IMG/VR virus record: IMGVR_UViG_3300046313_000787
Span: 1 to 49,646 of that record
DNA length: 49,646 bases
Source of the DNA: a virus
Direction: 5' to 3' (one strand)
Within the stretch, counting starts at the first letter, position 1, and every line of letters begins with the position of its first letter. The translations under genes were made by a program, and so were the position numbers. Below are positions 1 through 49,646 of the stretch, in pieces. The notes below the pieces were generated by a model. The model saw only the letters and a program-made list of their open reading frames with translations, was not told the origin of the DNA and did not search any database.

Positions 1-103
1 GCCGTTGTATATTTTGGCTTTCAATTCGGGCAATTTGTTGTTTCAACGCATTTTGATCAATGGCTTGTTCTTTGTTGCTTACTCTACAATATCCTACTTT
101 CAT
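1..103 (-). CDS. Serine recombinase, N-terminus only (runs off window)
   Basis: Reading leftwards from the ATG at 103-101, the first residues are MKVGYCRVSNKEQAIDQNAL. This is the start of the resolvase/invertase catalytic domain: beta strand, then Y-x-R-V-S with the nucleophilic serine at residue 9, then the usual E-Q pair. Family members cut at short att or crossover sites and rejoin strands through a phosphoserine link, acting as integrases, excisionases or invertases. Only 34 codons are visible, so small and large serine recombinases cannot be told apart; cyanobacterial XisF-type enzymes start in a similar way. The same codons occur at 49544-49646. The putative crossover site lies directly upstream of the start codon. 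Confidence 0.8.
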   Translation of the reverse strand, partial: MKVGYCRVSNKEQAIDQNALKQQIARIESQNIQR

Positions 104-127
104 ATATTATATTGGCTATTAATCTTG
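1..127. repeat. Terminal inverted repeat, left arm
   Basis: Bases 1-127 are the exact reverse complement of 49520-49646; identity stops sharply at base 128. The arm holds the first 34 codons of a serine recombinase (reading out of the window on the minus strand), its short upstream region and half of an attachment-like site. A perfect 127-bp match at both ends of an assembled sequence is what a contig looks like when it stops at a repeated or switchable segment. Confidence 0.95.
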
Positions 128-246
128 AGTTAAACCGTAAATATATTTGTATTGAAAAAGATAAAGAATATTTTGAAGTTGGGGAGAATAGGATTAAAAA
201 ATGGCATGAAGCGAATAATCAAAAAGACTTATTTCCGTGTAATTAG
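112..246 (+). pseudogene. 3' fragment of a DNA methyltransferase gene
   Basis: An open frame without a start ends at TAG 244-246. It encodes about 40 residues that closely match the C-terminus of the intact methyltransferase at 38467-39315: both contain YICIEKDKEYFE, then KWHE-NNQ-DLFPC. The match begins around the junction at base 127/128, where the terminal inverted repeat ends, so the methyltransferase 5' part has been exchanged for recombinase-flanking DNA. The adenine/cytosine methylase motifs (DPPY, DPFAGS) are absent and the fragment cannot be active. The missing 5' part may be restored in another arrangement of the DNA. Confidence 0.8.
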
Positions 247-251
247 TTTTC

Positions 252-290
252 AGTAAAACTGTAATTTTATAGTTAAAAGTGTTACAATTA
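252..290 (+). promoter_or_regulatory. Promoter/operator block, copy 1 (BRO-fragment gene)
   Basis: AAAACTGTAATTTTATAG is followed by AAAAGTG and a -10-like TACAAT at 283-288. The block recurs upstream of the genes starting at 21614, 25122 and 39468, each time 80-120 bases before the ATG and directly before the conserved leader RNA. Its core ACTGTAA-TT-TTATAGT is a near-perfect dyad; the copy at 21722-21737 is perfect, which suggests an operator. No good -35 box is visible, so an activator may be needed (inference). Confidence 0.6.
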
Positions 291-380
291 ACAAAGACGA
301 GAAAAGCAATCAGTAACGTAAATTACCAATTGCTTATATATCATCTCGTGACCACTAAACTACTAGAGGCTAATAAGATT
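291..380 (+). ncRNA. Structured leader RNA, copy 1
   Basis: This 5' leader folds into nested stems: outer ACGAGA (297-302) with TCTCGT (344-349), inner AAGCAAT (304-310) with ATTGCTT (329-335), and a terminal GTAA/TTAC hairpin. The 5' arms are nearly contiguous; the 3' arms are separated by an 8-nt bulge, ATATATCA. The same shape occurs at 21647-21699, 39375-39426 and 25158-25207 with different stem sequences, so base pairing is conserved rather than sequence. It lies 31 bases before the ATG of a BRO-type regulator. A cis-acting control of translation or transcript fate is inferred; it matches no riboswitch class I know. Confidence 0.7.
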
Positions 381-641
381 ATGACAGATTTTAATTTGAG
401 TTTGCAAGGTACGGTTTCCCCATTCGATGGATTAAGACGCATTGATGAACACGGTAATGAATATTGGTCAGCCCGTGACTTAATGCCTTTGTTAGGTTAT
501 TCAAAATGGGAAAACTTTAAAAATGTGATCGAGGTAGCTAAAGAAAATCTTGAGACCGTTGTGGATAATGTTGATGATTACGCTTCCTGCGTCTGGGAAG
601 CGTTAGAAAAAACACTATTCAACAATTCTTTGCTTAACTAA
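381..641 (+). CDS. Truncated BRO/DinD-type regulator, N-terminal domain only
   Basis: The ATG at 381 is chosen because it aligns with the start of the related gene at 21614: MTDFNLSLQ versus MTDLSLNVQ. Residues 13-45 carry the BRO-N/DinD core, SPFDGLRRIDEHGNEYW, SARDL and LGYSKWENF, after which similarity to the 239-aa paralogue ends and 86 residues finish in an unrelated tail. An 8-bp hairpin (ACGCTTCC/GGAAGCGT) lies in the divergent tail. BRO-N domains in phages bind DNA and often belong to antirepressors. The protein is either a decayed copy or a short dominant-negative version. Upstream it shares both operator and leader RNA with its paralogue. Confidence 0.65.
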   Translation: MTDFNLSLQGTVSPFDGLRRIDEHGNEYWSARDLMPLLGYSKWENFKNVIEVAKENLETVVDNVDDYASCVWEALEKTLFNNSLLN

Positions 642-660
642 AATTGATTAGATAAATAAA

Positions 661-690
661 AAATCTCTATAAAGTATTATAGAGATTTTT
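661..690 (+). terminator. Intrinsic terminator
   Basis: Perfect 12-bp stem AAATCTCTATAA/TTATAGAGATTT with loop AGTA, followed by a T run. It ends the BRO-fragment transcript and could also stop leftward transcription. Confidence 0.85.
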
Positions 691-789
691 TATTGTATAG
701 AGACATATCTATAATAATTGATTATATTTCGTAGTTTCCTTAAAAAATATGGTAAGAATAAGATAATAATGATCATGAGAATAGATAAA

Positions 790-1095
790 ATGGGGATAGC
801 TACTGTGCCTAAGAAAGAGACAGACAATGAAGATCGTTTTATGATACCACTTGAGTTAGCGAATTCTTTTCGCTGGAGTGAATTACAAGGATCGAAAATA
901 GAGAATAGAAGACTAGAGAAAAAACTATCAAGGTTAGAAGTATCGAAAAGAATAAAAAGAGAATACTTTGTTAATGATTGTGGTGAGAGTTATATAAGAA
1001 ACGTAGAAAAGGGTATCGCTAAAAGTGTTAGGAGTGACATCTTATTAGCTTTAATTGATCTTTTAAAAATGGATATAAAAGATTTTCTAAATTAA
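790..1095 (+). CDS. XRE-family repressor, module 1
   Basis: A Cro/CI-type helix-turn-helix protein of 101 residues. The core runs FRWSELQGSKIENRRLEKK, then a turn and S-Y-I-R-N-V-E-K-G, matching the XRE pattern in which helices 2 and 3 precede an E-x-G. It is related to the proteins at 29921-30226 and 18114-18383; all three have an aromatic-x-W, G, R/K-L-R-x-x-K signature. The frame is open from TTG 718, with other ATGs at 769 and 775. ATG 790 was chosen because it gives the same length (101 aa) as the 29921 protein; no strong ribosome site separates the options. A palindromic operator follows immediately downstream, in front of the next gene. Confidence 0.75.
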   Translation: MGIATVPKKETDNEDRFMIPLELANSFRWSELQGSKIENRRLEKKLSRLEVSKRIKREYFVNDCGESYIRNVEKGIAKSVRSDILLALIDLLKMDIKDFLN

Positions 1096-1109
1096 TTCTT
1101 TTTTTTTAC

Positions 1110-1142
1110 TTGACTTTTGCACTCTAAGTGCAGTATTATAAT
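1110..1142 (+). promoter_or_regulatory. Promoter with operator in the spacer, module 1
   Basis: TTGACT (1110-1115) and TATTAT (1134-1139) are 18 bp apart; an overlapping TATAAT lies at 1137-1142. The spacer holds the perfect dyad TGCACT-CTA-AGTGCA (1118-1132). A repressor bound there would block RNA polymerase; the XRE gene just upstream is the obvious candidate. Confidence 0.8.
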
Positions 1143-1212
1143 TAATGAGTTGAAAGATCAATTCTAAAAAGCACCTAGACAATTATATAGAAATTATTTT
1201 TTAGAAAGCGAG

Positions 1213-1677
1213 ATGCTTACATTAGAATTGATGACTGAACTAAAAACAGCTTTAGAAAATGAGACATTAGATAAAGCTGAGATAACGAGAGTGTTGAAAG
1301 TATTGACTGAATTTGAAGCAATAGAAAAAGAAGCTACTGAACTAAAAAAAATAATTAAAGAATTGAGAAAAGAAAAACAAATAAATGAATACATTGAATC
1401 AGATGGAGTTATTTATTGTTTAGAAAGTCTTAAGCAATTTGAATTAATTCGAGTAGAGGAAAGTAACTTAACAGATATTGCGGAGACAGTTAAGCAAATA
1501 AATCAACAGATAAATGTTATCGACAAGAGTGAGCAGAAAATAGCTGAATTGTATAGTCAAAAAGATATTTTAATAAATAAAGTATTTTTAGAGACAGAAA
1601 ACAAGGCAGTAAAAAATGCTGAGTTATTGATATTAAAAGGGAGTGTCAACGATAAATTAATCTTTTTAAAAGATTAA
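1213..1677 (+). CDS. Coiled-coil protein of the XRE module, module 1
   Basis: A 154-residue, highly charged helical protein, function unknown. The N-terminus, LTLELMTEL then LDKAEI, aligns with the 158-residue protein at 30348-30824 (ISLELITKY, LDKTEI); both have a short beta-like insert (E-S/L-D-x-x-I/L-Y) near residue 55 between predicted coiled coils. It sits behind the operator-containing promoter of module 1 and ends at a strong terminator, so it is a single-gene transcription unit controlled by the XRE repressor. Such a gene could be an antirepressor, a superinfection factor or a toxin, but nothing in the sequence decides this. Confidence 0.75.
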   Translation: MLTLELMTELKTALENETLDKAEITRVLKVLTEFEAIEKEATELKKIIKELRKEKQINEYIESDGVIYCLESLKQFELIRVEESNLTDIAETVKQINQQINVIDKSEQKIAELYSQKDILINKVFLETENKAVKNAELLILKGSVNDKLIFLKD

Positions 1678-1688
1678 TTATTACCAAT

Positions 1689-1722
1689 AAAACCGTCTTA
1701 AGTAGACCTAAGACGGTTTTAT
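1689..1722 (+). terminator. Intrinsic terminator
   Basis: 12-bp stem AAAACCGTCTTA/TAAGACGGTTTT with an 8-nt loop, the 3' arm ending in four Ts. It separates the XRE module from the replication operon. Confidence 0.85.
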
Positions 1723-1725
1723 AAA

Positions 1726-1807
1726 CAAACTAACAAAAGTTAGAAAAATGAACTTTTATAACAAAGAATCACTTAGGTTTATATTTTATCTAAGTTTTGT
1801 TAGTTTG
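1726..1807 (+). promoter_or_regulatory. Leader of the replication operon with two competing stems
   Basis: CAAACTAACAAAAGTTAG (1726-1743) pairs with CTAAGTTTTGTTAGTTTG (1790-1807), 17 of 18 positions. The first bases of the right arm, CTAAGT (1790-1795), can instead pair with ACTTAG at 1771-1776 as a local hairpin. The two folds exclude each other, as expected for a switch. The first replication gene starts 32 bases downstream behind a good ribosome site (AGAGGA). Confidence 0.55.
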
Positions 1808-1839
1808 GCAACTAAATAAAATAAAAAGAGGATAAAACG

Positions 1840-2571
1840 ATGAGAATAATAGGGCTAACCAAAACGGAAGTAATTGAGAAGTATCCTGTATTACAGAAGT
1901 ATAAAAAAGATAGAAATTTTATGACGACTGCGTATCAGGTGTTGATTGACAAGATTACAGAAGGGTTAAATATTGAAGAGTGTAAGATATTGGCTAAAGA
2001 AAAATTAGATTTTAGTCTAGTAACAGCATTGTCTTTAATTGGAGATTTTAAAAGAGGTGCATCGACAGTAAACTATAAGCTAGATGAGGCGATCAGAATA
2101 GTAGATTCAGCTTTGATCGAATTAAAGAGATTTTTTTATACTCCCAGAACTAATCATCGTATCTCAAAAACCATGATGATTATCAGAAAGAAAAAAGAAG
2201 TTTCTAAGGTTATCTGGTTCATAACTGGTTTTTATGTTTACCCTGAATCATGGACACATTTAGTAAATGAAGTAATTGAAGATAAAGCTGTTTTCATTAA
2301 ATTTTGCTATACAGAAAATGGAATAGGGTATTTTGTTCGTGTAAATTTACATGAATACAAAATATATAAAAAACAACCTTTAAGATTAAAAATTGTTAAT
2401 GAAAACGAGGAAAATAAAATTATCGATATAGTTAACAGTTATTTTGGCTTTTTTAAGATTAGCTCTGTTTTTGCTACTGAGAAGATTGGCGATCGCCTAA
2501 TTATTTATCCGACACGGAATAGAAAAGAAAAAATAGAGATGGAATTAAAAAACATAGGAGAGGAGGTGTAG
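1840..2571 (+). CDS. Unrecognised protein, first gene of replication operon
   Basis: 243 residues behind AGAGGATAAAACG; I do not recognise the family. The N-terminal half is helical and basic, with a K-rich patch at about 105-125 (RISKTMMIIRKKKEVSK). The C-terminal 55 residues (D-I-V-N-S-Y-F-G, I-S-S-V, L-I-I-Y) resemble most of the next protein (D-T-V-N-S-L-Y-G, I-T-S-V, L-I-I-Y), pointing to a duplicated small domain. The gene is three bases from the next and shares its transcript with primase and helicase, so a role in replication initiation or DNA binding is plausible by position only. Confidence 0.7.
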   Translation: MRIIGLTKTEVIEKYPVLQKYKKDRNFMTTAYQVLIDKITEGLNIEECKILAKEKLDFSLVTALSLIGDFKRGASTVNYKLDEAIRIVDSALIELKRFFYTPRTNHRISKTMMIIRKKKEVSKVIWFITGFYVYPESWTHLVNEVIEDKAVFIKFCYTENGIGYFVRVNLHEYKIYKKQPLRLKIVNENEENKIIDIVNSYFGFFKISSVFATEKIGDRLIIYPTRNRKEKIEMELKNIGEEV

Positions 2572-2574
2572 TTT

Positions 2575-2787
2575 ATGAATTTTGACAATTTAACAGAGCA
2601 AAATAGAGTAGACATAAAAGATACGGTTAACTCTCTATATGGTGTAAATACGATTACATCAGTAAGTAGTACGAAATTAAATAAAACTACATTAATAATT
2701 TATCAAGACGAGGAAAAGAAAAACGCTGTCCAGATTGACTATAGCGAGTTTAGAGCATTATTTAACGAACTAATATTAGGAGCTTAA
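2575..2787 (+). CDS. Small protein related to the C-terminus of its upstream neighbour
   Basis: 70 residues with a very strong ribosome site (GGAGAGGAGGTG). Residues 10-55 line up with the last 55 residues of the preceding protein (N-S-L-Y-G-V, I-T-S-V-S, T-L-I-I-Y). It is thus a free copy of a domain that is also fused to a larger protein; the two may form heteromers. Function unknown. It lies between the 243-aa gene and an acidic protein, with 3 and 4 bases between genes. Confidence 0.75.
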   Translation: MNFDNLTEQNRVDIKDTVNSLYGVNTITSVSSTKLNKTTLIIYQDEEKKNAVQIDYSEFRALFNELILGA

Positions 2788-2791
2788 TAAA

Positions 2792-3142
2792 ATGAGAACT
2801 GTAGAATTAATCACCGAATTATCGAGAAATACAAAAGAAGTCAATTTCGTGGAGGTTTATGATAAACCGTATTTACAATTATCGGTTTATAGTATTTTGA
2901 CTTATGCGGACGATCATGGTTATGAATCCTATGAGGACATATTAGAAATAAAAGGATTAGAGACATCAGAAATGAGCGAGATAGGTTTTGAGGAAGGCGT
3001 GATCAAAAAAGAAGACGTACCTGATACATTACTAGAGATTCTTGAAAATGAAGATTTATACCATGCTTTTAATACAGAAGCTTTTTTATCCTTAATGAAA
3101 GGTGAAATAACTTTAGAAGATTACTATTTAGACGATTATTAA
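2792..3142 (+). CDS. Small acidic protein of the replication operon
   Basis: 116 residues with about 30 acidic and few basic side chains, ending LEDYYLDDY; family not recognised. The start MRTVELITELSRNT has the same flavour as the module coiled-coil proteins (M-x-x-x-E-L-I/M-T). Strong acidity is seen in DNA-mimic and anti-restriction proteins, but also in many ordinary small phage proteins, so no function is claimed. It is followed by a hairpin that controls access to the primase ribosome site. Confidence 0.65.
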   Translation: MRTVELITELSRNTKEVNFVEVYDKPYLQLSVYSILTYADDHGYESYEDILEIKGLETSEMSEIGFEEGVIKKEDVPDTLLEILENEDLYHAFNTEAFLSLMKGEITLEDYYLDDY

Positions 3143-3151
3143 CAATTAAAA

Positions 3152-3175
3152 ACCCCTTTAGGCAACTGAAGGGGT
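3152..3175 (+). promoter_or_regulatory. Hairpin covering the primase ribosome binding site
   Basis: ACCCCTT (3152-3158) pairs with AAGGGGT (3169-3175). The 3' arm contains the AAGGGG ribosome site of the primase gene (ATG 3184), so the fold would hide it. The T run expected of a terminator is missing. It would lower primase translation relative to upstream genes or allow it only under certain conditions. Confidence 0.6.
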
Positions 3176-3183
3176 AAAGTATT

Positions 3184-4509
3184 ATGATAAACAATTTAGA
3201 TGAATTAAAAGGAAAAATCTCATTACTAGACTTAGTAAATGAGAATATTATCACAAAGAGAAATGGGCAAAATCATGTAGGGCTATGTCCATTTCATCAA
3301 GAGAATACGCCCAGTTTTTCAGTCGATCCTGAAAAAAATGTATTTCATTGTTTTGGATGCCAAGAAGGTGGTGATGCAATTGCGTATTACCAAAAATTAA
3401 ATAACTTAGACTTTTTGGAAACGATTACTCAATTAGCAGAAAAATACGGAGTTACTTTAGATAAAGATCAGACTGAAAAACAAAAAGAGTTCGCATCGAA
3501 ACAAGAGGTTGCATATAAATTACTTGGTGATGTAAATAAACAATTTCAGTCTCAATTAAATTCAAAAGTCAAAGAGTATTTGAATAAACGAAGAATCAAT
3601 GATGACACAATTAAAACTTTTGGGTTAGGTTATGGTAGTTCAATAAAGATTGATGACAAAGAAATAGCTAGAGAATTAGGTATTTTGAGGGGGGAAAACT
3701 TTATTTATCAAGATAGATTAATTATCCCTATACGAAATAAAAATGGGTTAACAATAGCTATTAATGCAAGGACATTAACAGATCAAGAACCCAAATATAT
3801 TCACTCACCGAATAGTTATTTATGGCAGAAAAAAGACACTTTATTTGGGTTATCAGAAGCTATACCTTTGATTAAACAACAAGATAAAGTATATATAGTA
3901 GAAGGTTGTTTTGATGTATTTATGGCATGGCAAAATAATATTCCAGCCGTTGCTTGTTTAGGTTCAACTATAAGCAAACAGCAATTAGTTGAATTACTCA
4001 AATTGACTAACAATATAATATTCTGTTTAGATACGGATAGAGCAGGGCAGAAAGCGATTTATAGATTGATAGAATCGGTAGAGAAAGAGATTTTTGCAGG
4101 TATATTCCACCCTAAGATTTTGATGTTAGGGGAAAAAGATATAGCTGATTATTTCCTAGAGAATGAAGTCAAAGATTTTAGTTCTTTAATTCCTATTGAT
4201 TGGGTTCAATGGTTGTTTGAATATTACAAAAAGACAGAGGTTAATCCTTATCTTCTAATAACGAAATTAATATCTAAATTTAACTTTGTGGGGGAAAAAC
4301 AAAAATATATCAGATTAGCTAGTGAGATATTAGAAGGGGATACAAAATACTTAGAAAAGGAATTATCAAGATTATTATTGAAACCCTTAGTGCCGACAAC
4401 CAAAGTAGTGCAAATAAAACAAAGACTATCAATAGCAGAAATGCAAATAATCGTTAAACAAAAAAAAGAAAAGAGGGAATTATGGTTACAGAAAACGAAA
4501 TCAAAATAA
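3184..4509 (+). CDS. dnaG: DnaG-type DNA primase
   Basis: 441 residues; makes RNA primers for phage DNA replication. The N-terminal CHC2 zinc finger is complete (C35, H38, C56, C59 within LCPFH and HCFGC), followed by GGDAIAYY. The core domain has the RNA-polymerase basic motif region (DRLIIPIRN, INARTL, KYIHSP) and a TOPRIM fold with the catalytic glutamate in VEGCFDVF (E240) and metal ligands in LDTDRAG (D283, D285). The C-terminal helicase-binding domain is short compared with bacterial DnaG, and the operon encodes an SF2 helicase rather than an obvious DnaB. It overlaps the next gene by 28 bases; a hairpin masks its ribosome site. Confidence 0.93.
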   Translation: MINNLDELKGKISLLDLVNENIITKRNGQNHVGLCPFHQENTPSFSVDPEKNVFHCFGCQEGGDAIAYYQKLNNLDFLETITQLAEKYGVTLDKDQTEKQKEFASKQEVAYKLLGDVNKQFQSQLNSKVKEYLNKRRINDDTIKTFGLGYGSSIKIDDKEIARELGILRGENFIYQDRLIIPIRNKNGLTIAINARTLTDQEPKYIHSPNSYLWQKKDTLFGLSEAIPLIKQQDKVYIVEGCFDVFMAWQNNIPAVACLGSTISKQQLVELLKLTNNIIFCLDTDRAGQKAIYRLIESVEKEIFAGIFHPKILMLGEKDIADYFLENEVKDFSSLIPIDWVQWLFEYYKKTEVNPYLLITKLISKFNFVGEKQKYIRLASEILEGDTKYLEKELSRLLLKPLVPTTKVVQIKQRLSIAEMQIIVKQKKEKRELWLQKTKSK

Positions 4510-4940
4510 TTATTGAGAAAATTATTTCACAAAGACAACGATTAAAAGAGATTGAGATTGAGAAAAGAAACTTAGAATCTGAAAGAAAAAAAATAGAAGG
4601 TCAAATGAATTGGAATCAAACAACATTAATTGAATACTTGGAGGCAAATAATCTAAAGAAACTTTTGTTTGATAAATATGGTTTTGTTTTAAAAAGACTA
4701 CCAAATAAAATTACAAAATTTTTGAAAGAAGTTAATGATTTTCCTGATAAATATAAGATGCCACAACAAATCAATAAAAAGTCGATATTAATAGATTATC
4801 ACCGTAAAGAAGATTTAAAAGATTTAGTTGAGATTACCAATAATACAAAAATTATAATTACTGAATTAAAAGATGCAACAGTCAATTACACTAACGAGAA
4901 AAAAGGAATTAAGAGATTATCAGACAAAAGTGATCAATGA
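4482..4940 (+). CDS. Gp157-like coiled-coil phage protein
   Basis: 152 residues. The N-terminal 45 residues are a charged coiled coil (QRLKEIEIEKRNLESERKK), followed by a compact part (YLEANNLKKLLFDKYGFVLK, P-N, F-P-D-K-Y, K-K-S-I). This architecture fits Siphovirus Gp157 proteins, which lie in phage replication/recombination operons and have been linked to phage resistance; the match is from pattern only. It overlaps both neighbours (28 bases with primase, 68 bases with helicase), a sign of tight translational coupling. Confidence 0.55.
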   Translation: MVTENEIKIIIEKIISQRQRLKEIEIEKRNLESERKKIEGQMNWNQTTLIEYLEANNLKKLLFDKYGFVLKRLPNKITKFLKEVNDFPDKYKMPQQINKKSILIDYHRKEDLKDLVEITNNTKIIITELKDATVNYTNEKKGIKRLSDKSDQ

Positions 4941-6513
4941 TTACTTTGACAAGATTGATTTAGGTTATAAAAGTATTTTATTATTTGCACCTACTGGAGC
5001 TGGTAAGACTTTAATGAGTGCTAATATAATTGCTGATTATTTACACAAAGGGAAAACTGTATTATTTTTAGTGCATCGAATACCCCTCATAAAACAAACT
5101 TTAAACACTCTGGATGCTTTACTAGGGTATAATATACCAATTACTATTTATCAAGGTGCTAACACTGTTATAAGCCAGAATGCTCAAATAATAGTCGGTA
5201 CAGTACAAAGTATAAAAGAGGCTAAATTACCTATTCATGTGGATTTAGTAGTTTTTGATGAAATTCACATGACTATAGGATTCGATATTACTAAAACAAT
5301 ACAAAAAAAATACCAACCCATTACAGCTTTAGCCAAAACGCATTTTTTGGGATTAACTGCCACCCCTTATCGTGGGAAAAGAAAAGAAGGATTTTGTTGG
5401 TTATTTCAAGAAATAGTCAAAGCACCTACAATGATAGAATTAATCCAGAAGGGTTATTTAACACCTTTGACTATGTATGGTTATGGTAGTATAGATGATT
5501 CAAAACTGAAGACAGTTGACGGAGAATTTACCGCAAAATCAGTGGGGATTTACTGCAATAATAATTTGAACAATGATGTAGTAAAAAGATATTTGGAAAA
5601 GGTTAAAGGGAAAAAGTTTATTGCTTTTTGTTCAAGTGTAGTTCAGGCTTATCATTTGTTATTAAGATTTCAAGAGGAGAATATCCCTTGTAGTTTATGG
5701 GTAGGCGACACACCACAAAAAGAAAGAAATATAATTCAACAGAAATTAAAAGACGGCACTATTTTAGGAATAGTAAGTGTAAATTGTCTAAGCGAAGGGT
5801 TTGACGAACCTTCAGTGGAGGTAGCTTTAATTGCTACTATAACCAGAGTAGTTGCCAAATTTATTCAGATGACAGGGCGAGTGTTAAGATTATCTGAGGG
5901 TAAAACCAAAGCGATCCTTTTCGATTTCGGTGATCATTACAAACGTTTCAAATATGAAACACCTCTTGATATTGGTACAGAAAATAGTAGATACCCCTTA
6001 CAGTTATGCCCCCACGATGAAAAAATATATAAAGGGGAAGCTATGACGAAACAATGTGAAAATTGTGGGGCGATCGTACATATAAAATATAAAGAATGTC
6101 CTCATTGTGGTTGGTTTTTTCCAGAAACAGATAAAACTAACATAGTACCTCCTAGCGAGTTTAAATTAATTTTATCTAAAGTAGAAAAGCAACAAATCAA
6201 ATTCTTACATCAAAAAATACGAGCTATTTATCTTTTATTAGAAGACCACTATCTAACAAAACAAAAAAGAGAAGATAATTTATTTAATCCTATTGAGCTA
6301 AATCCTATTTTAGCTAAAAGACTATTTTATCGAAAATATAATTACTTCCCTAAAAAAGAATGGTATCATCATGCTATTTTTAAAGAAAATACTCAAGAGA
6401 ATAAAAGTAAATATGCGAAATATTTAGCTTGGGCTTATCCTAAATTTAAAGCTAAAGATATTATTGATATTTTATCTTATGAGTTTGAGAATACACAAGA
6501 TCAAATATTATAA
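4873..6513 (+). CDS. Superfamily 2 DNA helicase with C-terminal zinc ribbon
   Basis: 546 residues, an ATP-driven DNA-unwinding or remodelling enzyme of the phage replication module. Motifs in order: Q-like LRDYQ (13-17), Walker A APTGAGKT (39-46), Ib VHRIP, DEIH box (129-132), motif III GLTATPYR, motif IV FCSS, V-x-C-L-S-E-G-F-D, and motif VI QMTGRVLR. After the RecA-like lobes comes a four-cysteine ribbon (CENC near 394, CPHC near 411), common in phage helicases of this UvsW/Ssl2-like group. The tail of about 120 residues is unassigned. It starts inside the preceding gene and ends the operon, overlapping the convergent gene at 6501 by 13 bases. Confidence 0.92.
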   Translation: MQQSITLTRKKELRDYQTKVINDYFDKIDLGYKSILLFAPTGAGKTLMSANIIADYLHKGKTVLFLVHRIPLIKQTLNTLDALLGYNIPITIYQGANTVISQNAQIIVGTVQSIKEAKLPIHVDLVVFDEIHMTIGFDITKTIQKKYQPITALAKTHFLGLTATPYRGKRKEGFCWLFQEIVKAPTMIELIQKGYLTPLTMYGYGSIDDSKLKTVDGEFTAKSVGIYCNNNLNNDVVKRYLEKVKGKKFIAFCSSVVQAYHLLLRFQEENIPCSLWVGDTPQKERNIIQQKLKDGTILGIVSVNCLSEGFDEPSVEVALIATITRVVAKFIQMTGRVLRLSEGKTKAILFDFGDHYKRFKYETPLDIGTENSRYPLQLCPHDEKIYKGEAMTKQCENCGAIVHIKYKECPHCGWFFPETDKTNIVPPSEFKLILSKVEKQQIKFLHQKIRAIYLLLEDHYLTKQKREDNLFNPIELNPILAKRLFYRKYNYFPKKEWYHHAIFKENTQENKSKYAKYLAWAYPKFKAKDIIDILSYEFENTQDQIL

Positions 6514-6746
6514 ATAATATCCATTGTACTTGTATCAACAGGACAAGCATTTACTGAAATAACGGACAGTGGGCTGAAATATATCTCATTCATAATGCTT
6601 GTATTTATATTACAAGCATTTACTGAAATCACAGCCAATGGGCTGAAATATATCTCATCCATGAGAATGGTAGAAATATCACAGGCACTACTACCGTCTC
6701 CTCCGTCTGTATTTTGAGCTAATACCCCTATTAGAAAATTAGGCAT
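6501..6746 (-). CDS. Small protein with tandem 23-residue repeats, end of tail operon
   Basis: 81 residues. After a short N-terminal part come two near-identical units, MDEIYFSPLAVISVNACNIN and MNEIYFSPLSVISVNACPVD, then the start of a third; the DNA repeats with a period of 69 bases. Its ATG abuts the stop of the gene upstream (TAA-ATG), so it is translationally coupled to the tail operon. It may be a small fibre tip or adhesin accessory. Repeat number could vary between phages. Confidence 0.55.
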   Translation of the reverse strand: MPNFLIGVLAQNTDGGDGSSACDISTILMDEIYFSPLAVISVNACNINTSIMNEIYFSPLSVISVNACPVDTSTMDIIYNI

Positions 6747-7664
6747 TTATGCTAAACTCCATACATTGACTAAAATAAAACGATTACTTAAACCATTCCA
6801 ATTTCCTACACATAACCATTTATTATTACCTGGAAATAAACTAACTGCTGGACTATAAATCCGTCCGATTACCCAACTTGTACCTATACCGATCGCTATA
6901 TTTGGGACTGTCCCAATCCTAGAATATTTACTGTTTACCCCATCACTTCTAAGAGTGTTATCAAATACGTGTAATTTAGTCATCCATAAATCACTCCCAG
7001 CCGTTTGTCCATCATTACAGGTGATCCCATAAACAGCATCAGCAGTGAGCAAAATTGGTTTATTGGATGTATTCGTCTGCTCTACATAATGTAGCCCACT
7101 TGTTGTTGTGATAGATGTTTTCTGTAATAGTAACAAGCTATTTTTATAAAATGAACTATAGTAAGGAATACTACTATTTGTAGGGATAGTGTCGTTAACA
7201 TCTATCAATTCGGTAAGACAACATAATCTATAATCAGCAGTAGTAAAGCTGCTAACAGTATGTGAGATTAAAGTTATTCCGTATTGATTGACTATGTAAC
7301 TCTGATACCCTAAAGCTCCAGCATTATTATTTAGAAGGGCGGTTCCCCCCGCATCATTAAAATGACTATTTGTTGAATTATTAGGGTGAGAATTTATAGT
7401 ACTTCTCTTAACTAAAGAAGTAATCGGATCATTAGCCGTTTTCCAACTGATAAGATTAGTTGAAGCTAGTGCAATCCCATCAGTCCAAGTACCAGCAAAA
7501 TTAAAGAACCTATAATTTAACAAACCGAAAATAGTCGTTAAATCAGTTCTTAGAGTACCAGCTAAATTATTAGTATTCAGATCAGATGTATTATAACTAT
7601 AATTGATTTGAGAAGAGAATTGACCACAATAATAATTCCCATTCCCGTCTGTATAATATGCCAT
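6747..7664 (-). CDS. Putative tail-tip or fibre structural protein
   Basis: 305 residues rich in Asn, Ser, Thr, Gly and Tyr, poor in charge and probably all beta. It starts MAYYTDGNGNYYCGQFSSQ, and five of its few cysteines are scattered without a metal-site pattern. No signal peptide or recognised catalytic motif. It lies one base after the large tail hub/fibre protein and before the small repeat protein, the usual place for host-recognition components; this role is inferred from position and composition. Confidence 0.6.
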   Translation of the reverse strand: MAYYTDGNGNYYCGQFSSQINYSYNTSDLNTNNLAGTLRTDLTTIFGLLNYRFFNFAGTWTDGIALASTNLISWKTANDPITSLVKRSTINSHPNNSTNSHFNDAGGTALLNNNAGALGYQSYIVNQYGITLISHTVSSFTTADYRLCCLTELIDVNDTIPTNSSIPYYSSFYKNSLLLLQKTSITTTSGLHYVEQTNTSNKPILLTADAVYGITCNDGQTAGSDLWMTKLHVFDNTLRSDGVNSKYSRIGTVPNIAIGIGTSWVIGRIYSPAVSLFPGNNKWLCVGNWNGLSNRFILVNVWSLA

Positions 7665-7665
7665 A

Positions 7666-10600
7666 TTAAGTTAAAGCTCCTACTATTGTCCATAAATTCG
7701 ATCCTAAATGTATTACTTGGGCTGTATCATATTTAGCTACTAATGTACTACCTCCAGAATCTAAAGTACCTGACGCAATAAAAGTGATAGTATTTGTACC
7801 CGCATTTTGAATAGTGCAAGTAAAACCAGTTGACAAGCCATTAGGTAATGTGATAGTGATTGTACCACTAGCCCGTATAAATTTATTATAATCTGTTTCA
7901 GCTAAAGTTGTATTACTAGAGATTACTCTTATACTTATTGCGGAGTTGATGACTAAGTCACCAGAACCGAGTAAACTATTACCATTAATACTTTTAATAT
8001 TAGATTGATTGACAAGAGTAGCTTGTTTAGCATTGAGGGCATTTTGTAGATCAATTTGATTACTGAGAGTACCAATAATACTTCCCCAAGAAGTATTATC
8101 TGCATTTATCGTTAATGTAGAGGCTGTATCGTTATAGTTTAAAGTTATTCTAGTACCTGCTACCAATAAAGAACCTACTCTATCGTCAACACTTTCATTA
8201 AAATTGGGAATAGTGGAAGCATCAATAATCATGTTACCAGAGCCAAGTAAAGAAACATTATTGATACTCTTGATGTTAGTTTGGCTAATTAAAAGAGGTT
8301 GTAAAGCGTCTAAAGCTGTTTGTAAATCGAGTTGATCACTAAGAGTGCCTGTTATTAATCCCCACTCCAGATCAATAGTTGCAGTAACGATACCTCCTCC
8401 ACTATCAGTAATAGTTGCACCAACAAAAGTCAATTGAGTTGCTTTTTGAACTGTAGTAATCCCATCTGTAACTGTTTCTATAGCTTTTGGTAAGAAAAAT
8501 CTATTTAAATATATCCATTGATTCCCATCAAATACAAACTCGATATGCTCATCAAATTGACTTAAAATAAAAACTCCAGACCCTTCTAAATCAAATATAC
8601 CCCCATCTAAAGTACAAGGATTAGTAGAGAAAAAACCAGGACCATCTAAAACATAAACACGATCTCCTAACTCGGGATTGGTAGGCATTAATAAAGTAAG
8701 TGGTCCAGAAAAAGTTGATACTTCATAAATGACATTACTATTAAGTTGGAATAAATTACTATTTACCGATACTATCTGACTAAAAGCACTATTGGCATTA
8801 TCAAAAAAAGTAGTTGAAGTTGAAAGAATAGGGTTAGCTACAGTATAAAAACTGGCTGACCCTCTACCAACTAAGGAACTAACACCATATATATTGATAT
8901 TAAAAGGAAGCGTAATTCCATCCGTATTGCGTAAACTGCCCAAATAAATAATTTGTTTGTTTATACTTGCGATGGTTCTAACTGAAGGTTCTATATCTAT
9001 TTCAAAAGTTATATTTTCTTGTGTATTATTAAAAACAGAAGTCGAACTATTATAATCCCAAGTGATCTTAATATTTCCTTGTTCATCAATAAAACTTTGA
9101 ATATTACTAACAGTGGGGGGACTATAACTATTTCCTACTGTTGTAACAGTGATAGCTGGAGTTGTATTTAAATCTTGCCAAGGGGCTATAATAGGTTGAT
9201 AAGTTATAGGTTGCCCTACATTAGTAGTATTAGCATAAAAAGAATAATAAGCACTATCACCTTTAAGTAAAAAGAATTTATCACCAATATTATTGTTATT
9301 ACTAAAATTGTTGGTATTAAAATCACCTCTTTGTAGATAACTAATTGTATAGCGATCGCTACCCAAAGGTAAAACGGTTTTGAAACGGATAAGTTCACCT
9401 TCCCATATACCGTTATTTTGTCTAGCAATTAAAGCTAGATTAGAACCCGTATCAAATTGCGTTTGACTAATAGATGATAAACTACCAGTAAATAATTGTA
9501 CATTGAGAGTATTGATTATATCTAAACCATTAGCACTAGGTAAAGCTGTTTCGCACTCACCGATAGTCGAGGTTGCAGTATGATTAACAGAGGCGACATA
9601 ACTATTTCCTCCGTCAAAGCTAATGTTGACAGTATTGGGTGCGGATGCGATGATATAAAGAGTATTAGGTGGATTATTAGGATTAATAACGGGTATATCA
9701 AGAAAGTAGACATCAGGGATACCATTTTGTAAAGGATCAATTAACGATGGGATAGAATTTTGGGCTGGGGGGTTAGGAGGATCATAGATAAAGTCATTTA
9801 CTCCCGTATATCTTCTGGCTGATACCTCAATAGTATAGTCAGGGTTTAAAGTGATTTTATCTAATTGGACGATTTCTCCATTAGGTAATTGATAACAGTC
9901 TAGTAATTCAATATAAGAATAATAGATTGCGGGTAACTTAAATTTATAAGTATAACGTTGCCTTGCTGTTACAAATTTTAATATTTTCCTTGCTTGTTGT
10001 CTGGCTTGATAGGCATCAGTGAAAATATTAGTTTCTACTCTAAAATCATTCTCTTGTGAAAAGTCCTCAAAATATTCTATTATTGTGTCGGCATCATATT
10101 TTTGATTGTAATTATAAAATCTAACAGAAATTTTATTTGGGAGTTGAGTTTTTGAAGTCCGTACAACTTCAAAAATTGTATTTTCACTGATAGGGAGATA
10201 ATGTTCAGGGGGAAACGTCTCAGGAGTGAACAAACCTCTATCATAAGATTTAAAAGCTATAACTCCGTTTGCTTTTTCAACAGCAGTAAAAAGGTAAAAT
10301 TGCATTAACTCCTCTAACGTCTTACGAGATGATTCTCCATTTTGAGTGACCAATAATCCCTCATGTAAATTAAATTTAGCTACTATGTCTGAAACATCTA
10401 TTTTATCCAAAGGAAGCCCTGCTTTCTGGCAAATATCTTTTACCACTACAGAAACATCAGGATACAGTCCTAATTCTCTATCAGATAAGATAGCACCAAT
10501 CTGAGTAGGGATTTGATTTCCGTAAATTTCTAACGGTACATCTCTAAAACCAATATAGACAACTCCTTTATAAGCAATTTCAGCTTCTCCTGCCGTTTCT

Positions 10601-11052
10601 AATAATTCCATTGCCGACCACGGCGTAGTTTGCCTTCCATCGAAAAAGGTACAATATTGTTGAAAAAATGGATGGCTTGTTTCAAATTCTTGTCCATTAA
10701 TGATTATTTTATGAAGTACAGCTTCTCCTGCACAAAATACCACAGCCCAAGTACCGAAAACCTTATCAGTTTCTGTTTGTTGTCCTCCTTTTCCTCCGCC
10801 TCCGCCTCCTTTTCCTCCTTGAGATGTTGTTTCAGTTTCAATACGATACATCTGTTCAACATAAGCTGGCCAGAATTTATTACCTTCTACTCGCCCTTTA
10901 CCATATATCTTAGGGAGTGGAGAATCGTACTCTGAACGAGGTACTCTTAAACTTGTTTCTGGTTTTTTTATTTTTTGTGGAGTTTGAAATAAAGTTGACA
11001 CTGCACTTACTGCCAAAGATATTCCCAACCCGATTAAAGATTCTAACCCCAT
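7666..11052 (-). CDS. Tail hub/tip protein fused to fibre-like C-terminus
   Basis: 1128 residues, the largest gene. The first 60 residues contain a hydrophobic segment followed by L-R-V-P-R-S-E-Y-D-S-P-L-P-K-I-Y-G, typical of GTA/gpJ-like tail-tip proteins, then a glycine loop (GGKGGGGGGKGG near residue 80). Residues 200-450 look like the baseplate-hub region (DVSVVVKDICQKAGL, TLEELMQFYLFTAV). A fibronectin-like stretch follows. The C-terminal third is a fibre module with two copies of W-G-x-I-x-G-T-L-S-x-Q-x-D-L-Q and two of NIKSIN-x-x-SLLGSG. It forms the tail tip that contacts the host and probably carries the receptor-binding end. It starts within the stop of the NlpC/P60 gene (TAATG). 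Confidence 0.85.
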   Translation of the reverse strand: MGLESLIGLGISLAVSAVSTLFQTPQKIKKPETSLRVPRSEYDSPLPKIYGKGRVEGNKFWPAYVEQMYRIETETTSQGGKGGGGGGKGGQQTETDKVFGTWAVVFCAGEAVLHKIIINGQEFETSHPFFQQYCTFFDGRQTTPWSAMELLETAGEAEIAYKGVVYIGFRDVPLEIYGNQIPTQIGAILSDRELGLYPDVSVVVKDICQKAGLPLDKIDVSDIVAKFNLHEGLLVTQNGESSRKTLEELMQFYLFTAVEKANGVIAFKSYDRGLFTPETFPPEHYLPISENTIFEVVRTSKTQLPNKISVRFYNYNQKYDADTIIEYFEDFSQENDFRVETNIFTDAYQARQQARKILKFVTARQRYTYKFKLPAIYYSYIELLDCYQLPNGEIVQLDKITLNPDYTIEVSARRYTGVNDFIYDPPNPPAQNSIPSLIDPLQNGIPDVYFLDIPVINPNNPPNTLYIIASAPNTVNISFDGGNSYVASVNHTATSTIGECETALPSANGLDIINTLNVQLFTGSLSSISQTQFDTGSNLALIARQNNGIWEGELIRFKTVLPLGSDRYTISYLQRGDFNTNNFSNNNNIGDKFFLLKGDSAYYSFYANTTNVGQPITYQPIIAPWQDLNTTPAITVTTVGNSYSPPTVSNIQSFIDEQGNIKITWDYNSSTSVFNNTQENITFEIDIEPSVRTIASINKQIIYLGSLRNTDGITLPFNINIYGVSSLVGRGSASFYTVANPILSTSTTFFDNANSAFSQIVSVNSNLFQLNSNVIYEVSTFSGPLTLLMPTNPELGDRVYVLDGPGFFSTNPCTLDGGIFDLEGSGVFILSQFDEHIEFVFDGNQWIYLNRFFLPKAIETVTDGITTVQKATQLTFVGATITDSGGGIVTATIDLEWGLITGTLSDQLDLQTALDALQPLLISQTNIKSINNVSLLGSGNMIIDASTIPNFNESVDDRVGSLLVAGTRITLNYNDTASTLTINADNTSWGSIIGTLSNQIDLQNALNAKQATLVNQSNIKSINGNSLLGSGDLVINSAISIRVISSNTTLAETDYNKFIRASGTITITLPNGLSTGFTCTIQNAGTNTITFIASGTLDSGGSTLVAKYDTAQVIHLGSNLWTIVGALT

Positions 11053-11459
11053 TATCTAAACCTCCAGATACTATCAAGTTTACGTAACCATACCCCATCA
11101 AGAGTATGCTCGATTACTTTCCCTACTTTATTATCTGCATGAATAAGTCTATAAGGTTTTGTAATTATGCCTACGTGTGTAGAATAACCTGATACTTTAA
11201 ATACAGCTATATCTGTAGCGTCCATTAATTCAGTTTCTATTAAATCGAAATTTGTTTTTATATAATTTATAATTTCATTATTGCGAGACATTCGATCATA
11301 ATTTTTAGGAATAGGGGGTAAATTACAACCGTATTCGATCGCCACTCCCATTAAGAAGTTCACGCAATCAACTCCTATACCTTTGATTTGTTGATCATGT
11401 TGCCATTTTGTGCCTAACCAACTTCTCGCTATTTCTATAAATTTTATTTGATCTAACAT
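11052..11459 (-). CDS. NlpC/P60 tail peptidase
   Basis: 135 residues, a papain-like cell-wall peptidase that locally opens peptidoglycan during DNA injection. The catalytic cysteine is in GVDCVNF (C32), the histidine in STHVGI (H95) and the third polar residue in LIHAD (H107), with family-like spacing. In gene-transfer agents and many siphoviruses this gene lies between the DUF2163 protein and the tail hub, exactly as here. Its stop overlaps the hub start codon, indicating coupling. Confidence 0.88.
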   Translation of the reverse strand: MLDQIKFIEIARSWLGTKWQHDQQIKGIGVDCVNFLMGVAIEYGCNLPPIPKNYDRMSRNNEIINYIKTNFDLIETELMDATDIAVFKVSGYSTHVGIITKPYRLIHADNKVGKVIEHTLDGVWLRKLDSIWRFR

Positions 11460-11494
11460 ATTTTTTATACAGTATTTTTTATGATGATTTCTTA

Positions 11495-13357
11495 TTAAAA
11501 TCCAGTATTAGGATTACTTGTAACAACATCAGTACCTGGTAATTTAGGAAACCCACCATAATTAACTAAATTGTCATACACAGAACAAGCGGCAACACTT
11601 CCGTCACAGTGTTTAGTTAAAATAACCTCGTCCCCTATCACGGGGGGGTAAGGCAAGTCTTCTCCTATTGTTATATTTAATCCTAAAGCATTCTCTATGT
11701 AAAAACTTTTCTGAGTATAAGCACCAGTCCCAAATGTAAATACTCCATATAAATAACCTGTCCAATTATCCGCACCAAATCCTATTTGGATAACATTAGG
11801 ACTTACTACTCCAGTAACAGAAGTAACTGCCCTTACGTTATTATCAATAACTCTATTACAAGCCTTCCCTTCACCCCCTTGACTTAAGAATTTATGACGA
11901 CAACTAGAAGTCGTTTTTAAGGAAATAGAATTATTTAATTTCTCAGTAGCTCCGATAGTTTGAAACTGATAAGTACGACCACCGTCAGGTAAATAATTTA
12001 AAGTATAATCTCCAAAATAACCATTAAATAATTGACTTGTCACAGTATTGCTTAACCAATCAAATAATACCATTTCTATGGTGGCATCATCATATAACCC
12101 TTTTCTTATATCAACTTCATCTACATAAAAATCATTAGTAATACTTTTGCTCTCTATATTATCTACATTTAATTCTGCTGTTTTGGTCGTTGTACTTGAT
12201 TCAAAAGGGATAATCGGTGTACAATTTACCCCACTTATTATTACCTGTCGATCGTGATTAGTAAATCCTAGTTTAAAATTATCCGTACGAGTAATAATCC
12301 AACATCTACATAAAGTCGATTTCAAAAAATTATTTTCTTCGATAAATTTCAGATTATTTATTTTTGACATTTGTACTTCCCCATCATTATCGTAAACTAA
12401 TGTCTGAAAAGTAGGGACTTCTGCAAACCTAAATATAGAATCGAATCCTGCTTCAGGGTCTTGTATTTGAAAATTAGACCACGTGCCTAACCCTATTCTT
12501 ACTAATGTTAAAATATATTCTGTTGTTTCTTTATGAACTGATAATTCAGGTATTTCAAATTTCCTTCTAACTGAATTTAAACTTTGTCTTGATTCAAAGC
12601 CAGACTCCGACAGCACAATATCTGTTTTTGTTACTACTGGTATTTGAGTTTGTAATTCTAATGGGATTGATAAATAATGATTATACGTTTGCGTCAGATT
12701 TGATTGGGCTTTTAATGATTCTACTTTTACCTCTATCATTCTCAAGTCTGGTATCGAATATAACTGCTGATTTATCTCTTCATAATATGTAGCTATTCCA
12801 ATCGGTAATACATCGTTTTCAAATCTACATAAAATACTAAATTTACCCGTCCATGTCAAATTAGTATTTGCTCCATTTGTTATCTTCCCATTGCTTCCAA
12901 AAGTTAAAGAGCTTGTTACATTACTCGCTCCATTGAAAACTTGAATTGTCGCTAAATCTGGGTAATTAATTGGGCGAACAATACTAAATGTACCTATATT
13001 ATATTTCTTTCCAAACTGAAACTCACCACCTGATTCATAAACAATCCCTTGAGTATAAACCAATGCCCCTGATACTCCAAAACCCGTATAAAAGGGATTT
13101 GCTGTTGCTGAATAATCGATAGGGTCATAAAAGAGAAACTGTCCTTCACTCCCTTTTATCGCAGTAAAGAAATCTCTTACATATTCATATATATGTTGAG
13201 GTAATACTGCATTAGAAAATGAATATACCCCTAAAGGATATATCCATTGTGCGTTAACATAATCAACACCACTTGTCGTTTCTAATGCAGTATTTTTTTG
13301 GTAATCATAGGTCACACTCAGTCCATAATCAGGCTCTAATTCTAATGTAGTCATCAA
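11495..13357 (-). CDS. Fused distal-tail/baseplate protein (DUF2460-like plus DUF2163/BR0599-like)
   Basis: 620 residues combining two genes usually separate. The N-terminal 210 residues carry DUF2460-like features (FLFYDPIDYSATANPF; end region near VKVES). A shorter repeat of distal-tail character follows, and from about residue 340 comes the DUF2163 part (LCRCWIITRTD, LGFTNHDR), ending in the BR0599-like cysteine-containing region (SCRHKFLSQGGEGKACNR, then KHCDGSVAACSVYDNLVNYG). In RcGTA-like tails these form the distal tail and hub parts that may bind an iron-sulphur cluster through conserved cysteines. Directly upstream of NlpC/P60. The fusion is the unusual aspect. Confidence 0.75.
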   Translation of the reverse strand: MMTTLELEPDYGLSVTYDYQKNTALETTSGVDYVNAQWIYPLGVYSFSNAVLPQHIYEYVRDFFTAIKGSEGQFLFYDPIDYSATANPFYTGFGVSGALVYTQGIVYESGGEFQFGKKYNIGTFSIVRPINYPDLATIQVFNGASNVTSSLTFGSNGKITNGANTNLTWTGKFSILCRFENDVLPIGIATYYEEINQQLYSIPDLRMIEVKVESLKAQSNLTQTYNHYLSIPLELQTQIPVVTKTDIVLSESGFESRQSLNSVRRKFEIPELSVHKETTEYILTLVRIGLGTWSNFQIQDPEAGFDSIFRFAEVPTFQTLVYDNDGEVQMSKINNLKFIEENNFLKSTLCRCWIITRTDNFKLGFTNHDRQVIISGVNCTPIIPFESSTTTKTAELNVDNIESKSITNDFYVDEVDIRKGLYDDATIEMVLFDWLSNTVTSQLFNGYFGDYTLNYLPDGGRTYQFQTIGATEKLNNSISLKTTSSCRHKFLSQGGEGKACNRVIDNNVRAVTSVTGVVSPNVIQIGFGADNWTGYLYGVFTFGTGAYTQKSFYIENALGLNITIGEDLPYPPVIGDEVILTKHCDGSVAACSVYDNLVNYGGFPKLPGTDVVTSNPNTGF

Positions 13358-13374
13358 TCATGTAATATAAACTA

Positions 13375-14364
13375 TTACGATGATAACACAGGGATTGGTT
13401 TTTCGACATGGACGATCTCATATTCATCTTTAAAACTTATGAACTTATCAGTTAGTTTACCCTTATATTCGTAGATTTCTTTTTTCTCGTTATATTTCAA
13501 ACGAGGCATCTGTTCACAACGCACTTCCTTATCTAATTGTTTGATTAGAGTTAGGCTACTAGGATCAATAGTAAAGGGGGCAGCTATTTTCTCAAATAAC
13601 TCCTTAGCTTCTTTTATTAATTTTTTATCAATTATCTGTTGTCTTAACTCTAACCTTACTTTCAATAAATACTGAGTTTTCTTAATGGACTTTTCCTTAT
13701 CCGAATAGTTCCCTAATTTTTCCTCAACTTTTTTATCTATTTCCTCTCCTGTTATCGATTCACCCCATAATAATTTATAAGCAGAAGTTACATCAAAAAT
13801 ATTATTAGTCATCAAGATTTTTTGTTTCTTGATCATTGGCAGAGTCTCTTCTGCTTTATAAAATATATTTACTTTGCCATTAGTAAATAATCTATGAATT
13901 TTATCTAACTCTGTTTTTGTTGTATCTATTACATGACAGTCTTTTTCCGATGCAATGATTAAATAATTCTCATAACTTCCTATGGCGATCGCCTGTTCCT
14001 CATTAAATAATCTGAGAGTATTATCTAATTGATAATCATGCTCTAATATCTGATATTCTAAAACGTTACAGATATTGTCTAATCTTACCTTTAAGCTATT
14101 TTCTAAAGATTCAATAGCCTGATCTTTAAAGTACGGAATTGAAGTTTCAGATATATATTCTTTAATTTCATTTTCAGTTCCTATCGTCAATAAAGTTTCT
14201 AACCACCATCGATTTGCCTTAATATTCTCTTTTATTTCTTGGGTAGTATAGTTATCAAGATCAGAAATATACTCAATAATATCGTCTTTAACTGTTTGTT
14301 CAGTGGTTTTAACTACTGCTAAAGTGTTAGGTCCGAATCTTTTTTTTGTTGATTTTTGTATCAT
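13375..14364 (-). CDS. Unrecognised protein heading the tail operon
   Basis: 329 residues, mixed helical, mildly charged; family not recognised. Residues 125-200 (AIAIGSYENYLII, HVIDTT, NIFYKAEETLPMI, NIFDVTSAYKLLWG) recall the layout of the 3'-5' exonuclease domain of family A DNA polymerases, in which a late F-D-x-x-x-A-x-x-L-L is common, but the first acidic metal motif is not evident, so any such domain would be degenerate. No polymerase motifs follow. It is 17 bases upstream of the tail protein at 13357 and probably the first gene of that operon. Confidence 0.6.
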   Translation of the reverse strand: MIQKSTKKRFGPNTLAVVKTTEQTVKDDIIEYISDLDNYTTQEIKENIKANRWWLETLLTIGTENEIKEYISETSIPYFKDQAIESLENSLKVRLDNICNVLEYQILEHDYQLDNTLRLFNEEQAIAIGSYENYLIIASEKDCHVIDTTKTELDKIHRLFTNGKVNIFYKAEETLPMIKKQKILMTNNIFDVTSAYKLLWGESITGEEIDKKVEEKLGNYSDKEKSIKKTQYLLKVRLELRQQIIDKKLIKEAKELFEKIAAPFTIDPSSLTLIKQLDKEVRCEQMPRLKYNEKKEIYEYKGKLTDKFISFKDEYEIVHVEKPIPVLSS

Positions 14365-14494
14365 CTTTGTTTCCTTAGTTTGTTTTTTTATATTTTACAA
14401 TAAAAAGGCTCTTTTTTGTTTATTGAAAACAAAGTTTTTTTTATCCTCTATCAGGTAAAATATAAATTAATCAAATCAACAGAAAATACTGATA

Positions 14495-14857
14495 ATGAAC
14501 GAAAAAACCAAAGAGGTAGCTTTACTAAAGAAAATGAAGAATGTTACAAAAGAAATTTATTCTTTGATAATAAACAAAGACAATATTCTTCAAATCGATG
14601 ATATAAATTATTTTGATGTTTATGTCGAATGTGATTTATTGTTTGATAGCATTCTTAAACCTATGAATGATTTTGGATTAGATAAATCATTATTCCTCGA
14701 TTTTATGAATTTCCAGTTACAAGTTAATTATTGTTTTGAAATGATAGTTAACAAGGAAATGACCACTCCAGAAATTAATATCTTGATGGATAAAGAAAAA
14801 GATTATCTCAATTTTACCTTTTCTGCCATAACTAATCTCAACTTGTCTGAGCTATAG
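14495..14857 (+). CDS. Small hypothetical protein
   Basis: 120 residues, helical and acidic (NYFDVYVECDLLFDSILKP, EKDYLNFTF). No known domain seen. The ribosome site is weak. It lies between the divergently read tail operon and the convergent NblA gene, whose stop it overlaps by 6 bases. The coding character is good (no competing long frame), but the function is unknown. Confidence 0.55.
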   Translation: MNEKTKEVALLKKMKNVTKEIYSLIINKDNILQIDDINYFDVYVECDLLFDSILKPMNDFGLDKSLFLDFMNFQLQVNYCFEMIVNKEMTTPEINILMDKEKDYLNFTFSAITNLNLSEL

Positions 14858-15049
14858 AATTGTCTTTATATTTTTTCTAATAATTTCTTTTGTTTTATTT
14901 TCCCATAGAAGAGATGTTTCTAATTTACTCAAGAACATCTCTTCTAAATCTTTTCTCGGTATCTGTGAAACTAAAGATTTTACCGAAGCCAACTGAAATT
15001 GTTGTTCTATAGTTAAGCTATTAAATGTAAATAATTCTCCATAATCCAT
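14852..15049 (-). CDS. nblA: NblA-like phycobilisome degradation protein
   Basis: 65 residues, the usual NblA size. The segment LTIEQQFQL is the family's opening helix (L-S/T-x-E-Q-E/Q-F), followed by V-x-x-L-x-x-x-I-P-R-K-D-L-E-E-M-F-L and a second long helix ending KEIIRKN. NblA is an adaptor that brings Clp protease to phycobilisomes; freshwater cyanophages such as Ma-LMM01 carry it to dismantle the antenna during infection. It has its own strong ribosome site (AGGAGAAAATAAA) and a near-consensus promoter shared divergently with the capsid operon. The assignment rests on length and helix pattern, not on alignment. Confidence 0.65.
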   Translation of the reverse strand: MDYGELFTFNSLTIEQQFQLASVKSLVSQIPRKDLEEMFLSKLETSLLWENKTKEIIRKNIKTIL

Positions 15050-15073
15050 TTTATTTTCTCCTATCTTTTTTAT

Positions 15074-15116
15074 TATTATAACTTTGAAATATTAGTTATT
15101 TCAAATATGTTACACT
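15074..15116. promoter_or_regulatory. Divergent promoter with palindromic operator (nblA / capsid operon)
   Basis: The dyad TTGAAATA-TTAGT-TATTTCAA (15084-15104) contains a TTGAAA -35 on each strand. On the minus strand TATAAT follows after 18 bp (complement at 15075-15080), driving nblA. On the plus strand TATGTT (15106-15111) or TACACT (15111-15116) can serve the capsid operon. A factor bound to the dyad would control both together. Confidence 0.65.
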
Positions 15117-15123
15117 AGACTTA

Positions 15124-15888
15124 ATGCAATTAAGAAAAAAAATGAGAATAGACATAGGGAAATACAATTTTAATATTGATGGTGATGAGAATCTATCTTC
15201 ATTAGTATTAGCCTTGAAGAAAGATTATGAAAGTCTCGAGACACAGGTAAAAAACTTCACTTTACAAAAAGATGAAAATTTTGCTTGTACGGTAGGGGAA
15301 CAAGAAATGGAATATCCAATGGATAGCAAAGGGTTTGCTAGATTTAAAAAGGATATGGATAAATTCTATGCAGATAAAGCAAAATGTGATGCTGAAAAAG
15401 CTAAGTGTGATGCAGAACTTGCTATGGAAGATGCTAAGAAAAATTGGTTTGAACAATTCAAAACAAAGAAAGATGCAGTGGATGCTGAAATCGAAGTATT
15501 AAAAGCTGAATTAACTAATCGTGACAGTATTGATACTCAAACAATTATCGCAGAAAAAGCAAAAGAACTATCCGTATTGGTAAATAAAGCTACCACGATG
15601 TTAAATGTAGATAGTGATAGCTTATTTAGTAAATCAGCAATTGAAATAAAAAAAGAAGTAATCACCAAAACTTACCCAACCCTTAATCTTGATGGCAAAA
15701 CTGATGTTGCCATTGATGCAATGTTTGAAACTTGTGAATTATATAAAAACGATAGTAAAAGAATTATTGAAGAACAAAAACAACTTATCAATAATACCGT
15801 TACTGTAAATAATTTTGACAGCCAAGACAGTATCCCTGAATTGACTGCGAGAATGAAATCAATTACTACAGCTTGGGAGGCTAAATAA
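15124..15888 (+). CDS. Putative scaffolding protein (DUF2213-like)
   Basis: 254 residues. N-terminal R-I-D-I-G-K-Y-N-F-N-I-D-G is followed by a long coiled coil with alternating A, E, K and D (DKAKCDAEKAKCDAELAMED), then helices to the C-terminus. This is the profile of the C-terminal part of DUF2213 phage proteins and of scaffolds that lie just upstream of the cement and capsid genes. It would guide procapsid assembly in the cytoplasm. ATG 15142 is an alternative start, equally compatible. Its stop overlaps the next start (TAATG). Confidence 0.65.
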   Translation: MQLRKKMRIDIGKYNFNIDGDENLSSLVLALKKDYESLETQVKNFTLQKDENFACTVGEQEMEYPMDSKGFARFKKDMDKFYADKAKCDAEKAKCDAELAMEDAKKNWFEQFKTKKDAVDAEIEVLKAELTNRDSIDTQTIIAEKAKELSVLVNKATTMLNVDSDSLFSKSAIEIKKEVITKTYPTLNLDGKTDVAIDAMFETCELYKNDSKRIIEEQKQLINNTVTVNNFDSQDSIPELTARMKSITTAWEAK

Positions 15889-16388
15889 TGACCAGTTTAT
15901 TAAGCAATTATAATTATCAGTCACAGCGTCCTAAGTTAGCGGGACAAATAATTAATTTAACTTTAAGCAACCGATATTCTGCTGTCAACGCAACTGAAGC
16001 AGTCCCTTTCGGTTGTGTTTTAAAATTTGATACTACAAATTCCTTTGCTGAACCTAGCACTGGTCAAGTAGTTACAATCCCCACCGCTACTACTGATAAA
16101 ATAGCGGGGATTTCTTTTCTTGAGTATATTTATGAAGGTAGTGACTACCCCATTAATTCAGCGTTCCCTTACGCTACTTTATGTGACATTGTAGTATTTA
16201 GTGAAACTATTAATACTATTGGTGATCCTGTTTTTGTGCGTGTTCTAGCTGGGGTAGGAGGAACAAAGATTGGGTATGGTTTCCGTAATGTTGCAGTATC
16301 TGGTGAAACTATTGCATTACCTAATTGTTATTGGACACAAACCAATACAACCACTAATGAAGTTTCTGTAATTCATTTTGAAAGATAG
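15888..16388 (+). CDS. Capsid cement/decoration protein
   Basis: 166 residues, beta-rich, low charge. Segments such as EAVPFGCVLKFDT, KIAGISFLEYIY and NTIGDPVFVRVLAG match the structural cement (Gp24-like) proteins that bind the outside of capsids and lie immediately before the major capsid gene. Translationally coupled to the scaffold and 12 bases before the capsid gene. Identification is by pattern and position. Confidence 0.75.
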   Translation: MTSLLSNYNYQSQRPKLAGQIINLTLSNRYSAVNATEAVPFGCVLKFDTTNSFAEPSTGQVVTIPTATTDKIAGISFLEYIYEGSDYPINSAFPYATLCDIVVFSETINTIGDPVFVRVLAGVGGTKIGYGFRNVAVSGETIALPNCYWTQTNTTTNEVSVIHFER

Positions 16389-16400
16389 GAGTAAAATAAA

Positions 16401-17423
16401 ATGACAACCGCACAATATACCAATGGTTTAGTAAAACATTACCTTGATAATAGACAATCTATTCATGGCAGTCTTAATCTGGATGATAATGCGATCGCCT
16501 TTTTTCAACGTCAGTTAGAAAAAGATTTAGGTAAGGTTTTTGAATCTTTAAAACCTACTTTGACAGTTGAACAAGATATTGTTACCCAAGCTGGATTACC
16601 TTACGGTACTAAATCAGTATTTTATACTGAAGTAGATACACGAGGTATGGCTAGTATTATCGCTGGTGGTAGTGATGATATTCAACAAGTTAGTATGCTC
16701 GGACAAGAAGTCTCTTATAAACGTGCTAGATTGGCGATCGGTTATTCTTATAGTCAGGAAGAACTTGATACTATGTTTGAGGATACTCTTTATAGAAAAC
16801 CTTTAAACGTTAATGAGTATAAACTAAAAGGCTGTATTTATGCTTTAGATGATTTATCTGAAAAGTTAGGTTATTATGGTAATACTCCTCATGGTATCAC
16901 TGGTTTATTAACCGATCCAGCTTTAACTCCTGTTAATGATACTTTCAAACCTTATTTGACTACTCGCACTGCCGAAGAGTTATATAATTGGTTTGTGACA
17001 AGTTATTATTACATTGTTCAACAAACTAGACAACGTTTTGCACCTAATACTTGTTTAATCTCTTTAAAATTGATGATTAGGTTACAATCGGTGCGTTCTT
17101 TATCTGCTAATAATGAAACAGCTTGGGATATGGTTACTAATTTAATGTCACAAATGGGCGTTACTCTTGTAAACAGAGAATCCCTCAGACAATCTGAATT
17201 AGAATTAAACGGCGTAACTGATACGGGCGATAATGCTGAAATTATGGTTTTCTACCATAAGTCCCCCGATACTACTTTTAGAATGATTAATGACATCAGA
17301 ACCCAACCTTTTGAACGTAGAAACCTTAATTTTTCTACTATTATGTATTATGATGTTACAAGCACTATCATCCCCTATAAAGATGTAGTAAGTATTATTA
17401 AATATCCTATCGCAACAACTTAA
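16401..17423 (+). CDS. Major capsid protein (DUF2184 type)
   Basis: 340 residues. The arrangement is typical of the HK97-fold DUF2184 capsid family: N-arm, then a P-domain start (YGTKSVFYTEVDTRGMASII), a helix with Y-S-Q-E-E-L, LGYYGNTPHGITGLL (the G-x-x-G-x-x-G-L-L motif after the spine helix), NTCLISLKLMIRL, and a C-terminal F-x-x-x-M-Y-Y-D-V-T-S-T-I-I-P-Y-K-D-V. It would be the main shell protein. It has a good ribosome site (AGGAGTAAAATAAA) and is followed after 2 bases by a small gene of the same operon. Confidence 0.88.
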   Translation: MTTAQYTNGLVKHYLDNRQSIHGSLNLDDNAIAFFQRQLEKDLGKVFESLKPTLTVEQDIVTQAGLPYGTKSVFYTEVDTRGMASIIAGGSDDIQQVSMLGQEVSYKRARLAIGYSYSQEELDTMFEDTLYRKPLNVNEYKLKGCIYALDDLSEKLGYYGNTPHGITGLLTDPALTPVNDTFKPYLTTRTAEELYNWFVTSYYYIVQQTRQRFAPNTCLISLKLMIRLQSVRSLSANNETAWDMVTNLMSQMGVTLVNRESLRQSELELNGVTDTGDNAEIMVFYHKSPDTTFRMINDIRTQPFERRNLNFSTIMYYDVTSTIIPYKDVVSIIKYPIATT

Positions 17424-17425
17424 AT

Positions 17426-17836
17426 ATGAAAACAAAACTTGAATTTTATCCAGAAAGATTATCGCCTCCTAGACAGGGGGGTTATGTCTTGAGAACAGAA
17501 TCTTTTGAAACTTTAGCTTTAAAAGCAGGGGAAAATATTTTTGAAGTAAGTCTAGTTGATCAATTTAGACAACATCCTAGTTTTATCGAAGCTATTAAGA
17601 CCAGTGCCATTGTGGTAGCTTCAAAAGAAATAGAGGAGACTAAAGAAAAAAATATTGCTGATTTTAAAAATGTAAATGATGCAAAGAAGGCGATCGAGAC
17701 TGCCAACAAATCACAATTAGAGATTTGGCTTGATCAGGAAACTAAAGGGCAAAATAGAAATACTGTAATCAATGCTATTAATTTTGCACTTGATAAATCA
17801 GAAACCAATAAATTGTCAGGTGCTATTATTTCTTAA
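17426..17836 (+). CDS. Small head-associated protein
   Basis: 136 residues. The first 65 (RQGGYVLRTESFETLALKAG, then DQFRQHPSFIEAI) form a compact domain; the C-terminal part is helical and acidic. It directly follows the capsid gene and ends at a strong terminator, so it is the last gene of the head operon. Head completion or capsid-associated functions are typical there; the exact role is unknown. Confidence 0.65.
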   Translation: MKTKLEFYPERLSPPRQGGYVLRTESFETLALKAGENIFEVSLVDQFRQHPSFIEAIKTSAIVVASKEIEETKEKNIADFKNVNDAKKAIETANKSQLEIWLDQETKGQNRNTVINAINFALDKSETNKLSGAIIS

Positions 17837-17857
17837 TTCTTTATCTATATTTCATAA

Positions 17858-17890
17858 TAAAAATGATCCTAGTAATTAGGATCATTTTTA
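17858..17890 (+). terminator. Bidirectional terminator of the head operon
   Basis: AAAAATGATCCTA and TAGGATCATTTTT form a 13-bp stem with a 5-nt loop and a T run on either strand. It serves the head operon on the plus strand and the XRE module on the minus strand. Confidence 0.88.
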
Positions 17891-18085
17891 TTATTTTAGG
17901 TAATATTCTATTGTTTTTACTTCAGGTAATATTTTGTTTTGCCAAAACTCTTTACAAGTTTTCTCCTCTAAATCTTCATAAGTCAAAGATAATATTTTAT
18001 CCTCTTTGATTATATCAACTCCATCTTTAAACATTTGAACCGTGTACATAAAATATTTATTTATTTCTACTCTTAAATCATACAT
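17891..18085 (-). CDS. Small gene controlled by the XRE module, module 2
   Basis: Up to 64 residues (MYDLRVEINKYFMYTVQMFK, ending PEVKTIEYYLK), family unknown. It occupies the same place as the coiled-coil genes of modules 1 and 3: behind an XRE gene and a palindromic operator. The first ATG (18085) lies inside the operator, upstream of the likely -10 box, so if that promoter is used translation must begin later, for example at ATG 18049, or from a different upstream promoter. No ribosome site decides the matter. It ends at a strong terminator. Confidence 0.55.
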   Translation of the reverse strand: MYDLRVEINKYFMYTVQMFKDGVDIIKEDKILSLTYEDLEEKTCKEFWQNKILPEVKTIEYYLK

Positions 18086-18105
18086 AATTATTTTATGTAT
18101 GTCAA
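18077..18105 (-). promoter_or_regulatory. Promoter with operator in the spacer, module 2
   Basis: On the minus strand TTGACA (18105-18100) and TATGAT (18082-18077) are 17 bp apart. The arms CATACATAA (18079-18087 on the plus strand) and TTATGTATG (18093-18101) form a perfect dyad with a 5-bp centre that spans nearly the whole promoter. It lies directly downstream of the XRE gene, as in the other two modules. Confidence 0.75.
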
Positions 18106-18113
18106 GTAAATAA

Positions 18114-18383
18114 TTATAATTTTATTTCAATGACTGAATATAACTCTGAAAGGTTTATTTTTAAAGTATTTATAATCAAAAGTAACTTATCTTTAGTAAT
18201 TGTCTCAACTAAGCCCGTTTCAATTTTCTCTAACAAAGGATAACTAATAGCAGTAAACAGTGCTAATTCCTTTCTGGTAATAGTTTTAGCTTGTCTTAAT
18301 CCTTTAAGTTTTAACCCTAATTCTTTATCCCAGCGTAAAGAAACTGTATCTTCAAATTGTACGCAAATCATAATATTAGACAT
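18114..18383 (-). CDS. XRE-family repressor, module 2
   Basis: 89 residues. SLRWDKELGLKLKGLRQAK is followed by TRKELALFTAISYPLLEKIETG, a clear Cro/CI helix-turn-helix, and a short C-terminal helix. It shares the R/K-W-D ... G ... L-R motif with the proteins at 790-1095 and 29921-30226. It should bind the palindrome just downstream and possibly its own promoter region, which it shares with the divergent gene at 18438. It lacks a dimerisation or cleavage domain, so simple displacement or an antirepressor would be needed for induction (inference). Confidence 0.82.
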   Translation of the reverse strand: MSNIMICVQFEDTVSLRWDKELGLKLKGLRQAKTITRKELALFTAISYPLLEKIETGLVETITKDKLLLIINTLKINLSELYSVIEIKL

Positions 18384-18437
18384 AATTATTTTATTTATTT
18401 ATGGTATTATAAATATATTGTAAACAATAAGAAGAAT

Positions 18438-19466
18438 ATGAAACAATTTGACTTTTTTACTGATAACACTTTGATCGAAGAAAAAATAAATCAAGAAATA
18501 CCAACTCAAATAGATAAAGTAGAAATAGAGCCAGAAAAACAACAAAATGAAGTAGCTGTAGAATATTGGAAAGACTGGAAGCCTAAGGCAACGAAAAATT
18601 TAGGAAAAGTAGATCATACTCATAAATTAACTCATGGCTGGTTAATGCCTTATTTAGTTGGTATTGATGAGTTAACTAATAAACGTTGGGAATATTGGTT
18701 AAAGGTTCAACAATTATCACCTGTTGCTTATTATGAATACCTAACGAAAGGATTAACTGATAAGTTCGTAACTGAGGCTATTCATTGTCACGATTATCCT
18801 AAACTCTCTTTTTCTGAGGATAAAGCTACTTATAATTATATAAATTCGATTATTGATTTAATCTGTGGCGATCGATCAATTAATGGAATAGATGCTTTTG
18901 ACTTTTTACTAGATTGGTTATTATTTGGCTTTGGGCATGAAGATTTTACTGAATCACCAGCATCTCCATCCCGTGATAAAGACATGAATAATAAACTTTA
19001 TGAATATTTTGATCTATTTCCTTTATTGATGAATCCTTACGATTATTTTGGGCTTATGCTACCTGACTTATTTAGTCAAGGTCGTAATCAAAAAGTGGGA
19101 TTTTTCCCCACTCCTATGAGTATCTGTATCGCTATGTCTGAGATGATAAGCGGAGATGATAAACCTACAATCGGACGTTTTCAAGAATCGGCGGCGGGAA
19201 CAGGTAGTATTGTTTTGGCATGGTCAAATAAAGGATTAAATGCCAGTATCACCGAATTATCAGATATTTGTACTAAGGCTAGTTTAGTCAATTGTTATCT
19301 TTACGCACCACAATTCGCCCGTCCTTTATTCTATTTAGCTAATCAAAGCAGTTTTGTTTGTGGTAATACTTTGAGTAATGAAATATTCAAAGATTACCAC
19401 GAGAAGTACAAGGAAAGTATGGCTAAAAGTTTAGCTAAAGATTTTGCACCATTAACTATAAAATAA
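18438..19466 (+). CDS. N6-adenine DNA methylase-like protein lacking the catalytic motif
   Basis: 342 residues from ATG 18438, chosen over an in-frame start at 18357 that would lie inside the divergent gene. The C-terminal half resembles HsdM/DNA methylase domains: GFFPTPMSICIAMSEM, SAM-binding ESAAGTGSIVLAW (about 250), ITELSDICTKASLVNCYLY (motif II) and CGNTLSNE. The protein ends shortly afterwards, before the N/D-P-P-Y/F catalytic motif expected further downstream, so it may bind SAM or DNA without methylating, for example as an anti-restriction or regulatory protein, or be truncated. The N-terminal 170 residues are unassigned. Convergent overlap of 15 bases with lysozyme. Confidence 0.65.
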   Translation: MKQFDFFTDNTLIEEKINQEIPTQIDKVEIEPEKQQNEVAVEYWKDWKPKATKNLGKVDHTHKLTHGWLMPYLVGIDELTNKRWEYWLKVQQLSPVAYYEYLTKGLTDKFVTEAIHCHDYPKLSFSEDKATYNYINSIIDLICGDRSINGIDAFDFLLDWLLFGFGHEDFTESPASPSRDKDMNNKLYEYFDLFPLLMNPYDYFGLMLPDLFSQGRNQKVGFFPTPMSICIAMSEMISGDDKPTIGRFQESAAGTGSIVLAWSNKGLNASITELSDICTKASLVNCYLYAPQFARPLFYLANQSSFVCGNTLSNEIFKDYHEKYKESMAKSLAKDFAPLTIK

Positions 19467-19886
19467 TTTAATCTCAGCTTTTCTTCTATTGGTAAGCCCT
19501 AATAATGGCTTACCATTTACTTTATCCCATCTCAATAATTCCGTACCCACGCTTTGATAATCTTTTTTATTTAATTTTTTCCTTAATGTCGATTCCTTAA
19601 AAGCATTTATCCCTACATTAAATGCAAAGCTACATAATACCCCTAATTGTTGGGGCGTTAAAGGTACAATCACTAATTCTTTTATCTGCTTAGCTATCTT
19701 CTCTAACTCCAAATAAAGCATCCCCTCCGCTTTTACTTTATCCATTCTCGCCCCCAACTCAACAGCTTTACCATTTACTCTTGTAAAACCATAACCTATC
19801 GTAGGCACTCCCGCAGGACATAAATATGCCTTTTCACTAAATCCCTCAAATTCTTTCACCAGTTCAAATGCTTTTTTATCTATCAT
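19452..19886 (-). CDS. GH24 phage lysozyme (endolysin)
   Basis: 144 residues, usual for the family. It hydrolyses the beta-1,4 link of peptidoglycan at lysis. The catalytic glutamate is in KEFEG (E14). AYLCPAGVPTIGYGF follows, with Cys23 in place of the T4 Asp20 (seen in several active relatives) and Thr29 matching T4 Thr26. The lower lobe L-T-x-x-Q-x-x-x-L-x-S-F-A-F-N-V-G and the C-terminal R-W-x-K-V-N-G-K-x-L-x-G-L-x-x-R-R are typical. There is no signal peptide, so a holin is required. It stands alone, convergent to the methylase-like gene. Confidence 0.92.
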   Translation of the reverse strand: MIDKKAFELVKEFEGFSEKAYLCPAGVPTIGYGFTRVNGKAVELGARMDKVKAEGMLYLELEKIAKQIKELVIVPLTPQQLGVLCSFAFNVGINAFKESTLRKKLNKKDYQSVGTELLRWDKVNGKPLLGLTNRRKAEIKLFYS

Positions 19887-20154
19887 TTGTATTTTAAATG
19901 TAATTTTCTATGTTACATTTACTATTTTTACATATCTCTATTTATATAATTTTATCTATGATCTATCTGTCTTCTATAGACAATCGCCAATTGACGATTG
20001 ATAGGTAAACATTATCACTAATGTATTTATTTATAAGTTTCATCAATTGATGATTAATAGCAATAGCTTATACGTTGAGGAATAATTATAGTTTTCGTTA
20101 ATCAATAAAGTCACTACTCATACATAAATATCTATACTTATTTATTTATAAATA

Positions 20155-20525
20155 GAGGAAAGCCAATTGACGATTGATAAACAAAACTTATTAATGAAGA
20201 CATGATTGATAAGTTTCATCAATTGACGAGTTTCAATCGATAGACTGCCTAACGCTAGACTATCTAACGATTGGTTGTCTATCGGTAGGATTTTAATAGA
20301 CATAATTATAATTAAATCAATTAAGATCAAAAAGAAAAAAATCAATCAACTTACGCAAAATGATTTTTTTCTTTTTTTTGATTAAAGAGAGCAACTAAAG
20401 GAATAATTAATTATTCTCTTTATTGATGTTTATTTAATAAAATAGGTCGGTTTAGATAAATAAATGATTAATCATACTTAAAGAGGATAACTAAGGTTAA
20501 ATTAGTCAATTATGAAGATATAGAC
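20155..20525 (+). repeat. Iteron repeat, copy A
   Basis: Contains four contiguous 15-bp units at 20238-20297: CGATAGACTGCCTAA, CGCTAGACTATCTAA, CGATTGGTTGTCTAT and CGGTAGGATTTTAAT. These are followed by an AT-rich tract, ACTTACGCAAAATGATT and about 150 bp also present in the other copies. The inverted copy C lies at about 33040-33355. Confidence 0.8.
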
Positions 20526-20587
20526 TTCCTTCTTAAATCAGTACAATAAGCTATAAGATTTACTTATAGCTTACTTACTTTCCTATA

Positions 20588-20823
20588 AGTAAATCAATTG
20601 ACGAGTTTCAATCGATAGACTGCCTAACGATAGACTATCTAACGATTGGATGCCTATCGGTAGGATTTTAATAGAGATAATTATAATTAAATCAATTAAG
20701 ATCAAAAAGAAAAAAATCAATTTACTTACGCAAAATGACTTTTTTTCTTTTTGATTAAAGAAAAGAAGCCATTAAGAAAATAATTACTAAGGTTAAATTA
20801 GTCAATTATGAAGATATAGACTC
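20588..20823 (+). repeat. Iteron repeat, copy B
   Basis: A shorter direct repeat of copy A. Units at 20613-20672: CGATAGACTGCCTAA, CGATAGACTATCTAA, CGATTGGATGCCTAT and CGGTAGGATTTTAAT, again followed by the AT-rich tract and CTTACGCAAAATGA. A deletion of about 90 bp relative to copy A removes the stretch resembling TAATTATTCTCTTTATTGA. Confidence 0.8.
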
Positions 20824-20826
20824 CCT

Positions 20827-20879
20827 AAAATAAATAATACTCTTGTAACTTATTGTATTACAAGAGTATTATTTATTTT
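20827..20879 (-). terminator. Terminator downstream of the DinD/BRO gene
   Basis: A 22-bp stem whose central arms are ATACTCTTGTAA and TTACAAGAGTAT with a 9-nt loop. The same hairpin core occurs at 21788-21822, behind the next minus-strand gene. Confidence 0.75.
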
Positions 20880-20894
20880 GTAAATTAGGTTAGG

Positions 20895-21614
20895 TTAATT
20901 AATTCTTAAAGTTGTGGTATCGGGTAATTTTGCATCAGGATAAGCAAACCTCCAAGCATCGTGATGATAAAGATTTTTAGTTACAAAATTAGGATCAGGC
21001 ACTTTTTTAATTTCTAAATTCATTTTGATAGAAACAGCTTTTAACATTCGCCAAGTAAAATTACTTTCGTGAATATTATTGAACTTAGCAATTCGTATGA
21101 TTGAAGAGTAATCAAATAATTCATCAATCACTTCAGCCTGACGCAATAAGTCTTTTTCCTGTTCCTCAATTATTTGTTGCTGTAATTCTAAACGTTCAAG
21201 TATGACTACCTGTTCTTTTGCCAATTCTAAAGCAGTCTTAGGTTTTTGCTGTTGTAATTCAGCTTCATGAGTTTTGATAGCAAAATAGGATTGAGCTAAA
21301 GCAATCTCAGGTTTTTCTGGATCGGAGTTCATAGCTACTAAATAACACGCATAACGTGACAATGTCCAATCTTCCATTGGGCGACCTTTACTTTTTACTG
21401 ATGTTAGTAAAAAGTGCTGTGTGACTGGGTTTCCAGCATTACCACAAGCAATAGAGGCTTTTTTGATCGAGCTGTTAAAGTTTTGCCATTTTTCATAACC
21501 TAAACAGAATTGAAGGTCACGAGCATTCCAATATTCTTTTCCTTGTTCATCAACACGTCTTAAACCATCAAAAGGTGATTCAGAAGATTGCACATTCAAA
21601 CTTAAATCTGTCAT
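20895..21614 (-). CDS. DinD/BRO-N family regulator
   Basis: 239 residues. The N-terminal 120 match the DinD/BRO-N pattern: SPFDGLRRVDEQGKEYW, NARDLQFCLGYEKWQNF, KASIACGNAG, HF, then DWTLSRYACYLVAMNSDPEK and IALAQSYFAIKT. A coiled-coil linker (about 130-170) and a C-terminal domain (IRIAKFNNIHESNFTWRMLK, HHDAWRFAYPD) similar to phage antirepressor ends follow. Such proteins act as DNA-binding switch regulators or antirepressors. Upstream is the operator/leader RNA block, copy 2. The truncated paralogue at 381-641 and its leader are clearly related at DNA level. Confidence 0.82.
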   Translation of the reverse strand: MTDLSLNVQSSESPFDGLRRVDEQGKEYWNARDLQFCLGYEKWQNFNSSIKKASIACGNAGNPVTQHFLLTSVKSKGRPMEDWTLSRYACYLVAMNSDPEKPEIALAQSYFAIKTHEAELQQQKPKTALELAKEQVVILERLELQQQIIEEQEKDLLRQAEVIDELFDYSSIIRIAKFNNIHESNFTWRMLKAVSIKMNLEIKKVPDPNFVTKNLYHHDAWRFAYPDAKLPDTTTLRIN

Positions 21615-21705
21615 AATTAATTAGCCTCTACTTACATTAGACGGTCACGAGATGATATATAGGCAATTGGTAATTTGCGTTACTGATTGCTTTTCTCGTC
21701 TTTGT
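21615..21705 (-). ncRNA. Structured leader RNA, copy 2
   Basis: Outer stem ACGAGA/TCTCGT (21694-21699 with 21647-21652), inner GCAAT/ATTGC and terminal GTAA/TTAC. It has the same 8-9-nt 3' bulge containing ATATATCA. It is nearly identical to copy 1 (about 90% over the leader) and leads into the DinD/BRO gene. Confidence 0.7.
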
Positions 21706-21750
21706 TTATTGTAACACTTTTGACTATAAAATTATAGTTTTATTCAAATT
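21706..21750 (-). promoter_or_regulatory. Promoter/operator block, copy 2
   Basis: Contains the perfect dyad ACTATAA-TT-TTATAGT (21722-21737), then AAAAGTG and the -10-like TACAAT (complement 21710-21715). It is the cleanest of the four copies of this block, and supports its reading as an operator. Confidence 0.62.
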
Positions 21751-21787
21751 TAGTTAATTGGAAACAATTATTTAATTTCCATAAAAA

Positions 21788-21822
21788 AATACTCTTGTAA
21801 CTTATCGTATTACAAGAGTATT
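21788..21822 (-). terminator. Terminator downstream of the DUF5895-like gene
   Basis: AATACTCTTGTAA/TTACAAGAGTATT, 13-bp stem, 9-nt loop, near-identical to the hairpin core at 20827-20879. The T run is on the minus strand, consistent with ending the gene at 21846. Confidence 0.78.
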
Positions 21823-21845
21823 AAAAGTTTAGATTAGGTTAAGAA

Positions 21846-22730
21846 TTAAAATTCAACACCAATTTCTCTTAATTCAGCCATATCTTCAGCAGTTAAATTA
21901 ACCTCGCCTGTGTTTGCATCAACTGAAGGATAGAGATAGCTTTTTAGGTCAGGTAGAATTGATAAGGCATGAAGTAAAGTTGGGTGATCATTAGGTAAAA
22001 CTAAGTTAGTAAAAGTATCTTGATTGATGGTTTCATAGCTACTAATAACAGTTCCTTTAGAAGATAACCCGTTATCCCCAGTGATAGTACCTTTTGCTAA
22101 TTTAGTAGCGAAAATAAACCTTGATAAGAATTTACAAGTAGGCACTTGTTTAGGTAACTTTACGCTAGTGACTGTTTCAAATTGTTTTAAACTATCATCA
22201 ATAAACTCTTTATATTTATCTTTAAAAATACTTTTCGCTTTCCCAGTAGTTTTAAAGATTAAAGGAGTTGGCGATAATAAATTATTTTCTTTATCTACCA
22301 ATAAGATGACTAGATTATAATAAGGGTTTGTTCGGTCTTGTTTAGATACATTTTTATCATAAAGAACCTCACGTTTAGTTGAGTTTAATCTCATCAACAT
22401 TGGATCAGATTTCAATTGTAATTTATTGCTTACTAAGGCATTTACATAACCATTAAGTAAAATCATTCGTGGTGTACGGCTAAACCACATCTTCCCAGTA
22501 AATGATTGTTTATTCTCATCTTGTAAATCTACATCTTCTAACTTCCAATTTTCATCGGGTTTGAAGTCTATTACATCTACAAACTTAGTATCTAAAGCAA
22601 ACCCATAGTTCTCACTTTGTGGATTAAACCATTGTAAGTAAGGTTTAATCTTGTTACTTGCGATAAATTCACTCGTATCAACACCATAATCGGCAATGTT
22701 TATTTTAGTTGCTGTTACCATTTTTTTCAC
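21846..22730 (-). CDS. DUF5895-like cyanobacterial protein
   Basis: 294 residues from a GTG start (22730); an internal ATG at 22721 is equally possible. Features such as YGVDTSEFIA, KPYLQWFNPQ, FALDTKF, PDENWKLEDV and FSRTPRMILLNG recall the cyanobacterial DUF5895 family, often found on plasmids and mobile elements, whose role is unknown to me. Position beside an autoregulated repressor and a palindrome over its promoter suggests tight control. A single-strand-binding or recombination role is possible but unsupported by any visible catalytic motif. Single-gene transcript ending at a terminator. Confidence 0.6.
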   Translation of the reverse strand: MKKMVTATKINIADYGVDTSEFIASNKIKPYLQWFNPQSENYGFALDTKFVDVIDFKPDENWKLEDVDLQDENKQSFTGKMWFSRTPRMILLNGYVNALVSNKLQLKSDPMLMRLNSTKREVLYDKNVSKQDRTNPYYNLVILLVDKENNLLSPTPLIFKTTGKAKSIFKDKYKEFIDDSLKQFETVTSVKLPKQVPTCKFLSRFIFATKLAKGTITGDNGLSSKGTVISSYETINQDTFTNLVLPNDHPTLLHALSILPDLKSYLYPSVDANTGEVNLTAEDMAELREIGVEF

Positions 22731-22746
22731 TCATTTTTAAAGGTTA

Positions 22747-22764
22747 TTATAACTTTAATTATAA
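22747..22764. promoter_or_regulatory. Operator O1 before the DUF5895-like gene
   Basis: TTATAACTTTAATTATAA, two TTATAA half-sites 6 bp apart, overlapping the leftward promoter of the gene starting at 22730. It has the same half-sites and spacing as O2. Confidence 0.6.
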
Positions 22765-22868
22765 CAAAAATCTTTGAAAATAACAAGTAAAATAGATATA
22801 TTTAATTAAAAAATATAGAAAAAAGTATATTGAAAACAAGGTAAATTTGCTTTTAAAGTTGAGTGTCG

Positions 22869-22886
22869 TTATAATTTGAATTATAA
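22869..22886. promoter_or_regulatory. Operator O2 before the HTH/RHH gene
   Basis: TTATAATTTGAATTATAA, a perfect 8-2-8 dyad. It covers the TATAAT of a promoter with TTGCTT 17 bp upstream, reading to the gene at 22906. It matches autoregulation by a dimeric RHH protein. Confidence 0.65.
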
Positions 22887-22905
22887 TAAATAGTCAGGTT
22901 AGGTT

Positions 22906-23196
22906 ATGGCAAAAAGAATAATTCCGATAGAATTAATGGAGAAGGCAAAACAAAATAATATTCCAGCAATTACAGTTTATAAAAGAGTAGCGTCTGGGGT
23001 ATCAATGGAAGATGCAGTAACTGTTAAAGATATTAGAAAATTCTTTAAAGAAGACAATACTGACTTGATTTCTTTTCGTTATGAAAACAAAAAAAAGTTA
23101 GTATCTAAAATCAAATCATCTGGCAAGACATCTTCGGAGTTTATCTCTGAGGCTATTAATTTTTATTTAAAACATTTAGAAAACAATGAACGATAA
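22906..23196 (+). CDS. HTH plus ribbon-helix-helix repressor
   Basis: 96 residues. Residues 1-40 resemble a short phage HTH (MEKAKQNNIPAITVYKRVAS, G-V-S-M-E-D-A). Residues 55-93 form a ribbon-helix-helix: ISFRYENKKKLVSKIK, then GKTSSEFISEAINFYLK, as in CopG/ParD-type repressors. It likely represses its own promoter and the divergent 22730 gene through O1 and O2. It ends overlapping by 11 bases a 44-codon gene, an arrangement typical of antitoxin-toxin or repressor-effector pairs. Confidence 0.72.
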   Translation: MAKRIIPIELMEKAKQNNIPAITVYKRVASGVSMEDAVTVKDIRKFFKEDNTDLISFRYENKKKLVSKIKSSGKTSSEFISEAINFYLKHLENNER

Positions 23197-23320
23197 AATT
23201 GTAATTCACCCAACGTTACAGAAATTTAGAGAAGATACTTATAAGGCTATTATCCGAAACGAAGCCTTAGCTAAATTAAAACAAAAAAAAGTAGTCCCTT
23301 TTAAACCAATAGAGAATTAA
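23186..23320 (+). CDS. 44-residue protein overlapping the repressor gene
   Basis: ATG at 23186 inside the end of the repressor gene; stop TAA at 23318-23320, followed by a terminator. The product, MNDKIVIHPTLQKFREDTYK then AIIRNEALAKLKQKK, is basic at its C-terminus. No family recognised. Translational coupling and the shared terminator support it as real. It could be the partner of the HTH/RHH protein in a two-gene unit. Confidence 0.5.
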   Translation: MNDKIVIHPTLQKFREDTYKAIIRNEALAKLKQKKVVPFKPIEN

Positions 23321-23324
23321 CTAT

Positions 23325-23352
23325 AAAACCTAGCTAAATGCTAGGTTTTTCT
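23325..23352 (+). terminator. Intrinsic terminator
   Basis: AAAACCTAGC/GCTAGGTTTT with a 5-nt loop and T-rich tail. It ends the HTH/RHH unit. Confidence 0.85.
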
Positions 23353-23354
23353 TT

Positions 23355-23807
23355 TTAGTGATTTATATTTTCTATATTTTCTACTTGTTTATCATATAGT
23401 TGACTATATTCAATTAAGTTATTAACTCCTAAAATGTTTAGATATTTATAAATGTGTTTACAAGCTACCTTATTGGTTTTGTAAGCAATTTCTAAGAATA
23501 AATAATCAGTACATTCACATTCAATATGATCTTGCATCGGAGTGAGAATATAACTATTTACATTCTCTTTATTATGTGCAATATATTCATTATTACCAAA
23601 ACAATGGATTTCTACTTGATCTATTCTTGCTTTTCTGTTTTGAATAATGATACGTCTCATTTGTTTTTTTGTGATCAATGAAAGCTCGTCATTTTTTAAA
23701 ATTATGATCCCAACATCAGTCGAATCATAAGCAATTCTTTTTATTTCACTTTCTTTTATACCTAAATATTGTGCTACATTCTTTTTGTTAAACACTACTT
23801 GTGACAT
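23355..23807 (-). CDS. SWIM-type zinc finger protein
   Basis: 150 residues. The C-terminal half holds the SWIM pattern C-x-C-x(n)-C-x-H in HIECECTDYLFLEIAYK ... VACKHIYKYL. The N-terminal half begins MSQVVFNKKNVAQYLGIKES, suggestive of a small DNA-contacting domain, and is basic around residues 45-60. SWIM fingers occur in DNA-binding, recombination-linked and transposase-related proteins. Good ribosome site (AAAGGAG). Single gene convergent to the RHH unit. Confidence 0.68.
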   Translation of the reverse strand: MSQVVFNKKNVAQYLGIKESEIKRIAYDSTDVGIIILKNDELSLITKKQMRRIIIQNRKARIDQVEIHCFGNNEYIAHNKENVNSYILTPMQDHIECECTDYLFLEIAYKTNKVACKHIYKYLNILGVNNLIEYSQLYDKQVENIENINH

Positions 23808-23901
23808 ACTTTCTAACTCCTTTCTTTTTTAATTTGTTATATCTTATTATACCAAAAATATAATAAAAAGGCAAGGTATTTTGACAAGTAGTTTAAAGGA
23901 A

Positions 23902-24246
23902 TTAAGCAACAAAAATAGAAGTGCCAGTAATAGATTTCCTAAGTTGTAAGTATCGCTGACCATAAACAGTCATGCGATAATAATCGGCAGTGCGATCAAG
24001 TAATTTTAAATCAATGCTGTTACCCTCTTCGATAGCTCTTAATGCACCACCTAAAGTTAGGTTTTCCATTCTCTCTAATTCAAGGAAGTGTGCGGTTAAT
24101 AAACCTTGTGCGGTGGTGCGTTGTATTTCATTTATCCATAATCTAGGATTCAATAGAGATTCGTTTAAGAGTAATTCGGATTCTACTATTTCATCTTCAA
24201 TGTCATTGAAGGTTACATATCTTGTTTTAAATTCAGTTACATTCAT
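23902..24246 (-). CDS. Head-tail adaptor/head completion protein (DUF4054-like)
   Basis: 114 residues. The start MNVTEFKTRYVTFNDIEDEI and the helix with LLTAHFLELERM, ending in YGQRYLQLRK, follow the DUF4054 pattern (F-x-x-x-Y/F-x-x-F ... A-x-x-L-L-T-A-H-x-L). These proteins join the portal to the tail. It stands apart from both portal (33.6 kb) and capsid (16.4 kb) genes, which is unusual. A HIP1 site lies directly upstream. Confidence 0.7.
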   Translation of the reverse strand: MNVTEFKTRYVTFNDIEDEIVESELLLNESLLNPRLWINEIQRTTAQGLLTAHFLELERMENLTLGGALRAIEEGNSIDLKLLDRTADYYRMTVYGQRYLQLRKSITGTSIFVA

Positions 24247-24294
24247 TTTCTTTTATTTGGCGATCGCCTTTTCTTTTTATTATATCTTTTCATT

Positions 24295-24328
24295 AAAAAA
24301 GGCTTCTGGTTATTCAGAAGCCTTTTTT
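24295..24328. terminator. Bidirectional terminator
   Basis: AAAAAAGGCTTCTG/CAGAAGCCTTTTTT, 14-bp stem with a 6-nt loop and T runs on both strands. It ends the Rha gene on the minus strand. Confidence 0.88.
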
Positions 24329-24330
24329 AA

Positions 24331-25122
24331 TTATTCTCCTAAAAGAATTTGACGATCTTTATTTTGTTGCCAGAGATTATTTATTTCTTTTAAATTTTCA
24401 GTAGGGATATAGGGAGATTGGACTGCTCTTAAACCTTGACATATTAAATGTTCAGCGTTCATTTTTTTTAACCATTCAGCAAATTGAGTACCACTTTTAA
24501 ATCCGTATTTACGCCCCACTTCTGCGGTGCTACAGCCTTCAAAATTAACATTACGTCCATTCTTACAAACGACCGTTTCAGTGACTTTTGTCTCAACTTC
24601 TACTACAGCGTCAGGACGATTCGTAATTAAAGCATAAGTAGCTACGCCGTGCATTGTAATAATTGATTCTGATTTTTCAATTAAATTCTTCTGTAATCTC
24701 AACCCGTTATTATGAGAATTACTTATCGCTAACTGAAGTTTTAGATTCTCATTCTCTAATGACAATTCTTGTAAATGCTCACTTTGTTGTGGAATAACCT
24801 CTTTGATTATTCTTTTTGCTTCTATAAAAGCATTCGTTAATCGCTCTTTACAATCTAAAACCTTTTCAGTGTTTCTTGACATGGTCATTAATAAAGTTGC
24901 CTGAGCTTCGTTAAGGTAACAATAATTTATAGCTTGTTTACCTCCTGCCGTTTGCAAGGTCTCCGTTTTAAACGCAAGGCTTGTTTTTCTTTCCAACCTT
25001 ACCTGATGTTTTTTAATTGTCTCGATTAAATTTTTGTGCTTAATCCCCAACTCATTTGCAATTAATCTTGAATCAACTACGTTTTGATCGTTTACTTGTT
25101 CAATTCTCAATAAATCTGTCAT
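24331..25122 (-). CDS. Rha-family phage regulator/antirepressor
   Basis: 263 residues. The N-terminal Rha domain is plain: VVDSRLIANELGIKHKNLIE then INYCYLNEAQATLLMTMSRN. A coiled coil spans about 120-145, and the C-terminal ANT/KilAC-like domain has C-S-T-A-E-V-G-R-K-Y-G-F-K-S-G-T-Q-F-A-E-W-L-K-K. Rha proteins control lysogeny or early development of temperate phages and can interfere with superinfection. The start MTDLLRIE and the preceding operator/leader RNA (copy 4) tie it to the BRO and HTH genes at 381, 21614 and 39468. Confidence 0.83.
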   Translation of the reverse strand: MTDLLRIEQVNDQNVVDSRLIANELGIKHKNLIETIKKHQVRLERKTSLAFKTETLQTAGGKQAINYCYLNEAQATLLMTMSRNTEKVLDCKERLTNAFIEAKRIIKEVIPQQSEHLQELSLENENLKLQLAISNSHNNGLRLQKNLIEKSESIITMHGVATYALITNRPDAVVEVETKVTETVVCKNGRNVNFEGCSTAEVGRKYGFKSGTQFAEWLKKMNAEHLICQGLRAVQSPYIPTENLKEINNLWQQNKDRQILLGE

Positions 25123-25215
25123 AATGAATTTATCCTCTAAGTTTCGTTTAGTGGTATAGACGATATTAAAAGCGGATTCTTAATCAAAGCTAAGAGTTCG
25201 CTTGTCTGTTATTCC
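25123..25215 (-). ncRNA. Structured leader RNA, copy 4 (most diverged)
   Basis: On the minus strand AGAC-AAGCG ... CGCTT-TTAATATC-GTCT: outer stem 25204-25207 with 25158-25161, inner 25199-25203 with 25170-25174, and a terminal CTTA/TAAG hairpin. The 8-nt bulge between the 3' arms is kept. Stem bases differ from copies 1-3 while pairing is intact, the strongest evidence for a functional RNA fold. TACCACTAAAC after the stem matches copy 1 (GACCACTAAAC). Confidence 0.65.
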
Positions 25216-25260
25216 TATATATATAATAACACTTTTAGGCTATAAATTACGGTTTTATTG
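25216..25260 (-). promoter_or_regulatory. Promoter/operator block, copy 4
   Basis: AAAACCGTAATTTATAG, AAAAGTG and a -10-like TATTAT, in the same order and spacing as the other three copies. Confidence 0.58.
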
Positions 25261-25280
25261 AAAAAAGATTAAACGAAAAC

Positions 25281-25330
25281 AAAGAAATAAAAAAAAGTAA
25301 TAATTTAATATTACTTTTTTTTATTTCTTT
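25281..25330 (-). terminator. Possible terminator upstream of the Rha unit
   Basis: A perfect 22-bp stem whose arms are 25281-25302 and 25309-25330, A-rich on one side and T-rich on the other, around GTAATA/TATTAC. It would stop transcription from the fibre operon running leftwards out of 25366 before it enters the Rha leader. Confidence 0.75.
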
Positions 25331-25365
25331 TGAGGAGGTCTGTAGATAACTTCTTCTTTTTATGG

Positions 25366-25635
25366 CTATTCTTGAGTTAAAGGTATTTTAGCATTAGGAT
25401 CGTAAGGATTATAGATATTAGCTAAGTTAGTTAATATGATGTCAAGATTAGGAACAATTCCCCTAATCTCACCGCCAGTAATTCTAATCTCCCTCGTTTC
25501 TAAAGGTGTATAACTAGGACTATATTTTGTGTAATTAAGAATAGCTATTGACTGATCAAGATTAGCGGCATTAATCTGCAATTCAAAATTAGTCAAAAAA
25601 GATATAGCTATTAATTGTTTCTCTTCATAAGGCAT
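25366..25635 (-). CDS. Small protein at the end of the structural operon
   Basis: 89 residues, low charge (KQLIAISFLTNFELQINAAN, TNLANIYNPYDP). No family recognised. It lies two bases after the 401-residue structural protein and is probably an accessory or chaperone of that protein. Only position supports this. Confidence 0.6.
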   Translation of the reverse strand: MPYEEKQLIAISFLTNFELQINAANLDQSIAILNYTKYSPSYTPLETREIRITGGEIRGIVPNLDIILTNLANIYNPYDPNAKIPLTQE

Positions 25636-25637
25636 TT

Positions 25638-26843
25638 TTAAGTCTCCAATACAAAATTAATTAAACAGGCTTGTAATGTCATGTTTGCAACGCTACTGGT
25701 AATAACGATTGCATAATAAACTCCCGTATTATCAAAATTAGTTTCTAAATACTGATTTATTAATAAGTTGCTACCACCAGCTCTCGTAAATTGTGTTGCT
25801 AATGTGCTAGTCAAAGCCTCCCCAGTAAAAGTAACTCCAGTGGTGGTGGGTATCCATTGCTCAACACCATTTCTAACACCGCTACTAGCTGGTAAATTCC
25901 CCACACTTGTTAATCGTACTAATTCAACTCTGATCGTAGCATTAGTGCCAAAAGCAACTTCATAATCCGTAATCAAAATTCTACTATTAGGGGCATTAGA
26001 CCTAAAGACAAAAACAGCAGTCGGCACATTAGCGGCAAGGTTAAAACCAGTAAACCTACTCAGTGCAAAAGGAAATCCACTTCTTTCTTGCCCCCCTTCT
26101 ATTAGACAAGTTGCACAGATAACTCTGAATGTCTCAAGATTAGTGGTAGCCCGATTTACCTCCATTTCATAGCTTAGAAATAAGTTAGGAGATGCCATAT
26201 AGGGAACGTCAAGACCGTTTTTATGACTAAAGATATTAGCGATAAATAACTTTCTATCTTGTACAAAACCACAAATCACATCACCCACCCCTAAATATTC
26301 AAAAGCAATCACTCCAATCTGTGCTTTTGTCCAGTCAAGAGTTAAGTTATTTATCCAAAGACTTTCTGGTTTTACTAATTGAGTGTTAGTAACAGTAGAT
26401 GCTAAATTCCATGATATTTGACTACCATTTTGTTCTAACCAGATACCGTTTTTGGGGGAACTACTGAAATAACCAGCCCTTTTAATTACACCTGTTGTTC
26501 CAGTGGTTACGAAATTAAAAGTAAAGAATACTAATAAAGACTTCCCATTTTGGTATAGCCCACATATCTTACTCCTTGCTCGATAAAAACCCCCCGTCCC
26601 TGTTGAAGTTATATCAAAATAATTATTAATAGCAGACCCACTCATTTGAGCATTAGGAGTAATAAAACCATGACTTAACGATAAATCTCTTATTGTTGTA
26701 GTATCTTGTTTTATTTGTACTTGAGTTTCGGGGGATGACACTCTCAATCGCCCGAATAAGTCAACAAAAGGCTCGGGAATATTAATGTCGATATTGTCTA
26801 ATGCTACTTGCTGACCACCCGTTAAGGTTATTACTCGGCTCAT
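25638..26843 (-). CDS. Phage structural protein with FGRLRVSSPET motif
   Basis: 401 residues, beta-rich. The segment EPFVDLFGRLRVSSPETQVQ belongs to a widespread group of phage and giant-virus structural proteins that begin their jelly-roll-like domain with F-G-R-L-R-V-S. This is followed by a concanavalin/laminin-like sequence (GFYRARSKICGLYQNGKSLL). Probably a virion fibre or appendage component. No enzyme motif seen. Part of the minus operon 28562 to 25366. Confidence 0.72.
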   Translation of the reverse strand: MSRVITLTGGQQVALDNIDINIPEPFVDLFGRLRVSSPETQVQIKQDTTTIRDLSLSHGFITPNAQMSGSAINNYFDITSTGTGGFYRARSKICGLYQNGKSLLVFFTFNFVTTGTTGVIKRAGYFSSSPKNGIWLEQNGSQISWNLASTVTNTQLVKPESLWINNLTLDWTKAQIGVIAFEYLGVGDVICGFVQDRKLFIANIFSHKNGLDVPYMASPNLFLSYEMEVNRATTNLETFRVICATCLIEGGQERSGFPFALSRFTGFNLAANVPTAVFVFRSNAPNSRILITDYEVAFGTNATIRVELVRLTSVGNLPASSGVRNGVEQWIPTTTGVTFTGEALTSTLATQFTRAGGSNLLINQYLETNFDNTGVYYAIVITSSVANMTLQACLINFVLET

Positions 26844-26846
26844 AAT

Positions 26847-27362
26847 TTACCCAAAATAAATTACGTCATCAAATTCAAACAAAACACCACTAGGTACACC
26901 AATCCCTAATGTTTGTTGAAAATTACCCACTGTTTGTGCGGGTGCTGTGGTAGTGCCTAAACCTGCTGTAGTTGCACTTAAATAGTATTTAAGACCTTCG
27001 GTCGAAGCCAAACTTGTATTTACCCCTTTAGTATAAATAGTAGCGTTAGCACCTGTTAAAACAGAAGCTAAAACAAAACCGTTAGCAATTTTATCAACGT
27101 CATTGGCGATCGCCTTTCTAACGGCTGGAGTTCCAGCGTTATCGTAAATATTTACAAAATTACCACTGGTTAAATCTTCAGTAGCGTTAGCAGTTTCTAC
27201 TTGTATCTCAACACCAGAGGGCATAAAACTAGCGTCAATTTTCCCACTACTATTGGTCATAAAGATTTTATTAGCATCGGTAGCACCAGTTGATGTACTA
27301 ATAGCAGAAACTAAAGTAGTTTTACCAGTGGTGGGTAAGGTTAGAAATTTGGAAGTGCTCAT
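26847..27362 (-). CDS. Putative head-fibre or decoration protein
   Basis: 171 residues, Ala/Thr/Ser-rich. The pattern KFLTLPTTGKTTLVSAISTS, then NKIFMTNSSGKIDASFMPSG, followed by a beta domain (VETANATEDLTSGNFVNIYD), is typical of small phage fibres of cyanophages: a collar that attaches to the virion and a compact beta tip. The ending L-F-E-F-D-D-V-I-Y-F-G suits trimeric fibres. The orphan omega-RNA-like element lies just upstream of its start. Confidence 0.7.
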   Translation of the reverse strand: MSTSKFLTLPTTGKTTLVSAISTSTGATDANKIFMTNSSGKIDASFMPSGVEIQVETANATEDLTSGNFVNIYDNAGTPAVRKAIANDVDKIANGFVLASVLTGANATIYTKGVNTSLASTEGLKYYLSATTAGLGTTTAPAQTVGNFQQTLGIGVPSGVLFEFDDVIYFG

Positions 27363-27449
27363 AATATCGTAAATATTGTAATATATTATCTGTAGTATAA
27401 CATATTACAATATTTATAAATTGTTGATTTTTCTAATGAATACGCACTA

Positions 27450-27706
27450 AAAAGCAGAAGATATGTTAAGATAAACAAAGACTTGTAACCAGTAATGTGG
27501 GCAGTTAAATAAAATATATTTCAATACTTTCTTAAGAAAATAAATAGTAGCGGTAGGGCATATCGTGAAAATAAAATGCTTGTGGAGTCGGTCTGACGGG
27601 GATCAAATAAAGCGATTTAATTAATCTAGTTAAGTGTCAATGAAACAAGAATCACTCATCAAAGATCGTGATGGTGTGAGTGTCAATCATAATATTATTG
27701 GGTTAT
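27450..27706 (+). ncRNA. Orphan TnpB-type omega-RNA (reRNA)-like element
   Basis: Between two structural genes lies a stretch with no gene. It contains TGTGGAGTCGGTCTGACGGG (27581-27600), then AAGTGTCAATGAAACAAGAA (27632-27651), a hairpin CACTCATCA/TGATggtGTGAGTG, and ends GTGTCAA (27680-27686). From memory this is the conserved right-end/omega-RNA scaffold of cyanobacterial IS200/IS605-type TnpB elements. The guide would start at 27687, exactly at the stop of the gene on the other strand. A promoter-like TTAAGAT precedes it (27466-27472). No TnpB gene is present in the window, so it is either a remnant or a stand-alone guide RNA. Antisense to the surrounding operon. Confidence 0.5.
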
Positions 27707-28166
27707 TTTGTAGTATAAAAATTGATTTTGTAGTAATAGGTTTTGCTATGTGCAATAAAAAAGAAATTCCATTATCGACAGTTTGAGTTAAATCACCATT
27801 AATTCCCAAAAAGATAGGCTTGTTTAATTCCCAATTCCAATTATCATTAGTGACTAAACCATAGTTTCTTATAGTTGCAGTTAAATTAATTGGTGCTGAA
27901 AATAAATTAAGACCTAGAAAACTATCGCTATGAGTTAGGTTACTTGCTTTAGCTATTTCTAATTGATTTTGTGCATTAAGAATAACGGGACAGTTTAAAG
28001 GTAAATTTTCAGAAGCCAAATAGAAAACATCATTTGAACTAGACAAGTTAAAAACATAATTACCAGACGGCAAAAGTTTAACTTCATTATTAATTGGTTT
28101 AACAATGACGGTGTTAATTTCATTTTGTACAATTACTTTTTTAGGTGCATCAGAACTTGTAAACAT
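27687..28166 (-). CDS. Virion-associated beta-structured protein
   Basis: 159 residues. N-terminal MFTSSDAPKKVIVQNEINTV and a C-terminal domain with FLGINGDLTQTV, GISFLLHIAKPI and SIFI, patterns common in small phage fibre or baseplate proteins. It directly follows the 28562 gene (1 base) in the structural operon. Its final codons overlap the predicted guide segment of the omega-RNA-like element. Confidence 0.6.
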   Translation of the reverse strand: MFTSSDAPKKVIVQNEINTVIVKPINNEVKLLPSGNYVFNLSSSNDVFYLASENLPLNCPVILNAQNQLEIAKASNLTHSDSFLGLNLFSAPINLTATIRNYGLVTNDNWNWELNKPIFLGINGDLTQTVDNGISFLLHIAKPITTKSIFILQNNPIIL

Positions 28167-28562
28167 TTAAGTCACCTCAGGATAAACTTGCACATAACCC
28201 CAAGTTGTACCCACTACCACACCGTCAGGTGCTTCTAACTCTAAATCCCATACAAAAGTTTTAGAAACAATTAAATCATCTTCATTTCCTTGATATTTTG
28301 TAGGCTCTAATAATGATGTTTGACTTGCTGTTAATTGTAACTTGATTACCGTATAAGGATTATTCTGATCATCTAAGACAGGATAAGTCAAAGGTAAAAA
28401 ACTAAACGAGGCTAACTCGATACCGCCCCTAGATAAAAAAGTATCTCTAATTTTTGCTCTTGGGATATATGTCGATATATCATTAGACCACCATACTGTC
28501 AAGTTATATGTTTTTCCTTGTATTATTCCCAAGTCTCCTATTAGATTTATTGCACTTGTCAT
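28167..28562 (-). CDS. Putative baseplate/fibre protein, first gene of the structural operon
   Basis: 131 residues: INLIGDLGIIQGKTYNLTVW, then LELEAPDGVV and Y-V-Q-V-Y-P-E-V-T. The pattern of an immunoglobulin-like or BppU-type N-terminal domain (Q-G-x-T-x-x-x-x-x-x-W) suggests a baseplate attachment domain. No enzymatic motif. First gene of the minus-strand operon reading to 25366. Confidence 0.6.
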   Translation of the reverse strand: MTSAINLIGDLGIIQGKTYNLTVWWSNDISTYIPRAKIRDTFLSRGGIELASFSFLPLTYPVLDDQNNPYTVIKLQLTASQTSLLEPTKYQGNEDDLIVSKTFVWDLELEAPDGVVVGTTWGYVQVYPEVT

Positions 28563-28665
28563 AATTAAACCTGTGTTACTTTTTGTATTTTAACATATTA
28601 CTAAAATCAGTATTTTCAAAATAAATCAAATAGGTTATAGTAAAAAGAAAAAACAAGGAGGTTTT

Positions 28666-28908
28666 ATGAAAATAGATAGAGTTTGCCAAAAGTGCGGAAG
28701 TATTCATATTGTTAAAGCGAGTAAGACTAAATCTGATTACCAGCGTTATCAATGTCAAGATTGTAAACATAAATTTACAGAAACGGGATTAAAAGTTGGC
28801 AGACAACAAATTAATTTTGATTGCATTCAATGCGGAGAAATAGCTATTGCTAAAGGACTTTGCCGTAAATGTTACACCAGATCACTTAACAAAAATAAAT
28901 TAATTTAA
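28666..28908 (+). CDS. Double zinc-ribbon protein
   Basis: 80 residues with an excellent ribosome site (AAGGAGGTTTT). Four Cys pairs make two ribbons: CQKC ... CQDC (residues 7-37; YQCQDCKHKF as in transposase-like zinc ribbons) and CIQC ... CRKC (53-71). It is likely to bind DNA or RNA. Such ribbons occur in IS1/IS1595 transposases, but no transposase follows. It may be a phage transcription factor. Located divergently beside the structural operon. Confidence 0.75.
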   Translation: MKIDRVCQKCGSIHIVKASKTKSDYQRYQCQDCKHKFTETGLKVGRQQINFDCIQCGEIAIAKGLCRKCYTRSLNKNKLI

Positions 28909-28916
28909 AATATACC

Positions 28917-28945
28917 TTGACAATATAAATTAAATAGGTGATAAT
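28917..28945 (+). promoter_or_regulatory. Promoter P1, duplicated at 32087
   Basis: TTGACA (28917-28922), 17-bp spacer ATATAAATTAAATAGGT, then GATAAT (28940-28945). The same -35 and spacer (one base different) recur at 32087-32115, and the leaders after them are also similar (ACAAAC, then TTAGA-ATTATG). Confidence 0.8.
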
Positions 28946-28977
28946 ATTTATATACAAACAAAAACAGATTAGATATT

Positions 28978-29844
28978 ATGACTTACAAAGAATTACAAGC
29001 GGCATTAAAAGGTTACAAATTACAAGGTTTGACTGAAATCAAATTAACGGCAAGTAAAGAAGTGTTACAAGCTGAATTTGACAAAATAGTCAAAGAGTTA
29101 GAAGGATTTACAACTGAAGAATTAAATATTGTAGAAAATATTAAAACTAATTCAGAAAGTAATCAAGAAACTTCTTTCGAGTTAGCTACTAATACTTATA
29201 TTGAAATAATTGAGAAAACCTTATTGGCTGAGTTTAATTGTAATTACAAAATAAAGAAATCTGAGATTACAAAAAATAAACATAAAATAGTCAAAAAATT
29301 TTTAAGAACAATAGCAAAAAAAACGGGAATAAATGAACTTAATTTTTGTCATGTATTACAAGAAAATGTAGAAAATTACTTTTATGATTTAGCATTGACA
29401 GGTTATGAATATCATCGCCTTGATAGTTTTTTAGAAATCTTTGCCAAATATCTATCTGAGATTGAGACTACTGAGGAAACCGAAGAAACAACTCCCGTCT
29501 TAGAAATAGTTGAAGAAACTGATCCTTCTTTAGATATTGCTATTCAATATTTTGTAGATGCTGTTAATCACGTTTTTAAACGATTTGGTAGCGATAATTT
29601 TATAACAAGTGGTTATCTAACTCATTATCTTGTCAATGATATATCTATTGGTTATTTTATTAAATTTCTTAATCTAAACACTGGTTTTGAATTTACTGAA
29701 TTTATGGAATACTTAGAATATCATCTCGAAGATAAATACGAATACTTTATACAATATTCATTTTTAAATTATCGTAAATACCCAGTTAAAATGATTTTAC
29801 AAGATTTTGCTGAGGTAATTAATATTCATCAATTAGTTGCCTAA
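28978..29844 (+). CDS. SAP-like domain protein
   Basis: 288 residues. Residues 2-40, TYKELQAALKGYKLQGLTEI followed by KLTASKEVLQAEF, form the SAP-like DNA-binding motif frequent in cyanobacterial proteins. The rest is helical and acidic, with E/T-rich linker (ETTEETEETTP) and no recognised enzyme motif. A strong promoter (P1) lies 32 bases upstream and a perfect terminator after the stop, so it is a single-gene unit. A role in DNA binding, perhaps recombination or regulation, is inferred. Confidence 0.62.
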   Translation: MTYKELQAALKGYKLQGLTEIKLTASKEVLQAEFDKIVKELEGFTTEELNIVENIKTNSESNQETSFELATNTYIEIIEKTLLAEFNCNYKIKKSEITKNKHKIVKKFLRTIAKKTGINELNFCHVLQENVENYFYDLALTGYEYHRLDSFLEIFAKYLSEIETTEETEETTPVLEIVEETDPSLDIAIQYFVDAVNHVFKRFGSDNFITSGYLTHYLVNDISIGYFIKFLNLNTGFEFTEFMEYLEYHLEDKYEYFIQYSFLNYRKYPVKMILQDFAEVINIHQLVA

Positions 29845-29851
29845 TCATCAC

Positions 29852-29879
29852 AAGTTACTTAGAAATTTCTAAGTAACTT
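29852..29879 (+). terminator. Terminator hairpin
   Basis: AAGTTACTTAGAAA immediately followed by its reverse complement; ends CTTT with a moderate T run. Confidence 0.7.
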
Positions 29880-29920
29880 TCAAAACAATTTGTATTTATG
29901 TAATTTTAGGATAAAATATA

Positions 29921-30226
29921 ATGACTTGCGTTATTACTTTAGGTAATGTTATGGATACTCAAAATAACCCACAATTTAGCATCGAAGATATTGCCTATTT
30001 TAAATGGGATAAATCAAAGGGGATTACTTTGAGAAAATTACGCACCGAGAAGAATTTAACAATGAAACAATTATCTCAGAAAATATCTCTACTTGGCGTT
30101 GAATGCAGTATCGATTATCTTGGCACTTTAGAATATGGGAAAGTTGAAAGTCTTAAAGTAGATAAATTATTAGCAATAGTACATTGCTTGGAAGTTGAAC
30201 TTTGCTACTTTTCTAATAGAAGATAA
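29921..30226 (+). CDS. XRE-family repressor, module 3
   Basis: 101 residues with FKWDKSKGITLRKLRTEKNL and TMKQLSQKISLLGVECSIDY then LGTLEYGKVESLK, an XRE helix-turn-helix. It is the same length as the module 1 repressor from ATG 790 and shares its motif order. Downstream, after 20 bases, comes a promoter with a 19-bp palindrome, then the coiled-coil gene. ATG 29954 (MDTQNNPQ) is an alternative start. It probably controls that promoter. Confidence 0.8.
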   Translation: MTCVITLGNVMDTQNNPQFSIEDIAYFKWDKSKGITLRKLRTEKNLTMKQLSQKISLLGVECSIDYLGTLEYGKVESLKVDKLLAIVHCLEVELCYFSNRR

Positions 30227-30246
30227 ATATATTTTTTTTCTTTATC

Positions 30247-30275
30247 TTGACATCTTGTTTAAAACAAGATAATAT
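30247..30275 (+). promoter_or_regulatory. Promoter with operator in the spacer, module 3
   Basis: TTGACA (30247-30252), 17-bp spacer, TAATAT (30270-30275). The palindrome ATCTTGTTTAAAACAAGAT (30252-30270) fills the spacer completely. It is the clearest example of the three-module design. Confidence 0.85.
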
Positions 30276-30347
30276 ATTTATATATGAGTAAATCAACTCT
30301 AAGAGAACCTCGACATAATCACAAATATTAAATAGGAAATAGCGAGT

Positions 30348-30824
30348 ATGATCTCTTTAGAATTGATTACTAAATACCTTTCAGCTTTGGACAACTACCA
30401 ATTAGACAAAACTGAAATAAAAACGTTGGTGAATCTCTTAAAAGAATTTGAGAATATACCTTCTGAAATTGAGCGGTTTCAATTAAGAATTATAGAACTT
30501 ATTGATGACAAGGCGATAAGTGGCTACATCGAGTTAGATGATCGGCTTTATCACATTGAAAGAAATAAACTCTATAACATAATTTCTATCGATCACGCCA
30601 ACTCAAAAGAGTTTATCGAATTAGAAAAAGAGATTGAAGACAGTCGAGACAAGCTAGATGACTATATACGGACTGAAGATGAACGAATAGAAAAGTTATG
30701 CTTAAAAATGCAGGAACTTTATGACTGTTTAGCCTCAGTAGTTAAAAATCAAACAGCTATCGATTCGGATGGTTACGTATTTGTCAATAAAGACAATAAC
30801 TTTTATCACACCATAGATAATTAA
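30348..30824 (+). CDS. Coiled-coil protein of the XRE module, module 3
   Basis: 158 residues, helical and acidic, related to 1213-1677 (ISLELITKY, LDKTEI, then E-L-D-D-R-L-Y at about 63). Two coiled-coil stretches flank a short beta insert. It precedes two KilA-N genes, with 12 bases to the first, and so may be part of their operon, unlike module 1, where it stands alone. Function unknown. Confidence 0.72.
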   Translation: MISLELITKYLSALDNYQLDKTEIKTLVNLLKEFENIPSEIERFQLRIIELIDDKAISGYIELDDRLYHIERNKLYNIISIDHANSKEFIELEKEIEDSRDKLDDYIRTEDERIEKLCLKMQELYDCLASVVKNQTAIDSDGYVFVNKDNNFYHTIDN

Positions 30825-30836
30825 GGAGAATAATAA

Positions 30837-31196
30837 ATGCACATCCAAAATAGTCTTTTAAAAGACAAAAGTATCGAAATAGTAATCTATAACGACTATG
30901 AAATATCATACCGTATCAAAGATAATTATGTCAATGCTACAGTTATGTGTCAACTCTTCAATAAGATAGCTTGGGAATGGTTACGTTATACATCAACTAA
31001 AGAGTACATCAACACTTTAGAGATTGAATTAGGATTGGACAATTTAACTGAATTAGGTTTAGGTTCACCTAAAAACGGAGGTGGTTTATGGATACATCCA
31101 ATATTAGTTAATGAGTTAGCAAGCTGGATAAATAATGAAGAGTTTATTTATTGGTGTGAAAGTAAATTTACTAATCAGACAAGATTAGTAGCCTAG
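30837..31196 (+). CDS. KilA-N domain protein, short
   Basis: 119 residues, KilA-N domain only: YRIKDNYVNATVMCQLFNK, W-L-R, STKEYINTLE, then GGGLWIHPILVNELASWINN and FIYWCESKF. KilA-N proteins bind DNA and act in phage lysogeny or development. Strong ribosome site (TTAAGGAGAATAATAA). Lacks the C-terminal effector domain, so it may compete with its longer neighbour at 31302. Confidence 0.85.
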   Translation: MHIQNSLLKDKSIEIVIYNDYEISYRIKDNYVNATVMCQLFNKIAWEWLRYTSTKEYINTLEIELGLDNLTELGLGSPKNGGGLWIHPILVNELASWINNEEFIYWCESKFTNQTRLVA

Positions 31197-31244
31197 ATAG
31201 TCTGAACTGCCCACAGCGTAAGGCATTAAATATCGCTATAAAAA

Positions 31245-31273
31245 GATAGTCTCAACTGACATTTGAGACTATC
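31245..31273. promoter_or_regulatory. Strong hairpin between two KilA-N genes
   Basis: GATAGTCTCAA (31245-31255) pairs with TTGAGACTATC (31263-31273), 11 bp with a 7-nt loop. No T run follows on either strand, so it is more likely an mRNA processing/stability element or protein site than a terminator. It lies 28 bases before the ATG at 31302. Confidence 0.6.
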
Positions 31274-31301
31274 AATAATTAACCTTTCACAGGAGTGAAT
31301 A

Positions 31302-32027
31302 ATGATTTTAACATACAAAGACCAAGAAATCCAGCAACGTGATACGGACGGTTATGTAAACTTAACTCAAATGGCTAAAGCTAACAATGTCAGAGTTAAT
31401 AACTGGTTACAGCTAGAAAGCTCAAAAGCCTATATTCAGGCACTTGAAGCCGATACTGGAATCACAGCATCGGAACTTTTGATAATAAATAAAGGTGGTA
31501 TTCCATCTGAACAAGGTACATGGGCACATCCTTTAGTTGCGATCGCCTTTGCACAATGGATAAGTCCACAATTTCATATCTGGTGTAATAAATGTATTAA
31601 AGTATTTTTTGAAACTGGTAGTTACTCCGTTTCAAACGTGAAATCTGAACCTATGCAACAACCATTAATTCCAAGTCGAGTAGTTGCACTTGAAACCTCC
31701 CGCACCATAACCGAGATTGATAATTCCTTAAGCAAAACGCATCCAAGATTAGCACAGATTTTAATAGATCATGCAATTTCTGATATTTTGCCAAGTGAAA
31801 AGTTATTAAATGGCGATCGGCCTCGTGGAGTTGTAGAAATAGCTGAAGCAATGGGTTTTAAAGATGCAACTATTAAACCCTGTAATCTAGGTAAATATGT
31901 TAAACGATTGTGCGGTCACTTAGCTAGTCAAGAAGAAAGATTAGTACATGGCACAATGAGACCTGTTGCTTGTTATCCAGAAAATAATGAGGAAGTAAAA
32001 AACGCTATCTTTAAATTCTTTAATTAA
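31302..32027 (+). CDS. KilA-N domain regulator
   Basis: 241 residues. N-terminal KilA-N: QQRDTDGYVNLTQMAKANNV, NNWLQLESSKAYIQALE, GTWAHPLVAIAFAQWISPQF and WCNKCIKVFFETGSYSV. After a linker, the C-terminal half (LAQILIDHAISDIL, VVEIAEAMGFKDATIK, CNLGKYVKRLCGHL) looks like a second DNA- or protein-binding domain. Likely a lysogeny or development switch regulator. Good ribosome site (AGGAGTG). A HIP1-containing stretch lies in the middle. Confidence 0.85.
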   Translation: MILTYKDQEIQQRDTDGYVNLTQMAKANNVRVNNWLQLESSKAYIQALEADTGITASELLIINKGGIPSEQGTWAHPLVAIAFAQWISPQFHIWCNKCIKVFFETGSYSVSNVKSEPMQQPLIPSRVVALETSRTITEIDNSLSKTHPRLAQILIDHAISDILPSEKLLNGDRPRGVVEIAEAMGFKDATIKPCNLGKYVKRLCGHLASQEERLVHGTMRPVACYPENNEEVKNAIFKFFN

Positions 32028-32031
32028 TCTA

Positions 32032-32075
32032 TTAGACTTTCTGATATATCCATCTATTTATATCAGAAAGTCTAA
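32032..32075 (+). terminator. Long hairpin after the KilA-N gene
   Basis: TTAGACTTTCTGATATA pairs perfectly with 32059-32075 (17 bp, 10-nt loop). The following bases (TCTAAAATG) lack a T run, so termination would be weak or factor-dependent. Confidence 0.55.
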
Positions 32076-32086
32076 TCTAAAATGTA

Positions 32087-32115
32087 TTGACAATATAAAT
32101 CAAATAGGTGACAAT
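32087..32115 (+). promoter_or_regulatory. Promoter P2, duplicate of P1
   Basis: TTGACA (32087-32092), spacer ATATAAATCAAATAGGT, GACAAT (32110-32115). It drives three small genes from 32146. It differs from P1 by one base in the spacer and one in the -10 box. Confidence 0.78.
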
Positions 32116-32145
32116 AGTATTGTACAAACAACCAAGTTAGACATT

Positions 32146-32349
32146 ATGAATAACGTAACAATGCCAGAGACAAGTACTTTAAAAGACAGAGTTAATGAGT
32201 ATATAGGCAAACAAGCTAATCTTTATTTTCGTACTTATAAAGCAGTAAAAGCGGAAGCTGAATTAGACAATATCGAGTTAAGCAATGAAGACTTAAGAAC
32301 GATAACAACCAGCATTTTTATTAGTACACAAAGAAAATTTAATCTTTAA
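32146..32349 (+). CDS. Small helical protein
   Basis: 67 residues (TSTLKDRVNEYIGKQANLYF, then AELDNIELSNEDLRTITTSI). No known family. Predicted mainly helical. It is the first gene after promoter P2 and is followed by two small genes with similar ribosome sites, so the three probably form one early transcript. Confidence 0.6.
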   Translation: MNNVTMPETSTLKDRVNEYIGKQANLYFRTYKAVKAEAELDNIELSNEDLRTITTSIFISTQRKFNL

Positions 32350-32375
32350 TAAACAAAATAACAGGAGTGAAAAAA

Positions 32376-32495
32376 ATGAATAAGGAGAAAAGTTACGAAA
32401 AACAAATGAACGAATACTACAAGCAATTAGCAGCGATTTTAGCAAAACAAGAAAAAAAAGCTAGAGATTTAAAAAATACAACAAAAACAAAATAA
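32376..32495 (+). CDS. 39-residue charged peptide
   Basis: Begins at ATG 32376 behind AACAGGAGTG and ends TAA 32493-32495. The product MNKEKSYEKQMNEYYKQLAA continues with ILAKQEKKARDLKN and is Lys/Glu/Gln-rich, one predicted helix. Its ribosome site and leader are almost the same as those of the next gene (AAAATAACAGGA), which supports translation. Unknown function. Confidence 0.5.
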   Translation: MNKEKSYEKQMNEYYKQLAAILAKQEKKARDLKNTTKTK

Positions 32496-32509
32496 CAGGA
32501 ATAAAAAAA

Positions 32510-32794
32510 ATGAATATTTCAGTATGTCTTGACTCCGATTTCGTAGATTGTCCTTTTTTAGTTACAAAAGTTTATGACTTTTTTATTACCAAAAGTTTCA
32601 AAGTAAAACATGTAAGAGATCACCAAGAAAAAATATCAATTTTAAATTGTGATAAACCAGATCAACTTCCAAGAAATGTTATTTTATTGCACACGCACAA
32701 TTTTAAAAAGAATTTATTGATTGATGCAAACACCAAAGAAGCAATAGGCATTATTAATGATTACAGTCTTTTTAAATGTCAAGTTCATTTTTAA
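32510..32794 (+). CDS. Small hypothetical protein
   Basis: 94 residues (SVCLDSDFVDCPFLVTKVYD, RNVILLHTHNFKKNLLI). No domain recognised. Alternating hydrophobic strands suggest an alpha/beta fold. Last gene of the P2 unit, followed by a terminator. Confidence 0.6.
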   Translation: MNISVCLDSDFVDCPFLVTKVYDFFITKSFKVKHVRDHQEKISILNCDKPDQLPRNVILLHTHNFKKNLLIDANTKEAIGIINDYSLFKCQVHF

Positions 32795-32816
32795 CATTTG
32801 ATTAAATATACTTAAA

Positions 32817-32856
32817 AATAACTAGGTTTTTCTATCAAGATAGCCTAGTTATTTTA
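32817..32856 (+). terminator. Terminator of the P2 unit
   Basis: AATAACTAGG/CCTAGTTATT with a nested CTATC/GATAG and a T-rich end. Confidence 0.78.
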
Positions 32857-33579
32857 GTTTTATTGATAAATCTCAATCAAACTAAAATAAAACCATTGAT
32901 GAGCATTTAAACAGCAATAAAGAGAATAATTAAATCAATGTAGATTGTATCGTTTTTAAATTCTCTTTATTGCTCCTCAATGTAATCTTGATTTAACTCT
33001 ATCGCCACTTGCACTCACACTATACGACCTCTCATTTGATCTATACATTCATAATTAATCAATTTAACCTTATTGATTCTCTTTAAGTATGATTAATCAT
33101 TTACTTGTCTAAATGGCTTTATTTAGCTAAATAAACATCAATAAAGAGAATAATTAACTATTCCTTTAGTTGCTCTCTTTAATCAAAAAAAAACAAAAAA
33201 ATCATTTTGCGTAAGTTGATTGATTTTTGTTTTTTTGATCTTAATTGATTTAGTTATAATTATGTCTATTAAAATTCTATCGATAGGCAACCAATCGATA
33301 GGTAGTCTAGCGTTAGGTAGTCTATCGATAGAAACTCGTCAATTGGCTTTTCTCTATGGTAAGTCTAATTAATCATAGAGTTTTGTCTATAGTTATTAAG
33401 ACATAAATCTAAAAAAAACTTATAGCTTGATTAATCAAGCTATAAAGAAAAGTTATTAATTGTCAATTGACTTTTATGTATAAGTAATCATAAAAATCTA
33501 TGATTTTTATCTATAAAAGAAAAAAGGCGATCGCCAAGTAGAAAAAAGATATAATGAGAAAAAAGAGAAAATAAAAAGA
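32857..33579. other. Gene-free region before the portal gene
   Basis: No credible gene. At 32910-32990 AGCAATAAAGAGAAT pairs with ATTCTCTTTATTGCT around a 32-base loop. The iteron repeat copy C, inverted relative to A and B, follows. The last 200 bases are AT-rich with an IR-like TATAGCTTGATTAATCAAGC and a HIP1 site near 33530. Confidence 0.7.
33040..33355 (-). repeat. Iteron repeat, copy C (inverted)
   Basis: Reverse complement of the A-type repeat. Its four 15-bp units occupy 33268-33327; read on the minus strand they are CGATAGACTACCTAA, CGCTAGACTACCTAT, CGATTGGTTGCCTAT and CGATAGAATTTTAAT. Flanking AT-rich and ACGCAAAATGATT segments also match copy A. Copies A and C thus form a long inverted repeat around about 12.5 kb. 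Confidence 0.8.
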
Positions 33580-35049
33580 ATGAAGATAATTAAATTAAAT
33601 CAAGATAGTTTATATAATTCTCATAGTGGTTTGGGAACGGAATATAGTTCATTAAAAAATACGTTTTTTAACTTGAATTTGCCAAACAATCCAGAGAATA
33701 GAGATGGTTTTTCATTGTTATATCGGACGTTATGGCAGGTGCAAAAAGTAGTAGATTATTTTCCTAGCGAGATGACAAAAGAATGGGGGAAACTTACGCT
33801 AAAAAGAAATAGGAAAATTCAAAATGAGATAAATGAAGTAACGGATAATCTAAGAAATATTTTTAGAGAGGGGCAAAAAATAGCCAATCTTTATGGATCA
33901 GCAATGGCAGTAATTTATATTGAAGATGGCGGCGAATTATATGATCCTGTGAATTTAGATAAGATAAAATCCTTTGAAGGTTACTCAAGAATTTTTGATA
34001 GATGGGAAATGATCATTGATCCGAGAAGTTATACAAATAATGAGCCGTATGAGCCTGAATATTACAGTTTATTGAGTTACTCAAATGACAAGAAAATTCC
34101 TAACAATACGTTAATCCATAAAGATAGAATATTAAGATTTAGGGGCAAACGATTACCTCCTTATGAACAGATATTAAATCAAGGGTGGGAAGATTCAATA
34201 TTACAACCTTTCCTTAATCCTTTAAAAAATTATTTAGCGGGTTATCAGTATGTAACAGAGGCATTAAAAGATTTTGAGATAATGATTGTCAAGATACAAG
34301 ATTTAAACGAGAAGTTAGCAGCAAGTGAAAATGGGTATAGGGCAATAAAACAAAGAGCAAAAGAAGTAAGTACTGACGCAAGTAGTCAGCGTGGTTTATG
34401 GATGGATAAAGATACTGAAGAAGTACAGATATTAAGTAGAAATTTTAGCAATGTAGAAAAAATAGTAGATATTGCATTAAGAGAAATGATCGGAGCATCG
34501 GGCATTGATCCTGGTGAATTTTATAAAGAAAAAGATCAGATTAAAGCTAATAGTAAAGAAGAAAGATTATCATCTGCTAATCGTATTTTATCGTTACAAG
34601 AGGATAAATGGGGTAAGTTGATAGATACACAATTAGATTTAATTTTAGCCCCGTACAACATCAAAAAAAGTAACAGAAAATGGGAATGGTTAAGCACTTA
34701 TTCCCCTACCGAATTTGAAAAATTAGAAATGGAAGATAAAGAATCAGTAACGCTAGATAGATACATTTCTAATGGTGTCTTGACATCTGAAGAGGTTAGA
34801 ATGTCAGTATTTGACAACCCTGATACTAAAATTATGTTAAGTGAAATTAAAAAAGAAAATACCGTACAAGAACCCGAAGCATTACCAATACCTGAAGCTG
34901 AATTAACTACTACTGAAACAGGTGAGACAGAAAAGAAAAAAGACGCTCAGGAGGTAGAAAAGTTTATAGTGACAGGAAATTTAGAGTTGTTGCCAAACAG
35001 TTATTATGATATAGATTTAGAAGACTTAGAAGCGATTGAGGAAGATTAA
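33580..35049 (+). CDS. Portal protein (DUF1073 type)
   Basis: 489 residues. LLYRTLWQVQKVVDYFPSEM, a helical/coiled clip, RLYGSAMAV-like NLYGSAMAVIYIED, then PEYYSL, IHKDRILRFRGKRLPP, GWEDSILQPFLNPLKNYLAG and IGASGIDPGEFYKEKD match phage portal proteins of the DUF1073 group. The acidic C-terminal tail (E-T-E-K-K-K, D-L-E-D-L-E-A-I-E-E-D) is typical of barrel ends. It forms the dodecameric DNA gate. In most siphoviruses terminase precedes it; here the neighbour is a long non-coding repeat region. Confidence 0.85.
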   Translation: MKIIKLNQDSLYNSHSGLGTEYSSLKNTFFNLNLPNNPENRDGFSLLYRTLWQVQKVVDYFPSEMTKEWGKLTLKRNRKIQNEINEVTDNLRNIFREGQKIANLYGSAMAVIYIEDGGELYDPVNLDKIKSFEGYSRIFDRWEMIIDPRSYTNNEPYEPEYYSLLSYSNDKKIPNNTLIHKDRILRFRGKRLPPYEQILNQGWEDSILQPFLNPLKNYLAGYQYVTEALKDFEIMIVKIQDLNEKLAASENGYRAIKQRAKEVSTDASSQRGLWMDKDTEEVQILSRNFSNVEKIVDIALREMIGASGIDPGEFYKEKDQIKANSKEERLSSANRILSLQEDKWGKLIDTQLDLILAPYNIKKSNRKWEWLSTYSPTEFEKLEMEDKESVTLDRYISNGVLTSEEVRMSVFDNPDTKIMLSEIKKENTVQEPEALPIPEAELTTTETGETEKKKDAQEVEKFIVTGNLELLPNSYYDIDLEDLEAIEED

Positions 35050-35360
35050 TCTTGACTGCGTTCACTATGAGTATCACCACTAGAAGGGACGAACCCATTT
35101 ATTTTTTCTAAATAACGTTCAATCCCATCAATTCTTTTTTCTATATTTTTCAGATATATTCTTATCTCAGTTTTACTGGCTCTTAAGTTAGAGGCATTCT
35201 CTTTGATACCTTCTTTTATCTTATTGGTATCACTTGACAAAACAGTCATAATATCATTTTTGATCATCGTTTGTTTTGTGGTATTCAAATAGTTAAATAT
35301 AGGAATACCGAATATCGTTAGTAATCCTACTATTATTGTCACGATTAATTCAGGGCTCAT
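35046..35360 (-). CDS. Membrane-anchored coiled-coil protein, holin/XhlA-like
   Basis: 104 residues. One N-terminal membrane segment (LIVTIIVGLLTIFGIPIF) followed by a coiled coil (NIEKRIDGIERYLEKI). Resembles XhlA-type or phage-tail-linked membrane proteins and is a candidate lysis accessory or superinfection factor. Converges on the portal gene with a 4-base overlap. The last of five minus-strand genes beginning at 36633. Confidence 0.6.
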   Translation of the reverse strand: MSPELIVTIIVGLLTIFGIPIFNYLNTTKQTMIKNDIMTVLSSDTNKIKEGIKENASNLRASKTEIRIYLKNIEKRIDGIERYLEKINGFVPSSGDTHSERSQD

Positions 35361-35401
35361 TTTAAATATTAAGAATTATTGCTATTTCTATTTTAACATG
35401 G

Positions 35402-35629
35402 TTAAATATTTGTTTTTTTTGCATTGTTTACCCATTTATCTTTCAAATATTTTTTTATCGCCTCAGCTTCTATTTCAGTTTGACGATAACTATAGACAAC
35501 TTTAAAGAAGTTGTAGCATAAGGTAATCAAACTTAAAGTCAATAAAAAAGGGTGACTATGAGCTATAATAAATCCGATTGCAAAGAGAAAAGATAAAAAT
35601 AAATTGCGCTTATATTGAGTTGGTAACAT
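35402..35629 (-). CDS. Small two-helix membrane protein, holin candidate
   Basis: 75 residues with two hydrophobic helices (FLSFLFAIGFIIA and FLLTLSLITLCYNFF) separated by HSHP, and a charged C-terminal tail (EAIKKYLKDKW). This fits class II holins. One base after the 36167 gene. The separation from lysozyme (19.5 kb) means that the link to lysis is inferred. Confidence 0.55.
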   Translation of the reverse strand: MLPTQYKRNLFLSFLFAIGFIIAHSHPFLLTLSLITLCYNFFKVVYSYRQTEIEAEAIKKYLKDKWVNNAKKTNI

Positions 35630-35630
35630 T

Positions 35631-36167
35631 TTAAAATTTATTAATTCTGGTTATTGTTAATGCTATCAAATATTGATTTTCTGTATTTATCTTTTGTTTA
35701 AGTAATTCAACTAAAACTTTTTCTAATCGTTGATTAATTTTAGTTATTTTTTTTGATATAAAATCTTCCAATATCAGCTGATCCTCTTCCCCTATATTAT
35801 AAAATTGACAGAACCTCTTAAATTGTCCATTAGAAAAAGGGTATTTATCTTCTTCTAAAAAGATTACGTCATCGATTCTGTCATAAATGAATTTTGCTGG
35901 AACGTACGGTTCTATTTTTGGGAATACCAATTCATAATTATAATAATCTTTTTCTAATTTTGCGATCGTATTTAATTTATTTAATAATGCTATTAAATTA
36001 GAGTGATACCATTCTCCCGTATCTTTTTTTACTTGTGGTATTAAATAACCATCGTTTCTTTTATTAAACCCTGCAAATAAATATTTTTTTGAAATATACA
36101 CAGGAGTATCATAACTTACTTTTTCACTTAGTAAGTTCATTGCTTTTCTTACCAGATATAACTTCAT
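35631..36167 (-). CDS. Hypothetical protein
   Basis: 178 residues, mixed alpha/beta (VSYDTPVYISKKYLFAGFNK, FPKIEPYVPAKFIYDRIDDV). No family recognised. It overlaps the upstream gene by 4 bases, and belongs to the minus-strand operon 36633 to 35046. Confidence 0.6.
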   Translation of the reverse strand: MKLYLVRKAMNLLSEKVSYDTPVYISKKYLFAGFNKRNDGYLIPQVKKDTGEWYHSNLIALLNKLNTIAKLEKDYYNYELVFPKIEPYVPAKFIYDRIDDVIFLEEDKYPFSNGQFKRFCQFYNIGEEDQLILEDFISKKITKINQRLEKVLVELLKQKINTENQYLIALTITRINKF

Positions 36168-36361
36168 CTTAAGTAATCTTTTAATACTTCTAAAATATCG
36201 TTTACATTTACCTCGCTTAAATCTTTTAATTGCACATTTAAACTTAATACACCATCTTTATCCTCTCTCGATTCTATAGTTGCAAACTCTGTTTTTACAT
36301 AGTGTTTACTTGCTTCTATGTTGTTTACGCCTTTCCCTTCTAATAAAGTTTTTAAATCCAT
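36164..36361 (-). CDS. Small hypothetical protein
   Basis: 65 residues (MDLKTLLEGKGVNNIEASKH, then DLSEVNVNDILEVLKDYLR). Soluble, acidic. Its start overlaps by one base the stop of the 36633 gene. Unknown function. Confidence 0.58.
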   Translation of the reverse strand: MDLKTLLEGKGVNNIEASKHYVKTEFATIESREDKDGVLSLNVQLKDLSEVNVNDILEVLKDYLR

Positions 36362-36633
36362 TATTCAAAATCCTTTTCTATATTTTCTATCAACACATCT
36401 TGTGCCATTAATCCTATCTCTGTTATCATTTGATTAATTGTAATATGTGTTGTTTCCATTATACTACTAAAACTATAAAAAGAAGAGAGAACATTAGAAA
36501 TAGTTATCAATAATAAAACTTTTTGATTATGTTCTATTAAAAATGGGTAATCTTCTTTTTCTAATTCCCAAGTCATCTCTGCTTTTCCCAACAAAAACTC
36601 GTCTAACTTTTGTGTAAATATATCTGTATTCAT
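36361..36633 (-). CDS. Small hypothetical protein
   Basis: 90 residues. N-terminal acidic half (DEFLLGKAEMTWELEKEDYP) and a hydrophobic central helix (VLLLITISNVLSSFYSFSSI) that may cross the membrane or pack in a core. First gene of the minus-strand operon, divergent from the neck genes. Confidence 0.58.
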   Translation of the reverse strand: MNTDIFTQKLDEFLLGKAEMTWELEKEDYPFLIEHNQKVLLLITISNVLSSFYSFSSIMETTHITINQMITEIGLMAQDVLIENIEKDFE

Positions 36634-36694
36634 AATTGTTTTATACTTGTAATAGTTTCATATTACATTAAAATGAGAATAAAAAACAAAGATA

Positions 36695-37156
36695 ATGACA
36701 ATTTCATATCAAGGGTTACTAACCGAATTGAAAAGTATAAGCAAGGGCTTGAAGGGTGTAACTGGAATTCAATTCAATGCCCTATTTTCTTTCAAGGAAG
36801 GTAGTGGAAATGTAATTATTGATGAATTAACAGGTAACTATACTTTAGAGACCGAAACGATTAAAACAGTAAAAGCTAAATTAATCAAAAGAAAAGAAAG
36901 CACAATACAAAGTAACGGGGGGGTCAATTACTCTAGGGTATATTGTGAGGGTTGGTTAGTCACTCCTGTTGAATATAACGGACGTATTCCTAATGTAGTT
37001 GATTGCACATTGATACAAAATAATATGTCTTATGAAGGTAAATTTTATTTTACTGATGCTATTACAACACCTGTTACTGAATCAATCGATTTGGCGATCG
37101 CCATTGGTCAAACTATACAAGGTTATTTTGAAACAAAAGGAGATAACGGACTTTAA
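36695..37156 (+). CDS. Putative neck/tail-completion protein
   Basis: 153 residues. YQGLLTELKSISKGLKGVTG then a beta-rich body (KAKLIKRKESTIQSNGGVNY, CEGWLVTPVEYNGRIPNVVD) suggests a phage tail terminator-like or virion component. Directly coupled to the HK97-gp10-like gene (1-base overlap), as are neck genes in many siphoviruses. Role inferred from this pairing. Confidence 0.6.
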   Translation: MTISYQGLLTELKSISKGLKGVTGIQFNALFSFKEGSGNVIIDELTGNYTLETETIKTVKAKLIKRKESTIQSNGGVNYSRVYCEGWLVTPVEYNGRIPNVVDCTLIQNNMSYEGKFYFTDAITTPVTESIDLAIAIGQTIQGYFETKGDNGL

Positions 37157-37530
37157 TGAAATTTACTTTTGATGAACAGAAATTCAAAGCAGAAGCCCAA
37201 AGAATAGCATCTAAGGGATTTGGGAAGGTAGCAGATGTAATGCAAGATCAGATAATTGAAGAGAAAAGAGAATACCCCCGACTTACAGTGCGGAGGTATG
37301 GTGAAGGTAAAACTGGACGTATTGCCCAAAGTCCTAGAGACGTGGTAGATAGTGGTGACTTAAGAGATAGTTTCAATAAAGATGTAACTATTGAAGGTAA
37401 TACAATCATATTTAAAGCATCTTGGAATACCTCTTACGCTAGTTTAATTTATCTTGGCACATCTAAACAACCTAGCTACACTTGGGTTGATAATGTAATA
37501 CAAACGATTAATTGGCAAACTATTCTTTAA
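37156..37530 (+). CDS. HK97 gp10-like neck/minor tail protein
   Basis: 124 residues. AQSPRDVVDSGDLRDSFNKD followed by W-N-T-S-Y-A-S-L-I-Y-L-G-T is the typical core of gp10-like head-tail connector proteins (D-T-G-x-L-R-x-S, then W-x-x-x-Y-A-x-x-x-x-x-G). Acts at the neck between portal and tail. Together with the previous gene it forms a two-gene unit. Confidence 0.72.
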   Translation: MKFTFDEQKFKAEAQRIASKGFGKVADVMQDQIIEEKREYPRLTVRRYGEGKTGRIAQSPRDVVDSGDLRDSFNKDVTIEGNTIIFKASWNTSYASLIYLGTSKQPSYTWVDNVIQTINWQTIL

Positions 37531-37675
37531 TTTCTTTTTGGCATAGTTGGAAGATATTGATATTCCCAAGTACATAAAAAATGAGTATAAATAAGAAAGG
37601 GGCATTGAGTGAACGAACAATTATCATACCGATGATTGAAAGGATAATACTAATTACATTCTCTATTTTTTTCAT
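37520..37675 (-). CDS. 51-residue membrane protein
   Basis: ATG at 37675-37673, TAG ending at 37520. Two hydrophobic segments, VISIILSIIGMIIV and FLFILIFYVLGNINIF, separated by RSLNAP, with a charged tail (QKEIKE). Ribosome site is weak. Similar in size and layout to the holin candidate at 35402-35629. A plus-strand frame at 37581-37754 covers the same bases, but is less convincing. Confidence 0.42.
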   Translation of the reverse strand: MKKIENVISIILSIIGMIIVRSLNAPFLFILIFYVLGNINIFQLCQKEIKE

Positions 37676-37740
37676 TTGTTTTTATTTCATTTTCTATAAA
37701 TTATATTATATTATCTTTTTCTATTTCCATTTATTTTCTC

Positions 37741-38145
37741 TTAAAATAAATTAATTTGTCCTTCCTTCTCAATTGGTAAAGGTTTTATTGCAATCGGTGT
37801 ATAATAATTGTTCATTCTATCAGCCAAAGTACCACGATCTTCAAACACTGTAATCATTCTAGCCGTGTTCATATTTTCTTTTATCACTCCAATTAATTGA
37901 GTATATTCTTTATCGTTATATATTTCAATATGGCGATCGCCTTTACTTATAAAATACCAATGATCTGGTACTTTTGCTTTTATCCATAAACCATCTTCAG
38001 ATATAGAAAGAATATTACAACCTAAAGCAATTAAATCATTATCGATACGATAAACATTGGAACGTATCCAATAACAATAAGCTGGAAAGTTAATCGTTAT
38101 TTTATCAGTCATTTTACTATTTTTCTGTATGTTTGTTAAACTCAT
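37741..38145 (-). CDS. Hypothetical protein
   Basis: 134 residues, or 123 from the internal ATG (MTDKITINFPAYCYW). No family recognised. The C-terminal end PIEKEGQINLF is similar in flavour to beta-clamp-binding motifs (Q-x-x-L-F; here Q-I-N-L-F), which can recruit proteins to the replication clamp. The protein at 42831-43181 has internal QIQLF after DRNG. Function unknown. A HIP1 site lies within. Confidence 0.58.
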   Translation of the reverse strand: MSLTNIQKNSKMTDKITINFPAYCYWIRSNVYRIDNDLIALGCNILSISEDGLWIKAKVPDHWYFISKGDRHIEIYNDKEYTQLIGVIKENMNTARMITVFEDRGTLADRMNNYYTPIAIKPLPIEKEGQINLF

Positions 38146-38217
38146 TTTACCATGAAAGTAGCAATCTTTTTCTCAGTTAATTTAAGAATGAATAGCAAAA
38201 TAAGTTAATGGGAAAAG

Positions 38218-38415
38218 TTAACTCCGCTCATGATAATCTTGTCTAGTTTTCAAAATAACTAATTGCTTTTCTAATTGGTCAATTCTCTTATCTAATTGCT
38301 TTTCTACTTTACTTAATCTATTCTCACTAATCACCCCGAACAATAAACTTAGTAAGGTATAACCGCCCGTTACAGTGAATAAAACTTGTTGATAGTGGTC
38401 TGTTAAAAATTCCAT
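38218..38415 (-). CDS. Small membrane-anchored coiled-coil protein
   Basis: 65 residues. N-terminal membrane segment (VLFTVTGGYTLLSLLFGVI) and a short coiled coil (RLSKVEKQLDKRIDQLEKQL). Layout is like the 35046 protein and like phage spanin/holin accessory proteins. Divergent from the methyltransferase gene. Lysis role only inferred. Confidence 0.52.
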   Translation of the reverse strand: MEFLTDHYQQVLFTVTGGYTLLSLLFGVISENRLSKVEKQLDKRIDQLEKQLVILKTRQDYHERS

Positions 38416-38466
38416 TTTGTTTCTATCTATACTACAATAAAACTACACTTCAATTTTAGTATTTTT

Positions 38467-39315
38467 ATGAATCAGATTTTTAATGCCGATTGTTTTGACA
38501 TCCTTAAAGATTTACCAAGTAATTCAGTTGATGCTGTTATTACTGATCCGCCTTATGGTATTAACTTAAGTCATTGGGATAAGGCTATTAATATAAATGA
38601 ATTAACTACACAATCGAAGCGTATTACAACTGATTTCTATGTATTCTTTGGGCAAATGCCAACGGTTTCAAATTTCATTAACCATGCTCAAGATAATTTT
38701 AATTATCTTGAGCATGTTAGTTGGGTAAAAAGAACAGCTAGTCCTTGCGTCAGATTAAGTAGAAGCCATGAAAGTATATATCTTTACACTAAAAATAAAA
38801 AGAAATTTTATAGCACAAAAGGAAAGTATGAGGATGTTAAGTTACCCGGTATTTTATTTGATATAGCCACAATTGAAAGTTATCAAAGACATATAAGTAA
38901 CCTACAGAGTGTATTGCAAGAAAAATCAAACGGGATGAGTAATAGCTATGCGAAGCCACAAAAAGAATATAAAAGAATAAAGCAGAAAGAACATATCAGA
39001 ACACCAGTCGATGTTAACTTTACCAATGTATGGAGTTTTCTACCACCAACTCAAGTAGTTAGAAACGGACAATATTTACATCCTACAGAAAAACCTTTAG
39101 AAGTAATTAAAAGATTAGTCGAGATGTGTTCACCAGTTGGTGGCACAATACTTGATCCTTTTGCTGGTAGTTTTACATTGGCGATCGCCTGTTTAGAATT
39201 AGGACGTAATTATATTTGCATTGAAAAAGATAAAGAATATTTTGAAATAGGCAAAGCTAGAATAGCTAAATGGCATGAAGACAATAATCAAAGAGACTTG
39301 TTCCCGTGTTATTAA
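38467..39315 (+). CDS. Site-specific DNA methyltransferase (N6-A or N4-C, beta class)
   Basis: 282 residues. The catalytic DPPYG (27-31) precedes the target-recognition region, and the SAM site (DPFAGS, about 229-234) is near the C-terminus, giving the beta order. It adds methyl groups to adenine or cytosine in a specific DNA sequence, probably protecting phage DNA from host restriction. The C-terminal 40 residues are nearly repeated in the fragment at 112-246. Followed by operator/leader RNA copy 3 and an HTH regulator, the same order as at the left end. A HIP1 site lies exactly at T-L-A-I-A near the region equivalent to the left-end junction. Confidence 0.9.
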   Translation: MNQIFNADCFDILKDLPSNSVDAVITDPPYGINLSHWDKAININELTTQSKRITTDFYVFFGQMPTVSNFINHAQDNFNYLEHVSWVKRTASPCVRLSRSHESIYLYTKNKKKFYSTKGKYEDVKLPGILFDIATIESYQRHISNLQSVLQEKSNGMSNSYAKPQKEYKRIKQKEHIRTPVDVNFTNVWSFLPPTQVVRNGQYLHPTEKPLEVIKRLVEMCSPVGGTILDPFAGSFTLAIACLELGRNYICIEKDKEYFEIGKARIAKWHEDNNQRDLFPCY

Positions 39316-39319
39316 AATC

Positions 39320-39358
39320 AAGTAAAACTGTAATTTATAGCTTAAATCGGTTACAATA
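39320..39358 (+). promoter_or_regulatory. Promoter/operator block, copy 3
   Basis: AAAACTGTAATTTATAG then a -10-like TACAAT (39352-39357). The block begins directly after the methyltransferase stop, as copy 1 does after the methyltransferase fragment. Confidence 0.6.
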
Positions 39359-39360
39359 AA

Positions 39361-39467
39361 TAAAGGAAGTAAATACTAGAAAAGCAACCCATAAATTACG
39401 TTATGAATTGCTTATTATCATCTAGTGAATCCTAACAACTTTAAGAACAATAGGAGACAATTTAATT
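39361..39467 (+). ncRNA. Structured leader RNA, copy 3
   Basis: Outer stem ACTAGA (39375-39380) with TCTAGT (39421-39426), inner AAGCAA (39382-39387) with TTGCTT (39408-39413), terminal CATAA/TTATG hairpin, and the 3' bulge ATTATCA. Compared with copies 1 and 2, the outer stem has changed CG to TA with its partner changed as well, which is covariation. The terminal stem also differs, again with pairing kept. It precedes the HTH regulator. Confidence 0.7.
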
Positions 39468-40139
39468 ATGTCACAGAAAGCGAAATTAGCACAAGTAGAT
39501 TTTGGGTTTACAAAGGTAGAAGGATTGATGTTACCAGACGGGAGATATAAAGTTTCAGTACCTCAGATAGCGGAGTTAATTGGTACATCCAAAAACACCA
39601 TGTCCAGAGACCTCAAACGGTTATTAGGTGAGAGTTTTCGTCCATCCAAGATAAGTATCGAAAAAATAAATCAAAAAATCAATGTAGTTAGCTTGACGGA
39701 ATTGATGATGATTTTAAACAAAATCGCTTTTGCAGGTAATGTTCAAGCTCAATCTTTACTATTAGCATTAGCAGAAGAATCAATAGAACGCCGTTTCAAT
39801 AATGCTTTTAACATAAAATGTAGCGAAGATGAATATAATGAACGTTTAAAAATACGCATCGAACGCATAGAAGCCCGTATCGTTTACACCGATGTTTTGA
39901 TGAAAAGACACCTTGAATTATACGGGGCTAAACCAATCGCTGATGATTATAAAAAATGGACAGTCAAAGTTAATAAATTTCTTTACAATCGCCCACATTT
40001 TAAATGTGACCGTGACAATATGACTATTGAAGAACAAAGAATAATTATCGATTTTGAACGAACAGCTAATCGATTTGCTGTAAAATATCCTGAAGCAACA
40101 CCAATAGAATTAATCGATCGGACATTGGAGACCTTTTAA
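39468..40139 (+). CDS. HTH regulator of the cyanobacterial/phage type
   Basis: 223 residues. KVEGLMLPDGRYKVSVPQIA, ELIGTSKNTMSRDLKRLLG, then FRPSKIS form a helix-turn-helix region well known from many cyanobacterial plasmid- and phage-encoded proteins. A helical C-terminal part follows, ending in a 40-residue region (YNRPHFKCDRDNMTIEEQRI). Probably an antirepressor or switch regulator. Controlled by the operator/leader RNA copy 3. Ribosome site AGGAGA. Overlaps by 30 bases the convergent 40331 gene. Confidence 0.75.
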   Translation: MSQKAKLAQVDFGFTKVEGLMLPDGRYKVSVPQIAELIGTSKNTMSRDLKRLLGESFRPSKISIEKINQKINVVSLTELMMILNKIAFAGNVQAQSLLLALAEESIERRFNNAFNIKCSEDEYNERLKIRIERIEARIVYTDVLMKRHLELYGAKPIADDYKKWTVKVNKFLYNRPHFKCDRDNMTIEEQRIIIDFERTANRFAVKYPEATPIELIDRTLETF

Positions 40140-40331
40140 AGTTAATCGCAAACCGCAATCAGAGCAATAGATAAAATAACCTTTATTGATTAAATTATCT
40201 ATTGCTTTTTCTTTTTCCTCTTTTGTAGCCTCCATTGTTTGAGTAAATAAATAACGATAAGGAAAACTTTTATAATGCTGTGCAACTGCTAAAATATTCA
40301 ATTCTAAGAGTGTTAAATTGTCATTAGACAT
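40110..40331 (-). CDS. Small HTH-like protein with a Cys cluster
   Basis: 73 residues. LTLLELNILAVAQHYKSFPY and KEEKEKAIDNLINKGYF suggest a winged helix. The C-terminal C-S-D-C-G ... C-P may bind metal. Coupled to the SLOG gene (8-base overlap) as the last gene of the operon from 42708. Family not recognised. Confidence 0.55.
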   Translation of the reverse strand: MSNDNLTLLELNILAVAQHYKSFPYRYLFTQTMEATKEEKEKAIDNLINKGYFIYCSDCGLRLTLKGLQCPID

Positions 40332-40677
40332 AATTGACTACAATCACTCTAATGTTTTTCTCTTTAGCTATATTAATCATGTGTTGAGTGCCTTTGCTCT
40401 GACCATCCCAGAATGCAATTACACCATCAGTCATTTCTGCCATTTGCTGATTTCTTTTATATCCAGCCGATTTCCCGAATTGTTCCCAGTCTGCTGGATA
40501 TTTTAAAATATTAAAACCTTTCTCAATAGCGTATTGTTCACCCAAAGTATCAGCTCCTTTCGCACAACCACTAATTACTGTAACTTCCGATTTATTACTC
40601 AAGTAGTGATCGCATTTAGTTTTTAACAAATTGTAATCAGAAAAAGTACGAGTACCACAAATAATTACCTTAAACAT
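40324..40677 (-). CDS. SLOG-family protein (YspA/DUF2493 type)
   Basis: 117 residues. KVIICGTRTFSDY, VISGCAKGADTLGEQYA, GYKRNQQMAEMTDGVIAFWD and GTQHMINIAKEK are the SLOG nucleotide-binding motifs of the DUF2493/YspA family. The domain binds nucleotides or nucleotide derivatives, and is common in phages. It overlaps the thymidylate synthase gene by 8 bases, so a role in nucleotide handling or sensing is reasonable. The exact ligand is not known. Confidence 0.82.
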   Translation of the reverse strand: MFKVIICGTRTFSDYNLLKTKCDHYLSNKSEVTVISGCAKGADTLGEQYAIEKGFNILKYPADWEQFGKSAGYKRNQQMAEMTDGVIAFWDGQSKGTQHMINIAKEKNIRVIVVNYV

Positions 40678-42178
40678 CTTGAATATACTCCTCTTTTTTC
40701 TCTGAGGCTTTTTGTAATTCTAAACCAAGATAACCAATATGTAAGGGATCAATACTTGGGTTATCTTTAGCTATTTGCTTCAAAATAACCAACGGATTTT
40801 TACCTTCATATTTCTTGACTGTATTATCATTTTTATCAAGATGTAATACGTTTATAGTATCAATGTAATCAATAAGAAAATTACCAATAGGATCAGCATA
40901 ATCCAGTTTCCTGTTCTTATAGTATTGAGTGTCAATTAATTTATCGGCATTCTCAAAACAATCATCATAAATATGAGCAGATTGACTAATAGTTATTAAA
41001 GGTGCTAATTCTAAAGAAGTATTTATATTATCTCTAATATGTACTTGTAATGCTCTTAAACCCATTGCATTAGCTACCCAAGCACTAAATATATCATTAC
41101 TACGGAAAGTAGCTGTCATACTTAATTTACCATCAATTATCCTTACCCATATATGATTAAGACAAGGTGAGCCTCCGTGTTGATGATCACTATCTCCAGC
41201 TTCCCTACCATACCTTGCTATTTGATAAGGTACTCGTTCAGGCATCCCACAATCATCAATTATTTTAATCGATTGGCGATCGCCACAGCCAGTACCTGAA
41301 TCCCATAAATTCATTACCGCACTAGCAGAATCAGTTTCTTTTTTTAACTTGTCAATGACTTGCTTTATCTGATCGCACCCAAACCAAGACCTTAAACGTT
41401 GACCATAAGTATATTTAACACCTTCTTTATAGGGTGCATCTTCTAAAATCTGTGGTAGATAATTTTGAATATAAGCCTGATCCACTGGTAAATAATTAGG
41501 TATTGGAAAGTAAAAATCTAAAGGTTCATCAGTAATAATCGCTTTAAGATCAATTAATTCTTGCCATTGACCATCATAACCAGTAGGGCGAATTGTACCG
41601 TTATTTCTAATTCTATGAATTATCTTTACCCAAGTCTCCGCAATAGTCTTACCCGTTACTGTATGAGCATAAATATTACTTGGTTTTATTTCTGTACTAT
41701 TTTCTTTTATCTCAAATTCATAGGATTGACGTTCATTAATAGTAGCAGTTATCTTTTCTAAATCGTTACTATCTTGATAACTCACTGTAATAGAAACTCT
41801 TAATATTTCTAAGGCTTCTTTACTTATCTCTATATCCAAATAACCAACTATATCTGAATTAATAACCCATTTATCGTTTTTTTGAGTTACACCGTGTTTA
41901 AAAAAGTCAAATAAGCATTTACAACTACCACTGTTTTGATCCTCTCTAGTGGTACTTAAAATCCTTACGTGTTTAACTTGAGGATTTAATAATAAATTTC
42001 TAATTAAAAAATTTATTCCCCTTGATGATGAGTAAAGGTTACCAATCACCGCATACTCTTTAGATGCTAATTTCTTGGCGATCGCCTCTTTAGGTGTCCA
42101 ACCTGTAACAATAACTAGATTATCACCCGTGCCGTAAATTAATTGATTCGGTTTATATTTTGCTTTAAACATTTTCAC
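40670..42178 (-). CDS. Thymidylate synthase (ThyA-type with DUF4346-like N-terminal domain)
   Basis: 502 residues, twice the size of ThyA. The N-terminal domain (VIVTGWTPKEAIAKKLASKE, LYSSSRGINFLIRNLL, RILSTTREDQNSGS) is of the DUF4346 type found fused in cyanobacteria. The C-terminal domain has the ThyA catalytic site GGSPCLNHIWVR with its nucleophilic Cys, and then TATFRSNDIFSAWVANAMGL, equivalent to the R-S-x-D phosphate and folate region. It would make dTMP from dUMP; a hydroxymethylase is possible, as both belong to the same superfamily. It is the centre of a nucleotide operon running from 42708 to 40110. Confidence 0.85.
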   Translation of the reverse strand: MKMFKAKYKPNQLIYGTGDNLVIVTGWTPKEAIAKKLASKEYAVIGNLYSSSRGINFLIRNLLLNPQVKHVRILSTTREDQNSGSCKCLFDFFKHGVTQKNDKWVINSDIVGYLDIEISKEALEILRVSITVSYQDSNDLEKITATINERQSYEFEIKENSTEIKPSNIYAHTVTGKTIAETWVKIIHRIRNNGTIRPTGYDGQWQELIDLKAIITDEPLDFYFPIPNYLPVDQAYIQNYLPQILEDAPYKEGVKYTYGQRLRSWFGCDQIKQVIDKLKKETDSASAVMNLWDSGTGCGDRQSIKIIDDCGMPERVPYQIARYGREAGDSDHQHGGSPCLNHIWVRIIDGKLSMTATFRSNDIFSAWVANAMGLRALQVHIRDNINTSLELAPLITISQSAHIYDDCFENADKLIDTQYYKNRKLDYADPIGNFLIDYIDTINVLHLDKNDNTVKKYEGKNPLVILKQIAKDNPSIDPLHIGYLGLELQKASEKKEEYIQDV

Positions 42179-42180
42179 TT

Positions 42181-42507
42181 TTATTTTTTATTTGCCTTTT
42201 CTAATTCCTTTAATTCTTGTAGTCTATGTGTCTCATCTAATGCCGCAAAATAAGCATCATAATCATTTACATTAATTGTGCCTTCTCTACATTTTAAATG
42301 TCTTAAATCACGCATAAAACCGAAGTTAAAGAATAAACTAATTTCTATTTTTGCTTGTTCAATTTCACAGCCTAAAAACCTTTCATACTGGTTGCTGACT
42401 ATGAAATAACCTGCTTCTCTATCTTCTAAATGATAAAATACTATTCCGCTTTCTTTTTCTGTACCTTGCCATTTTTGTAGCACTAATTCTAATTCTTCTG
42501 GTATCAT
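42181..42507 (-). CDS. Hypothetical protein before thymidylate synthase
   Basis: 108 residues (YHLEDREAGYFIVSNQYERF, LFFNFGFMRDLRHLKCREGT, then DAYFAALDETHRLQELKELE). No family recognised. Two bases before the synthase gene and three bases after the RHH gene, so part of the same operon. Confidence 0.6.
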   Translation of the reverse strand: MIPEELELVLQKWQGTEKESGIVFYHLEDREAGYFIVSNQYERFLGCEIEQAKIEISLFFNFGFMRDLRHLKCREGTINVNDYDAYFAALDETHRLQELKELEKANKK

Positions 42508-42510
42508 TAT

Positions 42511-42708
42511 TTACTCCTCTTTATTTGATCTAGTTACTTCATATTTAATTTGATTTTTACTTAGGGTAACCTCCCCTTTACAGATGCCTATCAAAAGTAA
42601 AGTTATCGATCCTTTATTCCCCCAAATATAACCTAACTCTAATGCTATACCTCTCAATATCTCTAGCATCTCAACACTTAACGATATTGTATATTTATTT
42701 TTTGCCAT
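42511..42708 (-). CDS. Ribbon-helix-helix-like small protein
   Basis: 65 residues. KYTISLSVEMLEILRGIALE followed by W-G-N-K-G-S-I-T-L-L-L-I-G-I has the strand-helix-helix character of RHH proteins. First gene of the nucleotide operon, so a candidate autoregulator. Ribosome site AAAGGAAAAAGT. Confidence 0.6.
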   Translation of the reverse strand: MAKNKYTISLSVEMLEILRGIALELGYIWGNKGSITLLLIGICKGEVTLSKNQIKYEVTRSNKEE

Positions 42709-42781
42709 ACTTTTTCCTTTTCTTTACTCTTTTATCTTATCATTTTACCATGTAAATAGACAAGGTATTTTAAGTAAGAAT

Positions 42782-42824
42782 ATCTGATAAATAAAACAGA
42801 ATAGATAAGTTTTATTTATCAGAT
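42782..42824 (-). terminator. Terminator after the 42831 gene
   Basis: ATCTGATAAATAAAAC/GTTTTATTTATCAGAT, a 16-bp perfect stem with an 11-nt loop, just after the stop of the minus-strand gene at 42831. Confidence 0.8.
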
Positions 42825-42830
42825 ATAAGA

Positions 42831-43181
42831 TTAGAATTTTAGATTTAAAACTTTGGGAATTAAGTCTTCGATAAAGGATAAGTCTAATCTTAGTAATGGT
42901 TTAGTGACAGGGTCTTTAGGTGGGTATCTCATAGGGAATTGAATAAATTTATACTGAGGATATTTTTCATTAAGCGTTTTTACAATTTCTTTAACTAAAG
43001 GTAAGGTATAAACATCTTTAGTTTTGAGATAACCTCTTTCGATGGGGTAATCATAGCCATCTTGGGATTTAAAGGTGGCTATGGTTGCGTATCTAATGCC
43101 AAATAATTGGATTTGTCCGTTTCGATCTAATGGGACTACTGTCATTGTTTTTATATATGTTTTGATTGGTAACGCAAACAT
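42831..43181 (-). CDS. Hypothetical protein
   Basis: 116 residues (MTVVPLDRNGQIQLFGIRYA, LPLVKEIVKTLNEKYPQYKF, RLDLSFIEDLIPKVLNL). No family recognised. One base overlaps the 43181-44182 gene, suggesting a two-gene transcript. Contains a Q-I-Q-L-F stretch like a clamp-binding motif. Confidence 0.58.
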   Translation of the reverse strand: MFALPIKTYIKTMTVVPLDRNGQIQLFGIRYATIATFKSQDGYDYPIERGYLKTKDVYTLPLVKEIVKTLNEKYPQYKFIQFPMRYPPKDPVTKPLLRLDLSFIEDLIPKVLNLKF

Positions 43182-44182
43182 TAATCATGTAGGGTAGGGA
43201 AAACTAAAGCTTGATCCCTGAAAGAATTTAATGAGACTTGGTTTTCTTCCCGAATTTGACGGATCAGAGGACTATTGAACATGAGGTATAAATAGGGGGA
43301 ACTTTCTACTTTTTTTATTATCTCGAGATTAAGCTCTCCTTTGGACATATATGCTCTTTCTATTATAGATGTCAACTCGCTATCTAGAATCTTCTTCTCA
43401 AACCGCAACTCGTCTGAGATAATTTTCGCTATTTTGGACTTTAGAGAATGCATCCAACTATCAAAGGAAAATCTTGTACGGAGAAACACTCTGAGAATCC
43501 GATCCTCTGTTTTCTTTCTTAAATCGTAATCGCTTCTTATATCCAAATTGATATTCCTCAAATCATTTTTCGTGCTAAGATGTGGAAGTTTCCCATTGTA
43601 ATCCATCGTATAAAGGATAGGTGCTTCTGACATCCATCTAAATTCTCTTTTTAACTCTTTTATTATTTTTTCTACTACTGCTATCGCCTGTGAAGTTGAC
43701 GGTCGGAGAAAAGCTCTACATATTAAATTCCGATCACTTTCTTTGGAAAAAGAAATATCCCTTTTGCCTTTTACTATCTGATCAAATTCATACGCATCCT
43801 CTTCTCGCCCGATAAGGCACTGGGCTTCATAGCTTCGCTTCCTAAAGTTTTTGTATCCGGATGGCATCTTTTTAAATCCTGCAAATTGTTCTGTTACAAC
43901 GGGATCGAAGAGGATTGGCAACGTTCCTATTTTCTCTGTTTTCTCTGTTTTTATTGATGGAAAACAATTTCCATTAATAAGTTTTCTAGCATATTCATCT
44001 AATACAGTGTAAAATTCCAACTCTGGCATTGATTCAATATCTAAACAAAGAAACTCACTCAACAATTTGAGATTGCTACTTAATGCGTTTTTTGCCTGTT
44101 CTTTCCTGTAAATTGTGATACTTTTCGTCATTTCTTTTATCTTCATAATTTTACTTGATCTATTTCTGAAGACAAGATACAA
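43181..44182 (-). CDS. Unrecognised 333-residue protein with atypical base composition
   Basis: No family recognised. Basic and helical; likely starts are the first codon or ATG 44146 (MKIKEMTKSITIYRKEQ). The sequence has visibly higher GC and a different codon choice (CGG, CTC, TCG, GAG more often) than its neighbours, and contains no HIP1 site. This points to a recent gain from another source. A stretch of R/K-rich helices (LRVFLRTRFSFDSWMHSLKS) may bind nucleic acid. Overlaps the 42831 gene by one base. Confidence 0.62.
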   Translation of the reverse strand: MYLVFRNRSSKIMKIKEMTKSITIYRKEQAKNALSSNLKLLSEFLCLDIESMPELEFYTVLDEYARKLINGNCFPSIKTEKTEKIGTLPILFDPVVTEQFAGFKKMPSGYKNFRKRSYEAQCLIGREEDAYEFDQIVKGKRDISFSKESDRNLICRAFLRPSTSQAIAVVEKIIKELKREFRWMSEAPILYTMDYNGKLPHLSTKNDLRNINLDIRSDYDLRKKTEDRILRVFLRTRFSFDSWMHSLKSKIAKIISDELRFEKKILDSELTSIIERAYMSKGELNLEIIKKVESSPYLYLMFNSPLIRQIREENQVSLNSFRDQALVFPTLHD

Positions 44183-44391
44183 TAAAGAAACTGAATTATT
44201 TAATATTATGTTATAATAATGAGTACGTCTTTATTATTCACTTTATCTGTAATCGTTATTTACAGATAAAGTTTTGCTTGTCTTGTTTCTATTATAACTG
44301 TTATTGTCAATATCTACTACCTTTTTTTGAAGAAAAAACTCTATTTTGTATAGAAAAAGATAACACTAAAACAAAGAAATTAACTCGCCAA
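44183..44391. other. Intergenic region with a strong hairpin
   Basis: No gene seen. ACTTTATCTGTAA (44240-44252) pairs with TTACAGATAAAGT (44260-44272), 13 bp, followed by TTTGC. It may end leftward transcription from the RHH gene at 44526, or rightward read-through. Confidence 0.6.
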
Positions 44392-44526
44392 CTAATCATC
44401 ATTTTGTTCTAAGTAATTAAGCAAAAATTCAACTACCAAGTCATTTAATTGCTTATTTTTTTTTCTTAACTTTGCTTTTAACTCAGAGTGAAACTCCGCA
44501 TCTACTTTTAGACTTATAGTTTTCAT
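44392..44526 (-). CDS. 44-residue ribbon-helix-helix (CopG-like) protein
   Basis: ATG at 44526-44524, TAG ending at 44392. MKTISLKVDAEFHSELKAKL continues with RKKNKQLNDLVVEFLLNYLE, the standard strand-helix-turn-helix of CopG/Arc proteins at minimal length. A TATAAT lies about 30 bases upstream (near 44561) and AACGAAAA follows it. Probably a DNA-binding regulator of its own promoter or its neighbours. Confidence 0.7.
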   Translation of the reverse strand: MKTISLKVDAEFHSELKAKLRKKNKQLNDLVVEFLLNYLEQNDD

Positions 44527-44741
44527 AGTTTATCTGTTGTTTTCGTTATATTTTTATTATAAGAAACAATGTACAAAATAGATATAGTCAAAGCTCAAAA
44601 CTATTGAAATTACGTTAAAATTAATTTTTTAGTTGTGATAGTTGTATTAAAAGCCATTGTTTTCGTTTAAGTAAAACAGATTTTGGGGTAGAAGGTGTAA
44701 TAGGCGATCGCCAATAAATAGCTGAGACCATTGAGAATGGG
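44527..44741. other. Intergenic region without a recognised gene
   Basis: Contains a promoter for the RHH gene (TATAAT near 44561 on the minus strand) and a HIP1 site near 44704. The frame on the minus strand from 44854 to 44621 is out of frame with the zinc-ribbon gene and unlikely to be coding. Confidence 0.6.
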
Positions 44742-45458
44742 TTAAATTCTTTTAGTTGACTGATAGAATAATTTACAAACTTGACAACCACTATTACCTT
44801 TACGCCAAGCATTAGTAACGTGTGAAATATGTGAGTACCATTGGTTACCATCAACAGGGCATTTAAACCATGCCTTTTTATTACTACCCCTAGTCACTTC
44901 ATCTGGATATATTCCTAACTCATTATTTTTTTCATAATGCCAATATTCTTCAACATGGTAAGGGAATAACTTAATCAGAGCGTTATATTCAGTAAGAACC
45001 GATCTTTTACAGACTAGACACCCACTGTATTTTTTACTCCATGAGTTAGTAATGCCTTCTATTATTGAACTCCATTGATGCCCGTCAATAGGGCATTTAA
45101 AGAAGGCTTTTTTGTTTGAACAAATAGAAAAATGTTGAGGGGGAATTTTATTCTTTTCATAATCCCAGTATTTTTTCAATTGTTTGGGATAATTATCAAC
45201 TAAAGATAAACCTTCTTCAATTTTCTTTTTAGACAAGCATACTGGACAGCCACTCTTGCCGTCTCTCCAGTAATAGTTTATTTTTTTCATGGCTGATTCC
45301 CAACTATGCCCATCGACTGGACATATAAACCACGCCTTTTTATCTGATGTTTTACATAATTCTTTAGGCGATAAATTTAATAATTGGTTTTTCTCATTAT
45401 CCCAATAAATCTCTACCTGTTTAGGATACTTCTGATATAATGTCCTGACCCGTCTCAT
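44742..45458 (-). CDS. Triple treble-clef/zinc-ribbon protein (DUF4379-like)
   Basis: 238 residues with three tandem units of about 75 residues. Each has Y-P-x-x-V/L-x-x-Y-W, K-N, a S-x-K-K-A-x-F-x-C-P-x-D-G-x-x-W and end S-G-C-x-V-C. Four cysteines per unit bind zinc. Such units (DUF4379) occur as DNA-binding parts of phage endonucleases and repair proteins; here no nuclease domain is attached. Last gene of the ribonucleotide reductase operon (4 bases after TPR). Confidence 0.78.
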   Translation of the reverse strand: MRRVRTLYQKYPKQVEIYWDNEKNQLLNLSPKELCKTSDKKAWFICPVDGHSWESAMKKINYYWRDGKSGCPVCLSKKKIEEGLSLVDNYPKQLKKYWDYEKNKIPPQHFSICSNKKAFFKCPIDGHQWSSIIEGITNSWSKKYSGCLVCKRSVLTEYNALIKLFPYHVEEYWHYEKNNELGIYPDEVTRGSNKKAWFKCPVDGNQWYSHISHVTNAWRKGNSGCQVCKLFYQSTKRI

Positions 45459-45462
45459 AATT

Positions 45463-45792
45463 TCAATCGATATTTATCTTGTATTGTGATAAATATTTTC
45501 GTTGTTTAGCCAAGTGTCTAGCTTCTGTAATAGAAACATCATAAGGATCAATTTCTAAGGCTTTATCAAAATGGTCTATCGCCCGATCATAGTCTTCTAA
45601 TTCTGCAAAAATAACCCCTACGTTGTACCAGGATTCAGGGTTTTCTCGATCCTCGTCTAAAACAGATTGAAAATACATTAGGGAGTCGTCAAACTGTCCT
45701 TGATAGAATGCCTTATGACCCCTAAAAAAGTCCTCTTTATAATCGCAATCATCTTTTTTTTGTTCAGACAATCCCCAATAATTTTCAATCAT
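45463..45792 (-). CDS. Small TPR protein
   Basis: 109 residues. Two consecutive TPR units: GHKAFYQGQFDDSLMYFQSV, then SWYNVGVIFAELEDYDRAID, and HFDKALEIDP. They mediate protein contacts. It follows the reductase gene after 19 bases with a good ribosome site (GAGGAGATAAAA). A partner is not evident. Confidence 0.8.
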   Translation of the reverse strand: MIENYWGLSEQKKDDCDYKEDFFRGHKAFYQGQFDDSLMYFQSVLDEDRENPESWYNVGVIFAELEDYDRAIDHFDKALEIDPYDVSITEARHLAKQRKYLSQYKINID

Positions 45793-45811
45793 TTTTATCT
45801 CCTCTTAATTA

Positions 45812-47998
45812 TTAATTTGCACACGATACACAAGATTCTTGAAAGTTATCTTTTTGTACGATACGGACGTAGTAAACCGCTTTACATTCAGATTCCCAAG
45901 CGTTGATCATCACATCGTAAATATCTTTAGCACTCAATGCGTTGTCTCCATAAACACCTTCATTAAGGTTAAATATTAATTCCATTGAGATACCCGTATC
46001 TATCCATTTTTGTATTTCAGCAACGGCTTTTACTACGATATTTTGATCTAAGGTTTTATTTTCTCTGTAATACCATAAACTTTCTTTTATAAATGGTGGT
46101 GCAATCGGGACAGTTCCTTTACTCCATTTATCGTAATAAAATTTACTGTAACATGGCAAAATACTCGCCGTACAACCTTGTACTAAACTTGATGATGTAT
46201 TAGGGGCGATCGCCATTAACATTGAATTTCTAATACCGTTATCTCTAATTAAATCGAAAAGAGATTCCCAGTCTTGAGTACCATTATTCTCAAACCATTC
46301 TAAAGGTTTACTTAAAACTAATTCTTTACTCCAATCACTACCTTCATAAGCTAAATATTTACCACGTTCACCAGCTAACATAGCAGAAGCTAAAATGCAA
46401 TTGTAAGAAATAATCTCATATAATTCACCGATTGCATCTAACTTAGTATAAGATAACCCATGTTTTGCCAAGTAATCGGCTAAGCCCATCGTACCTACAC
46501 CGATAGTGCGATAACGATCATTATGAGCTTTTGCGTCTTCAAATGGGGGGGAGGTTAAGTCAATAGTATTATCTAAAATATTTACTGCTAATTGAGATAA
46601 AGTAGCAAGTTCATCTTCATCTTCAATGTTAGCTAAATTCAAACTAACTAGGTTACAACAGTGAGCATACTTGCCAGAAGCTACGTTGGAAAAAGATTCA
46701 CAGCACAGATTGATTTGGGGGATATAACCATCATGTTTATTGGCATTATATTTATTAATGGTGTCTTTAAAAGCTAAATAAGGCATTCCAGTTTCTACTT
46801 GAGATTTCATTATCTCTTTAAATAATTCTCTGGCATTTACTGTTTTTCTTAATGTTAAATCACCTGAATAGGATTCCATGATTCTATAGGCTGATTCAAA
46901 TTCAGTCCCCCATAATTCAGTTAAATCTATCTCAAATTTCTTTTTAATTTCATAAGGATCAAATAAAGTCCAATCACTATTTGATTTAACTCTTTGCATA
47001 AAAAGATCGGGAATAATCACTTGAGGGAATACATCATAAGCCTTACGTCTTTGATCACCGTTTTCTGTTTGTAGTTCCAAAAACTCTGGTATATCGTAAT
47101 GCCATATATCTAAACCTACTGTAACTGCCCCTGAACGTTTACCACCTTGATTAACCGCAACCGCAGTATCATTTAGTAATTTTATCCATGAAACTACACC
47201 TCCACTAGCGTTAGGATGCCCCATCACACTCGCACCAGTAGCTCTAATCTTACTCAGGTTAACACCTACACCACCCCCATTTTTACTAATACGGGCTGTA
47301 TTGGTTATCTCACGAAAAATACTTTCTAAATTATCATCAGCTGTAATAATAAAACAACTAGTTAAACTACCATTAGGCACTCTAAGGTTAGCTAATATCG
47401 GTGTAGCTAATGATATTTTACGTTGGGCGATTGATAAATAAGTTTGTTTTGCAAATTCTAATCTATTCTCTTTGAACTCAGACAATGCTAATAATAAGGC
47501 ACAGGTCAAAAATGCTTCTTGAGGTAATTCATCAGGCAGTAGATAGCGAGAGGTGAGCAATAAAGCACCAGCATAATCATAATCCAAATCATATTTTTGA
47601 TCGAGCCAACTACTTGCTTCTTTTAATTCTTCATAATTATATTCTTCTAATCTTTTATCATAAATACCTTTAAATATTTTGCTATTTAAAGATTTAATAT
47701 AACCTTCATAACCATAACCACGACTGATAAAAGTATCTTTCCATAATGACCACATTAATAAACGACCAGCTACATAACGATAATCGGAATCTTCTAAAGT
47801 ACAGTTTTCTAAAGCACATTGAATTAAACTATCTTGAATTTCACGAGTAGTAATGCCGTCTCTTAATCTTGTTTTTAGACCCGCTTCTAAAGTTAATTCA
47901 TTTACTGTCAACCCTTCACAAGCCCAAGTAGCAACCTCTCTAATTCTACTAATCTGTAAATCTTCTTTTCGTCCGTTGCGTTTTATTACTTGAATCAT
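45812..47998 (-). CDS. nrdA: Class I ribonucleoside-diphosphate reductase, large subunit
   Basis: 728 residues; reduces ribonucleotides to deoxyribonucleotides. An N-terminal ATP cone (IQVIKRNGRKEDLQISRI) is followed by a substrate region (LTSCFIITADDN with the first redox Cys), NLCCE (catalytic N, thiyl Cys and Glu), CNLVSLNLAN (second redox Cys), PNTSSSLVQGC, and the Y-Y pair of the radical path in KAVYYVRI. The tail CVSCAN holds the two cysteines that renew the active site. The Y-Y pair shows class I, thus a small subunit (NrdB) is needed; none is seen in this window. Confidence 0.88.
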   Translation of the reverse strand: MIQVIKRNGRKEDLQISRIREVATWACEGLTVNELTLEAGLKTRLRDGITTREIQDSLIQCALENCTLEDSDYRYVAGRLLMWSLWKDTFISRGYGYEGYIKSLNSKIFKGIYDKRLEEYNYEELKEASSWLDQKYDLDYDYAGALLLTSRYLLPDELPQEAFLTCALLLALSEFKENRLEFAKQTYLSIAQRKISLATPILANLRVPNGSLTSCFIITADDNLESIFREITNTARISKNGGGVGVNLSKIRATGASVMGHPNASGGVVSWIKLLNDTAVAVNQGGKRSGAVTVGLDIWHYDIPEFLELQTENGDQRRKAYDVFPQVIIPDLFMQRVKSNSDWTLFDPYEIKKKFEIDLTELWGTEFESAYRIMESYSGDLTLRKTVNARELFKEIMKSQVETGMPYLAFKDTINKYNANKHDGYIPQINLCCESFSNVASGKYAHCCNLVSLNLANIEDEDELATLSQLAVNILDNTIDLTSPPFEDAKAHNDRYRTIGVGTMGLADYLAKHGLSYTKLDAIGELYEIISYNCILASAMLAGERGKYLAYEGSDWSKELVLSKPLEWFENNGTQDWESLFDLIRDNGIRNSMLMAIAPNTSSSLVQGCTASILPCYSKFYYDKWSKGTVPIAPPFIKESLWYYRENKTLDQNIVVKAVAEIQKWIDTGISMELIFNLNEGVYGDNALSAKDIYDVMINAWESECKAVYYVRIVQKDNFQESCVSCAN

Positions 47999-48077
47999 TT
48001 ACTTTGTTTTCGTTTATGTTTTTGTGAATAAAATCTTAATTTTACTTATGTTAGTATTATAAGAAAAAAGGAGCTTT

Positions 48078-48530
48078 ATGTCACTATTATTAATTTTCTC
48101 AATGCACTTTGATCGAGATAAAGGATTAGATCAAGGACGGTTACAATTATTTGATACTGAACAAGGTCATATCGACATCTGGACTGCTACCAGTTCTGTT
48201 GACAGTAAGCAAGGCATTGAAGACTTCCATCAAAGAGGCGGTTTAATTCCCCCTAATTATCGATCCTCTGCTAAACGTTACACCGTTTTAACTAAACCTA
48301 TTCCTATGCCACAAATAAAAGGTGTTGAAGGTAATTTCTATAAAATTAATCCTCACGAAGTTAAAACCGATAAAGGCGGAGTAAGAGGTGATTTTGGCAT
48401 TCATCTTGATGCTAATGTACCTGGTTCAATGGGTTGTATCGTTATGGATCGTAAAAACTTTGACGGTTTTGAAAAAAGAATGAAGTCTTTATCTCTTAAT
48501 GAATTACCACTTTCTGTAATATATTCGTAA
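48078..48530 (+). CDS. Putative L,D-transpeptidase-like cell-wall enzyme
   Basis: 150 residues. The C-terminal GDFGIHLDANVPGSMGCIVM places His and Cys near each other in a pattern reminiscent of YkuD-like enzymes (H ... S/M-x-G-C-I), but the spacing is shorter than in classical members. Phages use such enzymes as peptidoglycan hydrolases or modifiers. No signal peptide. Strong ribosome site (AAAGGAGC). The following gene encodes a lipoprotein-like spanin candidate, which supports a lysis role. Confidence 0.58.
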   Translation: MSLLLIFSMHFDRDKGLDQGRLQLFDTEQGHIDIWTATSSVDSKQGIEDFHQRGGLIPPNYRSSAKRYTVLTKPIPMPQIKGVEGNFYKINPHEVKTDKGGVRGDFGIHLDANVPGSMGCIVMDRKNFDGFEKRMKSLSLNELPLSVIYS

Positions 48531-48531
48531 T

Positions 48532-48768
48532 ATGTTTAAAATTATTCTTACTATAATTACTCTGGCTCTAATTGTTACCTCTTGTAACCATAACAAAAGA
48601 AACGGAACTAATCATCATTTTGAGCCTGAGTATAGACCTGATTATGGTTACAATGATGATGATTTAATTATTGACGAAACTCCTATCTCTCTTGAAATCC
48701 CTGAACCTTCTTTTCTTTTCTCTTATGCCTTATTTTCAGTTTCCTATGTTATGATCAGAAAAAAATAA
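48532..48768 (+). CDS. Lipoprotein with C-terminal membrane segment (u-spanin-like, PEP-CTERM-like end)
   Basis: 78 residues. N-terminal signal peptide with lipobox L-I-V-T-S-C (Cys18), a short acidic linker (EPEYRPDYGYNDDD) and a C-terminal hydrophobic segment (SFLFSYALFSVSYVM) with R-K-K at the end. A lipid anchor at one end and a membrane helix at the other is the layout of unimolecular spanins, which fuse inner and outer membranes at lysis. The C-terminal P-E-P-S ... RKK also resembles a PEP-CTERM sorting signal. One base after the putative cell-wall enzyme gene. Confidence 0.6.
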   Translation: MFKIILTIITLALIVTSCNHNKRNGTNHHFEPEYRPDYGYNDDDLIIDETPISLEIPEPSFLFSYALFSVSYVMIRKK

Positions 48769-48778
48769 TTACATACAT

Positions 48779-48997
48779 ATGACAAGCGTAACACTACCAG
48801 ATTTTGCTGAGAATATTGAAGAAGGTTATATCGTAGTTAACAATAACTTTATTGACGCAAATGCTATCGTTTCTATGCACAAAGATCAAGAGAGAGAACG
48901 TCTTTCCATCCGTTTTGTTAATGGATATACAGACTTAGAAGGAGAGGAAGCTGTTAATTTTATCCATAAATTTAATAGCTTCTTAGTTTCTATTTAG
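48779..48997 (+). CDS. Small hypothetical protein
   Basis: 72 residues, acidic (SVTLPDFAENIEEGYIVVNN, ERLSIRFVNGYTDLEGEEAV). Family not recognised. Follows the spanin candidate and ends at a strong terminator, so it is the end of the 48078 operon. Confidence 0.6.
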   Translation: MTSVTLPDFAENIEEGYIVVNNNFIDANAIVSMHKDQERERLSIRFVNGYTDLEGEEAVNFIHKFNSFLVSI

Positions 48998-49025
48998 CTT
49001 GAATATAAATAAACAGTAAAGAAAA

Positions 49026-49055
49026 CTCCGCTCTTTTATGAGCGGTTTTTCTTTA
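49026..49055 (+). terminator. Terminator of the 48078 operon
   Basis: CCGCTC/GAGCGG stem with a 6-nt loop and TTTTT tail. Overlaps the end of the convergent gene at 49036. Confidence 0.82.
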
Positions 49056-49398
49056 TCTCTAAATTGGCGATCGCCTTTTTACTTTTTTGTAGTACAGTTG
49101 TAACTTTATTCAAATTATCTTCAGTAATATCTAAATTCATTAAAGCTAAACCTACATTATTTAACTCTGTAGAAATTTTGACTATTTCTCGCCATAAGGA
49201 ATAATATTCCCATTGCGTATTTAATTTATTTTGAGACTTTAATTCTTGTTCGATTAAATTCATGGTAATTCTGTTAACTCTTAATTTATAATTAGGGCAT
49301 TCTTTGCAAGTAGAGATTGAACCAGCTATTTGACAGCAATCACTTTTCTCTTGACTTATTGCTTTTTTGTAACGATTTATTGCATTTTGTAAATACAT
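49036..49398 (-). CDS. Cysteine-containing helical protein
   Basis: 120 residues. The N-terminal part has four cysteines (SDCCQIAGSISTCKECP) which may bind a metal, and the rest is helical (RITMNLIEQELKSQNKLNTQ, ALMNLDITEDNLNKVTTVLQ). No family recognised. A GGTAAAC ... GTTTACC inverted repeat (49402-49408 and 49446-49452) lies upstream and may be a regulatory site. HIP1 site near its 3' end. Confidence 0.58.
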   Translation of the reverse strand: MYLQNAINRYKKAISQEKSDCCQIAGSISTCKECPNYKLRVNRITMNLIEQELKSQNKLNTQWEYYSLWREIVKISTELNNVGLALMNLDITEDNLNKVTTVLQKSKKAIANLEIKKNRS

Positions 49399-49504
49399 TT
49401 AAGGTAAACATTTTCGTTAAAGATAATTGATTTTATTAGAAAAGAGTTTACCACAAACAAAGGAGTTTTTTATTTTTTATTATTTGTAATTTGTTTCTTG
49501 CTAC

Positions 49505-49536
49505 ATTGGCTATCAAATACAAGATTAATAGCCAAT
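49505..49536. other. Putative recombinase crossover (att) site
   Basis: Inverted repeat ATTGGCTAT (49505-49513) and ATAGCCAAT (49528-49536) around CAAATACAAGATTA. At the left end only half of it remains (111-127), joined to methyltransferase sequence. This is the appearance of an intact and a recombined serine-recombinase site. Located 7 bases before the recombinase ATG. Confidence 0.6.
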
Positions 49537-49646
49537 ATAATATATGAAAGTAGGATATTGTAGAGTAAGCAACAAAGAACAAGCCATTGATCAAAATGCG
49601 TTGAAACAACAAATTGCCCGAATTGAAAGCCAAAATATACAACGGC
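49520..49646. repeat. Terminal inverted repeat, right arm
   Basis: Exact reverse complement of bases 1-127. Includes half of the att-like site and the first 34 recombinase codons. Confidence 0.95.
49544..49646 (+). CDS. Serine recombinase, N-terminus only (runs off window)
   Basis: ATG at 49544. The 34 visible residues are identical to those of the left end, with Ser9 as the expected nucleophile (YCRVS). The gene continues beyond the window. Unlike the left copy, here the upstream DNA holds the complete palindromic att-like site. Both copies may be one physical gene seen with two different upstream neighbours. Confidence 0.8.
   Translation, partial: MKVGYCRVSNKEQAIDQNALKQQIARIESQNIQR

Follow-up and report, generated by a model that had tools for sequence, protein, structure and literature searches.

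A leader RNA of about 90 nt with a single shared fold precedes a series of antirepressor-type genes in one phage and its relatives, and its sequence features suggest that it is probably a cis-regulatory 5′ leader common to these genes, which would keep the Shine-Dalgarno sequence (SD) off by default and subject all of them to one signal. It was studied in the window, a stretch of 49,646 nt which makes up one entire IMG/VR record (IMGVR_UViG_3300046313_000787), and in related IMG/VR records gathered by promoter, leader and protein searches. The leader is a real, new and narrowly distributed RNA with a likely translational role; that it has a regulatory effect at all is something we infer from sequence. 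The leader class and its use across genes are new; leaders that sequester the SD, and antirepressors under RNA control (P22 sar, P1 c4), are of a known kind.

A first-pass annotation of the window had described four leaders with one fold, and direct reading and alignment of the sequences showed this fold at all four sites (leaders A to D). The order of elements in each is a 35-nt block, a short spacer, the P1 domain, a spacer, the SD and the ATG. P1 itself comprises an outer stem, an inner stem stacked on the 5′ side, a conserved 3′ bulge ending in UAWC, and a variable terminal hairpin. The four P1 domains of the window are placed as follows.

296 to 350, plus strand: P1 domain of leader A, with outer stem 297-302/344-349, inner stem 304-310/329-335 and 3′ bulge 336-343 (8 nt, AUAUAUCA)
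21646 to 21700, minus strand: P1 domain of leader B, folded as in leader A, with one A.C mismatch in the inner stem
25156 to 25209, minus strand: P1 domain of leader C, a second sequence subtype with ACAGAC in the outer stem and AAGCG/CGCUU in the inner stem
39374 to 39427, plus strand: P1 domain of leader D

Single-sequence folding reproduces the P1 fold in A, B and D, and gives an alternative minimum-energy fold for C. Folding z-scores against shuffled sequences are moderate (-2.3, -0.7, -2.2 and -2.9 for A, B, C and D). As A and B are near duplicates, the four window copies by themselves make thin evidence.

Ten distinct copies (A to J) are now known over five related virus contigs, namely the window record and four IMG/VR relatives. 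In the related records, copy E lies before a full-length Bro-N gene, F before a Rha gene and G before a DinD/KilAC-like antirepressor gene. A covariance model trained on copies A, B, D, E and F (R1) retrieved the unseen copies H, I and J with E-values of 8e-10, 1.6e-9 and 1.5e-10, each preceding a phage regulator gene (KilA-N, Bro-N and a homologue of the gene behind leader D, respectively). This retrieval of untrained copies, always before the start codon of a regulator, is the strongest evidence that the leader is a real feature.

The stems had been said to differ in sequence while keeping their pairing, and this is borne out over the ten copies, where 158 of 180 arm positions pair compared with 133 expected when the 3′ arms are permuted among copies (0/20,000; kinship uncorrected). 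The copies are drawn from few, closely related contigs and the permutation tests leave shared ancestry in; on these terms the outer stem alone gives p=5e-5 (0.002 without the near duplicates) and the terminal hairpin p=4e-4. When the two sequence subtypes are aligned together by MAFFT, C and G are misplaced, and pair counts were taken from a hand alignment, in which changes on both sides are seen at pairs p2, p3, p4, p7, i5, t1, t2, t3 and t4. In the outer stem p2 is C-G or A-U, p3 is G-C, U-A or C-G, and p4 is A-U or G-C; at the pair adjoining the inner stem A.A, C-G and A-U all occur, i5 of the inner stem alternates between A-U and G-C, and terminal pair t2 takes the forms G-C, A-U and C-G. 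Invariant letters gather at the bulge junction (AAGC on the 5′ side, GC, and UAWC at the bulge end), unlike the distal P1 pairs, which vary and covary. With ten copies of one fold before different genes, and compensatory changes among them, the leader belongs with conserved structured cis-leader RNAs.

Directly 3′ of the outer stem is a second hairpin, CC[A]CUA...UAG[A]GG, which was absent from the first-pass annotation and is the best clue to how the leader may act. It pairs the SD with a conserved upstream strand in all ten copies, as in SD-sequestering translational leaders. The window copies of this hairpin are:

352 to 369, plus strand: SD hairpin of leader A, CC(A)CUA...UAG(A)GG, in which the SD is GAGG
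21625 to 21644, minus strand: SD hairpin of leader B, CCGUCUA...UAGAGG
25134 to 25154, minus strand: SD hairpin of leader C, CC(A)CUAA...UUAG(A)GG
39430 to 39455, plus strand: SD hairpin of leader D, UCCUA...UAGGA

For the CCUA-like strand and the SD strand that it complements, A and C have CC(A)CUA/UAG(A)GG, B has UCUA/UAGA, D to G have CCUA/UAGG, H has UCUCCUA/UAGGAGA, I has AAC(C)CCUA/UAGG(A)GUU and J has AUC(C)CCUA/UAGG(A)GAU. This hairpin also covaries: matched arms reach -5.7 kcal/mol, compared with -4.6 kcal/mol when arms are exchanged among copies (p=0.0025, kinship uncorrected), and shuffled 5′ arms do far worse (0/2000). In the complete 5′ UTR of every copy the SD core is predicted to be mostly paired, and complementarity between the SD and upstream sequence is greater in the leader genes than in a set of 26 other genes from the same phages (p=0.0002). 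The hairpins are weak by themselves (-2 to -7 kcal/mol, with shuffle z mostly 0 to -1.8) and the window leaders are no outliers in SD accessibility (0.40 for leader A and 0.06 for leader D, against a median of 0.39 for other genes), so the case for SD sequestration rests on conservation rather than stability. Leader A, before a truncated gene, has the weakest SD hairpin, which would fit relaxed selection on that gene. In C and F an alternative minimum-energy fold pairs the bulge and outer 3′ arm with the SD; this pairing was rejected, having no covariation across copies (p=0.34).

Upstream of nine of the ten copies lies a promoter-like block that had also gone unnoticed in the first-pass annotation, and which in each window copy spans 35 nt and ends in an extended -10-like TGTTACAAT.

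254 to 288, plus strand: promoter-like block of leader A, TAAAACTGTAATTTTATAGTTAAAAGTGTTACAAT, aligned in the four window copies
21708 to 21742, minus strand: promoter-like block of leader B (PWM)
25223 to 25257, minus strand: promoter-like block of leader C (PWM)
39323 to 39357, plus strand: promoter-like block of leader D (PWM)

A PWM of the block run over the window scores the four leaders at 35-42 bits and everything else at 8 or less. No canonical sigma70 -35 was found at the block of leader A, and a simple sigma70 scan of the window leaders yielded no correctly oriented promoter at the block; the block is therefore treated here as a putative promoter. It is the sole conserved promoter-like block, and it sits upstream of P1. 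A dyad TGTAA...TTACA occurs within the block in several copies (window 255-287) and could be an operator or simply AT-rich sequence; as a conserved element it was rejected, since it is lost in B, F and H.

The genes behind the window leaders are regulators or regulator-like, and a DNA methyltransferase gene adjoins leader D.

381 to 641, plus strand: truncated Bro-N gene, 86 aa, behind leader A; the intact homologue is the gene of copy E
20895 to 21614, minus strand: Bro-N antirepressor gene, 239 aa, behind leader B
24331 to 25122, minus strand: Rha-type regulator/antirepressor gene, 263 aa, Phage_pRha, behind leader C
39468 to 40139, plus strand: regulator-like gene, 223 aa, without a Pfam family, behind leader D
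38467 to 39315, plus strand: DNA methyltransferase gene (N6_N4_Mtase), just 5′ of leader D

Over all copies the genes encode Bro-N, Rha, KilA-N and DinD/KilAC-like antirepressors and one unclassified family; eight of the ten match Bro-N, Rha, KilA-N or Ant families in Pfam or PHROGs, the exceptions being D and its homologue J, which carries a T5orf172 insertion. The first-pass annotation was right that the gene families differ, although its 'HTH' gene (39468-40139) has no Pfam match and its 'BRO fragment' behind leader A is a truncated gene that is intact in a relative. It had also proposed that the leader travels between genes as a cassette. Movement is supported by leaders C and G, which are nearly identical although C stands before Rha and G before a DinD/KilAC-like antirepressor. 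As to what moves, the RNA itself appears to be the unit: copy I keeps the RNA fold and is missing the upstream promoter-like block, which makes an RNA function a better reading than mere duplication of a cassette. Several leader-borne genes have the common start ATGACAGATTT, and the regulators exchange C-terminal domains. In the Bro-N protein that follows leader I (L094 1589-2311), the C-terminal half matches PHROG 6287, the BstA abortive-infection protein (E 2.6e-8). DNA methyltransferase genes stand directly 5′ of leaders A, D, E, F and I (window 1-245 and 38467-39315; L005 9720-9983; L036 3449-4318; L094 765-1439).

The known distribution of the leader is one small virus group. The search for homologues by covariance model that had been suggested at the outset yielded new copies with compensatory changes in the IMG/VR relatives, and none in the sampled cyanobacterial genomes or in phages CL131 and PaV-LD. 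Searching GTDB genomes for the exact pattern produced seven matches in coding-like sequence, none in a leader context; those in Aphanizomenon and Nostoc lie inside ORFs and were rejected as leaders, and the remaining viral pattern matches were rejected as chance. A model omitting C and G (R2) found just other inverted repeats or coding-like sequence in 386 cyanobacterial genomes, 293 of one order and 15 of one family, and had no match in Aphanizomenon phage CL131, Planktothrix phage PaV-LD and two plasmids. The region of leader A matched nothing by blastn against 50,697 phages. The hosts are probably cyanobacteria, judging from hemB on the relatives, which is 77% identical to cyanobacterial genomes, and from the Rha gene product, whose nearest named relatives are in cyanophages. 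On the relative IMGVR_UViG_3300046313_000796 (L111), hemB (porphobilinogen synthase, 15620-16600) lies between the Rha gene with leader F and the KilA-N gene with leader H, and is either a phage-borne metabolic gene or captured host DNA.

The view that no described class has this shape is upheld by Rfam, whose 4227 models gave no window match at the gathering cut-off, the sub-threshold matches being eukaryotic or chance. Small leader RNAs are known in cyanobacteria and their phages, such as the glutamine riboswitch (glnA and Downstream-peptide motifs); the present leader has no Rfam match to either. No leader of the present kind was found in openly licensed papers. Terminators, sought as a hairpin and T-run on the coding strand, are absent from A, B and D, with a single call at C on the opposite strand. 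Neither hairpin is followed by a coding-strand T-run, which sets the leader apart from transcription attenuators and points to control at translation or mRNA stability rather than intrinsic termination.

In P22 (sar) and P1/P7 (c4), RNAs control translation of the antirepressor gene ant in trans (PMC12197685). The leader would resemble these systems in controlling, as RNA, the translation of phage antirepressors; they are trans antisense RNAs, whereas the leader lies in cis before several non-homologous antirepressors and has no complement above chance in the window. An antisense partner in the window was rejected, as only exact complements of 11-14 nt are scattered in genes, at chance level, and although the window thus holds no partner like sar or c4, host transcripts may still pair. 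The SD is likewise held in a hairpin in T4 genes e, soc, 49 and I-TevI, and that of gene e keeps long early transcripts silent (PMC3014915). The T4 leaders are like the present one in placing the SD in a hairpin. Late transcripts of gene e begin within the hairpin; in the present case, by contrast, the putative promoter precedes the entire leader, to which a further conserved domain, common to several genes, is attached.

A similar general plan is seen at PaV-LD ORF095L and ORF099R and at the Rha gene of IMGVR 3300049811_000819, where a -10-like box, a 5′ hairpin and an SD-containing hairpin precede an antirepressor or Rha gene. These leaders have no sequence or bulge similarity to the present one and are not matched by R2; they are possibly convergent or very diverged. 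The leader of ORF095L (L149 1070-1190) has a hairpin GAGAAAAGC...GCUUUUCUC and an SD hairpin AACCC...GGGUU, and pairing is predicted between AUAGGAA at its 5′ end and the region of the start codon. Within the window, a KilA-N gene at 31302 has an unrelated leader (31246-31306) with TATAAA, an 11-bp hairpin GATAGTCTCAA...TTGAGACTATC and, after these, UUCAC/GUGAA on either side of the SD; in relatives the homologous gene bears leader H instead. By analogy, structured leaders that hide the SD may be common on cyanophage antirepressors. If so, the present leader would be the best-defined class among them, and constitutive damping of translation is the main rival to its regulation.

On the reading preferred here, that of a cis-regulatory leader, transcription would start just upstream of P1, and translation would be off or low by default because the SD would be paired in its hairpin. 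A trans factor, which could be a phage or host protein, a small RNA or a ligand, would recognise the conserved core around the P1 bulge and alter access to the adjacent SD, and one signal would thereby set the output of all the antirepressors together. In its fullest form this would be an RNA regulon, in which the P1 recognition bulge lets one factor or ligand switch translation of at least four non-homologous antirepressors in one phage, a proposal we offer only tentatively. The leader might instead be constitutive, with P1 a 5′-terminal stem-loop protecting the mRNA and the SD hairpin setting a low rate of translation, so that nothing is sensed. P1 would start within a few to about 15 nt of the putative transcription start, and the different 5′ and SD hairpins at PaV-LD ORF095L, the Rha gene of L167 and the window KilA-N gene at 31302 suggest that architecture may outweigh sequence; however, a conserved bulge and an invariant AAGC/GC core within covarying helices exceed the needs of a stabilising hairpin, and we regard this account as rather unlikely. 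That the leader is a true riboswitch, with a small ligand at the P1 bulge controlling the SD hairpin, is unlikely enough to be set lower still: its compact domain, conserved internal core and SD-sequestering platform directly after would suit one, but the downstream genes are regulators and not metabolic, and covariation supports no alternative pairing of P1 with the SD hairpin.

Two further explanations would make the RNA fold incidental or place the function in DNA. The inverted repeat AAGCAA...TTGCTT of P1 could bind a phage repressor just 3′ of the promoter, given that P1 is so nearly palindromic that the model scores the reverse strand too and that a conserved promoter-like block lies upstream. 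Letters of the outer and terminal stems nevertheless change together in ways that preserve pairing, the outer arms are asymmetric (1 against 8 nt), which an operator would not need, and the pairing extends into the SD hairpin, all of which leaves an operator quite improbable. Least probable is that promoter, leader and first codons are kept as homology for swapping antirepressor modules. The near-identity of C and G before different genes, the start common to several genes and the C-terminal domains shuffled among regulators would be expected of such a recombination anchor, but homology alone predicts no compensatory changes, and copy I retains the fold without the flanking block.

Phage antirepressors have repeatedly been placed under RNA control, as by P22 sar and P1 c4, and to our knowledge each such case guards one gene. 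If a single cis leader serves several unrelated antirepressors of one genome, it would make these a phage RNA regulon and would explain how antirepressor modules that are freely swapped remain under common control. At about 90 nt the leader is a short, testable RNA for which clear compensatory mutants are possible. The same folded, SD-hiding RNA before unrelated regulators suggests one RNA signal for phage decision genes and, if the RNA regulon is true, such a signal across swapped genes would set lysis-lysogeny and inter-prophage decisions.
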